Positions 1 to 56,754 of a DNA stretch of 56,754 nucleotides are shown in pieces. A model generated the notes under the pieces. It saw only the letters and a program-made list of their open reading frames with translations, did no database searches and had not been told where the DNA came from. The stretch is taken from assembly GCA_013152325.1 (NCBI GenBank), contig JAADGN010000139.1, positions 1 through 56,754 of the forward strand, given 5' to 3'. This DNA comes from Chloroflexota bacterium. GTDB lineage: Bacteria; Chloroflexota; Anaerolineae; Anaerolineales; Villigracilaceae. Every line of letters begins with the position of its first letter. Position 1 is the first letter of the stretch. The translations under genes and the position numbers were made by a program.

Positions 1-2
1 AG

Positions 3-62
3 CATCCTGAGAGGTATGCTTTTATCAAAGAATGTATTGATGTTTTAGTTAACATCGAATAG
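3..62 (+). CDS. C-terminal end of an unidentified protein (partial, cut by left edge)
   Basis: The frame ending in TAG at 60-62 is open from the window edge and reads HPERYAFIKECIDVLVNIE before the stop. A strong hairpin begins at the next base, as expected just after the end of a gene. Nineteen residues are too few to name a family. The base composition is AT-rich like the next 600 bases and unlike the rest of the window. It is real only if the frame continues upstream, which cannot be seen. Confidence 0.4.
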   Translation, partial: HPERYAFIKECIDVLVNIE

Positions 63-97
63 ATGAACAAAAGCGGGAAGCTATCCCCGCTGTTCAT
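63..97 (+). terminator. Two-part hairpin directly after the partial gene
   Basis: ATGAAC (63-68) pairs with GTTCAT (92-97), and AGCGGG (72-77) pairs with CCCGCT (86-91), with an AAA bulge and an 8-base loop. Only short T runs follow (GTTTTC near 103), so it is a hairpin with weak intrinsic-terminator character. A 45-codon reading frame starting at 63 overlaps it and is probably fortuitous. Confidence 0.5.
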
Positions 98-196
98 AGA
101 ACTGTTTTCAACTATTTTCATGGGGATGCGATATCAACACTTATCAACGCAATACGACTCTGTCTTCAAGGATGTGAAACGGATGCCTACGCTCTT

Positions 197-655
197 ATGA
201 GAATTGTGATTGAGAATCTAACCATTTTTGATTACGTAATAAACTTCTCACTTTACGATGAGCTTTATTCAGAGTTGCTTGGGAAAGCATCAAAGGGCAA
301 AAGTTTTAGCAAGAGATTCAGTTACAAAAATGCTGTGGAGAAACTTGGGGGCGGAGATAGGAGAAATAAATTAAGGGGGCAGTTATCGACTTTGGGGTCA
401 CATATCTCGCCACCTAGGCTTGCGCTAAGTCGTTTCAAGTTAAATGAGACCGATCATGTCAAGGCCGGCATAGCTCTTAATAATTCCCGTGTAAAAGTTG
501 CACTTGGTGAATTAGCATCTCTCGCTCTATTCACAGTTATTGTCACAGATCAATTCCTGTTTTCTGTTACTGGAGATACTGAAAACAATATTCATGTTCA
601 AAAGCAAGTATTTGAGAGAGAATATGTTTCCTTAAAAAGTCAGTTCGCATCGTAA
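197..655 (+). CDS. Hypothetical protein, AT-rich island
   Basis: Codes for 152 residues starting MRIVIENLTIFDYVINF. I do not recognise a family. The middle is basic (KASKGKSFSKRFSYKNAVEKL, roughly residues 31-50) and followed by a mixed hydrophobic stretch near residues 100-120 (ALGELASLALFTVIVTDQF) that could be a buried helix or one membrane segment. No convincing ribosome binding site precedes the ATG. Codon use is AT-rich compared with everything downstream of position 1160, which suggests horizontal transfer or the remnant of an accessory element. It could also be the 3' part of a larger broken gene, since reading frames upstream are interrupted. Confidence 0.45.
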   Translation: MRIVIENLTIFDYVINFSLYDELYSELLGKASKGKSFSKRFSYKNAVEKLGGGDRRNKLRGQLSTLGSHISPPRLALSRFKLNETDHVKAGIALNNSRVKVALGELASLALFTVIVTDQFLFSVTGDTENNIHVQKQVFEREYVSLKSQFAS

Positions 656-1160
656 TATTGTTTTGTTTGCCTACCCACCGATTAAAGCAAGCGTCAAGAG
701 CGGGCAAGAAAAATCAGCCGAAATAACAACAGCCGCCCAAACCCAGTCGTTCCGCATGCCACCGGCTCAAAGAAAAGCACCCTGATAGGGCGTTTTTTCG
801 CGTCTGGCAATACCCTCCCAGCCTGCGCCGCTATTTCGATACAGCCAGGCTCGCCTTTTCCTTCCGCAGCAGGGAATATCCGGCAAACCTGTCAGTTGCC
901 CAGAGCCGCACAGCCCGCTTGCATTTGGGTCTAATTTCATGCTACACTCTCCCCAGGTAGTTTGACCGCGCTGCCGCTGATGGTGCCAGCCCCACACCCC
1001 AAACGCTGTTGCATTGCAGTAACCCCGTTTACACCCAACTGGGCTTCGCTTCGCCCCGTTGGTATGCAGCGCGATTCTTTCAAGCCGAGAAAAATTGCCC
1101 GTTGGGTCAAGCTTCGTGAGACAAAGTCGATACTTGATCGTGCGGAGGAAAAGAGGAAAA
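656..1160. other. 505-base stretch without a convincing gene
   Basis: Reading frames of 70-80 codons exist on both strands here, but none has a binding site or a recognisable protein. The one distinct structure is a hairpin at 1035-1062: CCAAC pairs with GTTGG and GGGC with GCCC, with one mismatch between them and an 8-base loop. A weaker CCCT/AGGG hairpin followed by six T residues lies near 780-798 and could terminate the gene at 197-655. This stretch marks the change from AT-rich to GC-rich sequence. Confidence 0.4.
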
Positions 1161-2129
1161 ATGGAAATCGTTTTAATTAAATCGTATACCGAGAAGCCTT
1201 GGCGCAGTCCGGAAACATATCAGTTGATAGAAGATAGCCTGAGGAAGAAATGGCGCGTTAGCTCCATTGACGCCAAAAATCCCGAAATTTTACACAATTT
1301 CTTAAGCCGGCTGAAACAGGAGTGCGGCGGAAGTATTTTTGCCTTTAACATCGCCGAATATCTGGACGAAAAAAACAAAACGGGTTTTCTTCCCGCCCTG
1401 CTAGAAGAATGGGGGATACCCCATCTTGGTTCCAGCGCCGAATCCATCGCCATTGGACTGGACAAAGCAAGGACGAAAGCGTTGTTGAACAAGCGGCGAA
1501 TTCCCACGCCGCGGTATTTCGTCGCCAATCGGGAAGATGCTGACATTAAATATCGTGCGGAAAGGATGGGGTACCCCTTGATCGTCAAACCGATCAGGGA
1601 AGGAGGGCACATTGGAATAAGGGAGAGCTCGATCGTTTACGACGATGCCAGCCTGGACAAGATCGTCAATCGCATCTTTGACACTTATGACGAACCGGCC
1701 CTTGTCGAAGAGTACATCACCGGGAAAGGGATGCGAGAATTCAGTGTAGGCATCATCGACGGCGAGACCATGCTTTTTACGCCGGTAGAAATCGACTACG
1801 AGGCCATGGGAGTCAAAGAAGAAATTCTCAGTTATGAAACGGCGCAGCAAGATTTAGAGAGGATAAAACCCGTGCAGGACGGAAAAATACGTGATGAGAT
1901 CATCGACTTGTCGAAAAAGACCTTTGCTGCTGTTGGCGCCCGCGATTACAGCAGGGTAGACTTGAGGATGAACCACACCGGCTGTTACGTTTTAGAGATC
2001 AACATCATGCCCGGGCTGGGACCACACAGTTTCTTGCCGGAGGCAGCAAAAGATATATATGCGCTCGAATATGACCAATTAATTCGAAAGCTGGTCGAGG
2101 ATTCCATGCAGAGGCAGAAAAACGGATAA
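1161..2129 (+). CDS. ATP-grasp ligase, D-alanine--D-alanine ligase-like
   Basis: Codes for 322 residues, the usual size of D-Ala-D-Ala ligases, which join two D-alanines for peptidoglycan. Start ATG 1161 follows GAGGAAAA; an in-frame ATG at 1059 lies in non-conserved sequence. Family marks in order: FNIAEYLDEKNKTGFLPALL with LEEWGIPHLGSS (about 70-105), LDKARTKALL (about 109), IPTPRYFV, the ATP-binding VKPIREGGHIGI (about 155), VEEYITGKGMREFSVGII (about 195), and the metal-binding end RVDL...EINIMPGLGPHSFLPEAA. The usual GSS-GV glycine loop reads GGHIGI and the C-terminal motif is EINIMPG rather than EINTLPG, so the substrate may be another amino acid or a D-Ala-D-X pair. It stands alone between spacers. 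Confidence 0.75.
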   Translation: MEIVLIKSYTEKPWRSPETYQLIEDSLRKKWRVSSIDAKNPEILHNFLSRLKQECGGSIFAFNIAEYLDEKNKTGFLPALLEEWGIPHLGSSAESIAIGLDKARTKALLNKRRIPTPRYFVANREDADIKYRAERMGYPLIVKPIREGGHIGIRESSIVYDDASLDKIVNRIFDTYDEPALVEEYITGKGMREFSVGIIDGETMLFTPVEIDYEAMGVKEEILSYETAQQDLERIKPVQDGKIRDEIIDLSKKTFAAVGARDYSRVDLRMNHTGCYVLEINIMPGLGPHSFLPEAAKDIYALEYDQLIRKLVEDSMQRQKNG

Positions 2130-2184
2130 TCTCCCTCATAAATGTTGATCGCGCCGCTGCATGGCACAGCAAACGCTTTTCCTA

Positions 2185-2213
2185 TTGAACTTCTCGTCAA
2201 CACATGCCATAAT
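2185..2213 (+). promoter_or_regulatory. Sigma-70-type promoter of the SH3 lipoprotein gene
   Basis: TTGAAC at 2185-2190 and CATAAT at 2208-2213 are separated by exactly 17 bases. Transcription would start near 2220, giving a leader of about 27 bases that carries the AGGAG at 2236-2240. Confidence 0.6.
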
Positions 2214-2246
2214 GGACTAACATCGCCCCACAAAAAGGAGTATGGC

Positions 2247-3017
2247 ATGAAACTGAGGAGAAGCGTATTCATCGCGATCAGCGTACTGCTGCTCGCTTCG
2301 CTGGCTTGCAACCTGGGCGTCTCGGCGCCGACGCCGCCGCAATCCGGTGAACAGGTCGCCACGTCAGTCGCGTTGACGCTGCAGGCGCAGGGCAACCAGC
2401 CGCCGGCAGCCGGGGAACCGCCGCCGGCCACGACGTCCGTCCCGAGCATCACCCCCACCCCAACGATCACGTTGACGCCCACGCCGTCCATCCCGATGGT
2501 CAGCGTGAGCGTAGACACCAACTGCCGCACCGGCCCCGGGAAAATATTCGACTACGTCACCGCGCTTCTGGTGGGAGAGAAGGCCGAAGTCATCGGCAAG
2601 AACACCCCGTCGAATTATTGGGTCATCAAAAAGGGAGGCGCAACCTGCTGGCTGTGGGGCAAGTACGCCACGGTCGAGGGGAACGTAAGCGCAATCCCCG
2701 AAATGCCCTCCCCGCCCACGCCCACGCCGGCTTTACCCAAAGCGCCCAAGAACTTCAATGTGGCGAAGGCCTGCGCCCCGCTCGTGCCGCCGCAGTTCCT
2801 GCTGACGGCCATCCTGACCTGGGGAGACAACTCCGACAACGAGCTCGGCTTCAGGGTCTACCGGGACGGCGCACAGATCGCCGATCTCGGCCCCAACGTC
2901 GGCGGGGCGACAGACACGTTCCCCGTCTTGATGGGCGTTCCCGTCCAATACGGCGTCGAGGCCTACAACGCGACCGGCGCATCCGCCCGCAAGACGTCCG
3001 TGATCACCTGCCCGTAG
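2247..3017 (+). CDS. Lipoprotein with SH3-like and fibronectin-like domains
   Basis: Codes for 256 residues. ATG 2247 is chosen because AGGAG (2236-2240) sits six bases upstream and the protein then begins with a lipoprotein signal, MKLRRSVFIAISVLLLASLAC, with Cys21 as the lipidation site. A Pro/Thr-rich linker follows (about 65-85), then a bacterial SH3-like domain with NCRTGPG and a second Cys in GGATCWLWGKY (about 90-145). A short Pro/Thr linker leads to a fibronectin-III-like domain (LTAILTWGDNSDNELGFRVY, about 190-256). It is probably displayed on the cell surface, perhaps bound to the wall. Its partner is unknown. It has its own promoter and ends at a bidirectional hairpin. Confidence 0.75.
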   Translation: MKLRRSVFIAISVLLLASLACNLGVSAPTPPQSGEQVATSVALTLQAQGNQPPAAGEPPPATTSVPSITPTPTITLTPTPSIPMVSVSVDTNCRTGPGKIFDYVTALLVGEKAEVIGKNTPSNYWVIKKGGATCWLWGKYATVEGNVSAIPEMPSPPTPTPALPKAPKNFNVAKACAPLVPPQFLLTAILTWGDNSDNELGFRVYRDGAQIADLGPNVGGATDTFPVLMGVPVQYGVEAYNATGASARKTSVITCP

Positions 3018-3039
3018 CAAGGCGCATCCCCAACAACAA

Positions 3040-3069
3040 GGGCCGCGCACGCTGCAGCGTGCGCGGCCC
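3040..3069. terminator. Bidirectional hairpin between convergent genes
   Basis: A perfect 30-base palindrome (GGGCCGCGCACGCTG and its complement, centre between 3054 and 3055) lies between the stop at 3017 and the typA stop at 3089. It lacks a T run, but its position between convergent genes fits transcription termination for both. Confidence 0.65.
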
Positions 3070-3088
3070 CTTCCCGTTACATCAAAGC

Positions 3089-4960
3089 CTAATTTTCCAG
3101 CAGCGCTTCTTTCGCTTTTTTGGTCTGCTTGCCGCGCTCGTCGGTGTTGAGAATGCGCTTGCGAATGCGGAATGCCACCGGCGTGATCTCGAGCAACTCG
3201 TCATCGTCCAGGTACTCAATGGCCTCGTCGAGGCTCATCTGGCGCGGCGTCGCCAGGCGGACTTCAATATCGCGGTTCGAATTGCGCATGTTGGTCAGGT
3301 GCTTCTTTTTGCAAACGTTGAGCGCCAAATCGCCGGGACGCGCATACTCGCCCACGACCATCCCTTCGTACACGTCCGTGCCCGCGCCGCAGAAAAGCAC
3401 GCCGCGTTCTTCGGCATTCTTCAAGCCATAGGTCGTCGTCGTGCCCGATTCCCAGGCCACCAACGAGCCCGTATTGCGCGTCGTCATCGCGCCCGCCATC
3501 TTGTCGTAGCTGTGGAAGATGGTGTGCAGCACTCCCATGCCGCGCGTAGCGGTCAAAAATTGATAGCGGAAACCGAGCAGGCCGCGCGTTGGCACGATAT
3601 AAACCAGCCGTATGCTGCCGTCGCCGGTATCCTGCATGTCCTTCATCTGGCCGCGGCGCGAACCGAGCATCTCCACGACCGCGCCCACCGTCTCGGCGCT
3701 GGTCTCGATGTAGACTTCCTCATACGGCTCCAACAGCGTCCCGTCCTTGTCCCTGTGAAAGATCACCTCCGGCCGTGAGATCTGGAACTCGTACCCTTCG
3801 CGGCGCATGGTTTCGATCAGGATCGCCAGGTGCAATTCGCCGCGCCCGGAGACGATGAAGGTCTCGGCGCTGTCCGTCTCGTCCACGCGCATGGCGACAT
3901 TGGTGCGCAGCTCTTCAAAAAGACGTTCACGCAGTTTGCGCGATGTGCTCCATCTGCCCTCACGCCCGGCAAAGGGCGAGGTGTTGACTCCGAAGGTCAT
4001 GCGGACGGTCGGCTTTTCGACGCGGATCGTCGGCAGCGCGACCGGATTCTCCGGATCGGCCAGGGTCTCGCCAATGGCAATTCCCTCCAAACCGGCCAGC
4101 GAGACGATCTCCCCCGCGCTGGCTTCCGTGACCTCGACCCGTTCCAGCCCCTGGTGGATGTACAGATAACGCGCCCGCTCAGGCAGTTCTTGCCCGTCGA
4201 GCGTGATCCGCACCAGGAGCTGTCCGGCTTTCAGACTGCCGGCGAAGATGCGTCCGACGGCAGTCACGCCGCGGTAGTCGTCATAGCCCAGCGTGGTGAC
4301 GAGCATTTGCAGCGGCGCATCGGGGTCCACTTTCGGAGCCGGGATGTGGCGCAGAATAGTCTCGAACAACGGCTGCAGGTCCGGGCCAAGTTCGGGCGAG
4401 AGACCGGCCTGTCCGGTCGTCGCCTTGGCGTAGACGACGGGAAAGTCCGTCTGCTCCTCGGTCGCGCCGAGTTCGATGAACAGGTCAAAGGTCTCGTTGA
4501 GCACGCGTTCGGGTTCGGCGTCCTTGCGATCCACTTTGTTGATCACGACCACAGCCTTGTGTCCCATTTCGAGGGCTTTCTTGAGCACAAACCGCGTTTG
4601 CGGCATGGGGCCTTCGGCGGCGTCCACCAGCAGGAGCACGCCATCCACCATGTTCAGAACGCGCTCGACCTCGCCGCCAAAATCGGCGTGACCGGGGGTA
4701 TCCACAATATTGATCTTGACCGGCTGCTTCGTTTGCGGGTCCAAAATCGAAATGGCGGTGTTCTTGGCAAGGATGGTGATGCCGCGCTCGCGCTCGAGGT
4801 CGTTCGAATCCATGACGCGCTCGGCCACTTTCTGGTTGGCGCGAAACGTGTTCGCCTGGCGGAGGAGGCCGTCAACGAGGGTGGTCTTGCCGTGGTCAAC
4901 GTGGGCGATGATGGCGATATTTCTAAGGTCGGTTCGTTCGATTTGCATAAGAGTACTCAT
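3089..4960 (-). CDS. typA: Ribosome-associated GTPase TypA/BipA
   Basis: Codes for 623 residues, the normal length of TypA, a translational GTPase that binds the 70S ribosome under stress. G motifs are intact: AHVDHGKT (19-26), RGITI (59-63), [11 protein letters not shown] (from 87) and NKVD (about 141). Elongation-factor-like domain 2, the EF-G domain III/V folds and the TypA-specific C-terminal domain ([20 protein letters not shown] region) follow. Start 4960 gives [13 protein letters not shown]; Met5 at 4948 is equally possible because neither has a good binding site. The heptamer repeat of the upstream spacer runs right up to the start codon. It is last in a minus-strand run with ahcY. 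Confidence 0.95.
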
Positions 4961-5097
4961 TACGTGATACGAATTACGTCCTACGCGCTACCGCATTACG
5001 CAATGTATTGGACTGACAAGGAAAGGCGAGGAGACCATTGAATCCCGGCCTCCTCGCGATGTGTAAAAGGCTAACGACGAACGGCTAGCGACTAACC
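4959..5097. repeat. Heptamer-periodic repeat spacer between ahcY and typA
   Basis: From 4959 the sequence is readable as 7-base words sharing a TACG core (attacgt, gatacga, attacgt, cctacgc, gctaccg, cattacg). A second block at 5070-5097 reads gctaacg, acgaacg, gctagcg, actaacc. Between them GCGAGGAG (5026-5033) pairs with CTCCTCGC (5050-5057), followed on the minus strand by CTTTCCTT, so the spacer may also end ahcY transcription. Confidence 0.6.
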
Positions 5098-5103
5098 GCC
5101 GAT

Positions 5104-6375
<1,272 letters not shown>

Positions 6376-6378
6376 TCA

Positions 6379-6455
6379 CAATTGGTAATTGGCAAATTGG
6401 GAAACAGATGGTTGGCAAATCGGAAACTTGGAAAGCTGGCCGCCAATTTACCAAT
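6379..6455. repeat. Heptamer-periodic repeat spacer between PfkB kinase and ahcY
   Basis: Reads as drifting 7-base words of a TTGG type (attggta, attggca, aattggg, aaacaga, tggttgg, caaatcg, gaaactt). It fills most of the gap between the kinase stop (6464) and the ahcY binding site. The word differs from those in the neighbouring spacers, but the 7-base period is the same. Confidence 0.6.
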
Positions 6456-6463
6456 ATGCTGAT

Positions 6464-7420
6464 TTACTCGATCAACGCATCCAGCTTGCCGCCATCGTCA
6501 AAGTGCTGGCGGAAACGGGCGACGAATTCTTCGCGCGTATAGGCGTGGTTCTGGGTGCCGTTCTGCTCCAAAACGTAGGTCGCAGCCAGCGCGCCCATCT
6601 GTCCGCAGGTGACCCAGTCCCAGCCGCGGGACCAGCCGGTCAGGAAGCCGCCGCGGAAGGCGTCGCCGACGCCTGTCGGATCGACGATCTGTTCCGTTGG
6701 GACGACCGGCACCTGCCGTTCATCCCCGTCCACGTAGATGCTCGCGCCGTGTTCGCCGCGCGTGACGACCAACACGTTCACCCGTTCCAGGATCTGTTCC
6801 AGGCCCAGGCCGGTCTTCTTCGAGATCAGGCCGAATTCGTAGTCGTTGACGAACAGGAAATACGCGCCGTTCATATCGCGCGCCAGTTCGTCCCCTTCCA
6901 GGCGCAAGACCTGCTGGCTGGGATCGTACAGGTAAGGGATGTCCAGTTCCCTGCACTCCGCGGCAAAGTTCGTCATCGCCGCCGGGTCATTGGGCGAAAC
7001 GACCACCAGGTCGGGTTGCTGCGCCACGTCTTTAAGCGACTGCTCGGCAGCATGCGCCATCGCGCCCGGGTAGAAGCTGGCGATCTGGGCGTTGGCCCGG
7101 TCGGTGGTGGCGAAGAACGAGGCGGTGAACACGCCCGGCATCACTTCGGCCAGCGAAGTATCGACGCCTTTGCTTTCCAGCCAGGCGCGGTACTCCTCGA
7201 AATCCTCGCCGACGGTCGCCATCAGGCGCGGACGCTCGCCCAGCAGCGCCATGTTGTAGGCGATGTTCGGCGCGACGCCGCCGCGCTGGCGGGACATCGA
7301 ATCGACCAAAAACGACAGGCTGATAGAAGCCAGCCGCTCCGGCAAGATCTGGTCCTTGAAATGACCGGGGAAGGTCATCAGGTAGTCGTAGGCCACAGAG
7401 CCGGTGAGCAGAATGTCCAT
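6464..7420 (-). CDS. PfkB-family carbohydrate/nucleoside kinase, probably adenosine kinase
   Basis: Codes for 318 residues, typical of ribokinase-fold kinases. N-terminal sugar-binding glycines appear in RQRGGVAPNIAYNMALLG (about 44-61) and the C-terminal catalytic signature DPTGVGDAFRGGF (about 259-271) supplies the catalytic Asp and anion hole. The gene lies directly upstream of ahcY, whose product adenosine must be removed to pull hydrolysis forward, and downstream of mtnA. Adenosine kinase (adenosine to AMP with ATP) is therefore the best guess, and several bacterial adenosine kinases belong to this family. Ribokinase or another sugar kinase is possible. Start ATG 7420 is in the repeat-containing spacer and has no clear binding site. 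Confidence 0.8.
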   Translation of the reverse strand: MDILLTGSVAYDYLMTFPGHFKDQILPERLASISLSFLVDSMSRQRGGVAPNIAYNMALLGERPRLMATVGEDFEEYRAWLESKGVDTSLAEVMPGVFTASFFATTDRANAQIASFYPGAMAHAAEQSLKDVAQQPDLVVVSPNDPAAMTNFAAECRELDIPYLYDPSQQVLRLEGDELARDMNGAYFLFVNDYEFGLISKKTGLGLEQILERVNVLVVTRGEHGASIYVDGDERQVPVVPTEQIVDPTGVGDAFRGGFLTGWSRGWDWVTCGQMGALAATYVLEQNGTQNHAYTREEFVARFRQHFDDGGKLDALIE

Positions 7421-7484
7421 GTTCAGTTCCAGGTTACAGGTTACAGGTTGCAGGTTGCAGGTTTTACGTTCGGCCTTCCAACCT

Positions 7485-7490
<6 letters not shown>
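7421..7490. repeat. Heptamer array between mtnA and the PfkB kinase
   Basis: This is the cleanest array in the window. From 7432 the words are ggttaca, ggttaca, ggttgca, ggttgca, ggtttta, cgttcgg, ccttcca, accttca. The mtnA stop codon (complement of 7485-7487) lies inside the last word and the kinase start codon ends at the other side, so the array fills the whole spacer. Confidence 0.75.
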
Positions 7491-8528
<1,038 letters not shown>

Positions 8529-8540
8529 GATTCTCGCCCA

Positions 8541-8568
8541 TAAAAAGGCGCTCTCGCACGAGAGCGCC
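8541..8568 (-). terminator. Terminator of the surface-protein operon, abutting mtnA
   Basis: GGCGCTCTCG (8547-8556) pairs perfectly with CGAGAGCGCC (8559-8568), and on the minus strand it is followed by TTTTTA (8541-8546). It ends transcription coming from the genes at 8616-13411. Only 12 bases separate it from the mtnA start, leaving no room for a normal promoter between, so mtnA may depend on read-through or on a promoter overlapping the hairpin. Confidence 0.8.
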
Positions 8569-8615
8569 GGTGTGAACGGGTGTAGTTTACTACGGGATGG
8601 GGGGATTGTCAAAGT

Positions 8616-9569
8616 TTATTTGTATGCGTTGAACGAAAGAACGGCGTAGTCATCCAGGTACATGACGCCCCGATCCACCTTGAAGACGAAATCCCAAAGT
8701 TGGTCATCCCAGCTTTCGCCAAAAGCCCGGCGATATTCGGCAAAGTTGTCCGTATTCTGGGCATCCCAGATACGCAGCAGAAAATCGGCATCCTTTCCCA
8801 CCGCCAGCAGCAGATAGTACCAATGCTGTTCGGCCAACGAGAAAGCGCCAATCTCTTCTTGCGAATCCATGTTTTGCTCCCCCTCCCAGATATTCGCCCG
8901 CAACTCCCCTTCATCCCAGCGGGCCAGCCCAAAGCGGCGGTATGACGGTGTTTGCCAGTCACCAAGATTGAGTTGGGCTTCAAACACCGGCAGCGCACCC
9001 TCGTAGCGAAAGAGCAGCAGCACGGCCTGGCCTTCCTCCAACTGACGGGAGGGAATAAGATACGTGGCGAACGGCGACGCGCCCGTGAGCCTGACCATCC
9101 CATCCCCTTCGGCAACCGTTTCCACATTGGTATCCGCATAAAGCCATTTCGCGGCGGACAGGGCTGCAAAATCATCGACGTCGAAGACCTCAACCCCGGC
9201 CAGCACCTGCGTCACCGGATCGGGGATTTGATCGCCGGATTCGGGTGTGGACGACGGCGCAGTTGTTGGGCGGGGCTGCGGCGAGGACTCAACCGGAGCA
9301 GGGGGCGGCTGCGGAGCAGATCGCCGCCCGAGGAGCAGCACCGCGCCCATTGCCAGCGCGACGACCGCTGCGGCGGTCGCTCCCCAAACCCAGCCGGGCA
9401 TGCCCTTCTTTTTCGGAAGAACGGGTTGGACCGGCGTGGCAACCTGCGGAGGTAGAGGGGGCGGCGGGACAGGCCGGGACGGCTGAACAGGCGTTTTCAG
9501 CCGCCGGCCGCAGTTCCCGCAGAAAACGGCATTATCAGGGACTTCGGCATGGCAAGTCGGGCATTGCAT
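8616..9569 (-). CDS. Zinc-ribbon membrane protein with jelly-roll-like extracellular domain
   Basis: Codes for 317 residues. An N-terminal zinc ribbon (CPTC at 3-6, CGNC at 17-20) faces the cytoplasm. A Pro-rich linker with KKK precedes one membrane helix (about 57-80, WVWGATAAAVVALAMGAVLL). A second Pro/Ser/Thr linker leads to a domain of about 190 residues, from VEVFDVDDF to the end, rich in Trp and beta-strand patterns such as HWYYLLLAVGKDADFLLRIW, like concanavalin-type jelly rolls that bind carbohydrate. It is the last gene of the minus-strand group 13411-8616, starting 38 bases after the AIPAN protein and followed by a strong terminator. No enzymatic residues are evident. Confidence 0.7.
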   Translation of the reverse strand: MQCPTCHAEVPDNAVFCGNCGRRLKTPVQPSRPVPPPPLPPQVATPVQPVLPKKKGMPGWVWGATAAAVVALAMGAVLLLGRRSAPQPPPAPVESSPQPRPTTAPSSTPESGDQIPDPVTQVLAGVEVFDVDDFAALSAAKWLYADTNVETVAEGDGMVRLTGASPFATYLIPSRQLEEGQAVLLLFRYEGALPVFEAQLNLGDWQTPSYRRFGLARWDEGELRANIWEGEQNMDSQEEIGAFSLAEQHWYYLLLAVGKDADFLLRIWDAQNTDNFAEYRRAFGESWDDQLWDFVFKVDRGVMYLDDYAVLSFNAYK

Positions 9570-9607
9570 ACGATCTCTCTTTCAATCTTCGCAAAATCGC
9601 CAAACCT

Positions 9608-10828
9608 TTATTGGCAATAATACTCAACATAACAGGCATAAGGATTGTCGGGATTCACACATTGCGACCAGGCACACCAAGCAGAAAAATCAGCGCAGAT
9701 ATCGGGTTGTGGTCCGCAGGCATCACCTCCACCGCTACCGCCACCTCCGCCGGCTTTCTCAATTCCAGGCAAATAGGCGGTTTGATTGCTATAGATAGCC
9801 GAGTCGCAGCCGTTGACGCTCAGGGTCAGCGAGCGCACCGCGTTGGAGTATCCCGAAGGCAGAGAAACACTGCAATACAAGCGTTCCTTGTACCCTTCGT
9901 ATCCGCAGTTATCCGTGCTGTAATCTCCAATAGCAGCCGAATATTCCCACGAACCGCTGTCGCCCGGAATCTGCCTGTCCAGCCCCGGGACGCCGCCCGG
10001 CATCTTGAAGTAAAACGTTAAAGGCGCGCCAGGCTGCCAATCCAGGTAGACGACCGATATGTCCATCCCGTCAAAGAGAGCGCAGCGGTCCGGCGGGGAA
10101 GCCGCATCGGGTTCCGCATTGGGGCTGGCGACCTCGATATACACCAGGCTGCCCGCCCGCGCGCCGTCCAAACCAAGCGCATCAACCGCGTAAGAGGTCG
10201 AAGATTCCGGACAGGCCTGGATAACGCCGCTGGCATCCGCCAGGGTCCCCCGAAACCATACCTGCGCCGCACCAGTCACCTCCCAGTACACGTTGGTACA
10301 CTCGCCAAGCGTTAAATACTGGGAATCCGCCCAAATCTTTACATCCAAGGGAGGCAACGCGCCCGCCAATTCGATTCCGGTTTCGTTCGAATACATGCTC
10401 TTGACCGTTACCGTCTCTGTGCACCTGCCAGAGCCGCATACTTGCACTTTGAAGTCCGGAGGAGGCGACGTGCGCATCATCTTGAAATTTGCGGGGATGG
10501 CATTGGCAGGAATGGCGTTCGCGGGAATGGCATTGGCGGGAATGGCTTCTGAGGGCATAGTGTTGGCAGGGATGGCGTTGGCGGGAATAGCATTGGCAGG
10601 TATTGCATTGGCAGGAATAGCATTGGCGGGAATGGCGCCATTCGGAAAAAATCTCTTTTGGTTAAATTGTATGCGGACAGGTTGTTGGGGACTCGCGAGG
10701 TCGACTTTGGGTTGATAGCTCGAGGTTGAAAACGCCGCCGCTATCCCGGCAGCCACTGACATAATCGGAACAACAACCTTCGTGACAGCCTTCCTCGCAA
10801 TCTTTTCGACAGATTTCCAGAATCCCAT
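9608..10828 (-). CDS. Secreted AIPAN-repeat protein, paralogue 1
   Basis: Codes for 406 residues; GGGAGG lies five bases before ATG 10828. A basic N-terminus and hydrophobic stretch (about 16-34) look like an uncleaved signal or anchor. The conserved segment YQPKVDLASPQQPVRI leads to ten pentapeptides (nine AIPAN, one TMPSE; residues 65-114). A CGSGRCTE loop follows, then an Ig-like domain (GECTNVYWEVTGAAQVWF, with a closing Cys in QACPES), a domain shared with the paralogue (VVYLDWQPGAPLTFYFK to AYLPGIE), a glycine-rich linker and a Cys-rich tail of about 38 residues with seven cysteines. I know no described family for the whole protein. A zinc-ribbon membrane gene starts the cassette 48 bases upstream. 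Confidence 0.75.
   Translation of the reverse strand: MGFWKSVEKIARKAVTKVVVPIMSVAAGIAAAFSTSSYQPKVDLASPQQPVRIQFNQKRFFPNGAIPANAIPANAIPANAIPANAIPANTMPSEAIPANAIPANAIPANAIPANFKMMRTSPPPDFKVQVCGSGRCTETVTVKSMYSNETGIELAGALPPLDVKIWADSQYLTLGECTNVYWEVTGAAQVWFRGTLADASGVIQACPESSTSYAVDALGLDGARAGSLVYIEVASPNAEPDAASPPDRCALFDGMDISVVYLDWQPGAPLTFYFKMPGGVPGLDRQIPGDSGSWEYSAAIGDYSTDNCGYEGYKERLYCSVSLPSGYSNAVRSLTLSVNGCDSAIYSNQTAYLPGIEKAGGGGGSGGGDACGPQPDICADFSAWCAWSQCVNPDNPYACYVEYYCQ
10487..10636 (-). repeat. Ten 15-base coding repeats (AIPAN)
   Basis: Ten in-frame 15-base units inside the gene 9608-10828. Nine code for AIPAN and the fifth from the C-terminal side codes for TMPSE. Units differ at third codon positions (Pro CCC/CCT, Asn AAT/AAC, Ile ATC/ATT/ATA) but not in protein sequence apart from the odd unit. 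Confidence 0.9.
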
Positions 10829-10876
10829 GTCAGCCTCCCGAAATCAGCGTTGGCAGTTGCCGACGCCAACTCCCAT

Positions 10877-11422
10877 TCAGGTACCGATGGCTTCGTAGGC
10901 AAATACTGCCCTCAGCAAGCGATCAACAAGAATGCGCACGCCCATCGGCGGCCTGGCAGGGTCATTGACGACAAAATCAACCACGTAATAATCTGTCCCC
11001 TCGATATTTGCCGCGTACACTGTACGCTCTGCATCTGCCAGTTGTGGGTAATATTCCCTCACGAAGTCTATTGCCAAAGCCTCCGCCTCTGCTGTCTTCG
11101 TACCCATTATGGGGCTCAGCGTTTGAAGAATCCCCCAGATGTTAAGAGCCAAAAAGGTAACGATATAGCCCACCGCGAGCCAGCCCGCCGCTTTTGCAAC
11201 CGCTTGCCACACAGTCTGTTCAGGTCTTGAAGCCAAAGGGACAGGAGCCAAACGAAACCCGCAGCGCATGCAAAAACTGGCCGTTGTCGCGTTCGCCTGC
11301 CCACAATTTGGGCAAATCACCCCCGTCTGCTGCCGCGGCGCGGGTGCCTGCATTGCACTGCCGCATTGTTCACAAAACTTCACCCCCGGTCGATTCTCAA
11401 ATCCACAGGCGGAACACTTCAT
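10877..11422 (-). CDS. Zinc-ribbon single-helix membrane protein, cassette copy 1
   Basis: Codes for 181 residues. ATG 11422 is chosen because AAAGGAGATGGCTG precedes it and the zinc ribbon starts at once. Two ribbons are present: CSAC...CEQC (about 3-22) and CPNC...CMRC (about 36-56). A membrane helix (AAGWLVGYIVTFLALNIWGI region, about 75-98) is followed by an outer domain of about 85 residues with AEALAIDFVREYYPQL and YYVVDFVVN and ending VRILVDRLLRAVFAYE. Its size and strand pattern recall PepSY domains, which is an inference only. It resembles the gene at 12869-13411 at about 85% identity in the outer domain by eye, and always precedes an AIPxN protein by 43-48 bases, so the two products may work together. 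Confidence 0.75.
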   Translation of the reverse strand: MKCSACGFENRPGVKFCEQCGSAMQAPAPRQQTGVICPNCGQANATTASFCMRCGFRLAPVPLASRPEQTVWQAVAKAAGWLAVGYIVTFLALNIWGILQTLSPIMGTKTAEAEALAIDFVREYYPQLADAERTVYAANIEGTDYYVVDFVVNDPARPPMGVRILVDRLLRAVFAYEAIGT

Positions 11423-11577
11423 CAGCCATCTCCTTTCGATGAAGCGGAAGGAAGAAACTGCCAATAAGCCCCTTGTCACCTGTAAGCAAACAAATTATAT
11501 CAATTCCGCCCATTTAATTCAACAAGATTTGTGCGCCGTCATCCCATCCCTTTCCCAACCACTGATTACAGGATCAC

Positions 11578-12822
11578 TCAATTCCAACAGCCCGGTTCGG
11601 TATCCCCCGACAGGGTATACCAGTGCCCGTCAGAGCAACAACCGCCGCCCCACCAGGCAGTGGGGTCATGGTATGTCTGTCCGGCCGGGCAGGCATTGCT
11701 TCCGCCCCCACCCCCACCAGCACTTCCCTCAATGCCTGGCAGGTAGGCCATCTGGTCATTGAAGACGGCCGAGTCACATCCATTGACGCTCAGGCTCAAC
11801 GGGCGGACCGCGTTCGAGTATCCTGACGGCAGGGAAATGCTGCAATAGAGGCGTTCCTTGTAACCTTCGTATCCGCAGTTATTCGTGCTGTAATCTCCGA
11901 TGGCAGCAGAATACTCCCACGAACCGCTGTCGCCCGGAATCTGCCTCTCCAGCCCCGGGACACCGTCCGGAATCTTGAAGTAGAACTTCAGGGGCGAACC
12001 GGGCTGCCAGTCCAGGTAGACGACCGACATATCCAGCCCGCCGAAGAGGTCGCAGCGGTCAGCCACAGAAGCTTGCTCTGCGCCTGTCGCTGGTTGCGCA
12101 GAGGCCTCTTGCACTTCAATGTACACCAAACTCCCCGCGCGGGAACCATCTACGCCGACTGCATCTACCGCGTAAGATTGGGAAACTTCAGGGCAAACCT
12201 GCTTTGCGCCATCAGAATCTGATGACGTTCCATTGAACCAAACCTGATTTGATCCCGTTACACGCCAGCGAATATTGGTACATTCACCGCTTGTGAGCGC
12301 GTAGGCATCCGCCCAGATTTGCACGTCGATTGGTTCTGACGGCCCCGCCAATTCTACGCCAGCCTGGTAAGCCTGATCTGAATAATAAGTGTATTTGGTT
12401 TTTTCGGTACATCGCCCTGACCCGCAGACTTTTTCGCCAAAATCCGGCAGGCGTGAAAATTTTACTCCCTGAATGAAATTGGATGGGATGGCATTCGATG
12501 GGATAGCGTTGGACGGAATAGCATTCGACGGGATAGCATTCGACGGAATGGCATTCGATGGGATAGCATTGGAGGGGATGGCATTCGATGGGATAGCGTT
12601 GGACGGAATGGCATTCGATGGAATCGCGTTGGACGGAATTGCCCCCTTACGGTCCACATACACGATCTGAACCGGCTGCCGGGAATTTGAAAGATCAACC
12701 TTGGGTTGGTGCGGAGAGGTTGCCACTGCCGCTGAAAGTCCTCCAAGGAACGCGCTGGCATACACCAACCCCTTTACAAGAGGTTTTACGACTTTCTTCA
12801 CAACTTTCTTCCAAAAACTCAT
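11578..12822 (-). CDS. Secreted AIPSN-repeat protein, paralogue 2
   Basis: Codes for 414 residues. Two ATGs are adjacent (12825 and 12822); the second is chosen because AGGAGG then lies five bases away. A strongly basic start (SFWKKVVKKVVKPLVKGL) runs into a hydrophobic stretch, then PHQPKVDLSNSRQPVQI and eleven perfect AIPSN pentapeptides. After a CGSGRCTE loop comes an Ig-like domain (SGECTNIRWRVTGSNQVWFN), the shared domain VVYLDWQPGSPLKFYFK to AYLPGIE (over 80% identical to paralogue 1 by eye), a Gly-rich linker, and a tail that is unlike paralogue 1 (ACPAGQTYHDPTAWWGGGCC start, ending PGCWN). The trunk is conserved and the tip differs, a pattern seen in exported modular adhesins and effectors. 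Function unknown. Confidence 0.75.
   Translation of the reverse strand: MSFWKKVVKKVVKPLVKGLVYASAFLGGLSAAVATSPHQPKVDLSNSRQPVQIVYVDRKGAIPSNAIPSNAIPSNAIPSNAIPSNAIPSNAIPSNAIPSNAIPSNAIPSNAIPSNFIQGVKFSRLPDFGEKVCGSGRCTEKTKYTYYSDQAYQAGVELAGPSEPIDVQIWADAYALTSGECTNIRWRVTGSNQVWFNGTSSDSDGAKQVCPEVSQSYAVDAVGVDGSRAGSLVYIEVQEASAQPATGAEQASVADRCDLFGGLDMSVVYLDWQPGSPLKFYFKIPDGVPGLERQIPGDSGSWEYSAAIGDYSTNNCGYEGYKERLYCSISLPSGYSNAVRPLSLSVNGCDSAVFNDQMAYLPGIEGSAGGGGGGSNACPAGQTYHDPTAWWGGGCCSDGHWYTLSGDTEPGCWN
12478..12642 (-). repeat. Eleven 15-base coding repeats (AIPSN)
   Basis: Eleven consecutive in-frame 15-base units in the gene 11578-12822. All code for AIPSN. Every difference among the units is synonymous: Ala GCC/GCT/GCG/GCA, Ile ATC/ATT, Pro CCA/CCG/CCC, Ser TCC/TCG, Asn AAT/AAC. 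Confidence 0.92.
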
Positions 12823-12868
12823 CATGGCCTCCTATCTCTTGAAAGAGATAAGCTGTTCAGGGAAGTCA

Positions 12869-13411
12869 TCATGTCCCGCCTTCAATGTGCTCATAAGCAA
12901 ACACCGCCCGCAACAAGCGATCCACCAGGATGCGCACCCCCATCGGCGATTTGGCCGGGTCATTGACAACAAAGTCAACGACATAATAATCCGTGCCCTG
13001 GATATTTGCCGTATACACTGTGCGCTCTGCGTTCACCAGTTGAGGATAATGTTCCCGCACAAATTCCACCGCCAGAACTTCTGCATCTGCTGTCTTTGTG
13101 CCTGTTATCGGGCTTAGCGTTTGAAGAATTCCCCAAACGTTAAGCGCCAAAAAAGTCAGGATATAACCTGCCACAAGCCAACCTGCAGCCTTTGCAACTG
13201 TTTTCCACACGGTCTGTTCAGGCTTGGCAGAGGCGAAACCAAACCCGCAATGCATGCAAAAGCTGGCCGTTGTCGCGTTCGCCTGTCCGCAATTTGGGCA
13301 AAAACGCCCGGCGGCGTCTGTGGTCTGTAGTTGAGGTGGCATTTCATTGCCACAACCCTCACAGAACTTCACCCCCGGGCGATTGTCCGATCCGCAGTTA
13401 GAACATTTCAT
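12869..13411 (-). CDS. Zinc-ribbon single-helix membrane protein, cassette copy 2
   Basis: Codes for 180 residues. ATG 13411 follows GAGGAAAG and begins directly with the ribbon MKCSNCGSDNRPGVKFCEGC; a second ribbon CPNC...CMHC follows near residues 38-58. One membrane helix (WLVAGYILTFLALNVWGILQ, about 76-98) separates these from an outer domain ending ILVDRLLRAVFAYEHIEGGT. It is the first gene of the five-gene minus-strand group that ends at the terminator 8541-8568, and it precedes the AIPSN gene by less than 50 bases. The zinc ribbons may bind a cytoplasmic partner or sense metal or redox state; nothing in the sequence settles this. Confidence 0.75.
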   Translation of the reverse strand: MKCSNCGSDNRPGVKFCEGCGNEMPPQLQTTDAAGRFCPNCGQANATTASFCMHCGFGFASAKPEQTVWKTVAKAAGWLVAGYILTFLALNVWGILQTLSPITGTKTADAEVLAVEFVREHYPQLVNAERTVYTANIQGTDYYVVDFVVNDPAKSPMGVRILVDRLLRAVFAYEHIEGGT

Positions 13412-13582
13412 AGGCTTTCCTCGCCATTCTATATCCATATCACACGGAGAAGCGCTTTCATCTAACTACCCTTAAAAAGTTTTGCGCCGACATCAAGAAT
13501 ACTTTAGCATATTTTTTGTACAATTGCAACAGGTTTTGTCCAATAATTACAATTCTCGCACAAACTGCTCTGACCCGCGCCA

Positions 13583-13611
13583 TTGACACCGTTTCCGTTC
13601 AGCATTATAAG
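13583..13611 (+). promoter_or_regulatory. Near-consensus sigma-70 promoter giving a leaderless mRNA
   Basis: TTGACA at 13583-13588 and TATAAG at 13606-13611 are 17 bases apart, which is optimal. The ATG of the lytic transglycosylase is at 13619, seven bases after the -10 box, so transcription should begin at or next to the start codon. An AAGGGG lies just before the ATG but would not be, or barely be, in the transcript. Confidence 0.75.
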
Positions 13612-13618
13612 GGGCGTC

Positions 13619-16039
13619 ATGGACAAGAAATTCCCCCTGCCCAGCCTGTGGCTGGTCTTGGCGCTCACAGCTTGCAGCATCGCCCCTCTTCCCGCCGGCC
13701 CGACCGCGACCCCCAGCGTGACCGTCACGCCCAGCGTCACCCCTTCCCCCACGCCGACCCTGACCCCAACCCCGTCGCCGACGCCGACCCCCATTGCGCG
13801 CGTCTCGAACGGCGAACAAGCGCTGTTCGACGGCGATTACGAACTGGCCCGCGCCGAATTTCAGGCCGCGCTGAAGGAATCCAGCGATGCACAACTGCGT
13901 GCGGCTGCCCTGTGGGGACTGGGGCGCGTCGAATATGCAGATGAACGCTATCCCGCCGCGCTGACTGCGCTCCAGCAGTTGACGACAGCCTATCCCGATT
14001 CCCCCTTTGCCGCCTACGCCTTCTTCCTGACCGGTCAGGCGCACATGGCCCAGAATCACTATCAGGAGGCCGCGGCGGCCTACGCAGCCTATCTGTCCCT
14101 GCGCCCCGGCCTGCTCGAAAGTTACGTCCAGGAATTACGCGGGGACGCGCTCTTCGCTGATGGAGACTACCCCGGCGCCCTGACCGCCTACCAATCCGCG
14201 CTCGACGCGCCGCGCCTGGACGACGGCCTGCAGCTGGACATCAAGATCGCCCGCGCCCGGGCCGCCATCGGCGACTACGCCGCCGCGCTCTCCATCTACG
14301 ACGATGTCGCCAGCCGCACGAACAACGATTTTATCAAAGCGCAAATGGATTATCTCGCCGGGTACGCTTATCTGATGCTCGGCCAGAACGAGAACGCCTA
14401 CCAACGCTATCTGCACACCGTCGAGAACTACCCCCTGGCATACGACTCATATGTCGCCCTGGTCGAACTGGTGGCCGCGGAAGTGCCCGTGGACGACTTC
14501 GACCGCGGTCTGGTCGATTACTTCGCCGCCCAATACGACGTCGCGCTGGCCGCCTTCGACCGGTATCTGGCCGCCAACCCACAAAACGACGGTACTGTCC
14601 ACTACTACCGTGCGCTGACGCTGCGCGCCCTCGACCGTCCTTTAGAAGAAATAGCCGAATGGGACACGCTCATCGTCAACTACGTCGACAACCGCTACTG
14701 GTCAAACGCCTGGGATGAGAAAGCCTACGCCCAGTGGGCCTATCTGGACAATTACAGCGCCGCCGCACAGACCCTGCTGGATTTCGTCCACGCGGCGCCC
14801 GGACACCCCGAAGCACCCGATTTCCTGATGAGCGCCGCCCGCATCCTGGAGCGTGACGACAAATTGGATGAAGCCGCCATGGTATGGGCGCGCATCGCGG
14901 ACGAATATCCCGGCTCCGAACTGGTGCCGCGGGCGCTCTTTCTTTCCGGCATCGCCTACTACCGCGACCAAAATTACGCCCAGGCGCTGACCAGCTTTCA
15001 GCGCGACCTGATCCTGGCCGACAAACCCGAAGACCAGGCGCGCGCTTACCTGTGGATCGGCAAAACGCAGCAGCAACTGGGAGATGCAGCCGCCGTCCAG
15101 ACGGCCTGGCAGCAAGCGCAGGCCATCGACCCAACCGGCTACTACAGCGAACGCGCCCGCGACCTGCTGATGGGCAACGCGCCATTCACGCCGCCAGCCC
15201 TGTACTATCCGGACGCTGACCTGGCCGCCGAGCGAGTCGAAGCCGCTTCCTGGATACGTGTGACCTTCAACCTGCCCGCCGAGACCGACCTGAGCAGCCC
15301 CGGCCCCCTGCTGCAAGATACCCGCCTGCAACGCGGCAGGGAATTCTGGGAGCTGGGTCTGTACGACGAAGCGCGGCTGGAGTTCGAGAGCCTGCGCGCC
15401 GCGGTCAGCGAAAGCCCGGCAGACAGTTTCCGCCTCGCCAACTACCTGCTCGACCTGGGCATGTACCGTCCCGCGGTCTTCGCCATCCGCCAGGTGCTCA
15501 CCCTGGCTGGCCTGGAAGACCACGCCGATTCGCTGCACGTACCGGCTTACTTCAACCACGTCCGCTACGGGCTGTATTACGAAGACATCGTCACCCCCGC
15601 TGCACAAGACAACGGTCTGCACCCGCTCTTCCTGTTCAGCGTGATCCGGCAGGAAAGCCTCTTCGAGGGATTCGTCAGTTCGACCGCCGGGGCGCGCGGA
15701 CTGATGCAGATCATCCCCAGCACCGGCGCCAGCATCGCCAGAAATATGGGCTGGCCGTTCTATTACAAGCCCAGCGACCTGTACCGTCCGCTGGTCAGCG
15801 TAACCCTGGGCGCGCATTACCTGTCATCCAACCGCCGCCTGCTGGATGGCGACATCTATGCCGCGCTAGCCGCATACAACGCCGGGCCGGGCAATGCCCT
15901 CATCTGGAAAGACCTGGGCGGAGACGATCCCGACCTGTTGCTCGAAGTCATCCGTTTCGCAGAGACGCGGCGATACATCCAGTACATCTACGAAACATAC
16001 AACATCTACCGCACGCTGTACGGCACCGCGCCGCAATGA
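13619..16039 (+). CDS. Lytic transglycosylase lipoprotein with tetratricopeptide repeats
   Basis: Codes for 806 residues. ATG 13619 fits the promoter just upstream and gives a lipoprotein signal ending LALTACS (Cys near 20). A Thr/Pro linker (about 30-62) precedes a long helical array of TPR-like repeats (about 65-640; for example ALTAYQSALDAPRLDDGLQL, AAMVWARIADEYPGSE). The C-terminal domain is a Slt70-type transglycosylase: catalytic Glu in LFSVIRQESLFEGFVSS, then GARGLMQIIPSTG and AALAAYNAGPGNALIW. It cleaves peptidoglycan glycan strands at the outer face of the membrane, for turnover or for inserting machinery. The architecture matches Slt70 with TPRs replacing the superhelix. It is monocistronic, ending at the terminator at 16110. 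Confidence 0.88.
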   Translation: MDKKFPLPSLWLVLALTACSIAPLPAGPTATPSVTVTPSVTPSPTPTLTPTPSPTPTPIARVSNGEQALFDGDYELARAEFQAALKESSDAQLRAAALWGLGRVEYADERYPAALTALQQLTTAYPDSPFAAYAFFLTGQAHMAQNHYQEAAAAYAAYLSLRPGLLESYVQELRGDALFADGDYPGALTAYQSALDAPRLDDGLQLDIKIARARAAIGDYAAALSIYDDVASRTNNDFIKAQMDYLAGYAYLMLGQNENAYQRYLHTVENYPLAYDSYVALVELVAAEVPVDDFDRGLVDYFAAQYDVALAAFDRYLAANPQNDGTVHYYRALTLRALDRPLEEIAEWDTLIVNYVDNRYWSNAWDEKAYAQWAYLDNYSAAAQTLLDFVHAAPGHPEAPDFLMSAARILERDDKLDEAAMVWARIADEYPGSELVPRALFLSGIAYYRDQNYAQALTSFQRDLILADKPEDQARAYLWIGKTQQQLGDAAAVQTAWQQAQAIDPTGYYSERARDLLMGNAPFTPPALYYPDADLAAERVEAASWIRVTFNLPAETDLSSPGPLLQDTRLQRGREFWELGLYDEARLEFESLRAAVSESPADSFRLANYLLDLGMYRPAVFAIRQVLTLAGLEDHADSLHVPAYFNHVRYGLYYEDIVTPAAQDNGLHPLFLFSVIRQESLFEGFVSSTAGARGLMQIIPSTGASIARNMGWPFYYKPSDLYRPLVSVTLGAHYLSSNRRLLDGDIYAALAAYNAGPGNALIWKDLGGDDPDLLLEVIRFAETRRYIQYIYETYNIYRTLYGTAPQ

Positions 16040-16109
16040 TCACGGGCGCGAGTCCCGGTCACGATGCCCTGCCTTCCAGCGTAACACGGCGAAAAACGAC
16101 AACAAAAAA

Positions 16110-16138
16110 AGACCCGGTTTCTCCGCCGGGTCTTTTTG
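16110..16138. terminator. Bidirectional intrinsic terminator
   Basis: AGACCCGG (16110-16117) pairs with CCGGGTCT (16126-16133), followed by TTTTT on the plus strand and by a run of seven T residues on the minus strand (16104-16110). It serves the transglycosylase gene and the convergent DUF167 gene. Confidence 0.85.
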
Positions 16139-16153
16139 GTGAACAACAGACGT

Positions 16154-16465
16154 CTACTCCAAGTACTCATGGATGCGCTGCTGCACCATTTTTGCGTCCA
16201 TATCCAAAATCGAGATCAATTTGTCCCGCCCCGTTGCGCCGGCGACAATGTCAATGCGAGACTTGGCGACCCCCAACACGTCGGACAGGAACTTGATCAG
16301 GGCTTCGTTGGCCTTTCCATCAACAGGCGGCGCGGTGAGATGGATTTTCACTGCCCCATCGTCCATAACGCCAACGATCGTGTTCCGGCTGGCTTTCGGC
16401 GTAAGCCGCACCGCCAGCGCCGCCCCCTTCTTCCCATCGTGCAAATGAAATTTACGAGACCTCAT
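16154..16465 (-). CDS. DUF167 (YggU-like) protein
   Basis: Codes for 103 residues; ATG 16465 follows GAGGTGAG. Family marks are VRLTPKASRNTIVG (about 19-32), VKIHLTAPPVDGKANEALIKF (about 39-59) and VLGVAKSRIDIVAGATGRDK. The small alpha/beta fold is widespread and has no established biochemical role. In many bacteria it sits next to yggT and yggS, as it does here (nine bases from yggT), and it is the last gene of a minus-strand run that began with the glutaredoxin-DUF2085 gene. Confidence 0.85.
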   Translation of the reverse strand: MRSRKFHLHDGKKGAALAVRLTPKASRNTIVGVMDDGAVKIHLTAPPVDGKANEALIKFLSDVLGVAKSRIDIVAGATGRDKLISILDMDAKMVQQRIHEYLE

Positions 16466-16474
16466 CCACTCACC

Positions 16475-16741
16475 TCAACTTAGGGCATATAAAAGGTTGG
16501 TCAATGCGGCTGCCAAAACCTGAATTAAAATAATTAATATCAGGGGACTAAAATCGAACATACCCACCAAAGGTACTACCTGGCGGATGGGTCGCAGCAG
16601 CGGCTCGACAATTTGGTCGACCATTCTCCGCACTGAATGATAAGGCGACATAAAATATGACAACACCGCGGAAACAATGACCAACAGAACCAACAGTTGT
16701 GCCGTTATATCAATAAGGCGAACCAAGATAAAGATAATCAA
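16475..16741 (-). CDS. YggT-family membrane protein
   Basis: Codes for 88 residues beginning at TTG 16741, with AGGAGGG upstream as a strong binding site supporting the rare start codon. Two membrane helices flank a conserved loop carrying SYFMSPYHSVRRMVDQIVEP and LRPIRQVVP, typical of YggT proteins. The family is linked with cell-shape, osmotic and thylakoid/nucleoid placement functions in different organisms, with no single known activity. Gene order DUF167-yggT-yggS is conserved widely. Confidence 0.85.
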   Translation of the reverse strand: MIIFILVRLIDITAQLLVLLVIVSAVLSYFMSPYHSVRRMVDQIVEPLLRPIRQVVPLVGMFDFSPLILIILIQVLAAALTNLLYALS

Positions 16742-16753
16742 CGAACCCTCCTA

Positions 16754-17485
16754 TTATGCGGGACGCGGCCCCACAATGGCCTGCCCCACCCGAACGAGTG
16801 TTGCCCCTTCCTGGACCGCGACCTGGAAATCCACGCTCGTACCCATCGACAGTTCCTGCCATGCGGCTTGTGGAAATTGTACAGACAGGTAATCCCGCAG
16901 TTGGCGCAGGCGGCGGAAATAAGGCCGTGACAGCTCCGCGTCCGTGAAGAACGGCGGCATGGTCATCACGCCGCGCACATCAAGGTGGGCCAAGCCCAGC
17001 AATTGATCGATCTCCGGCAGCAAATCTGCCCAACGCGCGACGTCCCGGGCCGGCCAGCCAAATTTGCTCTCCTCGCCGCCGACATTGAACTCCAGCAGCA
17101 CCGGCAGCCTGCGCCCGGTCTCGGCTGAAAAGCGGTCCAGACGGCGGGCCAGTTTGAGACTGTCGAGGGAATGTAAAAGGGCAAAATGTTCGGCCACCAG
17201 CCGCGCCTTGCGGCTTTGCACATGACCGATCATATGCCATTCTACCTTATTTTCGGCTCCCAAATCTTGTATTTTCGTCACAGCTTCTTCGGGGTAGTTC
17301 TCCCCGAAAACATGCACTCCTGCCGCAAGCGCGGCCTGCAACACAGGCAGTGGCTGGGACTTGGTCACCACAACCAACTGCACAGACCCCGGCTCACGCC
17401 CAACAGCCCGGGCGGCAGTTGCTATCCGCGCCTGAACACTCAGGTAGCGTTCACGGATCGCAGCAACAAGCGTCTCATCTAGCAC
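16754..17485 (-). CDS. YggS-family pyridoxal phosphate homeostasis protein
   Basis: Codes for 243 residues starting at GTG 17485 with GGAGAG upstream. It is a PLP-binding TIM-barrel protein without known catalysis that keeps vitamin B6 pools and amino-acid metabolism balanced. The Schiff-base lysine is in LVVVTKSQP (about residue 42). Other marks are VFGENYPEEAVTKI, WHMIGHVQSRKAR, FNVGGEESKFGW and LSMGTSVDFQVAVQEGATLVRVG. The family's usual LSMGMS-D reads LSMGTSVD here. It starts 29 bases after the pgeF stop, so the two are probably cotranscribed. Confidence 0.9.
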   Translation of the reverse strand: MLDETLVAAIRERYLSVQARIATAARAVGREPGSVQLVVVTKSQPLPVLQAALAAGVHVFGENYPEEAVTKIQDLGAENKVEWHMIGHVQSRKARLVAEHFALLHSLDSLKLARRLDRFSAETGRRLPVLLEFNVGGEESKFGWPARDVARWADLLPEIDQLLGLAHLDVRGVMTMPPFFTDAELSRPYFRRLRQLRDYLSVQFPQAAWQELSMGTSVDFQVAVQEGATLVRVGQAIVGPRPA

Positions 17486-17514
17486 AATTTCTCTCCTGCT
17501 TCACGCAGCCGTCC

Positions 17515-18294
17515 TTATGCCTTCAACGCGATCAAGGCCCCAAAGCGACCGGTCTTCCCGTGCTCGCCGCGGTGAGAGTACCAATCTTCCTGGTGACAGG
17601 CCGTGCACACGCGGGCAATTTCGACATGTTCCACGCCAGCCCGTTCCAGCAGCAGCTGGTTGGCCGACCACAGGTCAAAAGAGACGCGTCCGTTCGCGCA
17701 CAACAACCCGTCGGCATCCTTGCCAAAGGATTGTTTTACCTGCCCAACGACGTCCGGGCCGACCTCGTAATGGTCAGGGCCGATCGAGGGGCCGATGGCC
17801 GCCTGGATGTCCGCCGGGCGCGAGCCATAACGCGCCTGCATGGCCTCGACCGCGGCCGTCGCCACGCCGCGCACTGTTCCCATCCAACCGGCGTGCGCCA
17901 GTCCGACCACGCCAAGACGTGCATCCAGGAGCAGGATGGGCACACAATCCGCGAAACGCATGAACAGGGTCACCTCGGGGCGGTCGGTAAGGATGATGTC
18001 GGCTTTTTGGTGGGAAGCGACCGGGTCGCGGGGCGCGTCGCCGAAGGCGACATTTGCGCTGTGCACCTGCCAAACGTCGAAGATCGACCCGGGAGCGCGT
18101 CCCAGCGCAGCGAAGGCCCGTCTCCGGTTCTCACGCACCCGGACAGGGTCGTCGCCGACCGTTCCGCCGACATTCAGCGAATCCCATGGTTCGGGGCTGA
18201 CCCCTCCCTGCCGGGTGAAGACCGCATGGACAATCGTCTCCGGGAAATCGCCAAAGGTGAAATAGCGAACGCCGTCTCGTTCCGAAAAAGCCAT
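17515..18294 (-). CDS. pgeF: Laccase-domain protein YfiH/PgeF
   Basis: Codes for 259 residues. The family acts as a purine nucleoside phosphorylase/deaminase or peptidoglycan-editing factor, removing misincorporated residues from wall precursors. Metal ligands are seen in WQVHSANV (His near 75), FADCVPILLLD (Cys near 115) and LAHAGWMGTVRG (His near 132). CTACHQEDWYSHRGEHGKTGRF near the C-terminus is characteristic. Length is normal. It lies between the glutaredoxin-DUF2085 gene (20 bases upstream) and yggS, a neighbourhood commonly seen around yggS and division genes. Confidence 0.88.
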   Translation of the reverse strand: MAFSERDGVRYFTFGDFPETIVHAVFTRQGGVSPEPWDSLNVGGTVGDDPVRVRENRRRAFAALGRAPGSIFDVWQVHSANVAFGDAPRDPVASHQKADIILTDRPEVTLFMRFADCVPILLLDARLGVVGLAHAGWMGTVRGVATAAVEAMQARYGSRPADIQAAIGPSIGPDHYEVGPDVVGQVKQSFGKDADGLLCANGRVSFDLWSANQLLLERAGVEHVEIARVCTACHQEDWYSHRGEHGKTGRFGALIALKA

Positions 18295-18314
18295 CGAGCG
18301 CTTATTGCCTCACT

Positions 18315-19307
18315 TCATTCTGCAGCATTTACTACAGCAAATTTTTTGATCAGGAACTGCCGTGTCTCGCGCATACTCTCTTCGACGTACGGAAAGCCGA
18401 ACCAGGCCGTCGAAAACCCGAACAAGAAGCCGGTGAGGGTGCGCAAGAAAGGCGTGCTTTCCCGGTAAGGCAAAATCGAAAGCAGCGCCGGGATGCGCAT
18501 CTGACTGATCAACTGCGAAAAGCCGTCCAGCCCAATCGGCCCTATCCCGATCAGGATCCACAAGGCCCAATGCAGCGGACGGATGCGCCGCCCGGTCAGG
18601 GCGAAGATCAGACCGAAGAGCAGCATGGCGCCATAAAGCGCCACGTCACGCTGACACAAGGCGGTTTTGTAGCCAAGTATTTCATTGCCCGTAAACGCGC
18701 GCGCCGCCCACAGGTCTTCTTCGTCAATGCCGGTCGCGCGGCCGAAGGTCTCGTATCCTTCGACGCCAGCCGCGACGCGCGGATATACAGGCTGCTCACC
18801 AAACAGGAACCACGACCGGAAGCCAAGCTGGTGACAAAGGGGGCTGTATACCCGGTAAATGACATTGGCCGGCGCGGTCGCGCCGACCTTCATCAACGCA
18901 GGCGCGAGAAAGGGCAAGCCAACATAGAGCAGCAAAAAAAAGTTGATCACCGCCAGGTAATGACGCGAAATCCAGTCCGAAAACCTGTCCGTGCCGGTGA
19001 TTGTACGTCCGCGCTGCACGCGCTCCTGATAGGCCTTGTCATCGATATGTTCGAGGTGCGTCCGCCGGTCGCTGGCCGCGCCGAGAGTCATCATTAGGTC
19101 CTGCCGGCTGAAAGGGGCCGTCAAGCGGTACGGGCCGACTTCGACAACGGGGATCACCTGTCCATACTTGTCGTACAAAGCCGGGTCGCTATCCACGTCC
19201 ACCAGAACCAGGCGGTGCGGGATTTTCTCTTGCAGCGACTCCAGATCAGCGACGACCTGTTCACACAGGTGGCAATCCTCGCGGGTATACAGGGTGACAT
19301 TGATCAT
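18315..19307 (-). CDS. Glutaredoxin-like domain fused to DUF2085 membrane domain
   Basis: Codes for 330 residues, ATG 19307 with GGAG upstream. The first 75 residues are a glutaredoxin/DUF836-like thioredoxin fold with the redox motif CHLC (12-15) and the cis-Pro segment QVIPVVEVG. A linker leads to a DUF2085 membrane domain with about five helices (from about 118) carrying SPLCHQLGFRSWFLFGEQ and YKTALCQRDVALYGAML, with further cysteines. The fusion suggests that the thioredoxin fold passes electrons to the membrane cysteines, or that the membrane part anchors a redox sensor. It is first in the run to pgeF and yggS; ccdA, another thiol-electron carrier, lies next on the same strand. Confidence 0.8.
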   Translation of the reverse strand: MINVTLYTREDCHLCEQVVADLESLQEKIPHRLVLVDVDSDPALYDKYGQVIPVVEVGPYRLTAPFSRQDLMMTLGAASDRRTHLEHIDDKAYQERVQRGRTITGTDRFSDWISRHYLAVINFFLLLYVGLPFLAPALMKVGATAPANVIYRVYSPLCHQLGFRSWFLFGEQPVYPRVAAGVEGYETFGRATGIDEEDLWAARAFTGNEILGYKTALCQRDVALYGAMLLFGLIFALTGRRIRPLHWALWILIGIGPIGLDGFSQLISQMRIPALLSILPYRESTPFLRTLTGFLFGFSTAWFGFPYVEESMRETRQFLIKKFAVVNAAE

Positions 19308-19422
19308 TGCCCAACTCCTGCCAACAAAAGTTTCTCGTCAAACCGGCTGGCTGATATTTCGCCCACATCACACTTTTATGCGCGTATTTTCGCCAAGCTT
19401 CACGCATAAAGCGGAAAGTTTT

Positions 19423-20142
19423 TTAGAGTCCGAAATCCACAAAGGTGCCGTAGCGGGCAAGCAGCGCGAAGGTCCCGGAGAAAAGCATGATGCCCACAAT
19501 GACCAGGATGACGCCCATGACAATCTCAACGTAACGCATGACCTTGCCATAGCGACGCAGTACGATCCCTACCCAGCCGATGCCCAGCGCAGCGATCAAG
19601 AACGGGATGGCAAGTCCGGCAGAGTAAGCCGTGAGCAACGTCGCGCCCTGGGAAACCGAACCGCCATTGATCGCCACCGTCAGGATCGCGCCCAATACCG
19701 GACCAACACACGGCGACCAGCCCGCCGAGAAAAAGATGCCCAGCAATGCCGAAGACAGGTAGCCCCATTTCCGATCGGGCACGGACTGCACGCGCGTGTC
19801 GTATTCCAGGAAAGGAATGCGAAAGACGCCGATCATGTGCAAACCGAAGATAATGACCACAACGCCGCCGATCTTTGCCAGCCAGGTACGGATGCTAAAG
19901 AGCAAACCGCCAAAGGCCGAGGCCACCACGCCCAAAAGTACAAAGACGACGCTGAAACCCAGCACAAAGGCCAGGCCATGGCTAAAAGTCACCCAACGGT
20001 TGTTTTCACCAACTTCGCCGCCTGCGGCCCGTCCACCCAGATAACCAATGTAGGCCGGAACGAGAGAGAACACGCACGGCGAAAGGAAAGAAGCCAAACC
20101 GGCCAAAAAAGCCAGGCCCAACGTGATACTTGCAAAATCCAT
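19423..20142 (-). CDS. ccdA: CcdA/DsbD-type membrane thiol-electron transporter
   Basis: Codes for 239 residues. ATG 20142 (MDFASITLGLAFLAGLASF) is chosen over an in-frame ATG at 20178 because AGAGGTG sits upstream and the membrane domain starts here. Six hydrophobic segments and two half-motifs with the redox cysteines are visible: SFLSPCVFSLVPAYIGYLGG (about 19-38) and SAGWSPCVGPVLG (about 150). CcdA carries electrons from cytoplasmic thioredoxin to outer-face thiol proteins, often for cytochrome c maturation. No cytochrome assembly genes are nearby. The Grx-DUF2085 protein encoded downstream may be a partner. Confidence 0.9.
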   Translation of the reverse strand: MDFASITLGLAFLAGLASFLSPCVFSLVPAYIGYLGGRAAGGEVGENNRWVTFSHGLAFVLGFSVVFVLLGVVASAFGGLLFSIRTWLAKIGGVVVIIFGLHMIGVFRIPFLEYDTRVQSVPDRKWGYLSSALLGIFFSAGWSPCVGPVLGAILTVAINGGSVSQGATLLTAYSAGLAIPFLIAALGIGWVGIVLRRYGKVMRYVEIVMGVILVIVGIMLFSGTFALLARYGTFVDFGL

Positions 20143-20167
20143 CAAAACACCTCTACTGAAAATGAAC

Positions 20168-20207
20168 GGCGGGGGCACCCTTGCAGGACGCTGCGGGGCA
20201 ACCCGCC
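20168..20207. repeat. GC-rich hairpin between the L,D-transpeptidase and ccdA genes
   Basis: GGCGGG (20168-20173) pairs with CCCGCC (20202-20207) around a core containing CACCCTTGCAGGACGCTGCGGGG. A similar ACCCTTGCAGGGTGCTGCG word occurs near 27426-27444, so this may be a dispersed intergenic repeat. No T run follows, so termination is uncertain. Confidence 0.4.
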
Positions 20208-20218
20208 CTTACCTACGA

Positions 20219-21352
20219 TTAAAACTTTCGTTCGACCACGTCAACCAGCGTGCCGTGATCGGGCCAGGTCATCCGCAGTTCACTTTGCTCCAGCGAAACG
20301 TGCGGGGTCGTCCAGCAAAAGATCCACTTCGCATCTTCGGGACGGGCGTTGACGCAGCCGTGCGAACGCGGCGAACCGAAGTCATTGTGCCAGAAGGCCG
20401 CATGGATGGCAATGCCGTCGCCGCTGAAAAACGTGGACCAGGAAATCGCCGGGGTATCGTAGCCCGCACCCGTCGTCCCGCCGCTCATATGCACCGAGAT
20501 GGCCTTCCAGTGTGTGGAATGACCCGGCCCAACAGGCGTGGACCAGGTGTCCACCGCATTGCCATAAGCGTCCCATTTCGCGCCGCTCGAAATCTTGCAG
20601 AAAAAGACTTCGGTATTGCCTTCGTAACACGACAGGGTCTGGTAGGTCAGGTTGATGACGACTTTTTTGTCGTTCGGGTCCACGTCCGGGCTGATGGGCG
20701 CGATCTCCTCCGCCGTCAGCGGGCGAAATGCAGCCCCCTCGGCCCAGAAAATGTCGCCATAGCCGTAGCCGTGACCGGGGTCCTCGTTGAAGCGGTATAA
20801 GACTTGCCCCGCTTCGTTGGTCTTGATCTGGTCGATCCAGGCCACCTGCGTGTAATACAGGCGGGGATACTGGCGGTAAACTTCAATGATGTCTTTGGCC
20901 CAGGGAGAGCGCGGCGGCGGGTTTTCAATGTAAAGATCCACATACGGGACGGTCACTTCGGCCCAGAAACCGTTTTTCCCCTCCGGCATGGCTGTCAACG
21001 GCGTGTTGGGCATATTCCGCACGGGCTGGAGATAAGGGGTGTATATATACCCTCCGGGCGTCTCGACCCAGCGCTGATTAATGTAATATGGCTTGGGGCC
21101 GACCACCTCGCGCAGCCATTCGACAACCGTATCGCTATAAACCGTGTTGACCGTCGCGGCCCCCTCGTTCGGGGCAGCCTTGACGTCCACCTTGCCGTCG
21201 ATGCAGATGCGTCCCAGCCGTTCGGAGGACGGGAACTGCGGCAGTGGGAAAACGCGTTCGAACGGCCGTAACGCCAGCGTACCCAGGCCTGCTCCCGCCA
21301 ATTTGAGAAAATCGCGTCGGGAAAGTGAGGAGTATCGGTTCGTTGGTTTCAT
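20219..21352 (-). CDS. Tat-exported L,D-transpeptidase
   Basis: Codes for 377 residues. The N-terminus has a twin-arginine signal (SRRDFLKLAGAGLGTLAL, 11-28). An SH3-like region (about 45-110, VNTVYSDTVVEWLREVVG) precedes the YkuD catalytic domain (about 215-370) with GIAIHAAFWHNDFG and SPRSHGCVNARPEDAKW, containing the active-site His and Cys. Such enzymes make 3-3 cross-links in peptidoglycan or attach proteins to it. ATG 21352 follows GGTGAG. It is upstream of ccdA on the same strand, about 75 bases apart. Export by Tat rather than Sec implies folding before export. Confidence 0.88.
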   Translation of the reverse strand: MKPTNRYSSLSRRDFLKLAGAGLGTLALRPFERVFPLPQFPSSERLGRICIDGKVDVKAAPNEGAATVNTVYSDTVVEWLREVVGPKPYYINQRWVETPGGYIYTPYLQPVRNMPNTPLTAMPEGKNGFWAEVTVPYVDLYIENPPPRSPWAKDIIEVYRQYPRLYYTQVAWIDQIKTNEAGQVLYRFNEDPGHGYGYGDIFWAEGAAFRPLTAEEIAPISPDVDPNDKKVVINLTYQTLSCYEGNTEVFFCKISSGAKWDAYGNAVDTWSTPVGPGHSTHWKAISVHMSGGTTGAGYDTPAISWSTFFSGDGIAIHAAFWHNDFGSPRSHGCVNARPEDAKWIFCWTTPHVSLEQSELRMTWPDHGTLVDVVERKF

Positions 21353-21420
21353 GTCTCACCACAAAATTTGAACGGCATAAAATGAATGAAGCAAGGATAC
21401 CACAAACACCTTAACCGTGT

Positions 21421-22080
21421 TTAATCTTCGAAAAACGCTTCCAGCGCCCGCAAACAGTCCGCGCCAACCTTGTGGCCAACTTCGGACTGACAAAACGAGA
21501 CCTGCGCCCCGGCCTGCTCCAGGATACCGACAGACTGGCGGGAACGCTCGAACGGGATGAGTTTGTCCTGTGTGCCGTGTGCCACAAAGAACGGTATGCC
21601 CTTCAGGGGCTGCCGGCTCACCCATCCGTCCACGCCCGGCGGGACAAAGCCGGCCAGCACGCCCACTTTCCGCACCCGGTGAGGATACAGCATGGACAGG
21701 GTATTGGCCAGCGCGCCGCCCTGGCTGAAACCGATCACGTCAAAGCGGCTGACATCCACCGAAACGGAAGCGGACCACTCGTCCAGGAACGAAACGAGCG
21801 CATCCGCCGCCGGCCGCAATTCGTCGAACGTCGGGACTCCCCATGTGCCGGGCTTGAGTTCCCGCCACGAGTATCCGCCCTCTTCGGCCGGATGCGGCGC
21901 GCGCGGGGCCAGGATCCAGTAGTCCTGCGAAAAGTGGCGCACGAAGCCCCACATCGATCGCTCGTCGCCCGTCCAGCCGTGCAAGAGGAGCAGCAAGCGC
22001 GCCGGTATGTCCCTGGCGCGGCGGACGCGCAGGGTCCAGGCATTGTACGTGAGCAAAGATGTGTCAGCTCCGGTTCGCAC
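21421..22080 (-). CDS. Alpha/beta-hydrolase, phospholipase/carboxylesterase family
   Basis: Codes for 219 residues, starting at GTG 22080 and overlapping the small membrane-protein gene by 17 bases. Features of the PlpA/YpfH esterase family are LLLLHGWTGDERSMW (oxyanion region, about 29-43), the nucleophile elbow GFSQGGALAN (about 115-124, Ser117), an Asp in AHGTQDKLIP (about 172) and a His in SEVGHKVG near the end. No signal peptide, so it is cytoplasmic. It is probably cotranscribed with the two genes upstream (small membrane protein, patatin), which suggests a role in lipid or acyl-ester turnover. Confidence 0.85.
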   Translation of the reverse strand: MRTGADTSLLTYNAWTLRVRRARDIPARLLLLLHGWTGDERSMWGFVRHFSQDYWILAPRAPHPAEEGGYSWRELKPGTWGVPTFDELRPAADALVSFLDEWSASVSVDVSRFDVIGFSQGGALANTLSMLYPHRVRKVGVLAGFVPPGVDGWVSRQPLKGIPFFVAHGTQDKLIPFERSRQSVGILEQAGAQVSFCQSEVGHKVGADCLRALEAFFED

Positions 22081-22291
22081 GTTTAACGATCCAGTCCAAC
22101 AGGGTCAACGCCAACAAGATCAACAACACCGGCGCCAGACCGGCCAGCAGGCAGATCAGCCCCATCACGGCAGCCCCCTTGCCATAGACGAGATAGATCA
22201 GTCCATCGCCGACGATGAAAAGCAGCGCTATCGCGCCGGCGATCAGGCGGACATTCGTTTGGCGGGCATAGCTGCGAAGATCGCGACTCAT
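22064..22291 (-). CDS. Small membrane protein with two helices
   Basis: Codes for 75 residues with two clear membrane helices (VRLIAGAIALLFIVGDGLIY, about 14-33; VMGLICLLAGLAPVLLILLA, about 42-61) and a basic C-terminus (DWIVKRANRS). The ATG overlaps the patatin stop in an ATGA arrangement (22288-22291) and the end overlaps the esterase start, so translational coupling is likely. I recognise no family. Confidence 0.7.
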   Translation of the reverse strand: MSRDLRSYARQTNVRLIAGAIALLFIVGDGLIYLVYGKGAAVMGLICLLAGLAPVLLILLALTLLDWIVKRANRS

Positions 22292-23175
22292 GCACGCCCC
22301 CGACCGAACAACTGGCGGCGCAGACGGCTGTGCCAGGCTACAGCACGTTTCAAATCGGGCAACGCTTTCTCGACGGCCTCTTCTCCCAAGCGGGCCACCT
22401 CGTGGACGTCGACCCGGTCGAGCAGGTTGATATGCTTCACGTCCGGGCGGATAATGACATCGGGATCGTCCGCTTCCAGGCGCAGTTCAGCCATCAAGCG
22501 GTTGCCGATCTCCACCGAGTGGAGAAAAATGTTGAATGCCTGCGTGATGCGCATACGCGTCAACCGCTTGACAATGGAGTCGGGGATCACGCCCGGCAGC
22601 GAGACCGGCAATTGATAGGAGGTCGTCGGGCCGACTGGCGAGGAGAGCACGACCGCGACCACCGGCAGGTCGGGAGCCAGCGAACAGGCCACCGAGACCG
22701 GAACAGGGTCGAGCACGCCGCCATCCACCAGTTCATGCCCATCCACGCGATGCGGCGGGAAGATGCCGGGCAGAGCTATCGTCGCCAGCATGGCATCTTT
22801 CAGGCGTCCCTTCTGCAAGATCACCTCACAAGTGCTGTTGATGTCAACCGCCGTCAACGCGCAGGGAATGCGCAGGCCGGCAAAGGTGCGCTCTCCAACG
22901 ACCTCGTCCAGCCATTGATCCACGCCCGCCAGGCCCAGCAACGCCGGTCCTTCATTCGGGCGGCGGGCGTACAGTTTCGTCTGGTCTACCGCGCTATAAA
23001 TCGCTTCGATCTCATCCGGGGAATAGCCGGCGGCATACAACGCCGCGACCAAACCGCCGGCGCTTGTCCCGGCGACCGCGCGGATGTGGTATCCCTCTTT
23101 CTCCAGACGGCGCAGGACCCCGATGTGGGCATTACCTTTCGCTCCGCCGCCTCCCAGAGCAACCACGATATCCAT
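22288..23175 (-). CDS. Patatin-like phospholipase (RssA/NTE family)
   Basis: Codes for 295 residues; GAGG lies before ATG 23175. The fold is shown by the oxyanion loop LGGGGAKG (7-14), the nucleophile elbow GTSAGG (about 36-41) and the catalytic Asp in DGGVLDPVPV (about 147). The enzyme hydrolyses acyl esters of phospholipids on the cytoplasmic side. It heads a three-gene run with the small membrane protein and the esterase, both overlapping, and is divergent from smpB. Confidence 0.88.
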   Translation of the reverse strand: MDIVVALGGGGAKGNAHIGVLRRLEKEGYHIRAVAGTSAGGLVAALYAAGYSPDEIEAIYSAVDQTKLYARRPNEGPALLGLAGVDQWLDEVVGERTFAGLRIPCALTAVDINSTCEVILQKGRLKDAMLATIALPGIFPPHRVDGHELVDGGVLDPVPVSVACSLAPDLPVVAVVLSSPVGPTTSYQLPVSLPGVIPDSIVKRLTRMRITQAFNIFLHSVEIGNRLMAELRLEADDPDVIIRPDVKHINLLDRVDVHEVARLGEEAVEKALPDLKRAVAWHSRLRRQLFGRGRA

Positions 23176-23322
23176 AGAACCTCTCGTTTTGTCGTAAAAA
23201 GCAAATCTTTGCCAGGATTATAACCCTTTACGTGTCGTTCCTGCCAAACAGACGCGGTATAACGCCGAAATCTTCCCGACCTCCTGCGCGCCGCTCGGTA
23301 ATCTCCTCCTCCCATCTCATGT

Positions 23323-23328
23323 TACAAT
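23323..23328 (+). promoter_or_regulatory. -10 box next to the smpB start codon
   Basis: TACAAT ends six bases before the GTG at 23335 and there is no ribosome binding site between, so the message probably begins at or one base from the start codon. A -35 box is not obvious. Confidence 0.5.
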
Positions 23329-23334
23329 CGCGTT

Positions 23335-23787
23335 GTGAACGTCAAAGTGGTTGCCACGAATCGCAAAGCGAAGTTCGAATATTTCCTGCTGGAGCATTAC
23401 GAGGCCGGCATCGCCCTGAAAGGCACGGAGATCAAATCGGTGCGCGCCGGTCAGATCAGCCTGGCGGAGGCCTACGTCCGCGTGGACGAGCGTCGGGCCT
23501 GGCTGATGGACGCGCATATCGCGCCCTACGACCCGGCCAGCCGCTTCAACCACGAACCGACCCGTCCGCGCCAGCTACTGCTCCACAAGAGGGAAATCCG
23601 CAAACTGTGGGATGCCATCCGCCAAAAAGGCATGACCATCGTGCCCACGCGCGTATATTTGAAGGAAGGCCGCGCCAAAGTGGAAATTGCGCTGGCGCGC
23701 GGCAAAAAAATGTACGACAAACGTCACGCCATCGCCAAACGTGACATGGAACGCGAACTCAACCGACAAGTACGCTACCGGGAGTAG
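23335..23787 (+). CDS. smpB: SsrA-binding protein SmpB
   Basis: Codes for 150 residues starting at GTG. SmpB binds tmRNA and guides it to stalled ribosomes. Family marks: NRKAKFEYFLLEHYEAGIAL, KGTEIKSVRAGQISLAEAYV (about 29-48), NHEPTRPRQLLLHKREI (about 81-97), and the basic C-terminal tail after AKVEIALARGKKMYDKRHAI. The tail normally folds as a helix in the empty mRNA channel. No tmRNA gene is seen in the window. A -10 box six bases upstream and lack of a binding site suggest leaderless translation. Confidence 0.95.
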   Translation: MNVKVVATNRKAKFEYFLLEHYEAGIALKGTEIKSVRAGQISLAEAYVRVDERRAWLMDAHIAPYDPASRFNHEPTRPRQLLLHKREIRKLWDAIRQKGMTIVPTRVYLKEGRAKVEIALARGKKMYDKRHAIAKRDMERELNRQVRYRE

Positions 23788-23789
23788 CC

Positions 23790-24575
23790 ATGAGCGCTTC
23801 GACCATTGGGAGCATCAACCTGCTCCCCGAGCACGAAAAGCGGGAAATCTATCGTCGTATCGTTCCGCACGAACTGTTGGATCGTTTCAAACTTTCCCCT
23901 TATCTGGTGGATATCCAGGGTCGTTCGCTGCTCACCCTGAACTGCAACCCCGGCAGTACCAGCGCGGAAATGTCGCTCTATCACGAATACAGTTTCCCCG
24001 ATCCGATCCTTTACGGCCAACTGACCGACACGCTCAACGGGCAGATCCACGTCCTGCTTTACATCCTGAACGATCCGGAATCGCCGCGCTTCGACGTAGA
24101 CCGCATGCCAGACGGGACTCCGACCAAATTCGGCACCCTGCACCGCAATCTGGATGCGGAACAGGCCGCCCTCGAGGCTGGTCTGGCCCCCGGACAGGTT
24201 CGCCGCGGGTTGCGATTACTGCCTGCCGCCATCGCGGCCTTTGAACAGTTTGTGGAGAGTCTGGGGCACGACATGTACTTTGTCGAGCCGCTCTACTACC
24301 ACAACGCCATCATTTTCGAGCGCTACGGCTTCGCCTACCAGATGGGGCGCAAATTGATGGAACGCATTCAGACCGGATTTTCGGAAGGCGGCGACCTGCT
24401 CTCCCGGCTGGACAATTCCACGCCATTCCGCCAGGCCGGGACGGCGAACAGCATCCGTCTGCGCTCGTGGGCCATCCACGACGGCATCCTGGGGGAACCG
24501 TTCACCAACGTGACCATGTACAAGCAAGTGGGCAAATCGGCCGGGATCAGCACCTGCACCGACTGCGCCTGGTAA
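23790..24575 (+). CDS. Conserved-looking protein of unknown function next to smpB
   Basis: Codes for 261 residues starting two bases after the smpB stop, so the two are cotranscribed. I do not recognise the family with confidence. The first part (HEKREIYRRIVPHELLDRF) is charged and helical. The centre has strand patterns (SLLTLNCNPGSTSAEMSLYH, IHVLLYILNDPESPRFDVDR). The segment YHNAIIFERYGFAYQMGRKL (about 170-190) resembles the end of GNAT acetyltransferases, where a Tyr and a YGF motif contact the acyl donor, but no clear acetyl-CoA loop is seen. Three cysteines lie near the end (STCTDCAW). No signal or membrane segment. Confidence 0.7.
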   Translation: MSASTIGSINLLPEHEKREIYRRIVPHELLDRFKLSPYLVDIQGRSLLTLNCNPGSTSAEMSLYHEYSFPDPILYGQLTDTLNGQIHVLLYILNDPESPRFDVDRMPDGTPTKFGTLHRNLDAEQAALEAGLAPGQVRRGLRLLPAAIAAFEQFVESLGHDMYFVEPLYYHNAIIFERYGFAYQMGRKLMERIQTGFSEGGDLLSRLDNSTPFRQAGTANSIRLRSWAIHDGILGEPFTNVTMYKQVGKSAGISTCTDCAW

Positions 24576-24690
24576 ACCGCCCCGCAAACGCGGCCTGACG
24601 GGGTCCGAAGTCTCCTGGTTTTGGACATGCAATCACCCGGCAACTGGAGTTGTCGGGCTCCAGCGGACAGGTCGCGCTCAAATGCAGCAA

Positions 24691-25701
24691 CTACGGCCCC
24701 CAACGCGGCTGCCAGTCGCAATAATCGTTATCGGTCAGGCGTCGCAGCTCGCTGCCATCGGTGCGCATGATGTAGATCTCACAACCCAGGTCTTCGCCGT
24801 AATGGTCGAAATAAGCGGTAAACGTCACCCATTCACCATCCGGCGAGAAACTCGGCCCCTGGCTGTTGCCGCCGCCCGGCGTGATCTGATGCAGGCCGGA
24901 GCCATCCGCGTTCATCAGGTAGAGTTCGCGGTGCCAGGGCGTCCCGGCGTAAGTGACCATGAAGCGGCCGTCCGGCGACCAGTCCGAGCGGCCGCGCAGA
25001 CCGTCCATCCGCGTGACCTGCCGCAGACCGGAGCCGTCCAGGTTGACCACATACAGCTGCACCGATCCGCCCATGTCCGACGCGAACAGGATCTGCGTCC
25101 CGTCCGGCGACCAGGTCGGGTCCCAGCCCGATTCGTGGACCTGACGCGGATCGCTCCCGTCCCGCCCCATGACCCAGACCGCGTAGCGCGTGGTCGGCGT
25201 CCAGCGGGTAAAGGCGATGAAGCGGCCATCCGGCGAGATCTCCGGCGCGGTCAACACGCCCAGCCGGTCGGTCAGCGGCGCGGCCTGCCCGTCGAGCGTC
25301 ATCTCGTAAATCTCGTAGACGTTCTCCTCGCGAAACTGCGAATAGACCACGCTCCGGCCATCCGGCGCGAGCGAGGGATAAAAATGCCGGACGTAATCTT
25401 CGCTTGTCAGGCGGCGCATGTCCGAGCCATCCGCGTTCATGATGCAAATCTGGTCGCCAACCTTCACCTTGAAGAGCTGGCAGACGAAAACAATCTTCCC
25501 TGTCCCTGCAGCGGCGGCGGGGTCGGGCGCCCGGGTAGCCGTCGCTTCGATAACGGGAGCAGGCGTCGGCCACGGGCGCGTCGGCTCTTCCGTCAGAGCG
25601 ATCCGGGTTGCAAGTTCAAAAGGGTCGGGGGGTGTCTGCGCGGTCCGCAAGTTGCAGGCTGTCAGCAAAAACAAGAGGAACGGGACAAATCGCCAACGCA
25701 T
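24691..25701 (-). CDS. TolB-like beta-propeller lipoprotein
   Basis: Codes for 336 residues. ATG 25701 follows GGAGAAA and begins a lipoprotein signal ending LLFLLTAC (Cys near 16). After a Pro/Thr linker there are about six WD40/TolB-like blades with repeated words such as PDGRSVVYSQF, PEISPDGRFIAFTRW, PTWSPDGTQILFAS, DWSPDGRFMVTY and PSFSPDGEWVTFTAY. Each blade also carries a D-G-S segment (NADGSDMRRLT, GRDGSDPRQV, LDGSGLRQVT). Such propellers are exported protein-binding scaffolds. Many cysteines near the blade edges (FVCQLF, QICIM) may form disulphides. It is divergent from arsR, and its function is not shown by context. Confidence 0.85.
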   Translation of the reverse strand: MRWRFVPFLLFLLTACNLRTAQTPPDPFELATRIALTEEPTRPWPTPAPVIEATATRAPDPAAAAGTGKIVFVCQLFKVKVGDQICIMNADGSDMRRLTSEDYVRHFYPSLAPDGRSVVYSQFREENVYEIYEMTLDGQAAPLTDRLGVLTAPEISPDGRFIAFTRWTPTTRYAVWVMGRDGSDPRQVHESGWDPTWSPDGTQILFASDMGGSVQLYVVNLDGSGLRQVTRMDGLRGRSDWSPDGRFMVTYAGTPWHRELYLMNADGSGLHQITPGGGNSQGPSFSPDGEWVTFTAYFDHYGEDLGCEIYIMRTDGSELRRLTDNDYCDWQPRWGP

Positions 25702-25792
25702 GGGTTTCTCCAATTTTTTCGTCAATGATACTCCAGAAAGAACAAAGTCATCCAAACGCAGGATGAATGTAACTCGCCAAACGGGGATGGGC

Positions 25793-25828
25793 GCGATAAC
25801 ATATTCAAGAATATGAATGTGTTATCGC
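25793..25828 (+). promoter_or_regulatory. Nested palindromic operator over the arsR start codon
   Basis: Outer arms GCGATAACA (25793-25801) and TGTTATCGC (25820-25828) are perfect complements. Inside lies a second perfect inverted repeat, ATATTC (25801-25806) and GAATAT (25809-25814). ArsR/SmtB repressors bind imperfect inverted repeats of this size and AT content. The arsR ATG (25813-25815) is inside the operator. Confidence 0.7.
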
Positions 25829-26163
25829 AGAACACGACGATTGAAGAGACCAGCGAGCTTTTCCAGACCATCGCCTCGGCGGCGCGGTTGGAGATCCTGC
25901 TGGCAATCGGCGCGGGCGAGGCCTGTGTATGCCACCTGGAATCCATGCTGGGATACCGCCAGGCATATATTTCGCAGCATCTGATGGCGCTGCGCAAGGC
26001 CAAGATCATCGAGAGCCGCCGCGAAGGCCGCTATATCTATCATCGCCTGAGAAAACCCGAATTGCTGGACGTGATCCGGCAGGCGGCAGCGTTTACCGAT
26101 TCCAAAACGCTGGCAGCGCCGACGCCGGCCAAAGATTGTTGCTGCCCCAAGTGCATTTCATAA
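25813..26163 (+). CDS. arsR: ArsR/SmtB-family metalloregulator
   Basis: Codes for 116 residues with a winged helix. The metalloid-binding CVC lies in EACVCHLESMLGY (about 36-48), the same place as the ELCVCDL site of E. coli ArsR, and the recognition helix reads RQAYISQHLMALRKAKII. The C-terminus ends in a cysteine cluster CCCPKC, possibly an added As(III) site. It should repress its own operon until arsenite or antimonite binds. The start ATG lies within the operator and has no binding site upstream, so the message is probably leaderless. A truncated CPNC protein and acr3 follow. Confidence 0.9.
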   Translation: MNVLSQNTTIEETSELFQTIASAARLEILLAIGAGEACVCHLESMLGYRQAYISQHLMALRKAKIIESRREGRYIYHRLRKPELLDVIRQAAAFTDSKTLAAPTPAKDCCCPKCIS

Positions 26164-26173
26164 GGAGAGAAAC

Positions 26174-26302
26174 TTGCCGACCGTAAACATTCCGGGCACG
26201 GGATGCCCCAACTGCAAACGCGTGGAGGCGATCGGCCACGAGGCCGCATCCGCCCTTGACCCTGAATGTCATCTCAAGCGATCGGGCGAGGTAAACCCAT
26301 GA
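26174..26302 (+). pseudogene. Truncated thioredoxin-like CPNC protein in the ars operon
   Basis: A TTG start behind AAGGAGAG gives a 42-codon frame with VNIPGTGCPNCKRVEAIG, the beginning of the small redox thioredoxins of the TM0996/MTH895 type. The homologous proteins normally continue for about 40 more residues through a cis-Pro strand; here the reading goes on to ...GEVNP and stops at TGA 26300-26302, overlapping the acr3 ATG. It looks like a deletion remnant that still couples translation of acr3 through ATGA, or a functional minimal CPNC peptide. It is too short to fold as a full thioredoxin. Confidence 0.6.
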
Positions 26303-27381
26303 GCGCATCCACGTCTTCCCTGAGTGTGACAAAAGGGCTGTCCGCCCTCGACCGCTATCTGACGTTGTGGATTTTTCTCGCAATGGCCCTTGGCGTTGGG
26401 CTGGGATATTTCTTCCCCGGCGCGGTAGAAGCATTCAACCAAAAGGTCTCCGTCGGCACGACCAACATGCCCATTGCCGTTGGCCTGATCCTGATGATGT
26501 ATCCGCCATTGGCAAAAGTCCACTACGAAGAACTTGGGGACGTCTTCCGGGATTGGAAGATTTTAGGTTTCTCGTTGATCCAAAACTGGATCATTGGCCC
26601 AATCCTGATGTTCGTTCTTGCGATTGTTTTCCTGCGCGGCTATCCCGAATACATGGCCGGACTCATCATGATCGGGCTGGCGCGCTGCATCGCGATGGTG
26701 ATCGTCTGGAACGAACTGGCCAAGGGAGATTCCGAATACGCTGCCGGGCTGGTGGCTTTCAACAGCATCTTCCAGGTACTTTTCTACAGCGTATACGCCT
26801 ACATCTTCATTACCGTTCTTCCCGGCTGGTTCGGGATACAAGGCCGCATCGTAGACATTACCATCGATGAAATCGCCAAAAGCGTATTCATTTACCTGGG
26901 CATCCCTTTCATTGCAGGATTCCTAACGCGAGCCGCGCTGATACGCATCAAAAGCAAGGCATGGTACGAAACACAATTTATTCCGCGCATCAGTCCGATG
27001 ACGCTGATCGCATTACTTTTTACCATTATGGTAATGTTCAGCCTAAAAGGCAACCTGATCGTCACCATCCCGACAGACGTGATCCGTATTGCCGTTCCGC
27101 TGATACTCTACTTCGTACTCATGTTCCTTGTCAGCTTCTGGATGGGCCACAAAATCGGCGCAGACTACTCCAAGACGACCACATTGGCATTCACCGCAGC
27201 CAGCAACAACTTCGAACTGGCCATTGCCGTGTCAGTCGCCGTTTTCGGGATCAACTCCGGAGCAGCTTTTGCCGCCGTCATCGGTCCTTTGATCGAAGTG
27301 CCCGTCATGATCGGGCTGGTCAACGTTGCCCTTAATTTCAGGAAACGCTTCTTCCAAAAGACTGTTCAATCGATGCAATAG
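26299..27381 (+). CDS. acr3: Arsenite efflux permease ACR3
   Basis: Codes for 360 residues with about ten membrane helices. Family marks: [21 protein letters not shown] (about 54-75), the catalytic-Cys helix [19 protein letters not shown] (Cys near 134) and [17 protein letters not shown] near 298 with the conserved Glu. ACR3 expels As(OH)3 using the proton gradient. The ATG overlaps the stop of the truncated CPNC gene. An arsenate reductase to make arsenite is not in this operon but at 46598, at the end of the phosphate locus. Confidence 0.93.
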
Positions 27382-27384
27382 GAG

Positions 27385-27445
27385 CCCGTCCAAAAAAATG
27401 CGCAGCAGCGACTTCAGGACGGCCAACCCTTGCAGGGTGCTGCGC
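27385..27445. repeat. Hairpin repeat between convergent acr3 and anti-sigma genes
   Basis: The left part (CCCGTCC, A-run, ATGCGCAGCAGCGACTT) resembles 28931-28960 of the nested element further right. GCGCAGCA (27400-27407) pairs with TGCTGCGC (27438-27445) and an inner CCCTTGCAGGG is also palindromic. It may act as a two-way terminator derived from a miniature element. Confidence 0.5.
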
Positions 27446-27687
27446 TATTCACTTGCCTTGCCAAGAAAACTGGTCTGGAGTTTGTCAAAAAGTTCCTGAC
27501 GCCGCTCTGCGGAGATGGCCCTCTTGCCCCGCTCGCGGTACAGGAAAATGGTCTTCCGGGTGGTATCGAGCACAACCTTGCAGTTGTGGCAGGTCGCCAA
27601 ATGCGCGCGCGCTTCGGCGGTCAGGTCTTCATCCAGTTCATTGTCAATGTAATCGGAAAGATATTGCAACAGTTCTTCACAGGTCAT
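27445..27687 (-). CDS. Zinc-finger anti-sigma factor
   Basis: Codes for 80 residues; ATG 27687 is chosen since GGGAGTGA precedes it and MTCEELLQYLSDYIDNELD is the usual beginning. The ZAS motif is visible as HLATCHNC (about 33-40: H-x3-C-x2-C), with the upstream Cys3 or His supplying the fourth ligand. Unlike many anti-sigma factors it has no membrane helix, so it would be a soluble, probably redox- or zinc-responsive inhibitor. It starts five bases after the sigma gene stop codon, in the same operon. Confidence 0.85.
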   Translation of the reverse strand: MTCEELLQYLSDYIDNELDEDLTAEARAHLATCHNCKVVLDTTRKTIFLYRERGKRAISAERRQELFDKLQTSFLGKASE

Positions 27688-27691
27688 GGAA

Positions 27692-28282
27692 TCACTCCCG
27701 GGAAATCGTCGATTCGGCAAACGCCTGACTCAACTGCTCGCGAAGCAGCAGACGCGCACGATGCAAACGGACTTTGGCCGCGCTGACTGAAATCTCCAGA
27801 ATCTGGGCGCACTCTTTGGCGGGCAACCCTTCGACCTCGCTCAAGATGAACATGGCGCGCAGTTTTTCGGGCAAAGCTGCGATAGCCTGGTCGAGATAAC
27901 GGGCAAGCTCGGCCTCCGTCAGTTGCTTTTCCGGAATCTGACTCCAGTCCACGAACGAAACGGGCAGGGGCAGTGCATCGTCCTCGTCCGGCAAATCGGC
28001 CAGGGGACGTTTGGCCCGCAGGCGGTCCAGGCTCAAGTTGTGGACGATACGGTAGAGCCAGGTTCCCAGTCGGGATCGGCCCTCAAATCCATCCAACTTT
28101 TCGAACAGGCGCAGGAAAGCATCCTGCACCACATCTTCAGCTTCGTTTTCGTCGCGGAGCAGTCCCAACGCCAGGCGATAGAGCCGATCGGAGTAAAGCT
28201 CGAACAATTCGCGAAAGGCTTCGGGAGAACGTTCACGCAGGGCGGCCAGCAGGTTCGCATCATCGGGCATGGGTGTATCCAC
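27692..28282 (-). CDS. ECF RNA polymerase sigma factor
   Basis: Codes for 196 residues from GTG 28282; ATG 28270 is an alternative. Region 2 shows YRLALGLLRDENEAEDVVQD with FLRLFEKLDGFEGRSRLGTW, and region 4 shows AIAALPEKLRAMFILSEVEG, ECAQILEISVSAAKVRLHRA. It recruits RNA polymerase to a small regulon. Its own promoter (28289-28315) mirrors the promoter of the divergent membrane-protein genes, so it is probably autoregulated and drives those genes. The zinc-finger inhibitor follows directly. The -10 box lies only seven bases from the GTG, so the message is probably leaderless if GTG is used. Confidence 0.88.
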   Translation of the reverse strand: MDTPMPDDANLLAALRERSPEAFRELFELYSDRLYRLALGLLRDENEAEDVVQDAFLRLFEKLDGFEGRSRLGTWLYRIVHNLSLDRLRAKRPLADLPDEDDALPLPVSFVDWSQIPEKQLTEAELARYLDQAIAALPEKLRAMFILSEVEGLPAKECAQILEISVSAAKVRLHRARLLLREQLSQAFAESTISRE

Positions 28283-28288
28283 TCTTTA

Positions 28289-28315
28289 GACGAAACAAGA
28301 CGGTAAAACGTTACG
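28289..28315 (-). promoter_or_regulatory. ECF-type promoter of the sigma operon
   Basis: On the minus strand CGTAAC (28315-28310) and CGTC (28292-28289) are 17 bases apart. The wider words GTAACGTTT and TTTCGTC are identical to those of the divergent promoter at 28337. They resemble the TGAAAC/CGTA boxes of SigW-like sigma factors. Confidence 0.6.
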
Positions 28316-28336
28316 CGCTGATTTTATCGCAAAACA

Positions 28337-28362
28337 TGTAACGTTTCGACATCGGTTTCGTC
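28337..28362 (+). promoter_or_regulatory. ECF-type promoter of the small membrane-protein genes
   Basis: TGTAAC (28337-28342) and CGTC (28359-28362) are 16 bases apart, matching the spacing of SigW-type promoters. It shares GTAACGTTT...TTTCGTC with the promoter on the other strand. It precedes genes at 28394 and 28515. Confidence 0.6.
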
Positions 28363-28393
28363 AAAAGGGTAGAACGGTTGATGAGGAGACCGC

Positions 28394-28495
28394 ATGAACG
28401 AAACCAGGGACACACTGCTCAAACTCGCGTTGGTATGTCTGCTCTGCATTGGACTGGTGACCGTTATCGCGTTTCTCATCAAGAATCTCTCATAA
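28394..28495 (+). CDS. 33-residue single-helix membrane microprotein
   Basis: Reads MNETRDTLLKLALVCLLCIG followed by a hydrophobic run to IAFLIKNLS. GAGGAG precedes the ATG by six bases. One membrane helix with two cysteines (LVCLLC) is clear. It lies 31 bases downstream of the ECF-type promoter and 19 bases before the DUF2892 gene. No known family. The binding site, promoter and helix argue that it is a real short gene. Confidence 0.65.
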   Translation: MNETRDTLLKLALVCLLCIGLVTVIAFLIKNLS

Positions 28496-28514
28496 TTCCA
28501 CAAGGAGAAAAACG

Positions 28515-28721
28515 ATGAAATTCAACAAAAACATGGGCTCTGCCGACCGGATCATCCGCATTGTTGTGGCCGTCATCTTCGCTTACCTGTACTTCAGCGG
28601 CACCGTGACCGGCACGCTGGGCGTCATCCTGCTGGTGCTGGGCGTGATCTTCGTGCTGACCAGCCTGGTCAGTTTCTGCCCGCTCTACCTGCCCTTCAAG
28701 ATCTCAACACGCGGCAAGTAA
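28515..28721 (+). CDS. DUF2892 (YgaP-like) inner-membrane protein
   Basis: Codes for 68 residues: MKFNKNMGSADRIIRIVVAV followed by two membrane helices and the conserved SFCPLYLPFKIST end, which is diagnostic of DUF2892. AAGGAG precedes the ATG. Members are often linked to rhodanese or sulfide handling. Here it belongs to a probable ECF sigma regulon, next to a membrane microprotein and opposite a zinc-finger anti-sigma gene, which fits a thiol or envelope stress response. It ends at a strong terminator. Confidence 0.88.
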   Translation: MKFNKNMGSADRIIRIVVAVIFAYLYFSGTVTGTLGVILLVLGVIFVLTSLVSFCPLYLPFKISTRGK

Positions 28722-28732
28722 CCCGCCCCACA

Positions 28733-28770
28733 CCCAAAAACAGCCCGGCATGTCCGGGCTGTTTTTGGGT
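28733..28770 (+). terminator. Strong intrinsic terminator
   Basis: CAGCCCGG (28741-28748) pairs with CCGGGCTG (28754-28761), extended by ACCCAAAAA against TTTTTGGGT. The stem plus T run terminates the DUF2892 transcript and could work in both directions. Confidence 0.9.
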
Positions 28771-28800
28771 CTTGGGATCGAGGATAAAACAAATCGCGGA

Positions 28801-28831
28801 GGTGGCCGTCACTTTGGAAGCGACGGTCACC
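28801..28831. repeat. Isolated hairpin
   Basis: GGTGGCCGTC (28801-28810) pairs with GACGGTCACC (28822-28831) with one mismatch and an 11-base loop. No T run follows. It lies between the DUF2892 terminator and the nested element. Confidence 0.4.
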
Positions 28832-28858
28832 TGAAGTTTTGTACGTTATTTGTACATT

Positions 28859-29038
28859 AGACCTCTTGCATAAGTGCTCATATCGCTGTTCCCGGCGGCG
28901 AGACGCCGCCTAGAGCAAGTTGGTTTAGAACCTGTCCGAAAAATGCGTAGTAGCGACTTTTAGTCGCTGCTTGACGGCTGAAGCCGTTACTACAAAAGAA
29001 TTTTCGGATAGATACTTATTGACTTTTGCAAGAGGTCT
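28859..29038. mobile_element. 180-base miniature inverted-repeat element with a second one nested inside
   Basis: AGACCTCTTGCA (28859-28870) and TGCAAGAGGTCT (29027-29038) are perfect 12-base terminal inverted repeats. Inside, CTGTCCGAAAA (28932-28942) and TTTTCGGATAG (29001-29011) form a second pair (10 of 11), enclosing an 80-base core. That core folds into GTAGTA/TACTAC, AGCGAC/GTCGCT and ACGGCT/AGCCGT stems. There is no coding capacity. The outer ends resemble those of IS5-like elements. No clear target duplication is seen. Confidence 0.7.
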
Positions 29039-29095
29039 GTTAAAAGGTAGGCGCTCATCTGATTCATGTATAAACACCTGAGTTTCAGGGAAAGC

Positions 29096-29123
29096 AAAAA
29101 GGCTCCAGAATTACCCAGAGCCT
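29096..29123 (-). terminator. Terminator of the tRNA-Pro gene
   Basis: On the minus strand AGGCTC (29123-29118) pairs with GAGCCT (29105-29100), followed by five T residues (29100-29096), starting eight bases after the tRNA 3' end. Confidence 0.8.
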
Positions 29124-29130
29124 TCGTCTG

Positions 29131-29205
29131 TCGGGGCGCCGGGATTCGAACCCGGGACCTCTTGCACCCCATGCAAGCGCGCTAGCCGGGCTGCGCCACG
29201 CCCCG
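29131..29205 (-). tRNA. tRNA-Pro, anticodon GGG
   Basis: The minus strand folds as a full cloverleaf: acceptor CGGGGCG/CGCCCCG, D arm GCGC/GCGC, anticodon stem CTTGC/GCAAG with loop ATGGGGT (anticodon GGG), and T arm CCGGG-TTCGAAT-CCCGG. The discriminator base is A, as usual for tRNA-Pro, and CCA is not encoded. A terminator follows. Confidence 0.95.
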
Positions 29206-29301
29206 ATTGGACAGGCGAGATTATAGCCGCTTTTGGGGATTCTGGCAATGTCGAGGCTTTGTGTTAGAATAAGTCATTCTCATCCCCGTCCGGAGTTTGG
29301 C

Positions 29302-29886
29302 ATGTCTGATATGATCGAGGTCACAATTGACAGCGTACGCGTCAGTCTGATGTCCCCCCAGCGGGTGATCGTGCTGCGTCAACTGGACACAGACCGCTAC
29401 CTCCCCATCTGGGTTGGGCCGTACGAGGCCGAAGCCATTACGGTCGCCCTGCAAGAGATCGAAATGATCCGCCCGCTGACCCACGACCTGCTCAAAAACG
29501 TCTTCGGCACATTCAACGCCAAGCTGGTACGGGTGGAAATCATCGCCCTGCGCGAGGACATTTTCTACGGCAATATCGTCGCCGAAGCGGACGGCCAGAC
29601 CCTCAACATCGACTCGCGTCCCTCCGACGCCATCGCCCTGGCCGTGCGGGCGCACGTCCCCATTATGGTCGATCCGAGCGTCATGGAGACCGCCGGGATC
29701 GTGCCCGAGAACGACATCCATGACGAATCCCTGACCCCGCCCACACCCGCTCCTGCGGGGAAAAACGACGAGCGTCTGTCCATTTTTGAAGACTTCCTCG
29801 AGCAGCTCGACATAGACAAGCCAGACGACAAGAACGACCCGGAGAAGGATGAACCAGACGAAAACGCCCCCAAGCCAAAAACCTGA
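29302..29886 (+). CDS. Bifunctional nuclease domain (DUF151) protein
   Basis: Codes for 194 residues. ATG 29302 is chosen because CGGAG lies upstream and MIEVTIDSVRVSLMSPQRVI starts the family. Marks are LPIWVGPYEAEAITVALQ (about 33-50), RPLTHDLLKNVFGTFNAKL (about 56) and NIDSRPSDAIALAVRAHVPI (about 103-122). The C-terminal 60 residues are acidic and low in complexity (DKPDDKNDPEKDEPDENAPK), probably disordered. The fold occurs in UvrB/UvrC-like and plant nucleases; bacterial members are little studied. It is just upstream of dnaB, with nine bases between them. A TAGAAT at 29265-29270 may be its -10 box. Confidence 0.88.
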   Translation: MSDMIEVTIDSVRVSLMSPQRVIVLRQLDTDRYLPIWVGPYEAEAITVALQEIEMIRPLTHDLLKNVFGTFNAKLVRVEIIALREDIFYGNIVAEADGQTLNIDSRPSDAIALAVRAHVPIMVDPSVMETAGIVPENDIHDESLTPPTPAPAGKNDERLSIFEDFLEQLDIDKPDDKNDPEKDEPDENAPKPKT

Positions 29887-29895
29887 ACCCGCTTC

Positions 29896-31287
29896 ATGAC
29901 CGATACCCTGCCCCCCGAAGCCCCCTACGGGGATAATAAAGCCGCCGCCCCCGCTGCTCCCGGCATCCCCCACAGCCGTGAAGCCGAAGAAGCCGTCGTG
30001 GGGGCGGTGCTCATTAATCCCGAAGTCTATTACGACGTCGCCCAATTCCTGCAAGCGGACGATTTCTACATCCACCGCCTGCGCTGGATTTGGGAGGCGT
30101 TCACCCGTCTGCACGAACAGCGCACCCCCTTCGACCTGCTGACCGTCTCCGAGGAACTCGACCGCAGGGAGCAACTGGCCGAGATCGGCGGGCCCGCTTA
30201 TCTGACCGCGCTGGTCAACCAGGTGCCGACATCCCTGCACGCCGAAGCCTACGGACGCGTGGTCGAAGCCCACTCCCTGCGCCGCAAGATGCTCAACGCG
30301 GCCAACAAAGTCGCCACGCTGGCCTACGACGAGGAAACCGGCATCGAGAGCGTGATGGACGAGGCCGAAAAAGCCATCTTCAATGTCAGCGAGCGGCGTC
30401 TGCGGCACGACATAGAGCCCATCAGGCAGGTGATGAGCACGGTCTACGACCAGGTCGACGAACTCTCGCGCCGCGACGAGGATATCTTCGGCGTCCCGAC
30501 CGGCTTCATCGACCTTGACCGCCTGCTCTCCGGCCTGCAGCCCTCCGACCTGCTGATCATCGCCGGACGCCCTGGTCAGGGTAAATCCGGCTTCCTGCTC
30601 TCGGCAGCCCGCAACGCGGCCATAACCCACAAGAAACACGTGGCCGTCTTCTCGCTGGAAATGTCCAACGAACAGGTCGCCCAACGCCTGATCTCCCAGG
30701 AGACCGGCATCGACTCGCAGCGCCTGCGCACGGGCAAACTCAACGAGGACGAATGGCCGCTCTTCACCCACGCCATCGAAGTTTTTTCGGATACGCATAT
30801 CTTCCTGGACGACACGCCCGCCATCACCCCGCTGCAGATCCGCACGAAATGCCGCCGCCTGCACATGGAGTACGGCATCGACCTGGTCATCGTGGACTAC
30901 CTGCAATTGATGGGAGGCGACACGCGCAACGAAAACCGCGTCCAGGAAGTTTCGTACATCTCCCGCAGCCTGAAGGTGCTGGCGCGCGAATTGAACGTGC
31001 CCGTCCTGGCGGCGGCACAGTTGAGCCGCGCGGTCGAGCAGCGCTCCGACAAACGCCCGGTACTCTCCGACTTGCGCGAATCCGGTTCGCTGGAGCAAGA
31101 CGCCGACATCGTGATGTTCATCTACCGGCCCGACCAATACGAGAAAGACACCACCAGGCAAAATGTGGCCGAGATCATCGTTTCCAAGCACCGCAACGGC
31201 CCGGTCGGGACAGTCGAGTTGATCTTCCGTCCATCGCTGGCCAAGTTCGAGAACGCGGCCACGCGGCGGGTGAGTTTCAACGAATGA
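29896..31287 (+). CDS. dnaB: Replicative DNA helicase DnaB
   Basis: Codes for 463 residues, the usual length. The N-terminal helical domain begins at IPHSREAEEAVVGAVLINPE (about 24), followed by the linker helix. The RecA-like motor has FGVPTGFIDLDRLLSGLQPS (about 197), Walker A GRPGQGKSG (about 222), SLEMSNEQVAQRL (about 253), Walker B LVIVDYLQLM (about 330) and the arginine-finger region SDLRESGSLEQDADIVMFIY (about 390). It forms the hexameric ring that opens the replication fork. Genes for a DnaD-like protein and a helicase loader follow, which matches the order used by bacteria that load DnaB with DnaD/DnaI-type proteins. Confidence 0.96.
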   Translation: MTDTLPPEAPYGDNKAAAPAAPGIPHSREAEEAVVGAVLINPEVYYDVAQFLQADDFYIHRLRWIWEAFTRLHEQRTPFDLLTVSEELDRREQLAEIGGPAYLTALVNQVPTSLHAEAYGRVVEAHSLRRKMLNAANKVATLAYDEETGIESVMDEAEKAIFNVSERRLRHDIEPIRQVMSTVYDQVDELSRRDEDIFGVPTGFIDLDRLLSGLQPSDLLIIAGRPGQGKSGFLLSAARNAAITHKKHVAVFSLEMSNEQVAQRLISQETGIDSQRLRTGKLNEDEWPLFTHAIEVFSDTHIFLDDTPAITPLQIRTKCRRLHMEYGIDLVIVDYLQLMGGDTRNENRVQEVSYISRSLKVLARELNVPVLAAAQLSRAVEQRSDKRPVLSDLRESGSLEQDADIVMFIYRPDQYEKDTTRQNVAEIIVSKHRNGPVGTVELIFRPSLAKFENAATRRVSFNE

Positions 31288-31325
31288 CCCTCACCCCCAG
31301 CCCCGCTCCCTTGAAGGGAGAGGGG
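31288..31325. repeat. CCCTCACCCCCAGCCCC / GGGAGAGGGG intergenic repeat
   Basis: The spacer after dnaB starts CCCTCACCCCCAGCCCCGCT and contains CTCCCTTGAAGGGAG, a perfect short palindrome. This text resembles widespread intergenic repeats of many bacteria. There is no T run, so transcription probably continues into the DnaD-like gene. Confidence 0.5.
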
Positions 31326-31339
31326 AACGAACACAAAAA

Positions 31340-31984
31340 ATGACTTTCAAAGGATTTCCAGACCAAGAGACCTTCACCCCGCTTCCCAACTCGTTCTTCC
31401 GGGAATTGCTGGATGAGATCGATGACTTGGGCGAACTGCAAGTCACGCTGTATGCCCTGTGGCGCATCCAAAACATGGAGGGCGCTGCCCGCTTTCTGCG
31501 CGAGGCGGATTTCGCCGAGGGGCTGGGCGTGACGGATGTCGCCGCGGCGCTGGGGAAAGCCGTCCAGCGCGGGAGCCTGCTCAGGGTCAAGGTCGAAGCG
31601 GAGGAGATCTACTTCGTCAACACACCGCGCGGACGCGCGGCGGTCGAGTCCATCCAAAAAGGAGACTGGCGTCCATCCGACAAAATCTCCGCGCCGCCGC
31701 CCGAACGCCCGAACGTCTATCAACTCTACGAGGAGAATATCGGCCCGTTGACGCCGCTCCTTGCCGATGCCCTGCGGGACGCCGAGTCTGAGCATCCCGC
31801 CGAATGGATCGAAGAAGCGATTGCCATTGCGGTCAAAGCCAACAAGCGTAACTGGCGCTATATCGCAGCTATTTTGAAACGCTGGAAAGAAGAAGGCCAT
31901 GCCGAAAAGCAAGATCGACGAGACTCTGAAAAAGATCGCCGCCGGTACGTCGAAGGCGACTACGCCGACTTCATCGAACACTAA
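31340..31984 (+). CDS. DnaD-domain replication protein
   Basis: Codes for 214 residues. The N-terminal winged-helix part (FTPLPNSFFRELLDEIDDLG, LQVTLYALWRIQNMEG) and the C-terminal DnaD/DnaB2 domain (NVYQLYEENIGPLTPLLADA, about 125-145; WIEEAIAIAVKANKRNWRYI, about 155-175; followed by AAILKRWKEEG) are clear. Such proteins remodel DNA and hand the helicase to the origin or stalled fork. The 3' end overlaps the loader gene by 86 bases in another frame. The end after residue 190 is very charged (KQDRRDSEKDRRRY), probably as a result of the overlap. Confidence 0.88.
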   Translation: MTFKGFPDQETFTPLPNSFFRELLDEIDDLGELQVTLYALWRIQNMEGAARFLREADFAEGLGVTDVAAALGKAVQRGSLLRVKVEAEEIYFVNTPRGRAAVESIQKGDWRPSDKISAPPPERPNVYQLYEENIGPLTPLLADALRDAESEHPAEWIEEAIAIAVKANKRNWRYIAAILKRWKEEGHAEKQDRRDSEKDRRRYVEGDYADFIEH

Positions 31985-33287
31985 CGACCTGCCCGGCGAC
32001 CCCAACTGCCCACACTGCGGCGGATTGGGCTATTTGCGCGCCGACGTGCCGCCCGGCCATCCCCGCTTTGGGAAACTGGAGGTTTGTGCCTGCCGCCGCC
32101 GCAACGTAGCCGAACAGGTACGCGAGCGGCTGTTTTCGCTCAGTCACCTCGACGAACTCAAAGACCTGACCTTCGAAACGTTTCAGCCGCGCGGGCGCAA
32201 GGGGCTGGGTGAGATGCAAGCCAACTCGCTCGAACAAGCCTTCAACCAGGCGCATTACTATGCGCAAAATCTGCACGGCTGGCTGCTCCTGCAGGGCAAC
32301 TACGGCTGCGGCAAAACCCACCTGGCGGCGGCCGTCGCCAACTTCGCCGTCAGCATGGGCGTGCCGACGCTCTTCCTGACCGTGCCCGACCTGCTCGACA
32401 TGCTGCGCTTTTCCTACGGCGCCGAAGACACAACCTTCGAGGCGCGTTTCGACGAGATCCGCAATGCCAAGCTGCTCGTACTGGACGATTTCGGCACACA
32501 GAACGCGACTTCCTGGGCGCAGGAAAAACTCTTCCAGATCATCAACTACCGCTACATCAACCGTCTGCCGCTGGTGGTGACCACGAATCTGTCGCTGGAC
32601 GAGATCGAGGCCCGCATCCGTTCGCGGCTCCAGGACCCGGAACTGGTCAGCGACGTACGCATCCATTCCCCCGATTACCGCCGCCCCGCCGACGATACCG
32701 GCCACTCGGAGCTTTCGTCGCTTGGCCTGCTGGGCAACAAAACCTTTGGGAACTTCGTGGAAAGACGGAACGAGGAACTCTCCAGCGCGGAGGTGAAGAG
32801 CCTGGAGAAGGCGCTCAAGGCCGCCCACCGTTTCGCTGAAAAGCCAAAAGGCTGGTTGGTTTTCATGGGGGCATACGGCTGCGGGAAAACGCATCTGGCC
32901 GCGGCCGTTGCCAACTACCGCACCAGCCTGGGCGCGCCGCCGCTGTTCATCATGGTTCCCGACCTGCTCGACCACCTGCGGGCGACCTTCAGCCCAAACA
33001 GCCATGTCTCCTATGACCGGCGCTTCGACGAGATCCGCACCGCCCCGCTGCTCATCCTGGACGACCTGGGGACACAATCCATGACGCCCTGGGTGCGCGA
33101 GAAACTGTATCAATTGTTCAACTATCGCTACAACGCCGAACTGCCGACGGTCATCACCACCGCCGACACGCTCGATGAAATCGACGAGCGCATCCGCTCG
33201 CGTCTACTGGACAAGCGGCTGTGCAAAATCCACGCCATCACCGCCCCGGCGTATTACGGCGCCAAACGACGGACAAAGAAAAGGTAA
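31899..33287 (+). CDS. DnaC/DnaI-like helicase loader with two tandem AAA+ modules
   Basis: Codes for 462 residues, about twice the usual loader. A zinc-binding head has CPHC (37-40) and CAC (63-65). Module 1 has Walker A GNYGCGKTH (from 133), Walker B LLVLDDFGTQ, sensor LPLVVTTN and RIRSRL. Module 2 repeats all of it: GAYGCGKTH (from 324), LLILDDLGTQ, LPTVITTA, RIRSRLLD. Both modules share framing words such as FDEIR and EKL-Q--NYRY, so this is an internal duplication with two intact ATPase sites. It should load DnaB, three genes upstream in the same operon. The ATG lies inside the DnaD-like gene. A terminator follows at 33307. Confidence 0.9.
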   Translation: MPKSKIDETLKKIAAGTSKATTPTSSNTNDLPGDPNCPHCGGLGYLRADVPPGHPRFGKLEVCACRRRNVAEQVRERLFSLSHLDELKDLTFETFQPRGRKGLGEMQANSLEQAFNQAHYYAQNLHGWLLLQGNYGCGKTHLAAAVANFAVSMGVPTLFLTVPDLLDMLRFSYGAEDTTFEARFDEIRNAKLLVLDDFGTQNATSWAQEKLFQIINYRYINRLPLVVTTNLSLDEIEARIRSRLQDPELVSDVRIHSPDYRRPADDTGHSELSSLGLLGNKTFGNFVERRNEELSSAEVKSLEKALKAAHRFAEKPKGWLVFMGAYGCGKTHLAAAVANYRTSLGAPPLFIMVPDLLDHLRATFSPNSHVSYDRRFDEIRTAPLLILDDLGTQSMTPWVREKLYQLFNYRYNAELPTVITTADTLDEIDERIRSRLLDKRLCKIHAITAPAYYGAKRRTKKR

Positions 33288-33306
33288 ATCAGCAACGGTG
33301 GATTTG

Positions 33307-33338
33307 CAGGACAGGAGAACATCCTGTCCTGTTTTTTT
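33307..33338 (+). terminator. Strong terminator of the replication operon
   Basis: CAGGACAGGA (33307-33316) pairs with TCCTGTCCTG (33322-33331), then seven T residues. Confidence 0.93.
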
Positions 33339-33450
33339 GTGGAATATTTATCAAAATAGTGACGAAAATCACCTCTCGTCTCTCTCAAACATGATAAAAT
33401 TAGTCCAATTGGGTCATGAGGCCCATCCAACGCAAGTTTTAGAGGTTTAA

Positions 33451-34278
33451 ATGCTCCCTAGTTACCTACTCTCTCTACGCGAAGGCCTGGAAGCGGCGCT
33501 GATCATCGGCATCGTGCTGGGCGCTTTGCGTCAAATGAATCGCAAGTCGTTGGCCCCTGCCGTATGGATCGGCGTGGTCAGTGCAGCGGCAATCAGCCTG
33601 GTCAGCGCCATCGTGTTGACCAGGTTTGGTCTGAGCCTGGAAGAAGAAGCCGAAAAAATATTCGAGGGCGTCACCATGCTGCTGGCAGCCGCCATCCTGA
33701 CCTGGATGATCTTCTGGATGAGCCGTCAATCGCACACGATCAAAAGCAACCTGGAAAGCGGCGTCCACGAGGCCGCCGCGGGAACCGGCAAGCGCGCACT
33801 GTTCTGGCTGGCCTTCATCGCCGTGCTGCGCGAAGGCATCGAACTGGCGCTCTTCCTGACCGCAGCAGTCTTTGCGTCGGATGCCCAACAGACGCTCACC
33901 GGCGCGCTGCTCGGCATGGGAACGGCCATCCTGCTGGGCTGGTCATTGTTCGCGACCACCGTCCGGCTGGATTTAAGTCGCTTCTTCAAAGTGACCGGCT
34001 TCCTGCTGATCCTGTTCGCGGCCGGTCTGGTAGCGTACGGCGTCCACGAGCTCAACGAGGTCGGCTGGATCCCGGCGGTGATCGAGCACGTCTGGGACGT
34101 CAACCCGATCCTGGACGAGAAATCCACCATCGGCGCGATGCTCAAAGCCCTGTTCGGCTACAACGGCAACCCTTCGTTGACCGAAGTCCTGGCCTACCTG
34201 GGTTACTTCGCAGCGATTTTCCTGGGCCTGCGCCAGAACGACCGCCGGATAGAGGCCGCCGCCCAATCGCAGGCATGA
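33451..34278 (+). CDS. FTR1-family iron permease
   Basis: Codes for 275 residues with seven predicted membrane helices. The two iron-binding REGLE-type motifs are present: LREGLEAALIIG (9-20) and LREGIELALFLTA (about 127-139). The bacterial EfeU/FTR1 family imports iron, often oxidised by a partner oxidase or peroxidase; none is nearby. GAGG lies before ATG 33451. The upstream 110 bases contain TAAAAT and, next to it, TCCAATTGGG with a perfect CCAATTGG palindrome, which could be an operator, though no known iron box is recognised. It is convergent with the orphan pstB. Confidence 0.9.
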   Translation: MLPSYLLSLREGLEAALIIGIVLGALRQMNRKSLAPAVWIGVVSAAAISLVSAIVLTRFGLSLEEEAEKIFEGVTMLLAAAILTWMIFWMSRQSHTIKSNLESGVHEAAAGTGKRALFWLAFIAVLREGIELALFLTAAVFASDAQQTLTGALLGMGTAILLGWSLFATTVRLDLSRFFKVTGFLLILFAAGLVAYGVHELNEVGWIPAVIEHVWDVNPILDEKSTIGAMLKALFGYNGNPSLTEVLAYLGYFAAIFLGLRQNDRRIEAAAQSQA

Positions 34279-34304
34279 AAAAGAGACGGCCTGTGGCCGT
34301 CTCT
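34279..34304 (-). terminator. Terminator of the orphan pstB (minus strand)
   Basis: AGAGACGGCC (34282-34291) pairs with GGCCGTCTCT (34295-34304). On the minus strand it is followed by five T residues (34282-34278). It lies between FTR1 and pstB; plus-strand termination is weaker because no T run follows. Confidence 0.8.
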
Positions 34305-34332
34305 CTACTCTCCACACTTACCCCTCCCCTAC

Positions 34333-35100
34333 CTACCCCATACGTCCGGTGATGTAGGCTTCGGTCAATTCTTGCTTCGGGCGGGTGAACATTTCAGCAG
34401 TCTGCGAAAATTCAACCAGTTCGCCCAGCCAGAAAAAACCGGCCACATCGGAAACGCGCGCCGCCTGCTGCATACTGTGCGTCACGATGACAATGGTATA
34501 GTCCTGTTTGAGTTCGGCAATCAGTTCCTCGATGTGCAGCGTGGCGACCGGGTCGAGCGCCGAGGTGGATTCGTCCATCAGGATCACCTCCGGCTGGACG
34601 GCCACGACACGGGCGATGCACAAGCGCTGCTGCTGACCAAGCGACAGCCCCAGCGCGTCCTGCCTGAGATCATCCCTGACCTCGTCCCACAGCGCGGCAG
34701 CGCGCAGGCTGCGTTCGACTGTCTCTTCCAGATCGGCCTTGCTCTCCGCCAACCCCATCACACGCGGGCCAAAGGCCACGTTATCAAAGACAGACTGCGG
34801 AAACGGATTCGGCTTTTGGAAGACCATGCCCACCCGCTGGCGCAGGCTGACCACATTCATCGTCGGCGCGTAGATGTCTTCCCCATGGAGCAAAACTTTG
34901 CCTTCTATGCGCGTGCCCGGAATGGTATCGTTCATGCGATTCAGGCAGCGCAGATAAGTGGATTTTCCGCAGCCCGAAGGGCCGATCAGGGCCGTCACTT
35001 TGCGGGGCAGGATCTCCATACTAATGCCGGACAGCGCCCGCTTCGCCCCATAGTAGAAATCCAAATCCTGGATACTGAAAACTGGTGTCTCGTTAGGCAT
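34333..35100 (-). CDS. pstB: Phosphate ABC transporter ATPase, divergent orphan copy (PstB0)
   Basis: Codes for 255 residues. Walker [10 protein letters not shown] (about 39), Q-loop [11 protein letters not shown] (about 92), Walker [13 protein letters not shown] (about 173) and the His loop VTHSMQQA (about 206) follow PstB. Two departures stand out: the signature reads LSLGQQQR instead of LSGGQQQR, and the segment after Walker B reads DEST instead of the usual DEP. The gene is transcribed away from pstS1 and has no permease beside it on its strand. It may pair with PstB1 (which lacks the Q-loop Gln) as a heterodimer, or be a decaying copy. It ends at a good terminator. Confidence 0.88.
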
Positions 35101-35113
35101 GGACTGATTTTAC

Positions 35114-35160
35114 CTTAAACACGCGCAAATGTAGCGCACATGGATATAATCCGCTATAAT
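35114..35160 (+). promoter_or_regulatory. 11-base-period Pho-box-like repeats and -10 box of pstS1
   Basis: GCGCAAATGTA (35123-35133) and GCGCACATGGA (35134-35144) are direct repeats with an 11-base period, preceded by CTTAAACA at 35114. PhoB-type regulators bind direct repeats at this spacing. TATAAT occurs at 35145 and 35155. The second lies seven bases before the pstS1 ATG, so the message should be leaderless. The same region lies between pstS1 and the divergent pstB0. Confidence 0.5.
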
Positions 35161-35167
35161 TTGGGCA

Positions 35168-36037
35168 ATGAAACGCGCCCTGATTTTCATCCTCCTGTTT
35201 TTGTTCGTTGCATCCTGCTCTCCCTCGGAGCAGTCCACTGCCAACCCCCAAACACAAGCCTATATCGAAAATAAAGGCTCCGACACCATCGTCAACCTGG
35301 CGCTGGCCTGGGCGGAGAAATACCAGTCGGACCACCCCGAAATCCGTTTATCGGTGACCGGCGGCGGGTCGGGGACGGGTATCGCCGCGCTGATCAACGG
35401 AACGGTGGACATCGCCAATGCCTCGCGCCAGATCAAAGGCGAGGAGGTGGCGCTGGCCGAGGAGAAGGGCATCCAGCCGGTCGAATTCGTCATCGCGCGG
35501 GACGCCATCGCGGTCATCGTCAACCCGTCGAATCCCATCTCCGAACTGACCCTGAAACAAATCTCCGACATCTACAGCGGGAAGATCAGCAACTGGCGGG
35601 AAGTCGGCGGCGAAGACCGGCCCATTGTACGCCTTTCACGCGAGACCAACTCCGGCACGCACGTCTATTTCCTGGAGACGGTGCTGCGCATGGGCGACAA
35701 ACACGCCAAAATCTTTTTCTCGGCCAACACGCTGCTGCTGCCATCATCGGAGGGAATCATCGCCGAAGTACGGCAGAACCCCAACGCCATCGGCTACGAC
35801 GGGCTGGGGTATGTGCCATCAGACCTGAAAGTGATCGCAATCGCGCTCGAACCGGGAAAACCTTACGTACTGCCTTCCGTGGAGACGGTCAACGACGGAA
35901 GCTATCCCATCGCCCGCGATCTGTACATGTACACCAACGGCGAGCCGACCGGCGCGGTGAAAGATTATCTGGATTGGATTGTCTCGCCCGAGGCACAGCA
36001 AATCGTGACCGATTTGGGTTTTGTGCCGATAAAATAA
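35168..36037 (+). CDS. pstS: Phosphate-binding lipoprotein PstS, system 1
   Basis: Codes for 289 residues. A lipoprotein signal ends FVASCS (Cys17). The PBP-like domain has NKGSDTIVNLALAWAEKY (about 36), VTGGGSGTGIAALINGTVDI (about 62-81), SRETNSGTHVYFLETVL (about 156) and NAIGYDGLGY (about 207), all common to PstS. It traps phosphate outside the membrane and delivers it to PstC1/PstA1. It is shorter than PstS2 and lacks its Thr/Gln linker. No ribosome binding site precedes the ATG, in keeping with a leaderless message. Confidence 0.92.
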   Translation: MKRALIFILLFLFVASCSPSEQSTANPQTQAYIENKGSDTIVNLALAWAEKYQSDHPEIRLSVTGGGSGTGIAALINGTVDIANASRQIKGEEVALAEEKGIQPVEFVIARDAIAVIVNPSNPISELTLKQISDIYSGKISNWREVGGEDRPIVRLSRETNSGTHVYFLETVLRMGDKHAKIFFSANTLLLPSSEGIIAEVRQNPNAIGYDGLGYVPSDLKVIAIALEPGKPYVLPSVETVNDGSYPIARDLYMYTNGEPTGAVKDYLDWIVSPEAQQIVTDLGFVPIK

Positions 36038-36128
36038 CGCCGCCGCTGGTACAGCGAAGCAGTCTCCTGCTGGGAGGAAGATCGCTTCACCCTTCTGGAG
36101 TTCGCAACGACATCCTTGTAGAGAACAC

Positions 36129-37025
36129 ATGAAAAAATCACTCACCTGGCAAGAATACGTCATCACCCGCCTGATCAAAGTATCCGGCTATTCGGCCATC
36201 GTCTTCGTCGCGCTGATATTCTTTTTCCTGCTGCGCGAGGGACTGCCCACGCTGGGAGAAGTATCGCTCGGCGATCTCTTCAGCATCCGCTGGTATCCTA
36301 TCGAGGATTATTTCGGCATCCTGCCGCTGCTGACCGGTTCGCTGATCGTGACGGTCGGGGCAGGGCTGATCGCCGTCCCCTTCGGCATAGGGACGGCCAT
36401 CTACATCGCCGAGATCGCCCCGCGCTGGGCGCGCAACATTCTCAAACCACTGGTCGAATTGCTCGGCGGGCTGCCCTCGGTCGTGCTCGGATTTTTGGGC
36501 ATCCTGGTGCTCTCGCCCATCCTGCGCCAATGGCTGGACTTGCCCACCGGCCTGACCGCGTTTACCGGCTCGCTGCTGCTGGGCGGGATCGCCATCCCGA
36601 CGGTAGTCTCGATCGCCGAAGATGCCCTGGACGCAGTGCCGAAAGCCTACCGCGACGCGGCGCTGGCCCTGGGCGCGACCCACTGGCAGACCATCTGGCG
36701 CGTCACGCTGCCGGCGGCGCGCTCCGGCGTGCTGACCGCGGTCATGCTGGGCGTCGGGCGCGCCATCGGCGAGACGATGACCGTGATGATGGTGACCGGC
36801 AACGCGCCCGTGATGGCGTTGACGCCCGGCAGTTTGTTCTCCCCCGTCCGCACGATGACGGCCACCATCGCGGCCGAGATGGGCGAAGTCGCCAACGGCA
36901 GCGTGCATTATCACGTGCTGTTCTTCATCGGCATGGTCTTGTTCCTGATCTCGCTGGGCGTCAACGTGGCCGCTTCGACGGTCGTCTTCCGGCAAAAGAA
37001 GCGCGCCGAACGGATTTTGTCGTAA
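36129..37025 (+). CDS. pstC: Phosphate ABC permease PstC, system 1
   Basis: Codes for 298 residues with six membrane helices. The EAA loop is DALDAVPKAYRDAALALGAT (about 163-182), followed by HWQTIWRVTLPAARSGVLTA. VGRAIGETMTVMMVTGNAP is typical of PstC. The first extracytoplasmic loop is short here (SLGDLFSIRWYP), in contrast to the long one of PstC2. It is separated from pstS1 by 91 bases containing a weak stem (GCGA...TCGC with CTCC/GGAG). Confidence 0.93.
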   Translation: MKKSLTWQEYVITRLIKVSGYSAIVFVALIFFFLLREGLPTLGEVSLGDLFSIRWYPIEDYFGILPLLTGSLIVTVGAGLIAVPFGIGTAIYIAEIAPRWARNILKPLVELLGGLPSVVLGFLGILVLSPILRQWLDLPTGLTAFTGSLLLGGIAIPTVVSIAEDALDAVPKAYRDAALALGATHWQTIWRVTLPAARSGVLTAVMLGVGRAIGETMTVMMVTGNAPVMALTPGSLFSPVRTMTATIAAEMGEVANGSVHYHVLFFIGMVLFLISLGVNVAASTVVFRQKKRAERILS

Positions 37026-37035
37026 TTTTCTGGCA

Positions 37036-37058
37036 GGGGCGGCTCTGATGGTCGCCCC
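37036..37058 (+). other. Hairpin in the pstC1-pstA1 spacer
   Basis: GGGGCG (37036-37041) pairs with CGCCCC (37053-37058). No T run. Its position matches the hairpin at 43737 in the second operon. Confidence 0.5.
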
Positions 37059-37076
37059 CGCACGGATATTGAAAAT

Positions 37077-37940
37077 ATGAAACGATTTTTCACATCCAAT
37101 CGCGACCTGACCCAACGCCTGGGCTTCTCGCTGCTCACGTTGATGACCCTGCTGACCGTCATCCCGATCATCGGCGTGGTAATCTATATCCTCGTCCAGG
37201 GCGCGCCCGCCATCTCGTGGGAATTCATCACCGGCTTCCCGCGCTCCGGGATGCGCGCAGGCGGCATCCTGCCGGCCATCATCGGCACCTTCTATCTCAC
37301 GCTCGGCACGGCGATCTTCTCCGTCCCGCTGGGCGTGGCCGCCGCCGTCTATCTCTCCGAGTACGCCCCCGAAAACAGACTGACCCGCCTGATCCGCCTG
37401 GCAATCATCAACCTGGCGGGCATCCCTTCGGTCGTCTACGGCCTGTTCGGGCTGGGGTTGTTCGTCCTGTTCCTGAAGTTCGGGACGAGCGTCCTTTCCG
37501 CCTCGCTGACGCTCTCGATCATGACCCTGCCGGTCATCATCAGCACCGCGGAAGAAGCCCTGCGGGCTGTGCCGCAGTCCTTCCGCACGGTCAGCATCTC
37601 CCTGGGCGCGACCCGCTGGCAGACGATCCGCCGCATCGTCCTCCCCCAGGCCCTGCCCGGCATTTTGACAGGCGTCATCCTGGGACTGGAACGCGCCGCC
37701 GGCGAGACCGCGCCGATCCTGTTCACGGGGGCAGCCTTCTTCCTGCCGCGCCTGCCCAACTCGCCCTTCGACGCGACCATGGCGCTGCCTTACCATCTCT
37801 TCGTCATCTCCACGCAAGTGCCGGAAATGCCCATCCAAATCCAGTACGGCACGGCGCTGGTGCTGCTGACCTTCGTATTGGGCATGAACCTGATCGCCAC
37901 CTATGTCCGCTCACGAGCACGGGCCAAGAGACAATGGTGA
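37077..37940 (+). CDS. pstA: Phosphate ABC permease PstA, system 1
   Basis: Codes for 287 residues, normal for PstA, with six helices. Marks: SWEFITGFPRSGMRAGGILP (about 47-66), NLAGIPSVVYGLFGLGLFV (about 115), the EAA loop EALRAVPQSFRTVSISLGAT (about 161-180) with [20 protein letters not shown], and ERAAGETAPILFTGAAFF. It forms the channel with PstC1. The stop codon starts a heptamer array that fills the gap to pstB1. Confidence 0.93.
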   Translation: MKRFFTSNRDLTQRLGFSLLTLMTLLTVIPIIGVVIYILVQGAPAISWEFITGFPRSGMRAGGILPAIIGTFYLTLGTAIFSVPLGVAAAVYLSEYAPENRLTRLIRLAIINLAGIPSVVYGLFGLGLFVLFLKFGTSVLSASLTLSIMTLPVIISTAEEALRAVPQSFRTVSISLGATRWQTIRRIVLPQALPGILTGVILGLERAAGETAPILFTGAAFFLPRLPNSPFDATMALPYHLFVISTQVPEMPIQIQYGTALVLLTFVLGMNLIATYVRSRARAKRQW

Positions 37941-37994
37941 TCAGTAAACAGTTATCAGTGACTAACAACTAGCGACCAACGACTCGCGACTACT
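37940..37994. repeat. Heptamer array filling the pstA1-pstB1 spacer
   Basis: From the A of the pstA1 stop codon the words are atcagta, aacagtt, atcagtg, actaaca, actagcg, accaacg, actcgcg, actacta, the last running into the pstB1 ATG. The array occupies the whole spacer, and pstB1 therefore has no recognisable ribosome binding site. Confidence 0.75.
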
Positions 37995-38750
37995 ATGAAT
38001 AAAATCGCCATCGAAGACCTGAACCTGCAATACGCCGACGGGACCGAGTCCCTCAACGGCATCAACCTGGAAGTTCCCGCCAACGCCATCACCGTGCTCT
38101 TCGGCCCGGCCGGCGGCGGCAAATCCAGCCTGCTGCGCTGCATCAACCGCCTGAACGACCTGGCCGAAGTCAAAAAAATGACCGGACGCATCCTGCTGGA
38201 TGGGGGGAACATCCTCGATCAAAAGACCGACGTCATCGCCCTGCGCCGCAAGGTGGGCATGGTCTTTGCCCGCCCGGTCGTGCTGCCGATGTCCATTCGC
38301 CAGAACCTGACCTACGGGCTGGAACTGGCCGGGGAAAAACACAAATCCCGCCTGGACGAGGCCGTGGAGCGCAGCCTGAAGCAGGCCGCGCTGTGGGAAG
38401 AAGTCCACGACCGCCTCGACGAGGCAGCGATCGCCCTTTCCGGCGGACAGCAGCAGCGGCTGTGCCTGGCGCGCGTCCTGGCCCTGCGGCCCGAAGTCAT
38501 CCTGCTCGACGAACCGACCTCCGGCCTGGACCCGATCTCGACCGGCAAGGTCGAAGCCTCGCTGCAAGAATTGAAGAAAAATTACACCGTGATCCTCGTG
38601 CCGCACTCCGTCCAGCAAGCCGCCCGCACCGCCGACCACGCGGCCTTCTTCCTGCAAGGCAAACTGGTCGAATACGCCCCCGGCACCGAGATCTTCACCA
38701 ATCCGCAAGACCAGCGCACCGAAGATTACGTCACCGGGCGCTTTGGATAA
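37995..38750 (+). CDS. pstB: Phosphate ABC transporter ATPase, system 1 (PstB1)
   Basis: Codes for 251 residues. Walker [10 protein letters not shown] (about 36), signature [13 protein letters not shown] (about 142-154), Walker [13 protein letters not shown] (about 165) and the His in [12 protein letters not shown] (about 198) are present. The Q-loop reads [11 protein letters not shown] where PstB has [11 protein letters not shown]: the conserved Gln, which couples ATP binding to the permease, is Ala here. It may work with PstB0, which has a normal Q-loop but an altered signature. It overlaps the phoB gene by eight bases if the TTG start of phoB is used. Confidence 0.9.
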
Positions 38751-39456
38751 ACAAGTGGCCGAAACCATCCTCGTCGTCGAAGACGAACCCTCCCTGCAAG
38801 AGACCATCGCTTACAATCTCGAAAAGCAAAACTACAACGTCGAAACCGTCGCCGACGGACGCGCCGCGCTGGAAGCGGCCCGCCGCCTGGACCCCGACCT
38901 GATCCTGCTCGACATCATGCTCCCCGGCCTGGACGGGCTGGAGGTCTGCCGCATCCTGCGCAGCGAGATGACCACCCCCATCCTGATGCTGACCGCCCGC
39001 GCGGACGAGATCGACCGCGTGGTCGGGCTGGAGATCGGCGCGGACGATTACCTGACCAAACCGTTCTCGATGCGTGAGTTGCTGGCGCGCGTCAAGGCGC
39101 AGTTGCGCCGCGCCCGTCTGCTGCGCGATGAAGCAGCGGTGGATCCTGATCCCCAAGAGATGCTCACCTCCGGCGACCTGACGATCAACGCCACCCGCCG
39201 CGAGGCCACGCTGAACGGCGAGCTGCTGGCCCTGAAGCCCAAAGAATACGAATTGCTGCTCTTCTTCGCCCAGCATCGCGGCCGGATGCTCTCGCGCGAA
39301 TTCATCCTGGAACGCGTCTGGGGCTGGGACTATGTCGGCGCGAGCCGTACGGTGGACGTCCACGTGCGCTGGCTGCGTCAGAAGATCGAACCCGATCCCG
39401 GCCAGCCAACCCGCATCATCACCGTGCGCGGCGGCGGTTATCGCTTCGAGGGGTAA
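38743..39456 (+). CDS. phoB: PhoB-type response regulator
   Basis: Codes for 237 residues from TTG 38743 (overlapping the pstB1 end); GTG 38755 ([12 protein letters not shown]) is an alternative start. The receiver domain shows acidic VVEDEP, phosphoacceptor Asp in [13 protein letters not shown] (about 54), TAR and the Lys in [12 protein letters not shown] (about 106). The OmpR-type winged helix (about 135-237) contains [20 protein letters not shown], and [14 protein letters not shown] with [11 protein letters not shown]. It should bind the 11-base-period repeats upstream of the two pstS genes. A terminator lies between it and phoR. Confidence 0.93.
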
Positions 39457-39461
39457 ACCGC

Positions 39462-39498
39462 AACCTCCCCCAGGTTTCGAACCTGCGGGAGGTTTTTT
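39462..39498 (+). terminator. CTCCC-CAGGTT palindrome with T run after phoB
   Basis: AACCTCCC-CCAGGTT (39462-39475) pairs with AACCTG-GGGAGGTT (to 39493), followed by six T residues. It belongs to the same palindrome family as 41282, 43737 and 49441. Confidence 0.88.
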
Positions 39499-39513
39499 CG
39501 TTAAGAGAGATGT

Positions 39514-39519
39514 TAGAAT
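39514..39519 (+). promoter_or_regulatory. -10 box of phoR
   Basis: TAGAAT ends nine bases before the phoR ATG (39529) and lies after the terminator, so phoR and mgsA seem to have their own, nearly leaderless, transcript. No clear -35 box is visible. Confidence 0.5.
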
Positions 39520-39528
39520 ACCTGCACC

Positions 39529-40770
39529 ATGACCATCCCGCTCGTCATTCTTGCGTTCAGCCTCGCGTTGGGATCGACCTGGCTCGCCTGGCGCTACATC
39601 CGTCTGCGCCGCAGCCTGGACGACCTGACGGCGCGCGTCCGCGCGGCGACGCGGGATGGCGACCATTTCATCGAAGACGTGGATGAGCTTGCCAACCTTT
39701 CGAGCGCGATCAATTCGCTGGCTTCGACCTTGACCATCCAACTTTCATCCATAGACACGGAGCGCGCCCGCCTGGCTGCCGTGCTGGAGCAGATGACCGA
39801 CGGCGTCTTGATGACGGACGAAGCAGGCCGCGTGACCTTTGTCAACCCGGCCGCGGAGCGGCTCTTCGAGCGGGCGGAAACCAGCCTGGGCGCGTCGATG
39901 ACCGAGGTGTTGCGCCACCACGAACTCGTCCAGGCCTGGCGCCGCTCCCAGCAGACGGGCGAAATCCAGACCGCCTCGGTGGAACTCCCCCGCCGCAGGC
40001 AGTACCTGCACCTGGTCGTCATCCCTGACCGTCACACCCCCGGCGGCAGTCTGCTCCTGGCGCAGGACCTGACCCGCATCCGCCGCCTGGAAACGGTGCG
40101 GCAGGACTTCATCAGCAATCTCTCGCACGAATTACGCACGCCGTTGGCGTCGCTCAAAGCCCTGACCGAAACCCTGCAGGATGGCGCGTTGGATGACCCG
40201 CCCGCGGCGCACCGTTTTTTGAAACGCATCGAAACCGAAGTGGACGCGCTGGCCCAAATGGCAGCCGAACTGCTGCAACTCTCGCGCATCGAATCCGACC
40301 AAATGACGCTCGACCAGCGCGCTGTCGCACCCCTCGACCTGCTCTCGATGGCCGAAGAGCGGATGCGCCTGCAAGCCCAGCGCGCCGGTCTCACCCTGCA
40401 CGTGGACTGTCCGTCCAACCTGCCAGCCGTCCGCGCCGACGCGGCGCGGCTGGGGCAGGTGCTGGTCAACCTGATCCATAACGCGATCAAGTTCACACCT
40501 GCCGGCGGCGTCGTGACCCTTTTGGCGGAGGCAAGTTCCGGCGTCGTCCGCTTCGGCGTGCGCGATACCGGCGCGGGCATCCCCGCCGACGACCTGCCGC
40601 GCATCTTCGAGCGTTTCTACAAAACCGACCGCGCCCGCTCCAGCGGCGGGACCGGCCTGGGACTGTCCATCGCCCGCCACATCGTCGAGGCCCATGACGG
40701 GAAAATTTGGGCCGAAAGCCTGGAAGGCGCCGGCAGTACGATTTACTTCACCATTCCGATTTCCCAATAG
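39529..40770 (+). CDS. phoR: PhoR-type sensor histidine kinase
   Basis: Codes for 413 residues. One N-terminal membrane helix (PLVILAFSLALGSTWLAWRY, 4-23), a HAMP-like helical segment, and a PAS domain (about 80-185, LEQMTDGVLMTDEAGRVTFV with NPAAERLFE) precede the kinase core. The phosphorylated His is in SNLSHELRTPLASLKAL (about 200). The ATPase has N-box LVNLIHNAIKF, G1 VRDTGAGIP and G2 GGTGLGLSIARHIVEAHDG. It lacks a periplasmic sensor, as PhoR does, which senses through PstB/PhoU. Partner is the PhoB upstream. Confidence 0.93.
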   Translation: MTIPLVILAFSLALGSTWLAWRYIRLRRSLDDLTARVRAATRDGDHFIEDVDELANLSSAINSLASTLTIQLSSIDTERARLAAVLEQMTDGVLMTDEAGRVTFVNPAAERLFERAETSLGASMTEVLRHHELVQAWRRSQQTGEIQTASVELPRRRQYLHLVVIPDRHTPGGSLLLAQDLTRIRRLETVRQDFISNLSHELRTPLASLKALTETLQDGALDDPPAAHRFLKRIETEVDALAQMAAELLQLSRIESDQMTLDQRAVAPLDLLSMAEERMRLQAQRAGLTLHVDCPSNLPAVRADAARLGQVLVNLIHNAIKFTPAGGVVTLLAEASSGVVRFGVRDTGAGIPADDLPRIFERFYKTDRARSSGGTGLGLSIARHIVEAHDGKIWAESLEGAGSTIYFTIPISQ

Positions 40771-40782
40771 AGGAAGAAAACG

Positions 40783-41256
40783 ATGGAATATACAGAAATT
40801 CCCCTGCAAGCCAAGAAACACATCGCCCTGGTTGCCCATGACAACAAGAAAAATGACCTTCTGGCGTGGGCGCACTACAATCGCGGCACGCTGACGCACC
40901 ATCATCTTTATGCTACCGGCACGACCGGAACGCTCCTGGAACGGGAATTGAATCTGCCCATCACGAAGCTGCAGAGCGGCCCCCTCGGCGGCGACCAGCA
41001 AATCGGCGCGAAGATCGCCGCCGGTGAGATCAACTGTCTGATTTTCTTCTGGGACCCGCTGGAGCCGCATCCCCACGATCCGGACGTCAAGGCGTTGCTG
41101 CGGATCGCGCAGGTCTGGAACATCCCCATCGCGACCAACCGCACTTCCGCCGATTTCCTCATCTCCTCCCCATTGATGCAGGAGACATACCAACGGCGGG
41201 TGCCAGTCTATCGCCCGGAAGAACGCCTCGACGGGATTGCGCCCGACGAAAAGTAA
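40783..41256 (+). CDS. mgsA: Methylglyoxal synthase
   Basis: Codes for 157 residues; GAGGAAG precedes the ATG, 12 bases after the phoR stop. The enzyme turns dihydroxyacetone phosphate into methylglyoxal and free phosphate. Marks: KKHIALVAHDNKKNDLLAWA (about 11-30), LYATGTTGTLLE (about 43), the phosphate-binding SGPLGGDQQIGAKIA (about 65) with catalytic Asp, FFWDPLEPHPHDPDVKALLR (about 88-107) and NIPIATNRTSADFLISSP. In known enzymes phosphate inhibits. Its place right behind phoR suggests induction when phosphate is scarce, to free phosphate from trapped triose-phosphates. Confidence 0.94.
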   Translation: MEYTEIPLQAKKHIALVAHDNKKNDLLAWAHYNRGTLTHHHLYATGTTGTLLERELNLPITKLQSGPLGGDQQIGAKIAAGEINCLIFFWDPLEPHPHDPDVKALLRIAQVWNIPIATNRTSADFLISSPLMQETYQRRVPVYRPEERLDGIAPDEK

Positions 41257-41281
41257 GGGGCACACCGCCTTCGTATTGCGG

Positions 41282-41314
41282 CCTCCCGCAGATTTTGAAT
41301 CTGCGGGAGGTTTT
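41282..41314 (+). terminator. CTCCCGCAGATT palindrome terminator after mgsA
   Basis: CCTCCCGCAGATT (41282-41294) pairs perfectly with AATCTGCGGGAGG (41298-41310), then TTTT. It separates the phoR-mgsA transcript from the second pst operon. Confidence 0.88.
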
Positions 41315-41349
41315 CGTTTGGGCCAGCAAAGGTGATCGCCGCCCGCCTA

Positions 41350-41404
41350 TTTAACCCATCGTTAACCTGTTCTTCCCTTGTCCTTAATAGCCTTTTGTTA
41401 CTAT
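41350..41404 (+). promoter_or_regulatory. Tandem Pho-box-like element and -10 region of pstS2
   Basis: Four 8-base words at exact 11-base intervals: TTTAACCC (41350), GTTAACCT (41361), CTTCCCTT (41372), CTTAATAG (41383), with 3-base gaps. This is the layout of cyanobacterial Pho boxes (CTTAACCT-type octamers 3 bases apart). TACTAT at 41399-41404 is a possible -10 box; TAATAA near 41413 is an alternative. Confidence 0.65.
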
Positions 41405-41444
41405 CGCTGTTGTAATAAACACATACAAAAGGAGAAAAGAAAAT

Positions 41445-42500
41445 ATGTTTCGCACATTACGTCCGTTCGTTTTATCGTTGGTTGCTCTCACGATGCTCCT
41501 GGCTGCCTGCAGCCCGTCGGCTCCGACTGCCGCGCCGCAGGTTACGGCCGCCCCGCAGGTGACCGATGCCTCGCAGGCGCAGCCTACAACCGCCCCGCAG
41601 ACCGAGGGCGAATCTGCCGCCACAAGCGGAAGCAGCATGCTCCCGTCGGTTGACCCCGCCGCCGTTAGCGGCGACGTCGTATCGGCTGGCAGTTCGACCG
41701 TCTTCCCGCTGGCCGAGCGCATGGCCGAACGTTTCCAGAACGAAGGCTTTACGGGTCAGATCACCATCGACTCGATCGGTTCCGGCGCGGGCTTCGAGCG
41801 CTTCTGCGTCGCCGGTGAGACCGACGTCTCCAACGCTTCCCGTCCCATCAAGGACAGCGAGGTCGAATCCTGCCGGAGCATCGGCCGCGACCCCGTCGAG
41901 TTCCGCGTCGGCACCGACGCCCTGGCCGTCACCGTCTCCAAAGACAACGACTTCCTGACGGATATCACATTCGAGCAACTGGCGCAGATTTTCTCGACCG
42001 CCGAAAAATGGTCTGATGTTGACCCCTCCTGGCCGAATGAGCCCATTCTGCGCTACATTCCCGGCACCGACTCCGGTACTTTCGACTACTTCGTCGAAGA
42101 GATCTTCAACAAGGACGAAGCGCCTATCCTTTCCGCCTCCAACACGCAGCTCTCCGAGGACGACAACGTTCTGGTGCAGGGCATCGAAGGCTCGCCTTAC
42201 GCCATCGGTTTCTTCGGCTTCGCGTACTACGCCGAGAACGCGGACAAGCTCAACGTGCTCGCCATCGAAGGCGTCACCCCCTCCCGCGAGAGCGTGGACG
42301 CGGCGACCTATCCCCTCGCCCGCCCGCTCTTCATCTACTCCGATCCTGCCATCATGCAGGGAAAACCACAGGTGGCCGCCTACATCAACTTCTTCCTGAC
42401 CTACGTCAATGAAGAGATCGTGGATGTCGGCTACTTCCCCGCCAGCGACGAAGCCCTCGATCAATCCCGCCAGAACTGGCTGGATGTGATGGGACAGTAA
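41445..42500 (+). CDS. pstS: Phosphate-binding lipoprotein PstS, system 2
   Basis: Codes for 351 residues; AAGGAG lies 14 bases before and GAAAAGAAAAT directly before the ATG. Lipoprotein signal ends MLLAACS (Cys22). A Thr/Gln/Pro/Ala linker (to about 65) precedes the binding domain: SAGSSTVFPLAERMAERFQ (about 79-97), GSGAGFERFC (about 109), SNASRPIKDSE, GTDSGTFDYFVEEIF (about 206-220) and PYAIGFFGFAYYAE. Two Cys (about 118 and 137) may form a disulphide. It differs clearly from PstS1 and shows the longer type common in Chloroflexota. It is first in an operon with its own Pho box. Confidence 0.93.
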   Translation: MFRTLRPFVLSLVALTMLLAACSPSAPTAAPQVTAAPQVTDASQAQPTTAPQTEGESAATSGSSMLPSVDPAAVSGDVVSAGSSTVFPLAERMAERFQNEGFTGQITIDSIGSGAGFERFCVAGETDVSNASRPIKDSEVESCRSIGRDPVEFRVGTDALAVTVSKDNDFLTDITFEQLAQIFSTAEKWSDVDPSWPNEPILRYIPGTDSGTFDYFVEEIFNKDEAPILSASNTQLSEDDNVLVQGIEGSPYAIGFFGFAYYAENADKLNVLAIEGVTPSRESVDAATYPLARPLFIYSDPAIMQGKPQVAAYINFFLTYVNEEIVDVGYFPASDEALDQSRQNWLDVMGQ

Positions 42501-42530
42501 ATAGTACTCCTTGTCCGTCGGGTAGAAATT

Positions 42531-42566
42531 GACAGGTCAGCATGCAAACAAAGATGCTGACCTGTC
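42531..42566 (+). other. Perfect 13-bp hairpin in the pstS2-pstC2 spacer
   Basis: GACAGGTCAGCAT (42531-42543) pairs fully with ATGCTGACCTGTC (42554-42566) around a 10-base loop. C residues follow rather than T, so it is more likely to stabilise the pstS2 mRNA 3' end or partly attenuate than to terminate fully. Confidence 0.7.
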
Positions 42567-42596
42567 CCCCTGCAAAACAGAAGTGAAAGACAAACG

Positions 42597-43727
42597 ATGA
42601 ACAAATTACACAAACGTCCGCGCCGCGGAGAGGGGTTCATCCAGGGTTTCCTGTTCCTGGCCGCCGCGTTGTCCATTCTGACAACGGTGGGTATTGTGTA
42701 CGAATTGGGCAAAGAATCGCTCAACTTTTTCACCCGCCAAATGTGGGAAAACACCAACAAGCAAATCGTGGCAGACGTTCGCCCCGAAGACCTGACCCTG
42801 ACCATCAACTCAAGCGGCAGCGATCTGCACAGCGGCGAAATCATCAAAATCAGCGAGGAAATCATGCAGGTGACCGCCGTCGCAGGAGGCCAGGTCACGG
42901 TGGCGCGCGGTCTGCAAAATACCACACCGGGCGCATACAACGCCGGGCTGGATATTTTCGAGAGCAGGCGCGTCAGCCTGGTCAAGTTCTTCACCACGAC
43001 CCGCTGGGAACCGCAAATCGGCAATTTTGGCATCTGGCCCTTGCTGAACGCCACCTTGATGACCTCGCTGATGGCCATGCTGGTCGCGCTGCCGCTGGGA
43101 TTGAGCATCGCCATTTATCTGAGCGAATACGCTTCACAGCGCGTACGCAGTTGGCTGAAACCAATCCTGGAAGTGCTGGCAGGCATCCCGACCGTCGTCT
43201 ATGGCTATTTCGCGCTGACTTTCATGACGCCGCTGCTCCGTTCCGTTTTCGGCAAAGGGGTGGTGGAAATCTACAACACGGCCGCGGCCGGCATTGTGAT
43301 CGGCATCCTGGTCATCCCGCTGGTCAGTTCGATGAGCGAAGACGCCCTCCGGGCCGTGCCCGTCTCGCTGCGGCAGGCTGCTTACGGTCTGGGCGCGACC
43401 CGGCTGGAGGTCGCGCTCAAGGTGGTGCTGCCGGCTGCCATTTCGGGCATTACGGCGGCCTTCATCGTCGCCATTTCGCGCGCGATCGGCGAGACGATGA
43501 TCGTCGCCATCGCGGCCGGCGCGGGGCCGAATTTCACATTCAATCCCTTCAAATCCGCCGAAACCATGACCGGCCACATCGTCCGCATCAGCGGCGGCGA
43601 CCTGTCTTACGATTCGATTGATTACAACAGCATTTTTGCTATCGGTTTGGTGCTTTTCGTCATCACGCTGGGCCTGAATATCGTCAGCCAGCGCGTGGTA
43701 CGGAAATTCCGCGAGGTTTACGATTGA
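42597..43727 (+). CDS. pstC: Phosphate ABC permease PstC, system 2, with inserted beta domain
   Basis: Codes for 376 residues, about 75 more than PstC1. After the first helix (about 17-38) the extracytoplasmic loop carries an insert (about 50-120) with GEIIKISEEIMQVTAVAGGQ and VTVARGLQNTTPGAYNAG. This pattern (IKI-EEIM-VTAV--G-VTVARG) is familiar from structural beta domains of phage proteins, not from permeases. The rest is normal PstC: LAGIPTVVYGYFALTFMTP, EAA loop DALRAVPVSLRQAAYGLGAT (about 247) and RAIGETMIVAIAAG. System 2 PstA also has a long insert at the same place, so both could form an outer platform for PstS2. Confidence 0.92.
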   Translation: MNKLHKRPRRGEGFIQGFLFLAAALSILTTVGIVYELGKESLNFFTRQMWENTNKQIVADVRPEDLTLTINSSGSDLHSGEIIKISEEIMQVTAVAGGQVTVARGLQNTTPGAYNAGLDIFESRRVSLVKFFTTTRWEPQIGNFGIWPLLNATLMTSLMAMLVALPLGLSIAIYLSEYASQRVRSWLKPILEVLAGIPTVVYGYFALTFMTPLLRSVFGKGVVEIYNTAAAGIVIGILVIPLVSSMSEDALRAVPVSLRQAAYGLGATRLEVALKVVLPAAISGITAAFIVAISRAIGETMIVAIAAGAGPNFTFNPFKSAETMTGHIVRISGGDLSYDSIDYNSIFAIGLVLFVITLGLNIVSQRVVRKFREVYD

Positions 43728-43736
43728 TGCGAGAGA

Positions 43737-43765
43737 CCTCCCGCCGGCTTTAACCCGGCGGGAGG
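43737..43765 (+). other. CTCCCGCCGG palindrome in the pstC2-pstA2 spacer
   Basis: CCTCCCGCCGG (43737-43747) pairs with CCGGCGGGAGG (43755-43765). There is no T run, and pstA2 follows closely, so it is a spacer hairpin rather than a terminator. Confidence 0.65.
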
Positions 43766-43786
43766 CTGACTGCGAGGAAAAAGAAA

Positions 43787-45058
43787 ATGTTCAATAAACG
43801 GAAGCCATCCCAAGTCCCGCATGATGCGGAGAAAGACGCCTTTCAGCCGCATTTACATTCCCGTCACCGCGCCGGACGTGTCTGGCTGCTCGTCTTCCAG
43901 GTTTCCACCCTGATTGGCATTGTCGCTTTGAGCGCGCTGCTGTACAACGTAGCCAATGCCGCTTTTGGTTATGCGGCCATCGAAAACAAAGTTGACCCGG
44001 CCAGCCTGTCCATCAACGGCATCCCCCTCGAGCAGCTTCATCCCCTGGATCTGACCTATATCCTGCAAGAACACGTCTCCGAAGGGCTTTTCCGCAAATT
44101 TGCACGCGAGAAGCCGATGGAGGAATACAGCCGCGAAGAAATCTATGATCTGGTCATGCGCTGGGTGGTGCAGCCGCAAGTTGTCGAAACCTGGACGCTC
44201 TTCGATTCGCTGGCTCACAGGGACGAAATCATGCGCCAGGCGGCGGAAAAATACCCCCAGGCCAGGATCTTCTTCCGCTCCTGGTTGACGTCGCAATTTC
44301 TCACCACGCCCCAATCCTCCAAGCCGGAATTCGCCGGGGTGCGTACTGCCATTCTCGGTTCGCTGTGGACGATTCTTATCACCCTCCTGTTCGCCTTCCC
44401 GGTTGGTGTGGGGGCGGCCATCTATCTCGAAGAATACACCATCGACACCCCGCTCAACCGCATCATCCAGACCAACATCAACAACCTGGCCGGTGTGCCT
44501 TCCATTATTTACGGCATTCTGGGGCTGGCAATTTTCGTACGGCTGCTGGAGCCTCTCACCAGCGGCGCGCTTTTCGGCTACGTAAAAGATGCAACGACGG
44601 CCAACGGACGGACGATCCTTTCCGCGGGCCTGACTTTGGGATTGCTGATCCTGCCCCTGATCATCATCAACGCCCAGGAGGCCATCCGCGCTGTGCCCGG
44701 TTCGCTGCGCCAGGCCAGCCTGGGGCTGGGCGCCACCCGCTGGCAGACCATCTGGCATCACGTCTTGCCCAGCGCCCTGCCCGGCATTCTGACCGGCGCG
44801 ATCCTGGCTGTTTCGCGCGCTGTTGGAGAGACCGCGCCGCTGGTGGTCGTCGGAGCATCCACCTTCATCACCTTTGACCCGGACGGCCCCTTTTCCAAAT
44901 TCACCACACTCCCCATCCAGATCTATCAGTGGACGGCGCGTCCACAGGCCGAATTTCGCAACATCGCCGCGGCAGCCATTCTCGTTTTGCTCGCCCTGCT
45001 GCTCACCTTGAATGCAAGCGCAGTTTTGCTGCGCAACCGTTTTAGTCGGAGGCTTTAA
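43787..45058 (+). CDS. pstA: Phosphate ABC permease PstA, system 2, with long extracytoplasmic insert
   Basis: Codes for 423 residues against about 290 in PstA1. After the first helix (about 27-52, [20 protein letters not shown]) an insert of about 125 residues runs from [20 protein letters not shown] to [20 protein letters not shown]; it is charged and probably helical ([20 protein letters not shown]). The remainder is normal: [22 protein letters not shown] loop [20 protein letters not shown] (about 303) with [20 protein letters not shown], and [16 protein letters not shown]. Its stop overlaps the pstB2 start (TAATG), showing tight coupling. Confidence 0.92.
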
Positions 45059-45849
45059 TGTCCCAAGCTGTTATTTCAAAGAATCCCTATGTGTTCGAAG
45101 TCCGTGACCTGAACATCTTCTACGATGATTTCAAGGCGGTGACGGACGTCAACCTGAAGATCGAACGCAACAAAATCACGGCCATCATCGGCCCCTCAGG
45201 ATGCGGAAAGTCCACGCTCCTGCGGGCCTTCAACCGGATGAACGAACTCGTCCCCGGTACGCGCGTGGAAGGCGAAGTGCTGTTCGACTCCCAAAATCTC
45301 TACGCGCCAGACGTGGACCCGATTGAAGTCCGCTACCGCATCGGGATGGTCTTCCAGAAACCGAATCCCTTCCCCAAGAGCATCTACGAAAACGTCGCCT
45401 GGGGCGCCCGCATTCACGGCTACCAGGGCGACATGGACGAGTTGGTCGAACGCTCCCTGCGCAGCGCCGCGTTATGGGACGAGGTCAAGGACAAGCTCGA
45501 CCAATCCGGCCTTTCGCTTTCCGGCGGGCAGCAGCAACGTCTCTGCATCGCGCGCGCCATTGCCGTCGAACCGGAGGTCATCCTGATGGACGAACCCGCT
45601 TCGGCGCTCGACCCGATCGCGACCCTGAAAATCGAGGAGTTGATGCAAGAGTTGAAAAAAGACTACACGATTGCGGTCGTAACCCACAACATGCAACAGG
45701 CCGCCCGTGTTTCCGACTATACCGCCATGATGATGCTGACCGGCGACAGCCGCGCGGGGACAGTCATCGAATATACCGACACGAAAGTGATCTTCACCAT
45801 GCCCAAGGACAAACGCACTGAAGATTACGTCACCGGGCGATTCGGATAA
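45058..45849 (+). CDS. pstB: Phosphate ABC transporter ATPase, system 2 (PstB2)
   Basis: Codes for 263 residues with all canonical motifs: Walker [12 protein letters not shown] (about 45), Q-loop [11 protein letters not shown] (about 98), signature [13 protein letters not shown] (about 158), Walker [13 protein letters not shown] (about 179) and His loop [13 protein letters not shown] (about 212). It therefore contrasts with PstB0 and PstB1. It shares its start with the pstA2 stop. It would power PstC2/PstA2 and, in the usual scheme, signal phosphate sufficiency to PhoR through PhoU. Confidence 0.95.
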
Positions 45850-45889
45850 CGTTAAACGCTGGAATGTTGACGCGTTTAAACGTTATAAT
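45848..45889 (+). promoter_or_regulatory. Inverted repeat and -10 box before phoU
   Basis: AACGTTAAACGC (45848-45859) and GCGTTTAAACGTT (45872-45884) are inverted repeats differing by one base insertion. TATAAT follows at 45884-45889, 27 bases before the phoU ATG. This suggests a separate, possibly repressed, phoU promoter. TTGACG at 45867 is too near to serve as its -35 box. Confidence 0.5.
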
Positions 45890-45915
45890 AGAAAACAACG
45901 AGAAAAGAGGTGTGT

Positions 45916-46596
45916 ATGCCACGCAAAACCTTTGAACACGAGATTCAAAAAATTAAGGATGATGTCTTGGTGCTGGGAAGCATGGTGGAGCAGGCTATCC
46001 TGGACTCGGTGGAGGCCCTGAAAACAAGGGATATCGAGGCCGCGCGCCGCATCTACACAGGCGACCAACTGGTCAACGCCAAACGCTTTGAGATCGAGAA
46101 CGCCATCATGATCGCCATCGCTACGCAGCAGCCCATGGCGCACGACCTGCGTCTGCTGGCCTCGATGATGGAAATCATCTCCGAATTGGAACGCATGGGC
46201 GATTACGCCAAGGGCATCGCCAAGATCAACATCCTGATGGGCGAACAACCGCTGCTCAAACCGCTGATCGACCTGCCGCGCATGGCGGAAAAAGACGTTG
46301 ATATGCTCCACCGCGCCCTGACGGCTTTTATCCATGAAGATGTGGAAACAGCTCGCACCATCCCACAAGAAGACGACGAGGTGGACGCGCTCTACAACCA
46401 GATTTACCGTGAGTTGATGACCTTCGTCATCCAAGACCCGAAAGCAATCGAACGCGCCAACTGGCTGCTATGGGCCGCCCACAACCTGGAACGCGTCGCC
46501 GATCGCGTCACCAACATCTGTGAACGGGCGATTTTCGTCGCCACCGGCGAATTGAAAGAGATCGACGTCTCTGACGACGAACTGATCGCCCCCTGA
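45916..46596 (+). CDS. phoU: Phosphate signalling regulator PhoU
   Basis: Codes for 226 residues; ATG 45916 with AGAGG five bases upstream is preferred over GTG 45910. Two three-helix bundles carry the duplicated metal-binding signatures: ELERMGDYAKGIAKI (about 94) and NLERVADRVTNICERA (about 195), with E/D ligands. PhoU connects Pst transport to PhoR and keeps PhoB off when phosphate is plentiful. arsC begins two bases after its stop. Confidence 0.95.
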   Translation: MPRKTFEHEIQKIKDDVLVLGSMVEQAILDSVEALKTRDIEAARRIYTGDQLVNAKRFEIENAIMIAIATQQPMAHDLRLLASMMEIISELERMGDYAKGIAKINILMGEQPLLKPLIDLPRMAEKDVDMLHRALTAFIHEDVETARTIPQEDDEVDALYNQIYRELMTFVIQDPKAIERANWLLWAAHNLERVADRVTNICERAIFVATGELKEIDVSDDELIAP

Positions 46597-46597
46597 G

Positions 46598-47053
46598 ATG
46601 AAGCGAACACAGCGGGTACTTTTTCTGTGCACCGGCAACTCCTGCCGCTCACAAATGGCCGAAGCCATCGTTAACGCCCGCCTGGCAAACCGCTGGCGGG
46701 CGTTCAGCGCCGGGACACAGCCATCGGGCCATGTCCACCCAATGGCTTTGCAAGCATTGGCAGAGATCGGCATCACGCATGACGGTCAATCCAAGCACGT
46801 TGACCAATTTCATGAGATGGGTTTCGATCTGGTTGTCACCGTCTGCGACGACGCCGCAGAAAATTGTCCCGTCTGGCTGGGAAAAGGGCAGCGCGTACAC
46901 TTGGGCTTCCCCGACCCGGCCAAAGCCGTCGGCACGGAAGAGGAGCGCATGGCCATCTTTCGCCGCGTGCGGGACTCCATTTACCAGCGCGTGCTCGCCT
47001 CGCTCACCGATTTCGCCAATCAGGCTGACACTGAGCCGCCCTTCATGCTTTGA
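46598..47053 (+). CDS. arsC: Thioredoxin-dependent arsenate reductase ArsC
   Basis: Codes for 151 residues of the low-molecular-weight phosphatase fold. The P-loop is LFLCTGNSCRSQMAEA (about 8-23, catalytic Cys), and the redox cysteines of ArsC lie in VVTVCDDAAENCPVW (about 78-92), which separates it from tyrosine phosphatases. FSAGTQPSGHVHPMALQAL and LGFPDPAKAVGTEEER are also typical. It reduces arsenate to arsenite, which ACR3 can export. The gene directly follows phoU and so is part of the phosphate operon, through which arsenate enters. Confidence 0.9.
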   Translation: MKRTQRVLFLCTGNSCRSQMAEAIVNARLANRWRAFSAGTQPSGHVHPMALQALAEIGITHDGQSKHVDQFHEMGFDLVVTVCDDAAENCPVWLGKGQRVHLGFPDPAKAVGTEEERMAIFRRVRDSIYQRVLASLTDFANQADTEPPFML

Positions 47054-47066
47054 GAAAGTACCCACC

Positions 47067-47897
47067 ATGACGAACAAACAACCATCCGAAGTCGGTCTGC
47101 ACGCGCCCGAAGAGCGGGTGCATGTGCATGTGCCTACCCGCCACAACCTCACCCTGCAAAAGGTGATGGAAGCTGTCCAAGCCGACGAGGAACTCTACGC
47201 CCTCTGGCATTGCCAGAACGTCAACGCCGTGACCCGCCTGGAGATGTCCGACCATGGGCCGGTGCACATGCAGATTATCGCCAATATGGCCCTGCGGATG
47301 CTGCGCATTCTGGTCGGGCGCAGCATCGAGCCCCACATCGTCAAAGACCACGGCCTGACGGCGGACGACGCCGAGGTCGTGGTGGTGCTGGCCTCGCTGC
47401 TGCACGATGTGGGCATGAGCATCCACCGCACTAACCACGAGGAATACAGCCTGATCATCGCCGACCGCAAATTGCCTGCCCTGTTGGCCGCTGCTTATCC
47501 CGACGTGGAACGCCGTGCCATTTTGCAATCCGAGATCCTGCATGCCATCATCGCCCATCGCCGGGACGGGAAACCGCTCACGCTGGAGGCCGGCGTGGTG
47601 CGCGTTGCAGACGCTCTGGATATGGCGAAAGGGCGTTCCCGCATCCCCTTCGAGCAGGGCGCGGTGAACATCCACTCGGTCTCGGCGATGGCGGTGGACA
47701 ATGTGGAGATTGGGGAGGGCGAAGAGAAGCCGGTGCAGGTGCGCATTACGCTGCGTAATTCGGCGGGCATCTTTCAACTGGACTCATTGCTCAAGGAAAA
47801 GCTGCGCGGCTCCGGGCTTGAGCCTTACGTCGAAGTGATGGCCTCCATTGACGAGGGGGAAGCCGAGGTCTCGCTGGTACAAACCTTCCATCTGTAA
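47067..47897 (+). CDS. HD-domain phosphohydrolase
   Basis: Codes for 276 residues; start ATG 47067 follows GAGAAAG and lies just after arsC, while longer in-frame extensions overlap arsC. Metal ligands of the HD fold: His in SDHGPVHMQIIANMALRM (about 60), HD in LLHDVGMSIHR (about 109), His in ILHAIIAHR, Asp in VVRVADALDMAKGRSRIPF (about 183). The C-terminal 70 residues form a separate alpha/beta part (VQVRITLRNSAGIFQLDSLL). Substrate unknown; HD proteins cleave nucleotides or cyclic nucleotides. Being last in the phoU-arsC transcript it may act in phosphate stress. Confidence 0.85.
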   Translation: MTNKQPSEVGLHAPEERVHVHVPTRHNLTLQKVMEAVQADEELYALWHCQNVNAVTRLEMSDHGPVHMQIIANMALRMLRILVGRSIEPHIVKDHGLTADDAEVVVVLASLLHDVGMSIHRTNHEEYSLIIADRKLPALLAAAYPDVERRAILQSEILHAIIAHRRDGKPLTLEAGVVRVADALDMAKGRSRIPFEQGAVNIHSVSAMAVDNVEIGEGEEKPVQVRITLRNSAGIFQLDSLLKEKLRGSGLEPYVEVMASIDEGEAEVSLVQTFHL

Positions 47898-47942
47898 AAA
47901 GACAGAAGCTCCTGCAGGTTATTCGCAACTCGAGAGAGGGTT

Positions 47943-49286
47943 TTATTGCACCCGTTCCAAATCCGGGTTGTCGCACGGCTTGCGCCCAACCTTCGCCATC
48001 TCCACCCACTCGCCGCGCACCTTGACGCGCACCACGTCCGCCGTGAAATCGGTCACTGTCGGCCCGTGGTTGTCGAACAGGGATGATCCCACGCCATAAA
48101 TATCCGCCGGAACGGACAATTTCTCGAAGCGGCGAATCTTCTGCGGATTAAACCCGCCGGAGACGACGATCTTCACCCGCTGACAATATTCCCGCGCCCG
48201 CTCGCGCCAGGACGAGGGCAGGTCCCACGCTTCCCAGGCGGAATCCAGCGCCTTGCGGACGTTGAAAACCAACCGCGGCGTGACGCCCAAATCCAGCATG
48301 GGGTCGCCCAGCGGCAGCACAGAGACGTCTCGCACACTGCCGCTGGTATCCAGGCGCACGCCGAAGAGACGATATTTCCCGGCTTCGGCTTCGTCTCCGG
48401 CTTCCGTCAGCTCGCGATAGCGGGCAAACATGGCCTTGCAAACAGTGAGCGTATCGCGCACGCTGTCGTTGTTGAAATCCACCAGCGCGATACGCGGCAC
48501 CGATGGCGGCAGCGTGTGCGCAAAAGCCAGCATTGCCTCCGCCGTATCGCCCAGGAAACAGGCGATGGCCGCGTGGGCAATCGTCCCGCCGCCTGCGCCC
48601 TCCCACCAGTCGCCCTGCGCGTCGGTGGAGATGAAAGGGCGCAGTTTCCGGGCATAGTCCTGGTTGAAGCGCTGCACCGCGATGTCATAGGCATATCCAT
48701 CCGCGGCCTGGACTTCGTGCAGATCGAAGCGCGCCGGGAAGAACAGCACCGGCTTGCCGCGCGCCGCGATCAGGGTCTCGTAAACGTTGGTGGCGACGCG
48801 GCTGGCGCGGGTCAGGATGCCGAGGGTCGGCGTTTCCAGCAAGGCAAAATCGCGGTAGCGACCGCGCACCTTCAACACGGGTTTGATGTTGGCCGGATCG
48901 CCGTCATAATGCACCAAGGCGCCATCATGCACAGCCCAAACCTCCAGGCTGTCCCACGTCTCGGTAAACGCGTCCCCCTCCCAATATCCGGTGCAGTGAC
49001 GCAGCATGGTCAGCGCCTTGTCCACACCGACGATGATGGTCGTCCCCGGGCGGCGCGTGAACCACTGCATCTCCACTTCCATCTCGCCAATGGGAATTCC
49101 CTCCGCAGGGACGCCCTCCGGCAAGCGCGGCGGCCTGCCGCCATAAAGATAGCGCTCGGCGGTCAACGTGGTCAACATGTGGTCGATGTTGGCAAAATAT
49201 TTGTCCGAATACCAGCCGCGACGCATGCGCTCGATATCCAGTTTGAAAGTTTCGTTGGTCAGGCGCTTGCCATCAAAGACAGACAT
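47943..49286 (-). CDS. Nicotinate phosphoribosyltransferase
   Basis: Codes for 447 residues. It joins nicotinate and PRPP to nicotinate mononucleotide in NAD salvage. Marks are LTNETFKLDIERMRRGWYSD, KYFANIDHMLTT near the N-terminus, LETPTLGILTRASRVATNVY (about 149), FFPARFDLHEVQAADGYAYD, HAAIACFLGDTAEAMLAFAH (about 238), GVRLDTSGSVRD (about 313) and the PRPP-binding VVSGGFNPQKIRRFE (about 375) with GVGSSLFDNHGP. It belongs to the NAPRTase type close to archaeal and Chloroflexota proteins. It is convergent with the HD gene and stands alone; no binding site is clear at ATG 49286. Confidence 0.88.
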   Translation of the reverse strand: MSVFDGKRLTNETFKLDIERMRRGWYSDKYFANIDHMLTTLTAERYLYGGRPPRLPEGVPAEGIPIGEMEVEMQWFTRRPGTTIIVGVDKALTMLRHCTGYWEGDAFTETWDSLEVWAVHDGALVHYDGDPANIKPVLKVRGRYRDFALLETPTLGILTRASRVATNVYETLIAARGKPVLFFPARFDLHEVQAADGYAYDIAVQRFNQDYARKLRPFISTDAQGDWWEGAGGGTIAHAAIACFLGDTAEAMLAFAHTLPPSVPRIALVDFNNDSVRDTLTVCKAMFARYRELTEAGDEAEAGKYRLFGVRLDTSGSVRDVSVLPLGDPMLDLGVTPRLVFNVRKALDSAWEAWDLPSSWRERAREYCQRVKIVVSGGFNPQKIRRFEKLSVPADIYGVGSSLFDNHGPTVTDFTADVVRVKVRGEWVEMAKVGRKPCDNPDLERVQ

Positions 49287-49440
49287 AAAATATCCTTGTA
49301 CGTTTGGTATTTGTCCGCATCATCCGTATAATCTACCACATCCGGGACGCTGTCGGGAGCAATCAATATACCATAATTGTAAACACCCGCCAGCGATTTG
49401 CAAGCGGGCATTCAACACCGGAATACAACCGGCAGTATTC

Positions 49441-49473
49441 AATCTCCCGCAGGTTCGAGACCTGCGGGAGATT
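49441..49473 (-). terminator. CTCCCGCAGGT palindrome after the DUF1501 gene
   Basis: AATCTCCCGCAGGT (49441-49454) pairs with ACCTGCGGGAGATT (49460-49473). It starts six bases after the DUF1501 stop on the minus strand. No strong T run follows, but the position fits termination. Same family as 39462, 41282 and 43737. Confidence 0.6.
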
Positions 49474-49478
49474 TGGCG

Positions 49479-50747
49479 TTACCCGCCGTCAACCACCACA
49501 CCCAGATTTTTCCATGCCGGGTAATTTGGAAAGACTTCTTCCAGGTTGGGATTTGCCAACCGCTTCTGAACGATCTCGGCCAGCACATCGCGGAAGTCGG
49601 TCGTGACGGCCAGGTCGCCGGGGCCATAGAGCTGCTCTTCGGCCAACCCCGGCCACTCCCCGTAGACCTTGCCGCCGTTGACGTTCCCGCCCAAGACAAA
49701 CATCAGGTTGCCATGACCGTGGTCCGTCCCGCCGCTGCCATTCTCGTAAGCGCGGCGTCCAAACTCCGACATGGTCACCAGCGTGACACGCTCGGCGCGT
49801 TCGCCCAAATCATGATAAAAGGCAGCCAGGCCTGTCGCCAATTCGTCCAGCAAAGCAGGCATGGTCCCGGTCAGAACGCCCTGCTGGTTGTGTGTATCCC
49901 AGCCGCCGATGTCCACGCAGGCCACTTCCATGCCAATCTCGGCTTTGACGATCTGCGCCACCTGTTGCAGCGCCAGGCCAAATTCGGTGTCCGGATATGC
50001 TGCGCCGCCTTCTGGCGCATACGTCGAAACATCAATACTGCTGAGCAAATCCACCGCGGAAAAGGTCTCGACCGCCTCCGCATCGAGGGCGGAGCCGGCG
50101 CTATAGAGCGAGGCCAGATTCCGCCGCAGCCGTTCAAGGTCTTCAGGGCGGCCTTGCAAGTGAAAATCGGCGATGGAACGCAGCGTGGCAACCGGCACGG
50201 GGCCGCGCAGCGAAGCCTGCATGATGCCGCCCATGCCAATCGCACGGAAAGGCGAATCGTTCTGCCAGGGAGCGGTCTGCAAATGACGGCCTATCCAGCC
50301 AGTGGTGATCTTCTTCTCGCCCGGCGTGCCGCGCTCCATGTAGTCCATGGCATCGAAGTGGGAATGGGTCGGATCGGGCGAGCCGACCGCGTGGACAATG
50401 GCCAGCGCCTGGTCATCCCACAAATCCTTGAGCGGGCGCAGGGATGGGTGCAGGCTGAAGAAACCGTCCAGATCAATGCCCGTCTGGTCGTCGCCGGGTT
50501 TAGGTTCCGGAATGGCCAGGGTCTTGCGCAGATCATAGTAATTGCTCTCGCCATGCGGGATGACCGCATTCAAGCCGTCCATCGCGCCGCGCTGAAAGAC
50601 CGTCACCAAAATGTCGCCCGCGGGTTCGACCCCCGCCGGAGCGAACGCCATACGCGGCATCCAGCCTGGCAAATCGGGTGCGAGGGTCAGACCGCCCAAA
50701 AGCGTGGAAACTTTTAGAAAATCGCGGCGGGAAAGTTTTGTTGTCAT
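49479..50747 (-). CDS. Tat-exported DUF1501 protein
   Basis: Codes for 422 residues. ATG 50747 is chosen with GGAGG five bases upstream; ATG 50762 overlapping the previous stop is an alternative. Twin-arginine signal LSRRDFLKVSTLLGGLTLAP (5-24). DUF1501 marks: VFQRGAMDGLNAVIP, DPTHSHFDAMDYMERG (about 121), GWDTHNQQG (about 268) and EFGRRAYENGSGGTDHGHGN (about 315-334), with the His/Asp set of sulfatase-like metal folds. These proteins occur with DUF1800 partners, as here. The pair is common in Planctomycetes and Chloroflexota and its function is unproven. Confidence 0.9.
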   Translation of the reverse strand: MTTKLSRRDFLKVSTLLGGLTLAPDLPGWMPRMAFAPAGVEPAGDILVTVFQRGAMDGLNAVIPHGESNYYDLRKTLAIPEPKPGDDQTGIDLDGFFSLHPSLRPLKDLWDDQALAIVHAVGSPDPTHSHFDAMDYMERGTPGEKKITTGWIGRHLQTAPWQNDSPFRAIGMGGIMQASLRGPVPVATLRSIADFHLQGRPEDLERLRRNLASLYSAGSALDAEAVETFSAVDLLSSIDVSTYAPEGGAAYPDTEFGLALQQVAQIVKAEIGMEVACVDIGGWDTHNQQGVLTGTMPALLDELATGLAAFYHDLGERAERVTLVTMSEFGRRAYENGSGGTDHGHGNLMFVLGGNVNGGKVYGEWPGLAEEQLYGPGDLAVTTDFRDVLAEIVQKRLANPNLEEVFPNYPAWKNLGVVVDGG

Positions 50748-50758
50748 CTCTGCCTCCG

Positions 50759-52273
50759 TCATCGTACCTGGAAGTGCGGCGACCCCATAATCAGTCCGGC
50801 CACACCAGCCAGGTTGTCACCCAGGTCGCCCTGGGAAGCAAAATCAATCAAAATATCGCGGGCGTCATCGGGCAGTTTTTCGCCCAGGAAGCGGATACTG
50901 AGCACGTCCACCACGTCCCGGGGCGAGGCGGCATCCGCAGTCAGGGACTCGAGATCCACCTCTGCGCCCCGGATCATGCCCGCAGCCAGGAGCAGGCCAA
51001 AATTCCAGCGTCCGAGCAGGCCGCTGGTCGTCATCCACCAGTCGGCGGTGTCAGGGTATCCTGTCGGCGGAGACCAGAAAAAGGGCACCTGTCCCAATTG
51101 GCGCAGGTAATCGACCAGCGCACGAGAACGACTGCCAATCCGCGCGTTGGTGACACGCAGCGCCGAGATGAAGAACTCCAGCGGGCGTTTGACCTTCTGC
51201 CCGGCCGAATTCCTGAATTCGTCAGAGCGAAGCAAAACGCGCAGCATCTCACGCGTATCGCCGCCGCTCTCCGTGAAGGTCTGACTTAATTTTGCCACCA
51301 GCGACGCGGGCGGCTCGTCGGCGACGAAGCGGCGGGCCAGTTTGGTACTGATGAACCGGGCCGTCATCTCGTGATGCCCCAGATAGTCGAGGATCATCTG
51401 ACCGTCCTCTTCGCCGCCGCCGGCGGGAATTGCGAGGTCCATCACCCGCTTTTCGCCGTCATCGTGCATCTGCCGCCGGAACAAAAAAGAACCCGCTTTC
51501 CTTAAAACATCGCGCCTTCCTGCAACGCTCCAACCGGTGAATGCGCGCGCCACTTCGATGATGTCGTCGTGGGAATAGCCGCCGTCGACGCTGATGGTGT
51601 GCAGTTCCATCAACTCGCGGGCGTAATTCTCGTTTGGCGCTCTCTTGCCGCTGCTGGCCTGATCCAGATAGACCAGCATGGCCGGGCTGTGCGCCGACGC
51701 GGAGAGCAGGTCGGCAAATTTGCCCAGCGCGTTCGGGCGGATGACGTCCAGGTCGTCATCCGTTTTCAACACGCGGCATTGGTTTTTGCCTATAAAAATG
51801 TTGAAGTGATTCGACCAAAAATCCACGACCACTTCATACAACTGACGCGGACTGCGCCACTGCCGCAGGAGCGTCGCACCGATCAATTCCTGAATTGGCT
51901 GGGCGCGCTTCTCCAACTCATCGCGCTCACCGGGCGTCATCGTCAGCGTCTCGAAATTATCGAGCAGGCTTTCGACCTCGCTGTCGTCGAGCGTTTCAGG
52001 ATGGAGCTGCTCTTCAATATAAGCATCCAGGCCCAAACTGCGTGCGCGTTCGAACATCTCCGGCGTAGGCCCCCACGAAATACGACGCAGCGTATGCGCA
52101 AGCAGGGCCTCGTCGGCAGGTACAGTCGTCGGCCACGGTGTTTGCGGCGGGGATGGCCCAACCGGCGCAGCCATCTCCGTCTCAACTTGCGGCCGGCAGG
52201 CGGCCAACGCCATCCCGGCCGCCAGCAAACCGGAAGTCTTGAGAAAGTCACGGCGGGTAATTTTCGCTGTCAC
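50759..52273 (-). CDS. Tat-exported DUF1800 lipoprotein
   Basis: Codes for 504 residues from GTG 52273, which has AAGGAG five bases upstream; sequence before it is not conserved. The N-terminus combines a twin-arginine motif (TRRDFLKTSG) with a lipobox (GMALAACRP). DUF1800 marks: AHTLRRISWGPTPEMFERAR, VDFWSNHFNIFIGK (about 148-161), NENYARELMELHTISVDGGY (about 212-231), ARAFTGWSV and LARRFVADEPP. Its stop overlaps the upstream ATG candidate of the DUF1501 gene (ATGA), so the two are translated together. The function of such pairs is not established; polymer binding or degradation has been suggested. Confidence 0.9.
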   Translation of the reverse strand: MTAKITRRDFLKTSGLLAAGMALAACRPQVETEMAAPVGPSPPQTPWPTTVPADEALLAHTLRRISWGPTPEMFERARSLGLDAYIEEQLHPETLDDSEVESLLDNFETLTMTPGERDELEKRAQPIQELIGATLLRQWRSPRQLYEVVVDFWSNHFNIFIGKNQCRVLKTDDDLDVIRPNALGKFADLLSASAHSPAMLVYLDQASSGKRAPNENYARELMELHTISVDGGYSHDDIIEVARAFTGWSVAGRRDVLRKAGSFLFRRQMHDDGEKRVMDLAIPAGGGEEDGQMILDYLGHHEMTARFISTKLARRFVADEPPASLVAKLSQTFTESGGDTREMLRVLLRSDEFRNSAGQKVKRPLEFFISALRVTNARIGSRSRALVDYLRQLGQVPFFWSPPTGYPDTADWWMTTSGLLGRWNFGLLLAAGMIRGAEVDLESLTADAASPRDVVDVLSIRFLGEKLPDDARDILIDFASQGDLGDNLAGVAGLIMGSPHFQVR

Positions 52274-52392
52274 TGGAATCTCCTTATCACGATTCGTAAT
52301 ACCAACTAAATTCTTGTCTTCTGACCGATTGTATCCCCCGGCCTTTGCACCCCCATTACGTACTTGTAAAACCCGTGTAAAATCAAAATCGT

Positions 52393-52435
52393 CAAAACAA
52401 CGTCGGGACAGCGGACTCCCCGCCATCCCGACGTT
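52393..52435 (-). terminator. Terminator of the DUF4349 gene
   Basis: AACGTCGGGA (52399-52408) pairs with TCCCGACGTT (52426-52435). On the minus strand GTTTTGACG follows. It lies 34 bases after the DUF4349 stop and before the DUF1800 gene start. Confidence 0.65.
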
Positions 52436-52468
52436 ATTTTCGTTCACCCAGACCGCGTCAGCAAATGG

Positions 52469-53482
52469 TCACTCTTCTTTTTCCTCCCCAGCAGATGGGC
52501 GTCTCGTGCGGCGATCGACCAGCCGCCAGACGACCCACAGAAGCAGCACGGGCGGGCCGAAAATCGGCAGCACGACCACAAAGAGCCAGATTGCCAGGTC
52601 AAATATGCTTTGATACGCAGAAGTCACCGTACGGCGGGCGCTGTCAAACGTCCTGTTTGGATCCCAGGGCTTCGGCGTGGCAGTTGGCGTCGGCGTGGGC
52701 GTCATGATCTCGGGCAGTTCCGGTTCGAGATTAACCGTGATGGTCGAGTAAGCCGAGCGGTCGGAGAGATAGTTCATGCGGCCCTGTATCTCCTCGATCT
52801 GCCGCTCGATCTCAGACAGTTCCTGATTGACGCGCAACGATTCTTCCACCGTGGTCGCCTGTTCGAGGAATGTGCGGATGCGGTCGCGCGTCGCTTCCAG
52901 GTTGCCCAACTGCGATTGCAGGTCGACGTACTGGTCAGTGACATCCTGCCCGGAGGCCGTCTCGTCCAGCACCTGCACCGACAGGGCGCGCAGGCGTCGC
53001 AACGCCGTCTCAAACTGGTCTACCGGCACGCCCATAGTAATGGCGGCGTATTTGTAGTTCTTTCCGTAGTACGACTGGTACCAGATGCGTGAACTGATGA
53101 TATACGCGCCGATGTCCCCGACGACCTGCGTGGTGCGGTCTATCGCAACGTCGGTGTCGGCCACCATCAATTTGATCTCGGCATTTTTGATGATCTTGCG
53201 GTTGGCACGCGGCGCCGAGGCCGCGGCAATATCCAGTGTCTCACTGGACGAAGTCGTACCGGAGGCTGCGTCAGCCGCCACTGCCATCGCGGTCGGCAGC
53301 GGCGCAGGCATAGGCATACCTCCTGATTCGCCTTTCTCCGCCGGCGCGCCCAACATGGGCGCTTCGGCGGCGGGCTCTCCCATAAACGGTTCAGCAGGAG
53401 ACGTACTGGCTGCTTTTGGCCCACAGGCTGCCAGCAATACGACGGCCAACAAAACAATGACAAGGATGGTTTGCTTTTTCAT
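52469..53482 (-). CDS. DUF4349 lipoprotein
   Basis: Codes for 337 residues; GGAGGAG precedes ATG 53482. Lipoprotein signal ends VVLLAACG (Cys20). A Pro/Met/Ala-rich linker (to about 90) precedes the DUF4349 domain: RKIIKNAEIKLMVADTDVAI, GDIGAYIISSRIW, VPVDQFETALRRLRALS, and a coiled-coil of two helices (VDLQSQLGNLEATRDRIRTF, RVNQELSEIERQIEEIQGRM, about 185-245). After a Thr/Pro stretch a C-terminal membrane helix (WLFVVVLPIFGPPVLLLWVV) and a basic tail follow. It is thus held to the membrane at both ends. The role is unknown; the family is common in envelope contexts. Confidence 0.88.
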   Translation of the reverse strand: MKKQTILVIVLLAVVLLAACGPKAASTSPAEPFMGEPAAEAPMLGAPAEKGESGGMPMPAPLPTAMAVAADAASGTTSSSETLDIAAASAPRANRKIIKNAEIKLMVADTDVAIDRTTQVVGDIGAYIISSRIWYQSYYGKNYKYAAITMGVPVDQFETALRRLRALSVQVLDETASGQDVTDQYVDLQSQLGNLEATRDRIRTFLEQATTVEESLRVNQELSEIERQIEEIQGRMNYLSDRSAYSTITVNLEPELPEIMTPTPTPTATPKPWDPNRTFDSARRTVTSAYQSIFDLAIWLFVVVLPIFGPPVLLLWVVWRLVDRRTRRPSAGEEKEE

Positions 53483-53505
53483 TTTCTCCTCCAGCATATT
53501 GGACA

Positions 53506-53558
53506 AACAAAAAACGTCTTCGCTATGGTGCAAAGACGCTGGATGGACGTTTTTTGTT
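53506..53558. terminator. Long-armed terminator between glycosyltransferase and DUF4349 genes
   Basis: AACAAAAAACGTC (53506-53518) is perfectly complementary to GACGTTTTTTGTT (53546-53558). On the minus strand it ends in six T residues and terminates the gene at 53575. The loop (28 bases) is long and contains a further AGACG/CGTCT pairing (AAGACG at 53533-53538 against CGTCTT at 53515-53520). Confidence 0.7.
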
Positions 53559-53574
53559 CCGTGATCATGCCCAT

Positions 53575-54741
53575 TCACCCCACCCATCCCCAAACTGCAA
53601 ACTGCCCGGAAAGAAACAGTAACCCAATCCAGGATGTGTACAAAATCGCCCGATTGACCCAGGGGTTTTTGCCCCACTGCGCAGCCAGCATAAAGACGGG
53701 CAAAAGCGCCAGTACGTAACGCGCCATGCTCAACAGCGGATACACGGCAGCTATGCGCACAACGTAAAGTCCCATAAACGACAAACAGTAAACGCCATAA
53801 AGCCGCGGCATCCTTTTCCAAACAGCGATTGTCCCGGCAATAAACAACACGGTAAAAAACAGATCGAAAAAATTCGTGATCGGATAAATGCCCAGCCAAA
53901 TCTGTTTGATGGCCGCCAACAGACTTAGCCCCGGCCACGTCAACCCGCCGTGAAAACGGCTGCTTTGTGTCGCGACGGGGGCCAACGGTGAAAGCCCCAG
54001 CCCAAGCCAGGCGTAAAGAGGCAAAATCGCAGCCGCACCCGAAATCAATATCGGCGTAATCCAGGGAAACCAGCCTCGCGTCTTGCGCCAATTCCGCCAA
54101 ACCACAAACACCGCCGGGATCGCGATCAGCACGCCCGGCAAACGCGACAACGCGGCCACCGCTCCCCATATCCCGGCGGCCAACCATTTTTCCTGCCGCA
54201 AGTACCACAAGCAAAGCACCGCCCCCAAAAAGAACAGCGATTCCGTATAAGCCGCGAACAAGAAAAAAGCGGTTGGGAATGAGACCATGTACAGCACCGC
54301 GCGTCGTCCAGCCGCAAGGCTTCCAAATTCATGAACCACGAGACGCTGAAAAGCCATTAAACCGGCCAAACAGAAGATATTCGAAACGATAAACCCGCCC
54401 AGCAGCGTATTGTTCCCAACCAGCGCCGCCACGCCGCGCATTAAAAGCGGATACAGCGGCGGCACAAAAAGCGCGGAATCAAAAGCCTGGTAACCGCGCT
54501 CGGCAATGGCCTGATACTGCAAGGTATCCCATCGCTGCCAGACTTCAAGCCAGGAATTCGTCTCACGCGCAACCCCCATGTACGGATGCGAAATTGGATC
54601 AGGCGACATAGTTACAGCGTATACCTGCCCAACCACCCACATCCACCCCCAGATCAGGAGAAACATCACAAAATAGACGACAAGCGCGTATTTCCATTCG
54701 CGCGGATGCCAGACACGCTCAAAAGATGTGGTTTTCGTCAT
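53575..54741 (-). CDS. PIG-V-like mannosyltransferase (GT-C fold)
   Basis: Codes for 388 residues with about nine to ten membrane helices; AAGGGA precedes ATG 54741. The motif WQRWDTLQYQAIAERGYQ (about 68-85) matches the WDS-Y-IA--GY signature of PIG-V and related bacterial transferases that use polyprenyl-linked sugars. VPPLYPLLMRGVAAL and AAYTESLFFLGAVL, ALSRLPGVLIAIPAV are also typical. It probably adds mannose or another hexose to a lipid-linked or surface acceptor. The family 4 glycosyltransferase gene lies 35 bases upstream, so both may build one glycan. Confidence 0.85.
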   Translation of the reverse strand: MTKTTSFERVWHPREWKYALVVYFVMFLLIWGWMWVVGQVYAVTMSPDPISHPYMGVARETNSWLEVWQRWDTLQYQAIAERGYQAFDSALFVPPLYPLLMRGVAALVGNNTLLGGFIVSNIFCLAGLMAFQRLVVHEFGSLAAGRRAVLYMVSFPTAFFLFAAYTESLFFLGAVLCLWYLRQEKWLAAGIWGAVAALSRLPGVLIAIPAVFVVWRNWRKTRGWFPWITPILISGAAAILPLYAWLGLGLSPLAPVATQSSRFHGGLTWPGLSLLAAIKQIWLGIYPITNFFDLFFTVLFIAGTIAVWKRMPRLYGVYCLSFMGLYVVRIAAVYPLLSMARYVLALLPVFMLAAQWGKNPWVNRAILYTSWIGLLFLSGQFAVWGWVG

Positions 54742-54776
54742 AGCTGTTCCCTTTCGGCCCAGATAAATTCACAGGC

Positions 54777-55991
54777 CTATCCCACCATCTCTTCCAAAAT
54801 TCCCGTCAATTTCTCCGCCAGCGCAGCGCGGTCGAAATGCTGCTCCACATAACGCCGCCCCCTCATGCCCATTTCCCGGCTGCGCTCAGGATTCTCTGCC
54901 AGGCTCCTGATCGCATCCGCCAACGCGGCGGGGTCGCCCGGCGCGGCAAAAATCCCGCATCCTGCGGCCTCGACCACGTCGCGAATAACGCCGTCAATCG
55001 CCAAAACCACAGGCCGTCCGGCAGCCATATAATCAAAAACCTTGTTTGGGTAGGTCGTCTTGTAAGCCTCGATAGGCTTCAAAATAGCGATGCAGGCATC
55101 CGTCCCGGCCAGCGCGGCGGCCATTTCGCTCTTCGGCACCGATGGCAAAAAGATCACATTCTTCAAACCCATCCCGGCAGCCCGTGCCTGCAAATGGGCC
55201 TTCTCCTTCCCGTCGCCCAGCAGCACGATCCGTATGCGCGGCTCATCCTGCAACAATCGAGCCGCTTCCAGCACCACACCCAAATCATTGGACATGCCAT
55301 GCGCCCCGGCGTAGAGCGCGACAAATTTGTTTTCGAGATGATGGGATCGGCGGAAGGATTCCCCTTCCCCGGCGGGATCAAACATCCCTGAGTCCGCTCC
55401 GTTGGGGACAAGTTCCACCCGCGCCGCGCCTCGACGTTTGACATGCTCCACAAACCCCGGGCTGTTGACCATCACCCGCGCCGCGCCGCGGTACAGGAAA
55501 CGTTCCAGCCATTCAGACATCCGGATCAACGTTGAGTTGGTCAGCACTCCCACCGCGACGGCGAAATACGGCCACAAATCCCGCACTTCAAACAGGAACG
55601 GGACGCGCTTCAACCGTGCAAGCAGCCAGGCCGTCCAACCCTGGAAGATGGGCGGCGATGTGCCCCAGACCAGGTCCACGTCCTTCACGCCCAGGCCGAC
55701 GATAAACGACGAGATCATGAACGAGACAAACGCAAAAACGCGATGCACGAAGGATTTGTGATGGGCGCGATACGCGTAGGCGCGCAAGATGGTAATCCCC
55801 TGTTCAGGCTGTTCACGCTTCAAAAAGGGGTGTTTTTCGTCCTGTGCCGCGCCGGTAATATAACTGACCGGGCTGGCGATGATCGTCACCCGATGACCGC
55901 GCCGGACAAGATAGCGCGCCAGTTCGTAATGGCGAGTCCCGCCGGGTTCGTTGAGGGCCGCGAAGGCTTGATGGATGATAAGGATGTGCAT
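54777..55991 (-). CDS. Family 4 glycosyltransferase
   Basis: Codes for 404 residues of a GT-B fold, similar to WbuB/FucNAc-type transferases. N-domain: HQAFAALNEPGGTRHYELAR (7-26), VDLVWGTSPPIFQGWTAWLL (about 104). C-domain: LVPNGADSGMF (about 195), FVALYAGAHGMSNDLGVVLE (about 219-238) and the donor-binding EAYKTTYPNKVFDYMAAGRP (about 312-331) with Glu. It transfers a sugar from a nucleotide or lipid donor to a surface glycan. The spacer before it is a heptamer array, so no binding site is visible. It precedes the PIG-V-like gene and follows a heparinase-like gene on the same strand. Confidence 0.9.
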   Translation of the reverse strand: MHILIIHQAFAALNEPGGTRHYELARYLVRRGHRVTIIASPVSYITGAAQDEKHPFLKREQPEQGITILRAYAYRAHHKSFVHRVFAFVSFMISSFIVGLGVKDVDLVWGTSPPIFQGWTAWLLARLKRVPFLFEVRDLWPYFAVAVGVLTNSTLIRMSEWLERFLYRGAARVMVNSPGFVEHVKRRGAARVELVPNGADSGMFDPAGEGESFRRSHHLENKFVALYAGAHGMSNDLGVVLEAARLLQDEPRIRIVLLGDGKEKAHLQARAAGMGLKNVIFLPSVPKSEMAAALAGTDACIAILKPIEAYKTTYPNKVFDYMAAGRPVVLAIDGVIRDVVEAAGCGIFAAPGDPAALADAIRSLAENPERSREMGMRGRRYVEQHFDRAALAEKLTGILEEMVG

Positions 55992-55994
55992 AAG

Positions 55995-56029
55995 GGTTGC
56001 AGGTGTAAGCTGGAAAATTACAGGTCGGG
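55995..56029. repeat. Heptamer array between the heparinase-like gene and the glycosyltransferase
   Basis: Five exact 7-base words: ggttgca, ggtgtaa, gctggaa, aattaca, ggtcggg. The words are close to those of the mtnA-kinase spacer (ggttaca, ggttgca). The stop codon of the heparinase-like gene (complement of 56018-56020) and its last three codons are inside the array. Confidence 0.7.
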
Positions 56030-56754
56030 AAAGATGAATTCAGAGATGAATTTTACTGCATCGGATGAAATTGTTTCCATCGTGAATGACAGGGCCGGCT
56101 TTTTGACGCCATACGTCGGCGAAACCCAGCCGCGCGTGGGCAGGACGTCGCCTGCGCCGTAGACCAATCTGCCCGCACGAGCGAGGCTGACTGCCAACCA
56201 CCGGCCGCCGATCACGACTTTGACCAACCCGTACGGCAACTTCAAACTGATCTCCACTCTCTCATGGCTGTCCCCTATCTCCCATTCCCAGTCAGGGAGC
56301 AGCCAATGTAAACGAAAGGTGCGGGGTAACAAGGAATCAGGGATCAGGTCATCCTCGATACGCCACGTGTTTTGCGCAAAGCTGACCGCACGGCGATGGG
56401 TAACGCCCAATTTGCGATAGCCATTATGCTCGGCAACAATCCGCTGCGGAGACTGCTCGAGGACGCATCCGCGCGCCCAATCGAGGTACATGAAGCGGCC
56501 GGCGCGAGTCATCTGGTCGAGACCGTTGACAGTGACAGTGTTGTGAAATTGTGTTGCAGGCCAGGGATTATCCCAAGGCGGCGCGGCATTGTAGAGATAA
56601 GTTCCGGGGTCGAGGGCGACATTCTCCCCCCGCCACCAGAGATCGAGATGAAGCTGGTCGGCATGGGCAAGACGCAGGTTCCCATCCGCGACGCGGAGAT
56701 AAGCCCAGCTATTGCTCGCGGATTTTAAGATTGGGAGATTGGAAAGTTGAGAAC
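56018..56754 (-). CDS. Heparinase II/III-like protein, C-terminal part (runs off right edge)
   Basis: The frame is open from the stop at 56018 to the window edge (245 codons). Near 56590-56690 it reads HADQLHLDLWWRGENVALD, then PGTYLYNAAPPWDNPWPATQ and FHNTVTVNGLDQM, the metal/His region of heparinase II/III domains, which are polysaccharide lyases or related proteins. The rest is the C-terminal beta sandwich (LHWLLPDWEWEIGD, YGLVKVVIGGRWL). Neighbouring glycosyltransferases suggest an exopolysaccharide locus. The last 25 bases at the edge (56730-56754) look like heptamer repeat, so the open frame there may be accidental and the gene could be interrupted. Confidence 0.85.
   Translation of the reverse strand, partial: SQLSNLPILKSASNSWAYLRVADGNLRLAHADQLHLDLWWRGENVALDPGTYLYNAAPPWDNPWPATQFHNTVTVNGLDQMTRAGRFMYLDWARGCVLEQSPQRIVAEHNGYRKLGVTHRRAVSFAQNTWRIEDDLIPDSLLPRTFRLHWLLPDWEWEIGDSHERVEISLKLPYGLVKVVIGGRWLAVSLARAGRLVYGAGDVLPTRGWVSPTYGVKKPALSFTMETISSDAVKFISEFIFPDL

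Follow-up and report, generated by a model that had tools for sequence, protein, structure and literature searches.

An ECF sigma factor and zinc anti-sigma operon with mirrored predicted promoter boxes, a divergent CxxC microprotein–DUF2892 operon and a probable role in thiol stress in a Chloroflexota bacterium

We analysed a 56,754-nucleotide stretch of DNA from a Chloroflexota bacterium (contig JAADGN010000139.1), referred to below as the window. It contains an ECF sigma factor gene and an anti-sigma gene on the minus strand and, divergent from them, a 33-residue ORF followed by a DUF2892 gene (Table 1). The ORFs agree with an earlier description made from the letters of the window (the sequence-only reading), which had named the 33-residue protein, the DUF2892 protein and the sigma/anti-sigma operon.

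Table 1. Features of the locus (positions in the window)
Feature	Position	Strand	Details
Anti-sigma gene, CHCC zinc-binding type	27445..27687	-	80 aa from ATG 27687; 91 aa from TTG 27720; zf-HC2
ECF sigma factor gene	27692..28270	-	192 aa from ATG 28270; 196 aa from GTG 28282; Sigma70_r2 + r4_2
Predicted sigma-operon promoter box	28286..28314	-	GTAAC (-35) 28310-28314; CGTC (-10) 28289-28292; spacing 17; then TAA
Predicted microprotein–DUF2892 promoter box	28338..28365	+	GTAAC 28338-28342; CGTC 28359-28362; spacing 16; then AAA
33-residue one-helix membrane microprotein	28394..28495	+	CxxC = C15, C18; AGGAG 6-10 bases upstream
DUF2892/YgaP-like transmembrane protein, 68 aa	28515..28721	+	PF11127
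Inverted repeat, T-rich right arm	28726..28776	+	23-nt arms, 91% complementary, 5-nt loop
tRNA-Pro (GGG)	29130-29205	-

The sigma protein consists of regions 2 and 4 only, as is characteristic of ECF sigma factors, and scores 69 bits with PF04542, 61 bits with PF08281 and 113 bits with TIGR02937 (cut-off 42.9). Translation appears more likely to start at ATG 28270 than at GTG 28282, since the closest relative (66% identity) begins at the matching MPDD. Among 60 related genomes searched, the best matches outside the organism's own genome are found in G053 (66%), G039 (55%) and G047 (54%), all of which belong to other families of the same order. Eight genomes of the same genus have matches of merely 43–47% identity, which resemble a paralogue on contig C57 of the own genome. 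Sigma relatives in named genomes (80 loci, 39% identity at most) were set aside as too distant.

The anti-sigma gene starts 4 bases past the sigma stop. Comparison with relatives establishes its predicted zinc site, C-x25-H-x3-C-x2-C with an N-terminal Cys, which is present in 34 of the 35 sequences compared. An ECF sigma factor with an adjacent cytoplasmic CHCC zinc anti-sigma is also the arrangement of SigR–RsrA in Streptomyces coelicolor; the RsrA ligands Cys11, His37, Cys41 and Cys44 have identical spacing, and the N-terminal Cys is needed for oxidative release, as described in PMC4960319. Because the window protein misses the cut-off of the RsrA equivalog TIGR03988 (31.5 versus 62.5 bits), we do not name it RsrA. 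An AlphaFold model (mean pLDDT 85) was compared with the PDB using Foldseek, and all ten matches are anti-sigma chains, each of them weak (best E 0.18, best Z 7.4); PDB sequence searches with the anti-sigma and the DUF2892 protein yielded nothing useful. Zinc sites in soluble anti-sigmas are described as common, often redox-related and sometimes structural (PMC7406223), and since they can be structural, redox sensing by the site in the window is graded as likely rather than demonstrated.

To trace the microprotein, we searched 201 genomes of the order with the 33-residue query, 400 genomes of the order and 396 of the class with a 4-row profile, and 400 genomes of the phylum with a 19-row profile; the first profiles were built from 4–6 sequences each. 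The phylum search gave matches in six genomes, all within the same class. After weak matches (L200–L211, L221–L227 and L229; E of at least 0.0018) had been left out, 27 distinct copies were examined, 19 of them immediately upstream of a DUF2892 gene. Eight have no adjacent DUF2892, and three of these (L192, L194 and L197) are lone CxxC copies right after an apparent pyrG. Members of the family have 31–38 residues and a single hydrophobic helix, and the CxxC motif and the Lys preceding it are invariant in all 22 copies that were aligned. In the one close pair tested, from G606 and G633, 14 of 21 base differences fall in third codon positions, with dN 0.10 and dS 0.7–1.1; the microprotein is therefore under selection. 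Comparison across the family shows the ORF to be a real gene. The window microprotein has no Pfam or NCBIfam match and a homologue in G682 has no Pfam match at E 0.1. The sequence-only reading had called it undescribed as far as known; the protein is conserved across relatives and falls in no Pfam or NCBIfam family. The Lys-rich start suggests an N-inside orientation, with the CxxC close to the cytoplasmic face.

The DUF2892 protein matches PF11127 with 75.6 bits (cut-off 25.3; E 3.4e-21). It lacks a rhodanese domain and is a transmembrane domain alone. DUF2892/YgaP-type proteins as such are common and were found in 10 of 14 control genomes. The inverted repeat behind the gene is the probable terminator of the microprotein–DUF2892 operon; a consensus terminator scan did not list it.

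Outward-facing boxes on both strands, with 9- and 10-base gaps, were the central observation of the sequence-only reading and are exact. GTAACGTTT occurs at exactly two sites in the window, 28306–28314 on the minus strand and 28338–28346 on the plus strand (chance expectation 0.13), and both lie between the sigma/anti-sigma operon and the 33-residue ORF with its DUF2892 (YgaP-TM) gene. The minus-strand copy reads GTAACGTTT-N10-TTTCGTC and the plus-strand copy GTAACGTTT-N9-TTTCGTC. As a test of chance, the 111-bp intergenic stretch was randomized 200,000 times with a first-order Markov model. GTAAC-N16/17-CGTC, a pattern chosen after it had been seen, arose on one or both strands in 0.7% of these versions and on both in 0.001% (1 in 100,000).

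The same box lies just upstream of the sigma gene in all three closest relatives (G053, G039 and G047), and a second copy precedes DUF2892 in two of the three. The outcome that the sequence-only reading had named as refuting it, orthologous sigma genes lacking the motif, was thus looked for and not borne out. In G039 and G047, the second box follows the anti-sigma gene and leads into DUF2892 and a thioredoxin–YgaP-TM fusion. Four further genomes (G219, G633, G597 and G563) have the box both before the sigma gene and before a microprotein–DUF2892 pair. The complete order sigma, anti-sigma, microprotein, DUF2892 is found in G219 (L121) and in the class members L214, L215, L216 and L219, where the box precedes the microprotein. 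In G053, the sigma and anti-sigma genes are on one contig and the box, microprotein and DUF2892 on another. The ends of the two contigs have about 140 bases of anti-sigma sequence in common, in which one difference was seen, consistent with adjacency in the genome; a CMD-family gene lies between. In other families and orders, too, boxes precede both the sigma gene and DUF2892, usually as a tandem and not as a mirrored pair.

For a count, we used the strict pattern G[TC]AAC-N15-18-C[GA]TC-N-AA. It precedes the sigma gene at 17 of 30 loci, DUF2892 at 16 of 30 and the microprotein at 16 of 23 (a denominator of 23 rather than 24, as L198 is under threshold). The corresponding controls are 0, 0 and 0 for reversed patterns, 2, 1 and 1 for the opposite strand, and 0.02, 0.02 and 0.01 for shuffles. 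The remaining 13 sigma loci and 14 DUF2892 loci lack the strict box; several of these are near misses, such as CGTCATA in L214 and CGTCTAT in G039. Of the sequence that the sequence-only reading took as the binding site, relatives do not conserve the sixth base, G, or the TTT ahead of CGTC; TT(T) two bases past GTAAC and AA two bases past CGTC are mostly conserved. A longer motif than the one first proposed was needed.

Two promoter dialects can be distinguished: window-type sigma factors go with GTAAC..CGTC, their sister sigmas (43–50% identity) with G[CT]AAC..CATC. For some loci, the dialect was assigned from the box after the anti-sigma gene or before the microprotein. CGTC- and CATC-type sigmas form separate clades (support 0.998). 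All 9 CGTC-type sequences have Asp at residue 86 in region 2 and all 18 CATC-type sequences have Met there, a correlation confounded by descent because the two types form two clades. The box of G417 (L218) ends in CATC. Both dialects occur in the own genome. Besides the window pair, it has a CATC-type sigma gene on C57, and boxes precede that sigma gene and a pair encoding a zinc-ribbon protein and a protein resembling protein disulfide oxidoreductase (PDO).

The genome scan suggested in the sequence-only reading was uninformative: GTAAC(14-18)CGTC gives 78 matches versus 161 in the reversed control, and therefore no regulon can be read from the loose motif. The regulon is definable by the longer, tight box alone. 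Over 121 genomes of the order, GTAACNTTN13-14CGTC has matches in 66 genomes with controls as high or higher, and for this reason solely sites with matching gene context were used. Apart from the two window sites, the own genome shows no convincing copy of the tight CGTC box. A third tight site (window 7558–7586) is without TTT and was taken as chance, and no convincing gene follows a CATC site at C49:20697. Beyond the microprotein and DUF2892, no redox gene of the own genome lies behind a tight box, nor does its thioredoxin system; the redox regulon therefore rests on relatives.

In 14 genomes with the system, the tight box is found in 22 places, compared with six in the reversed control. By inspection, 16 of the 22 precede sigma, microprotein or DUF2892 genes, two precede thioredoxin reductase and one precedes an OsmC gene. 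Thioredoxin reductase (TrxB) lies behind a box in G612 and G417, OsmC in G039 and G009, rhodanese in G009 and DUF302 in G040. Genes led by the sister dialect encode PDO, rhodanese, OsmC and DUF302; PDO was recognized by eye in nine of ten loci where another box follows the anti-sigma gene, and the one sister-dialect PDO tested by model matches TIGR02187 (276 bits; cut-off 185). Two box-led places have no clear gene (G563:C476 and G597:C178), and a 100-residue protein of no assigned family lies behind G606:C189. DUF302 excepted, the genes led by boxes in relatives have thiol, persulfide or peroxide functions, as judged by this comparison.

The PDO-like gene behind the CATC-dialect box of the own genome (L255, C57, minus strand, ~2536–3489) contains an in-frame TGA, and so do the PDO-like genes of L016, L018, L024, L029, L032 and L038. 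The own genome has a tRNA-Sec match above cut-off (70.5 bits). Because the TGA sits exactly at the Cys of homologues (VFVTPT-U/C-PYC; L017, L019, L020, L022 and L030), the product is probably a selenocysteine protein. In L016, L017, L019, L022, L024 and L253, a zinc-ribbon-like protein of 66–72 residues, which ends in GG.GCT and has an LDYNGLL motif, is encoded downstream of the second box and ahead of the PDO gene; the L019 protein, the one compared with Pfam, has no match there.

Taken together, the locus is probably an autoregulated thiol (disulfide or persulfide) stress system resembling SigR/RsrA, in which the ECF sigma factor drives its own operon and the divergent microprotein–DUF2892 operon. 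The mirrored boxes would be the −35/−10 promoters of the adjacent sigma factor, which would read both operons from them. The cytoplasmic CHCC zinc anti-sigma would hold the sigma factor until its cysteines became oxidized or persulfidated; zinc and sigma factor would then be set free, as in RsrA. The signal would be thiol oxidation or persulfide. The output would contribute to thiol–disulfide or persulfide balance, partly at the membrane, where the small dithiol (CxxC) protein would work with DUF2892.

Larger proteins are often regulated by small membrane proteins. The microprotein might itself be regulatory, serving the anti-sigma as an accessory membrane sensor or feedback factor, and not an effector acting with DUF2892. 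Its co-induction with the sigma factor in the proposed circuit and the copies without an adjacent DUF2892 are in line with such a role. However, the microprotein accompanies DUF2892 where the sigma operon is elsewhere (e.g., L195, L196 and L213) and also at L120, which has a Crp/Fnr gene in place of the box. As the pairing persists without a nearby sigma operon, the microprotein follows DUF2892 rather than the anti-sigma, and we consider the accessory role unlikely.

The surroundings of the locus bear on a second alternative, in which the ECF circuit answers a different stress (arsenic, metals or envelope damage) and the thiol genes are incidental. An ArsR regulator and an ACR3 arsenite pump adjoin the anti-sigma gene, and dithiols are also attacked by arsenite and metals. 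On the other hand, the neighbours read in G039, G047, G053 and G219 include no ars genes and instead comprise VKOR, a Trx–YgaP fusion, rhodanese and a CMD-family gene, and no tight box precedes ars genes in the own genome. This makes another stress quite improbable. As to the flanks themselves, window positions 25813–27381 hold the ArsR-type regulator, a short thioredoxin-like fragment and the pump; the fragment (~42 residues, resembling the beginning of MTH895/ArsE family proteins) appears truncated and overlaps the pump start. A 21-nt near-repeat (90%) at 27394–27414 and 28939–28959, beside hairpin-forming sequence, flanks the system on both sides, and 28859–29038 has 17-nt inverted ends and is possibly a small mobile element.

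A reading of the mirrored GTAACGTTT pair as an inverted-repeat operator, bound by a dimeric repressor or activator, in place of two promoters is highly improbable: in the window alone the pair forms an inverted repeat around the divergent start, AAACGTTAC-N23-GTAACGTTT, but boxes in relatives always point to the gene with 16–17 bases to CGTC, and the single tandem boxes of L012, L121, L216 and L219, one per operon and hundreds of bases apart, mostly refute the operator.

We therefore return to the autoregulated thiol-stress system, which we file as a variant of autoregulated ECF systems that would work like SigR–RsrA. The box recognized by SigR is GGAAT/GTT. As in the SigR–RsrA system, thioredoxin-system genes lie behind the box, here in relatives of the window system. 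The window differs in its box (GTAAC/CGTC), in its anti-sigma, which is below the RsrA equivalog cut-off, and in an output centred on DUF2892 and a membrane microprotein.

The DUF2892 protein shares the PF11127 transmembrane domain with E. coli YgaP. The E. coli operon is self-regulated and thiol/sulfide-responsive, ygaVP being repressed by sulfide-responsive YgaV (PMC9774250). In contrast to YgaP, the window protein has 68 residues without a rhodanese domain and is joined by the extra microprotein, and its control would be by an ECF sigma factor and not by an ArsR repressor. A DUF2892 gene is also reported about 10-fold up in sulfide oxidation (PMC5358917). In Bradyrhizobium, the stress regulator NnrR controls an operon that groups DUF2892 with the thioredoxin TrxC and an FAD oxidoreductase; unlike the window system, its control is of the Crp/Fnr type, and the accessible part of the report mentions no microprotein (PMC6710368). 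G152 (L120/L256) resembles this operon, with a microprotein–DUF2892 pair that has no ECF box and lies downstream of a Crp/Fnr-type gene. A perfect TGTGAC-TTA-GTCACA palindrome is situated between the Crp/Fnr-type gene and the pair. The arrangement suggests an exchange of regulator. A partial search of the literature, with the published ECF group classification outside its range, found no ECF–DUF2892 or CxxC-microprotein system.

We tentatively suggest, as a conceivable if doubtful extension, that the microprotein may be the founder of a new membrane-embedded dithiol family in which electrons or sulfane sulfur move between thioredoxin-type proteins of the cytoplasm and YgaP-like DUF2892, a minimal membrane thiol/persulfide relay governed by an ECF sigma factor of its own. 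DUF2892/YgaP-type proteins are linked through a conserved regulatory code to thioredoxin reductase, protein disulfide oxidoreductase, rhodanese and the CxxC microprotein, and this makes the function of DUF2892/YgaP directly testable. The two dialects belong to separate sigma clades and occur together in one genome, and so provide a natural system for ECF sigma insulation.
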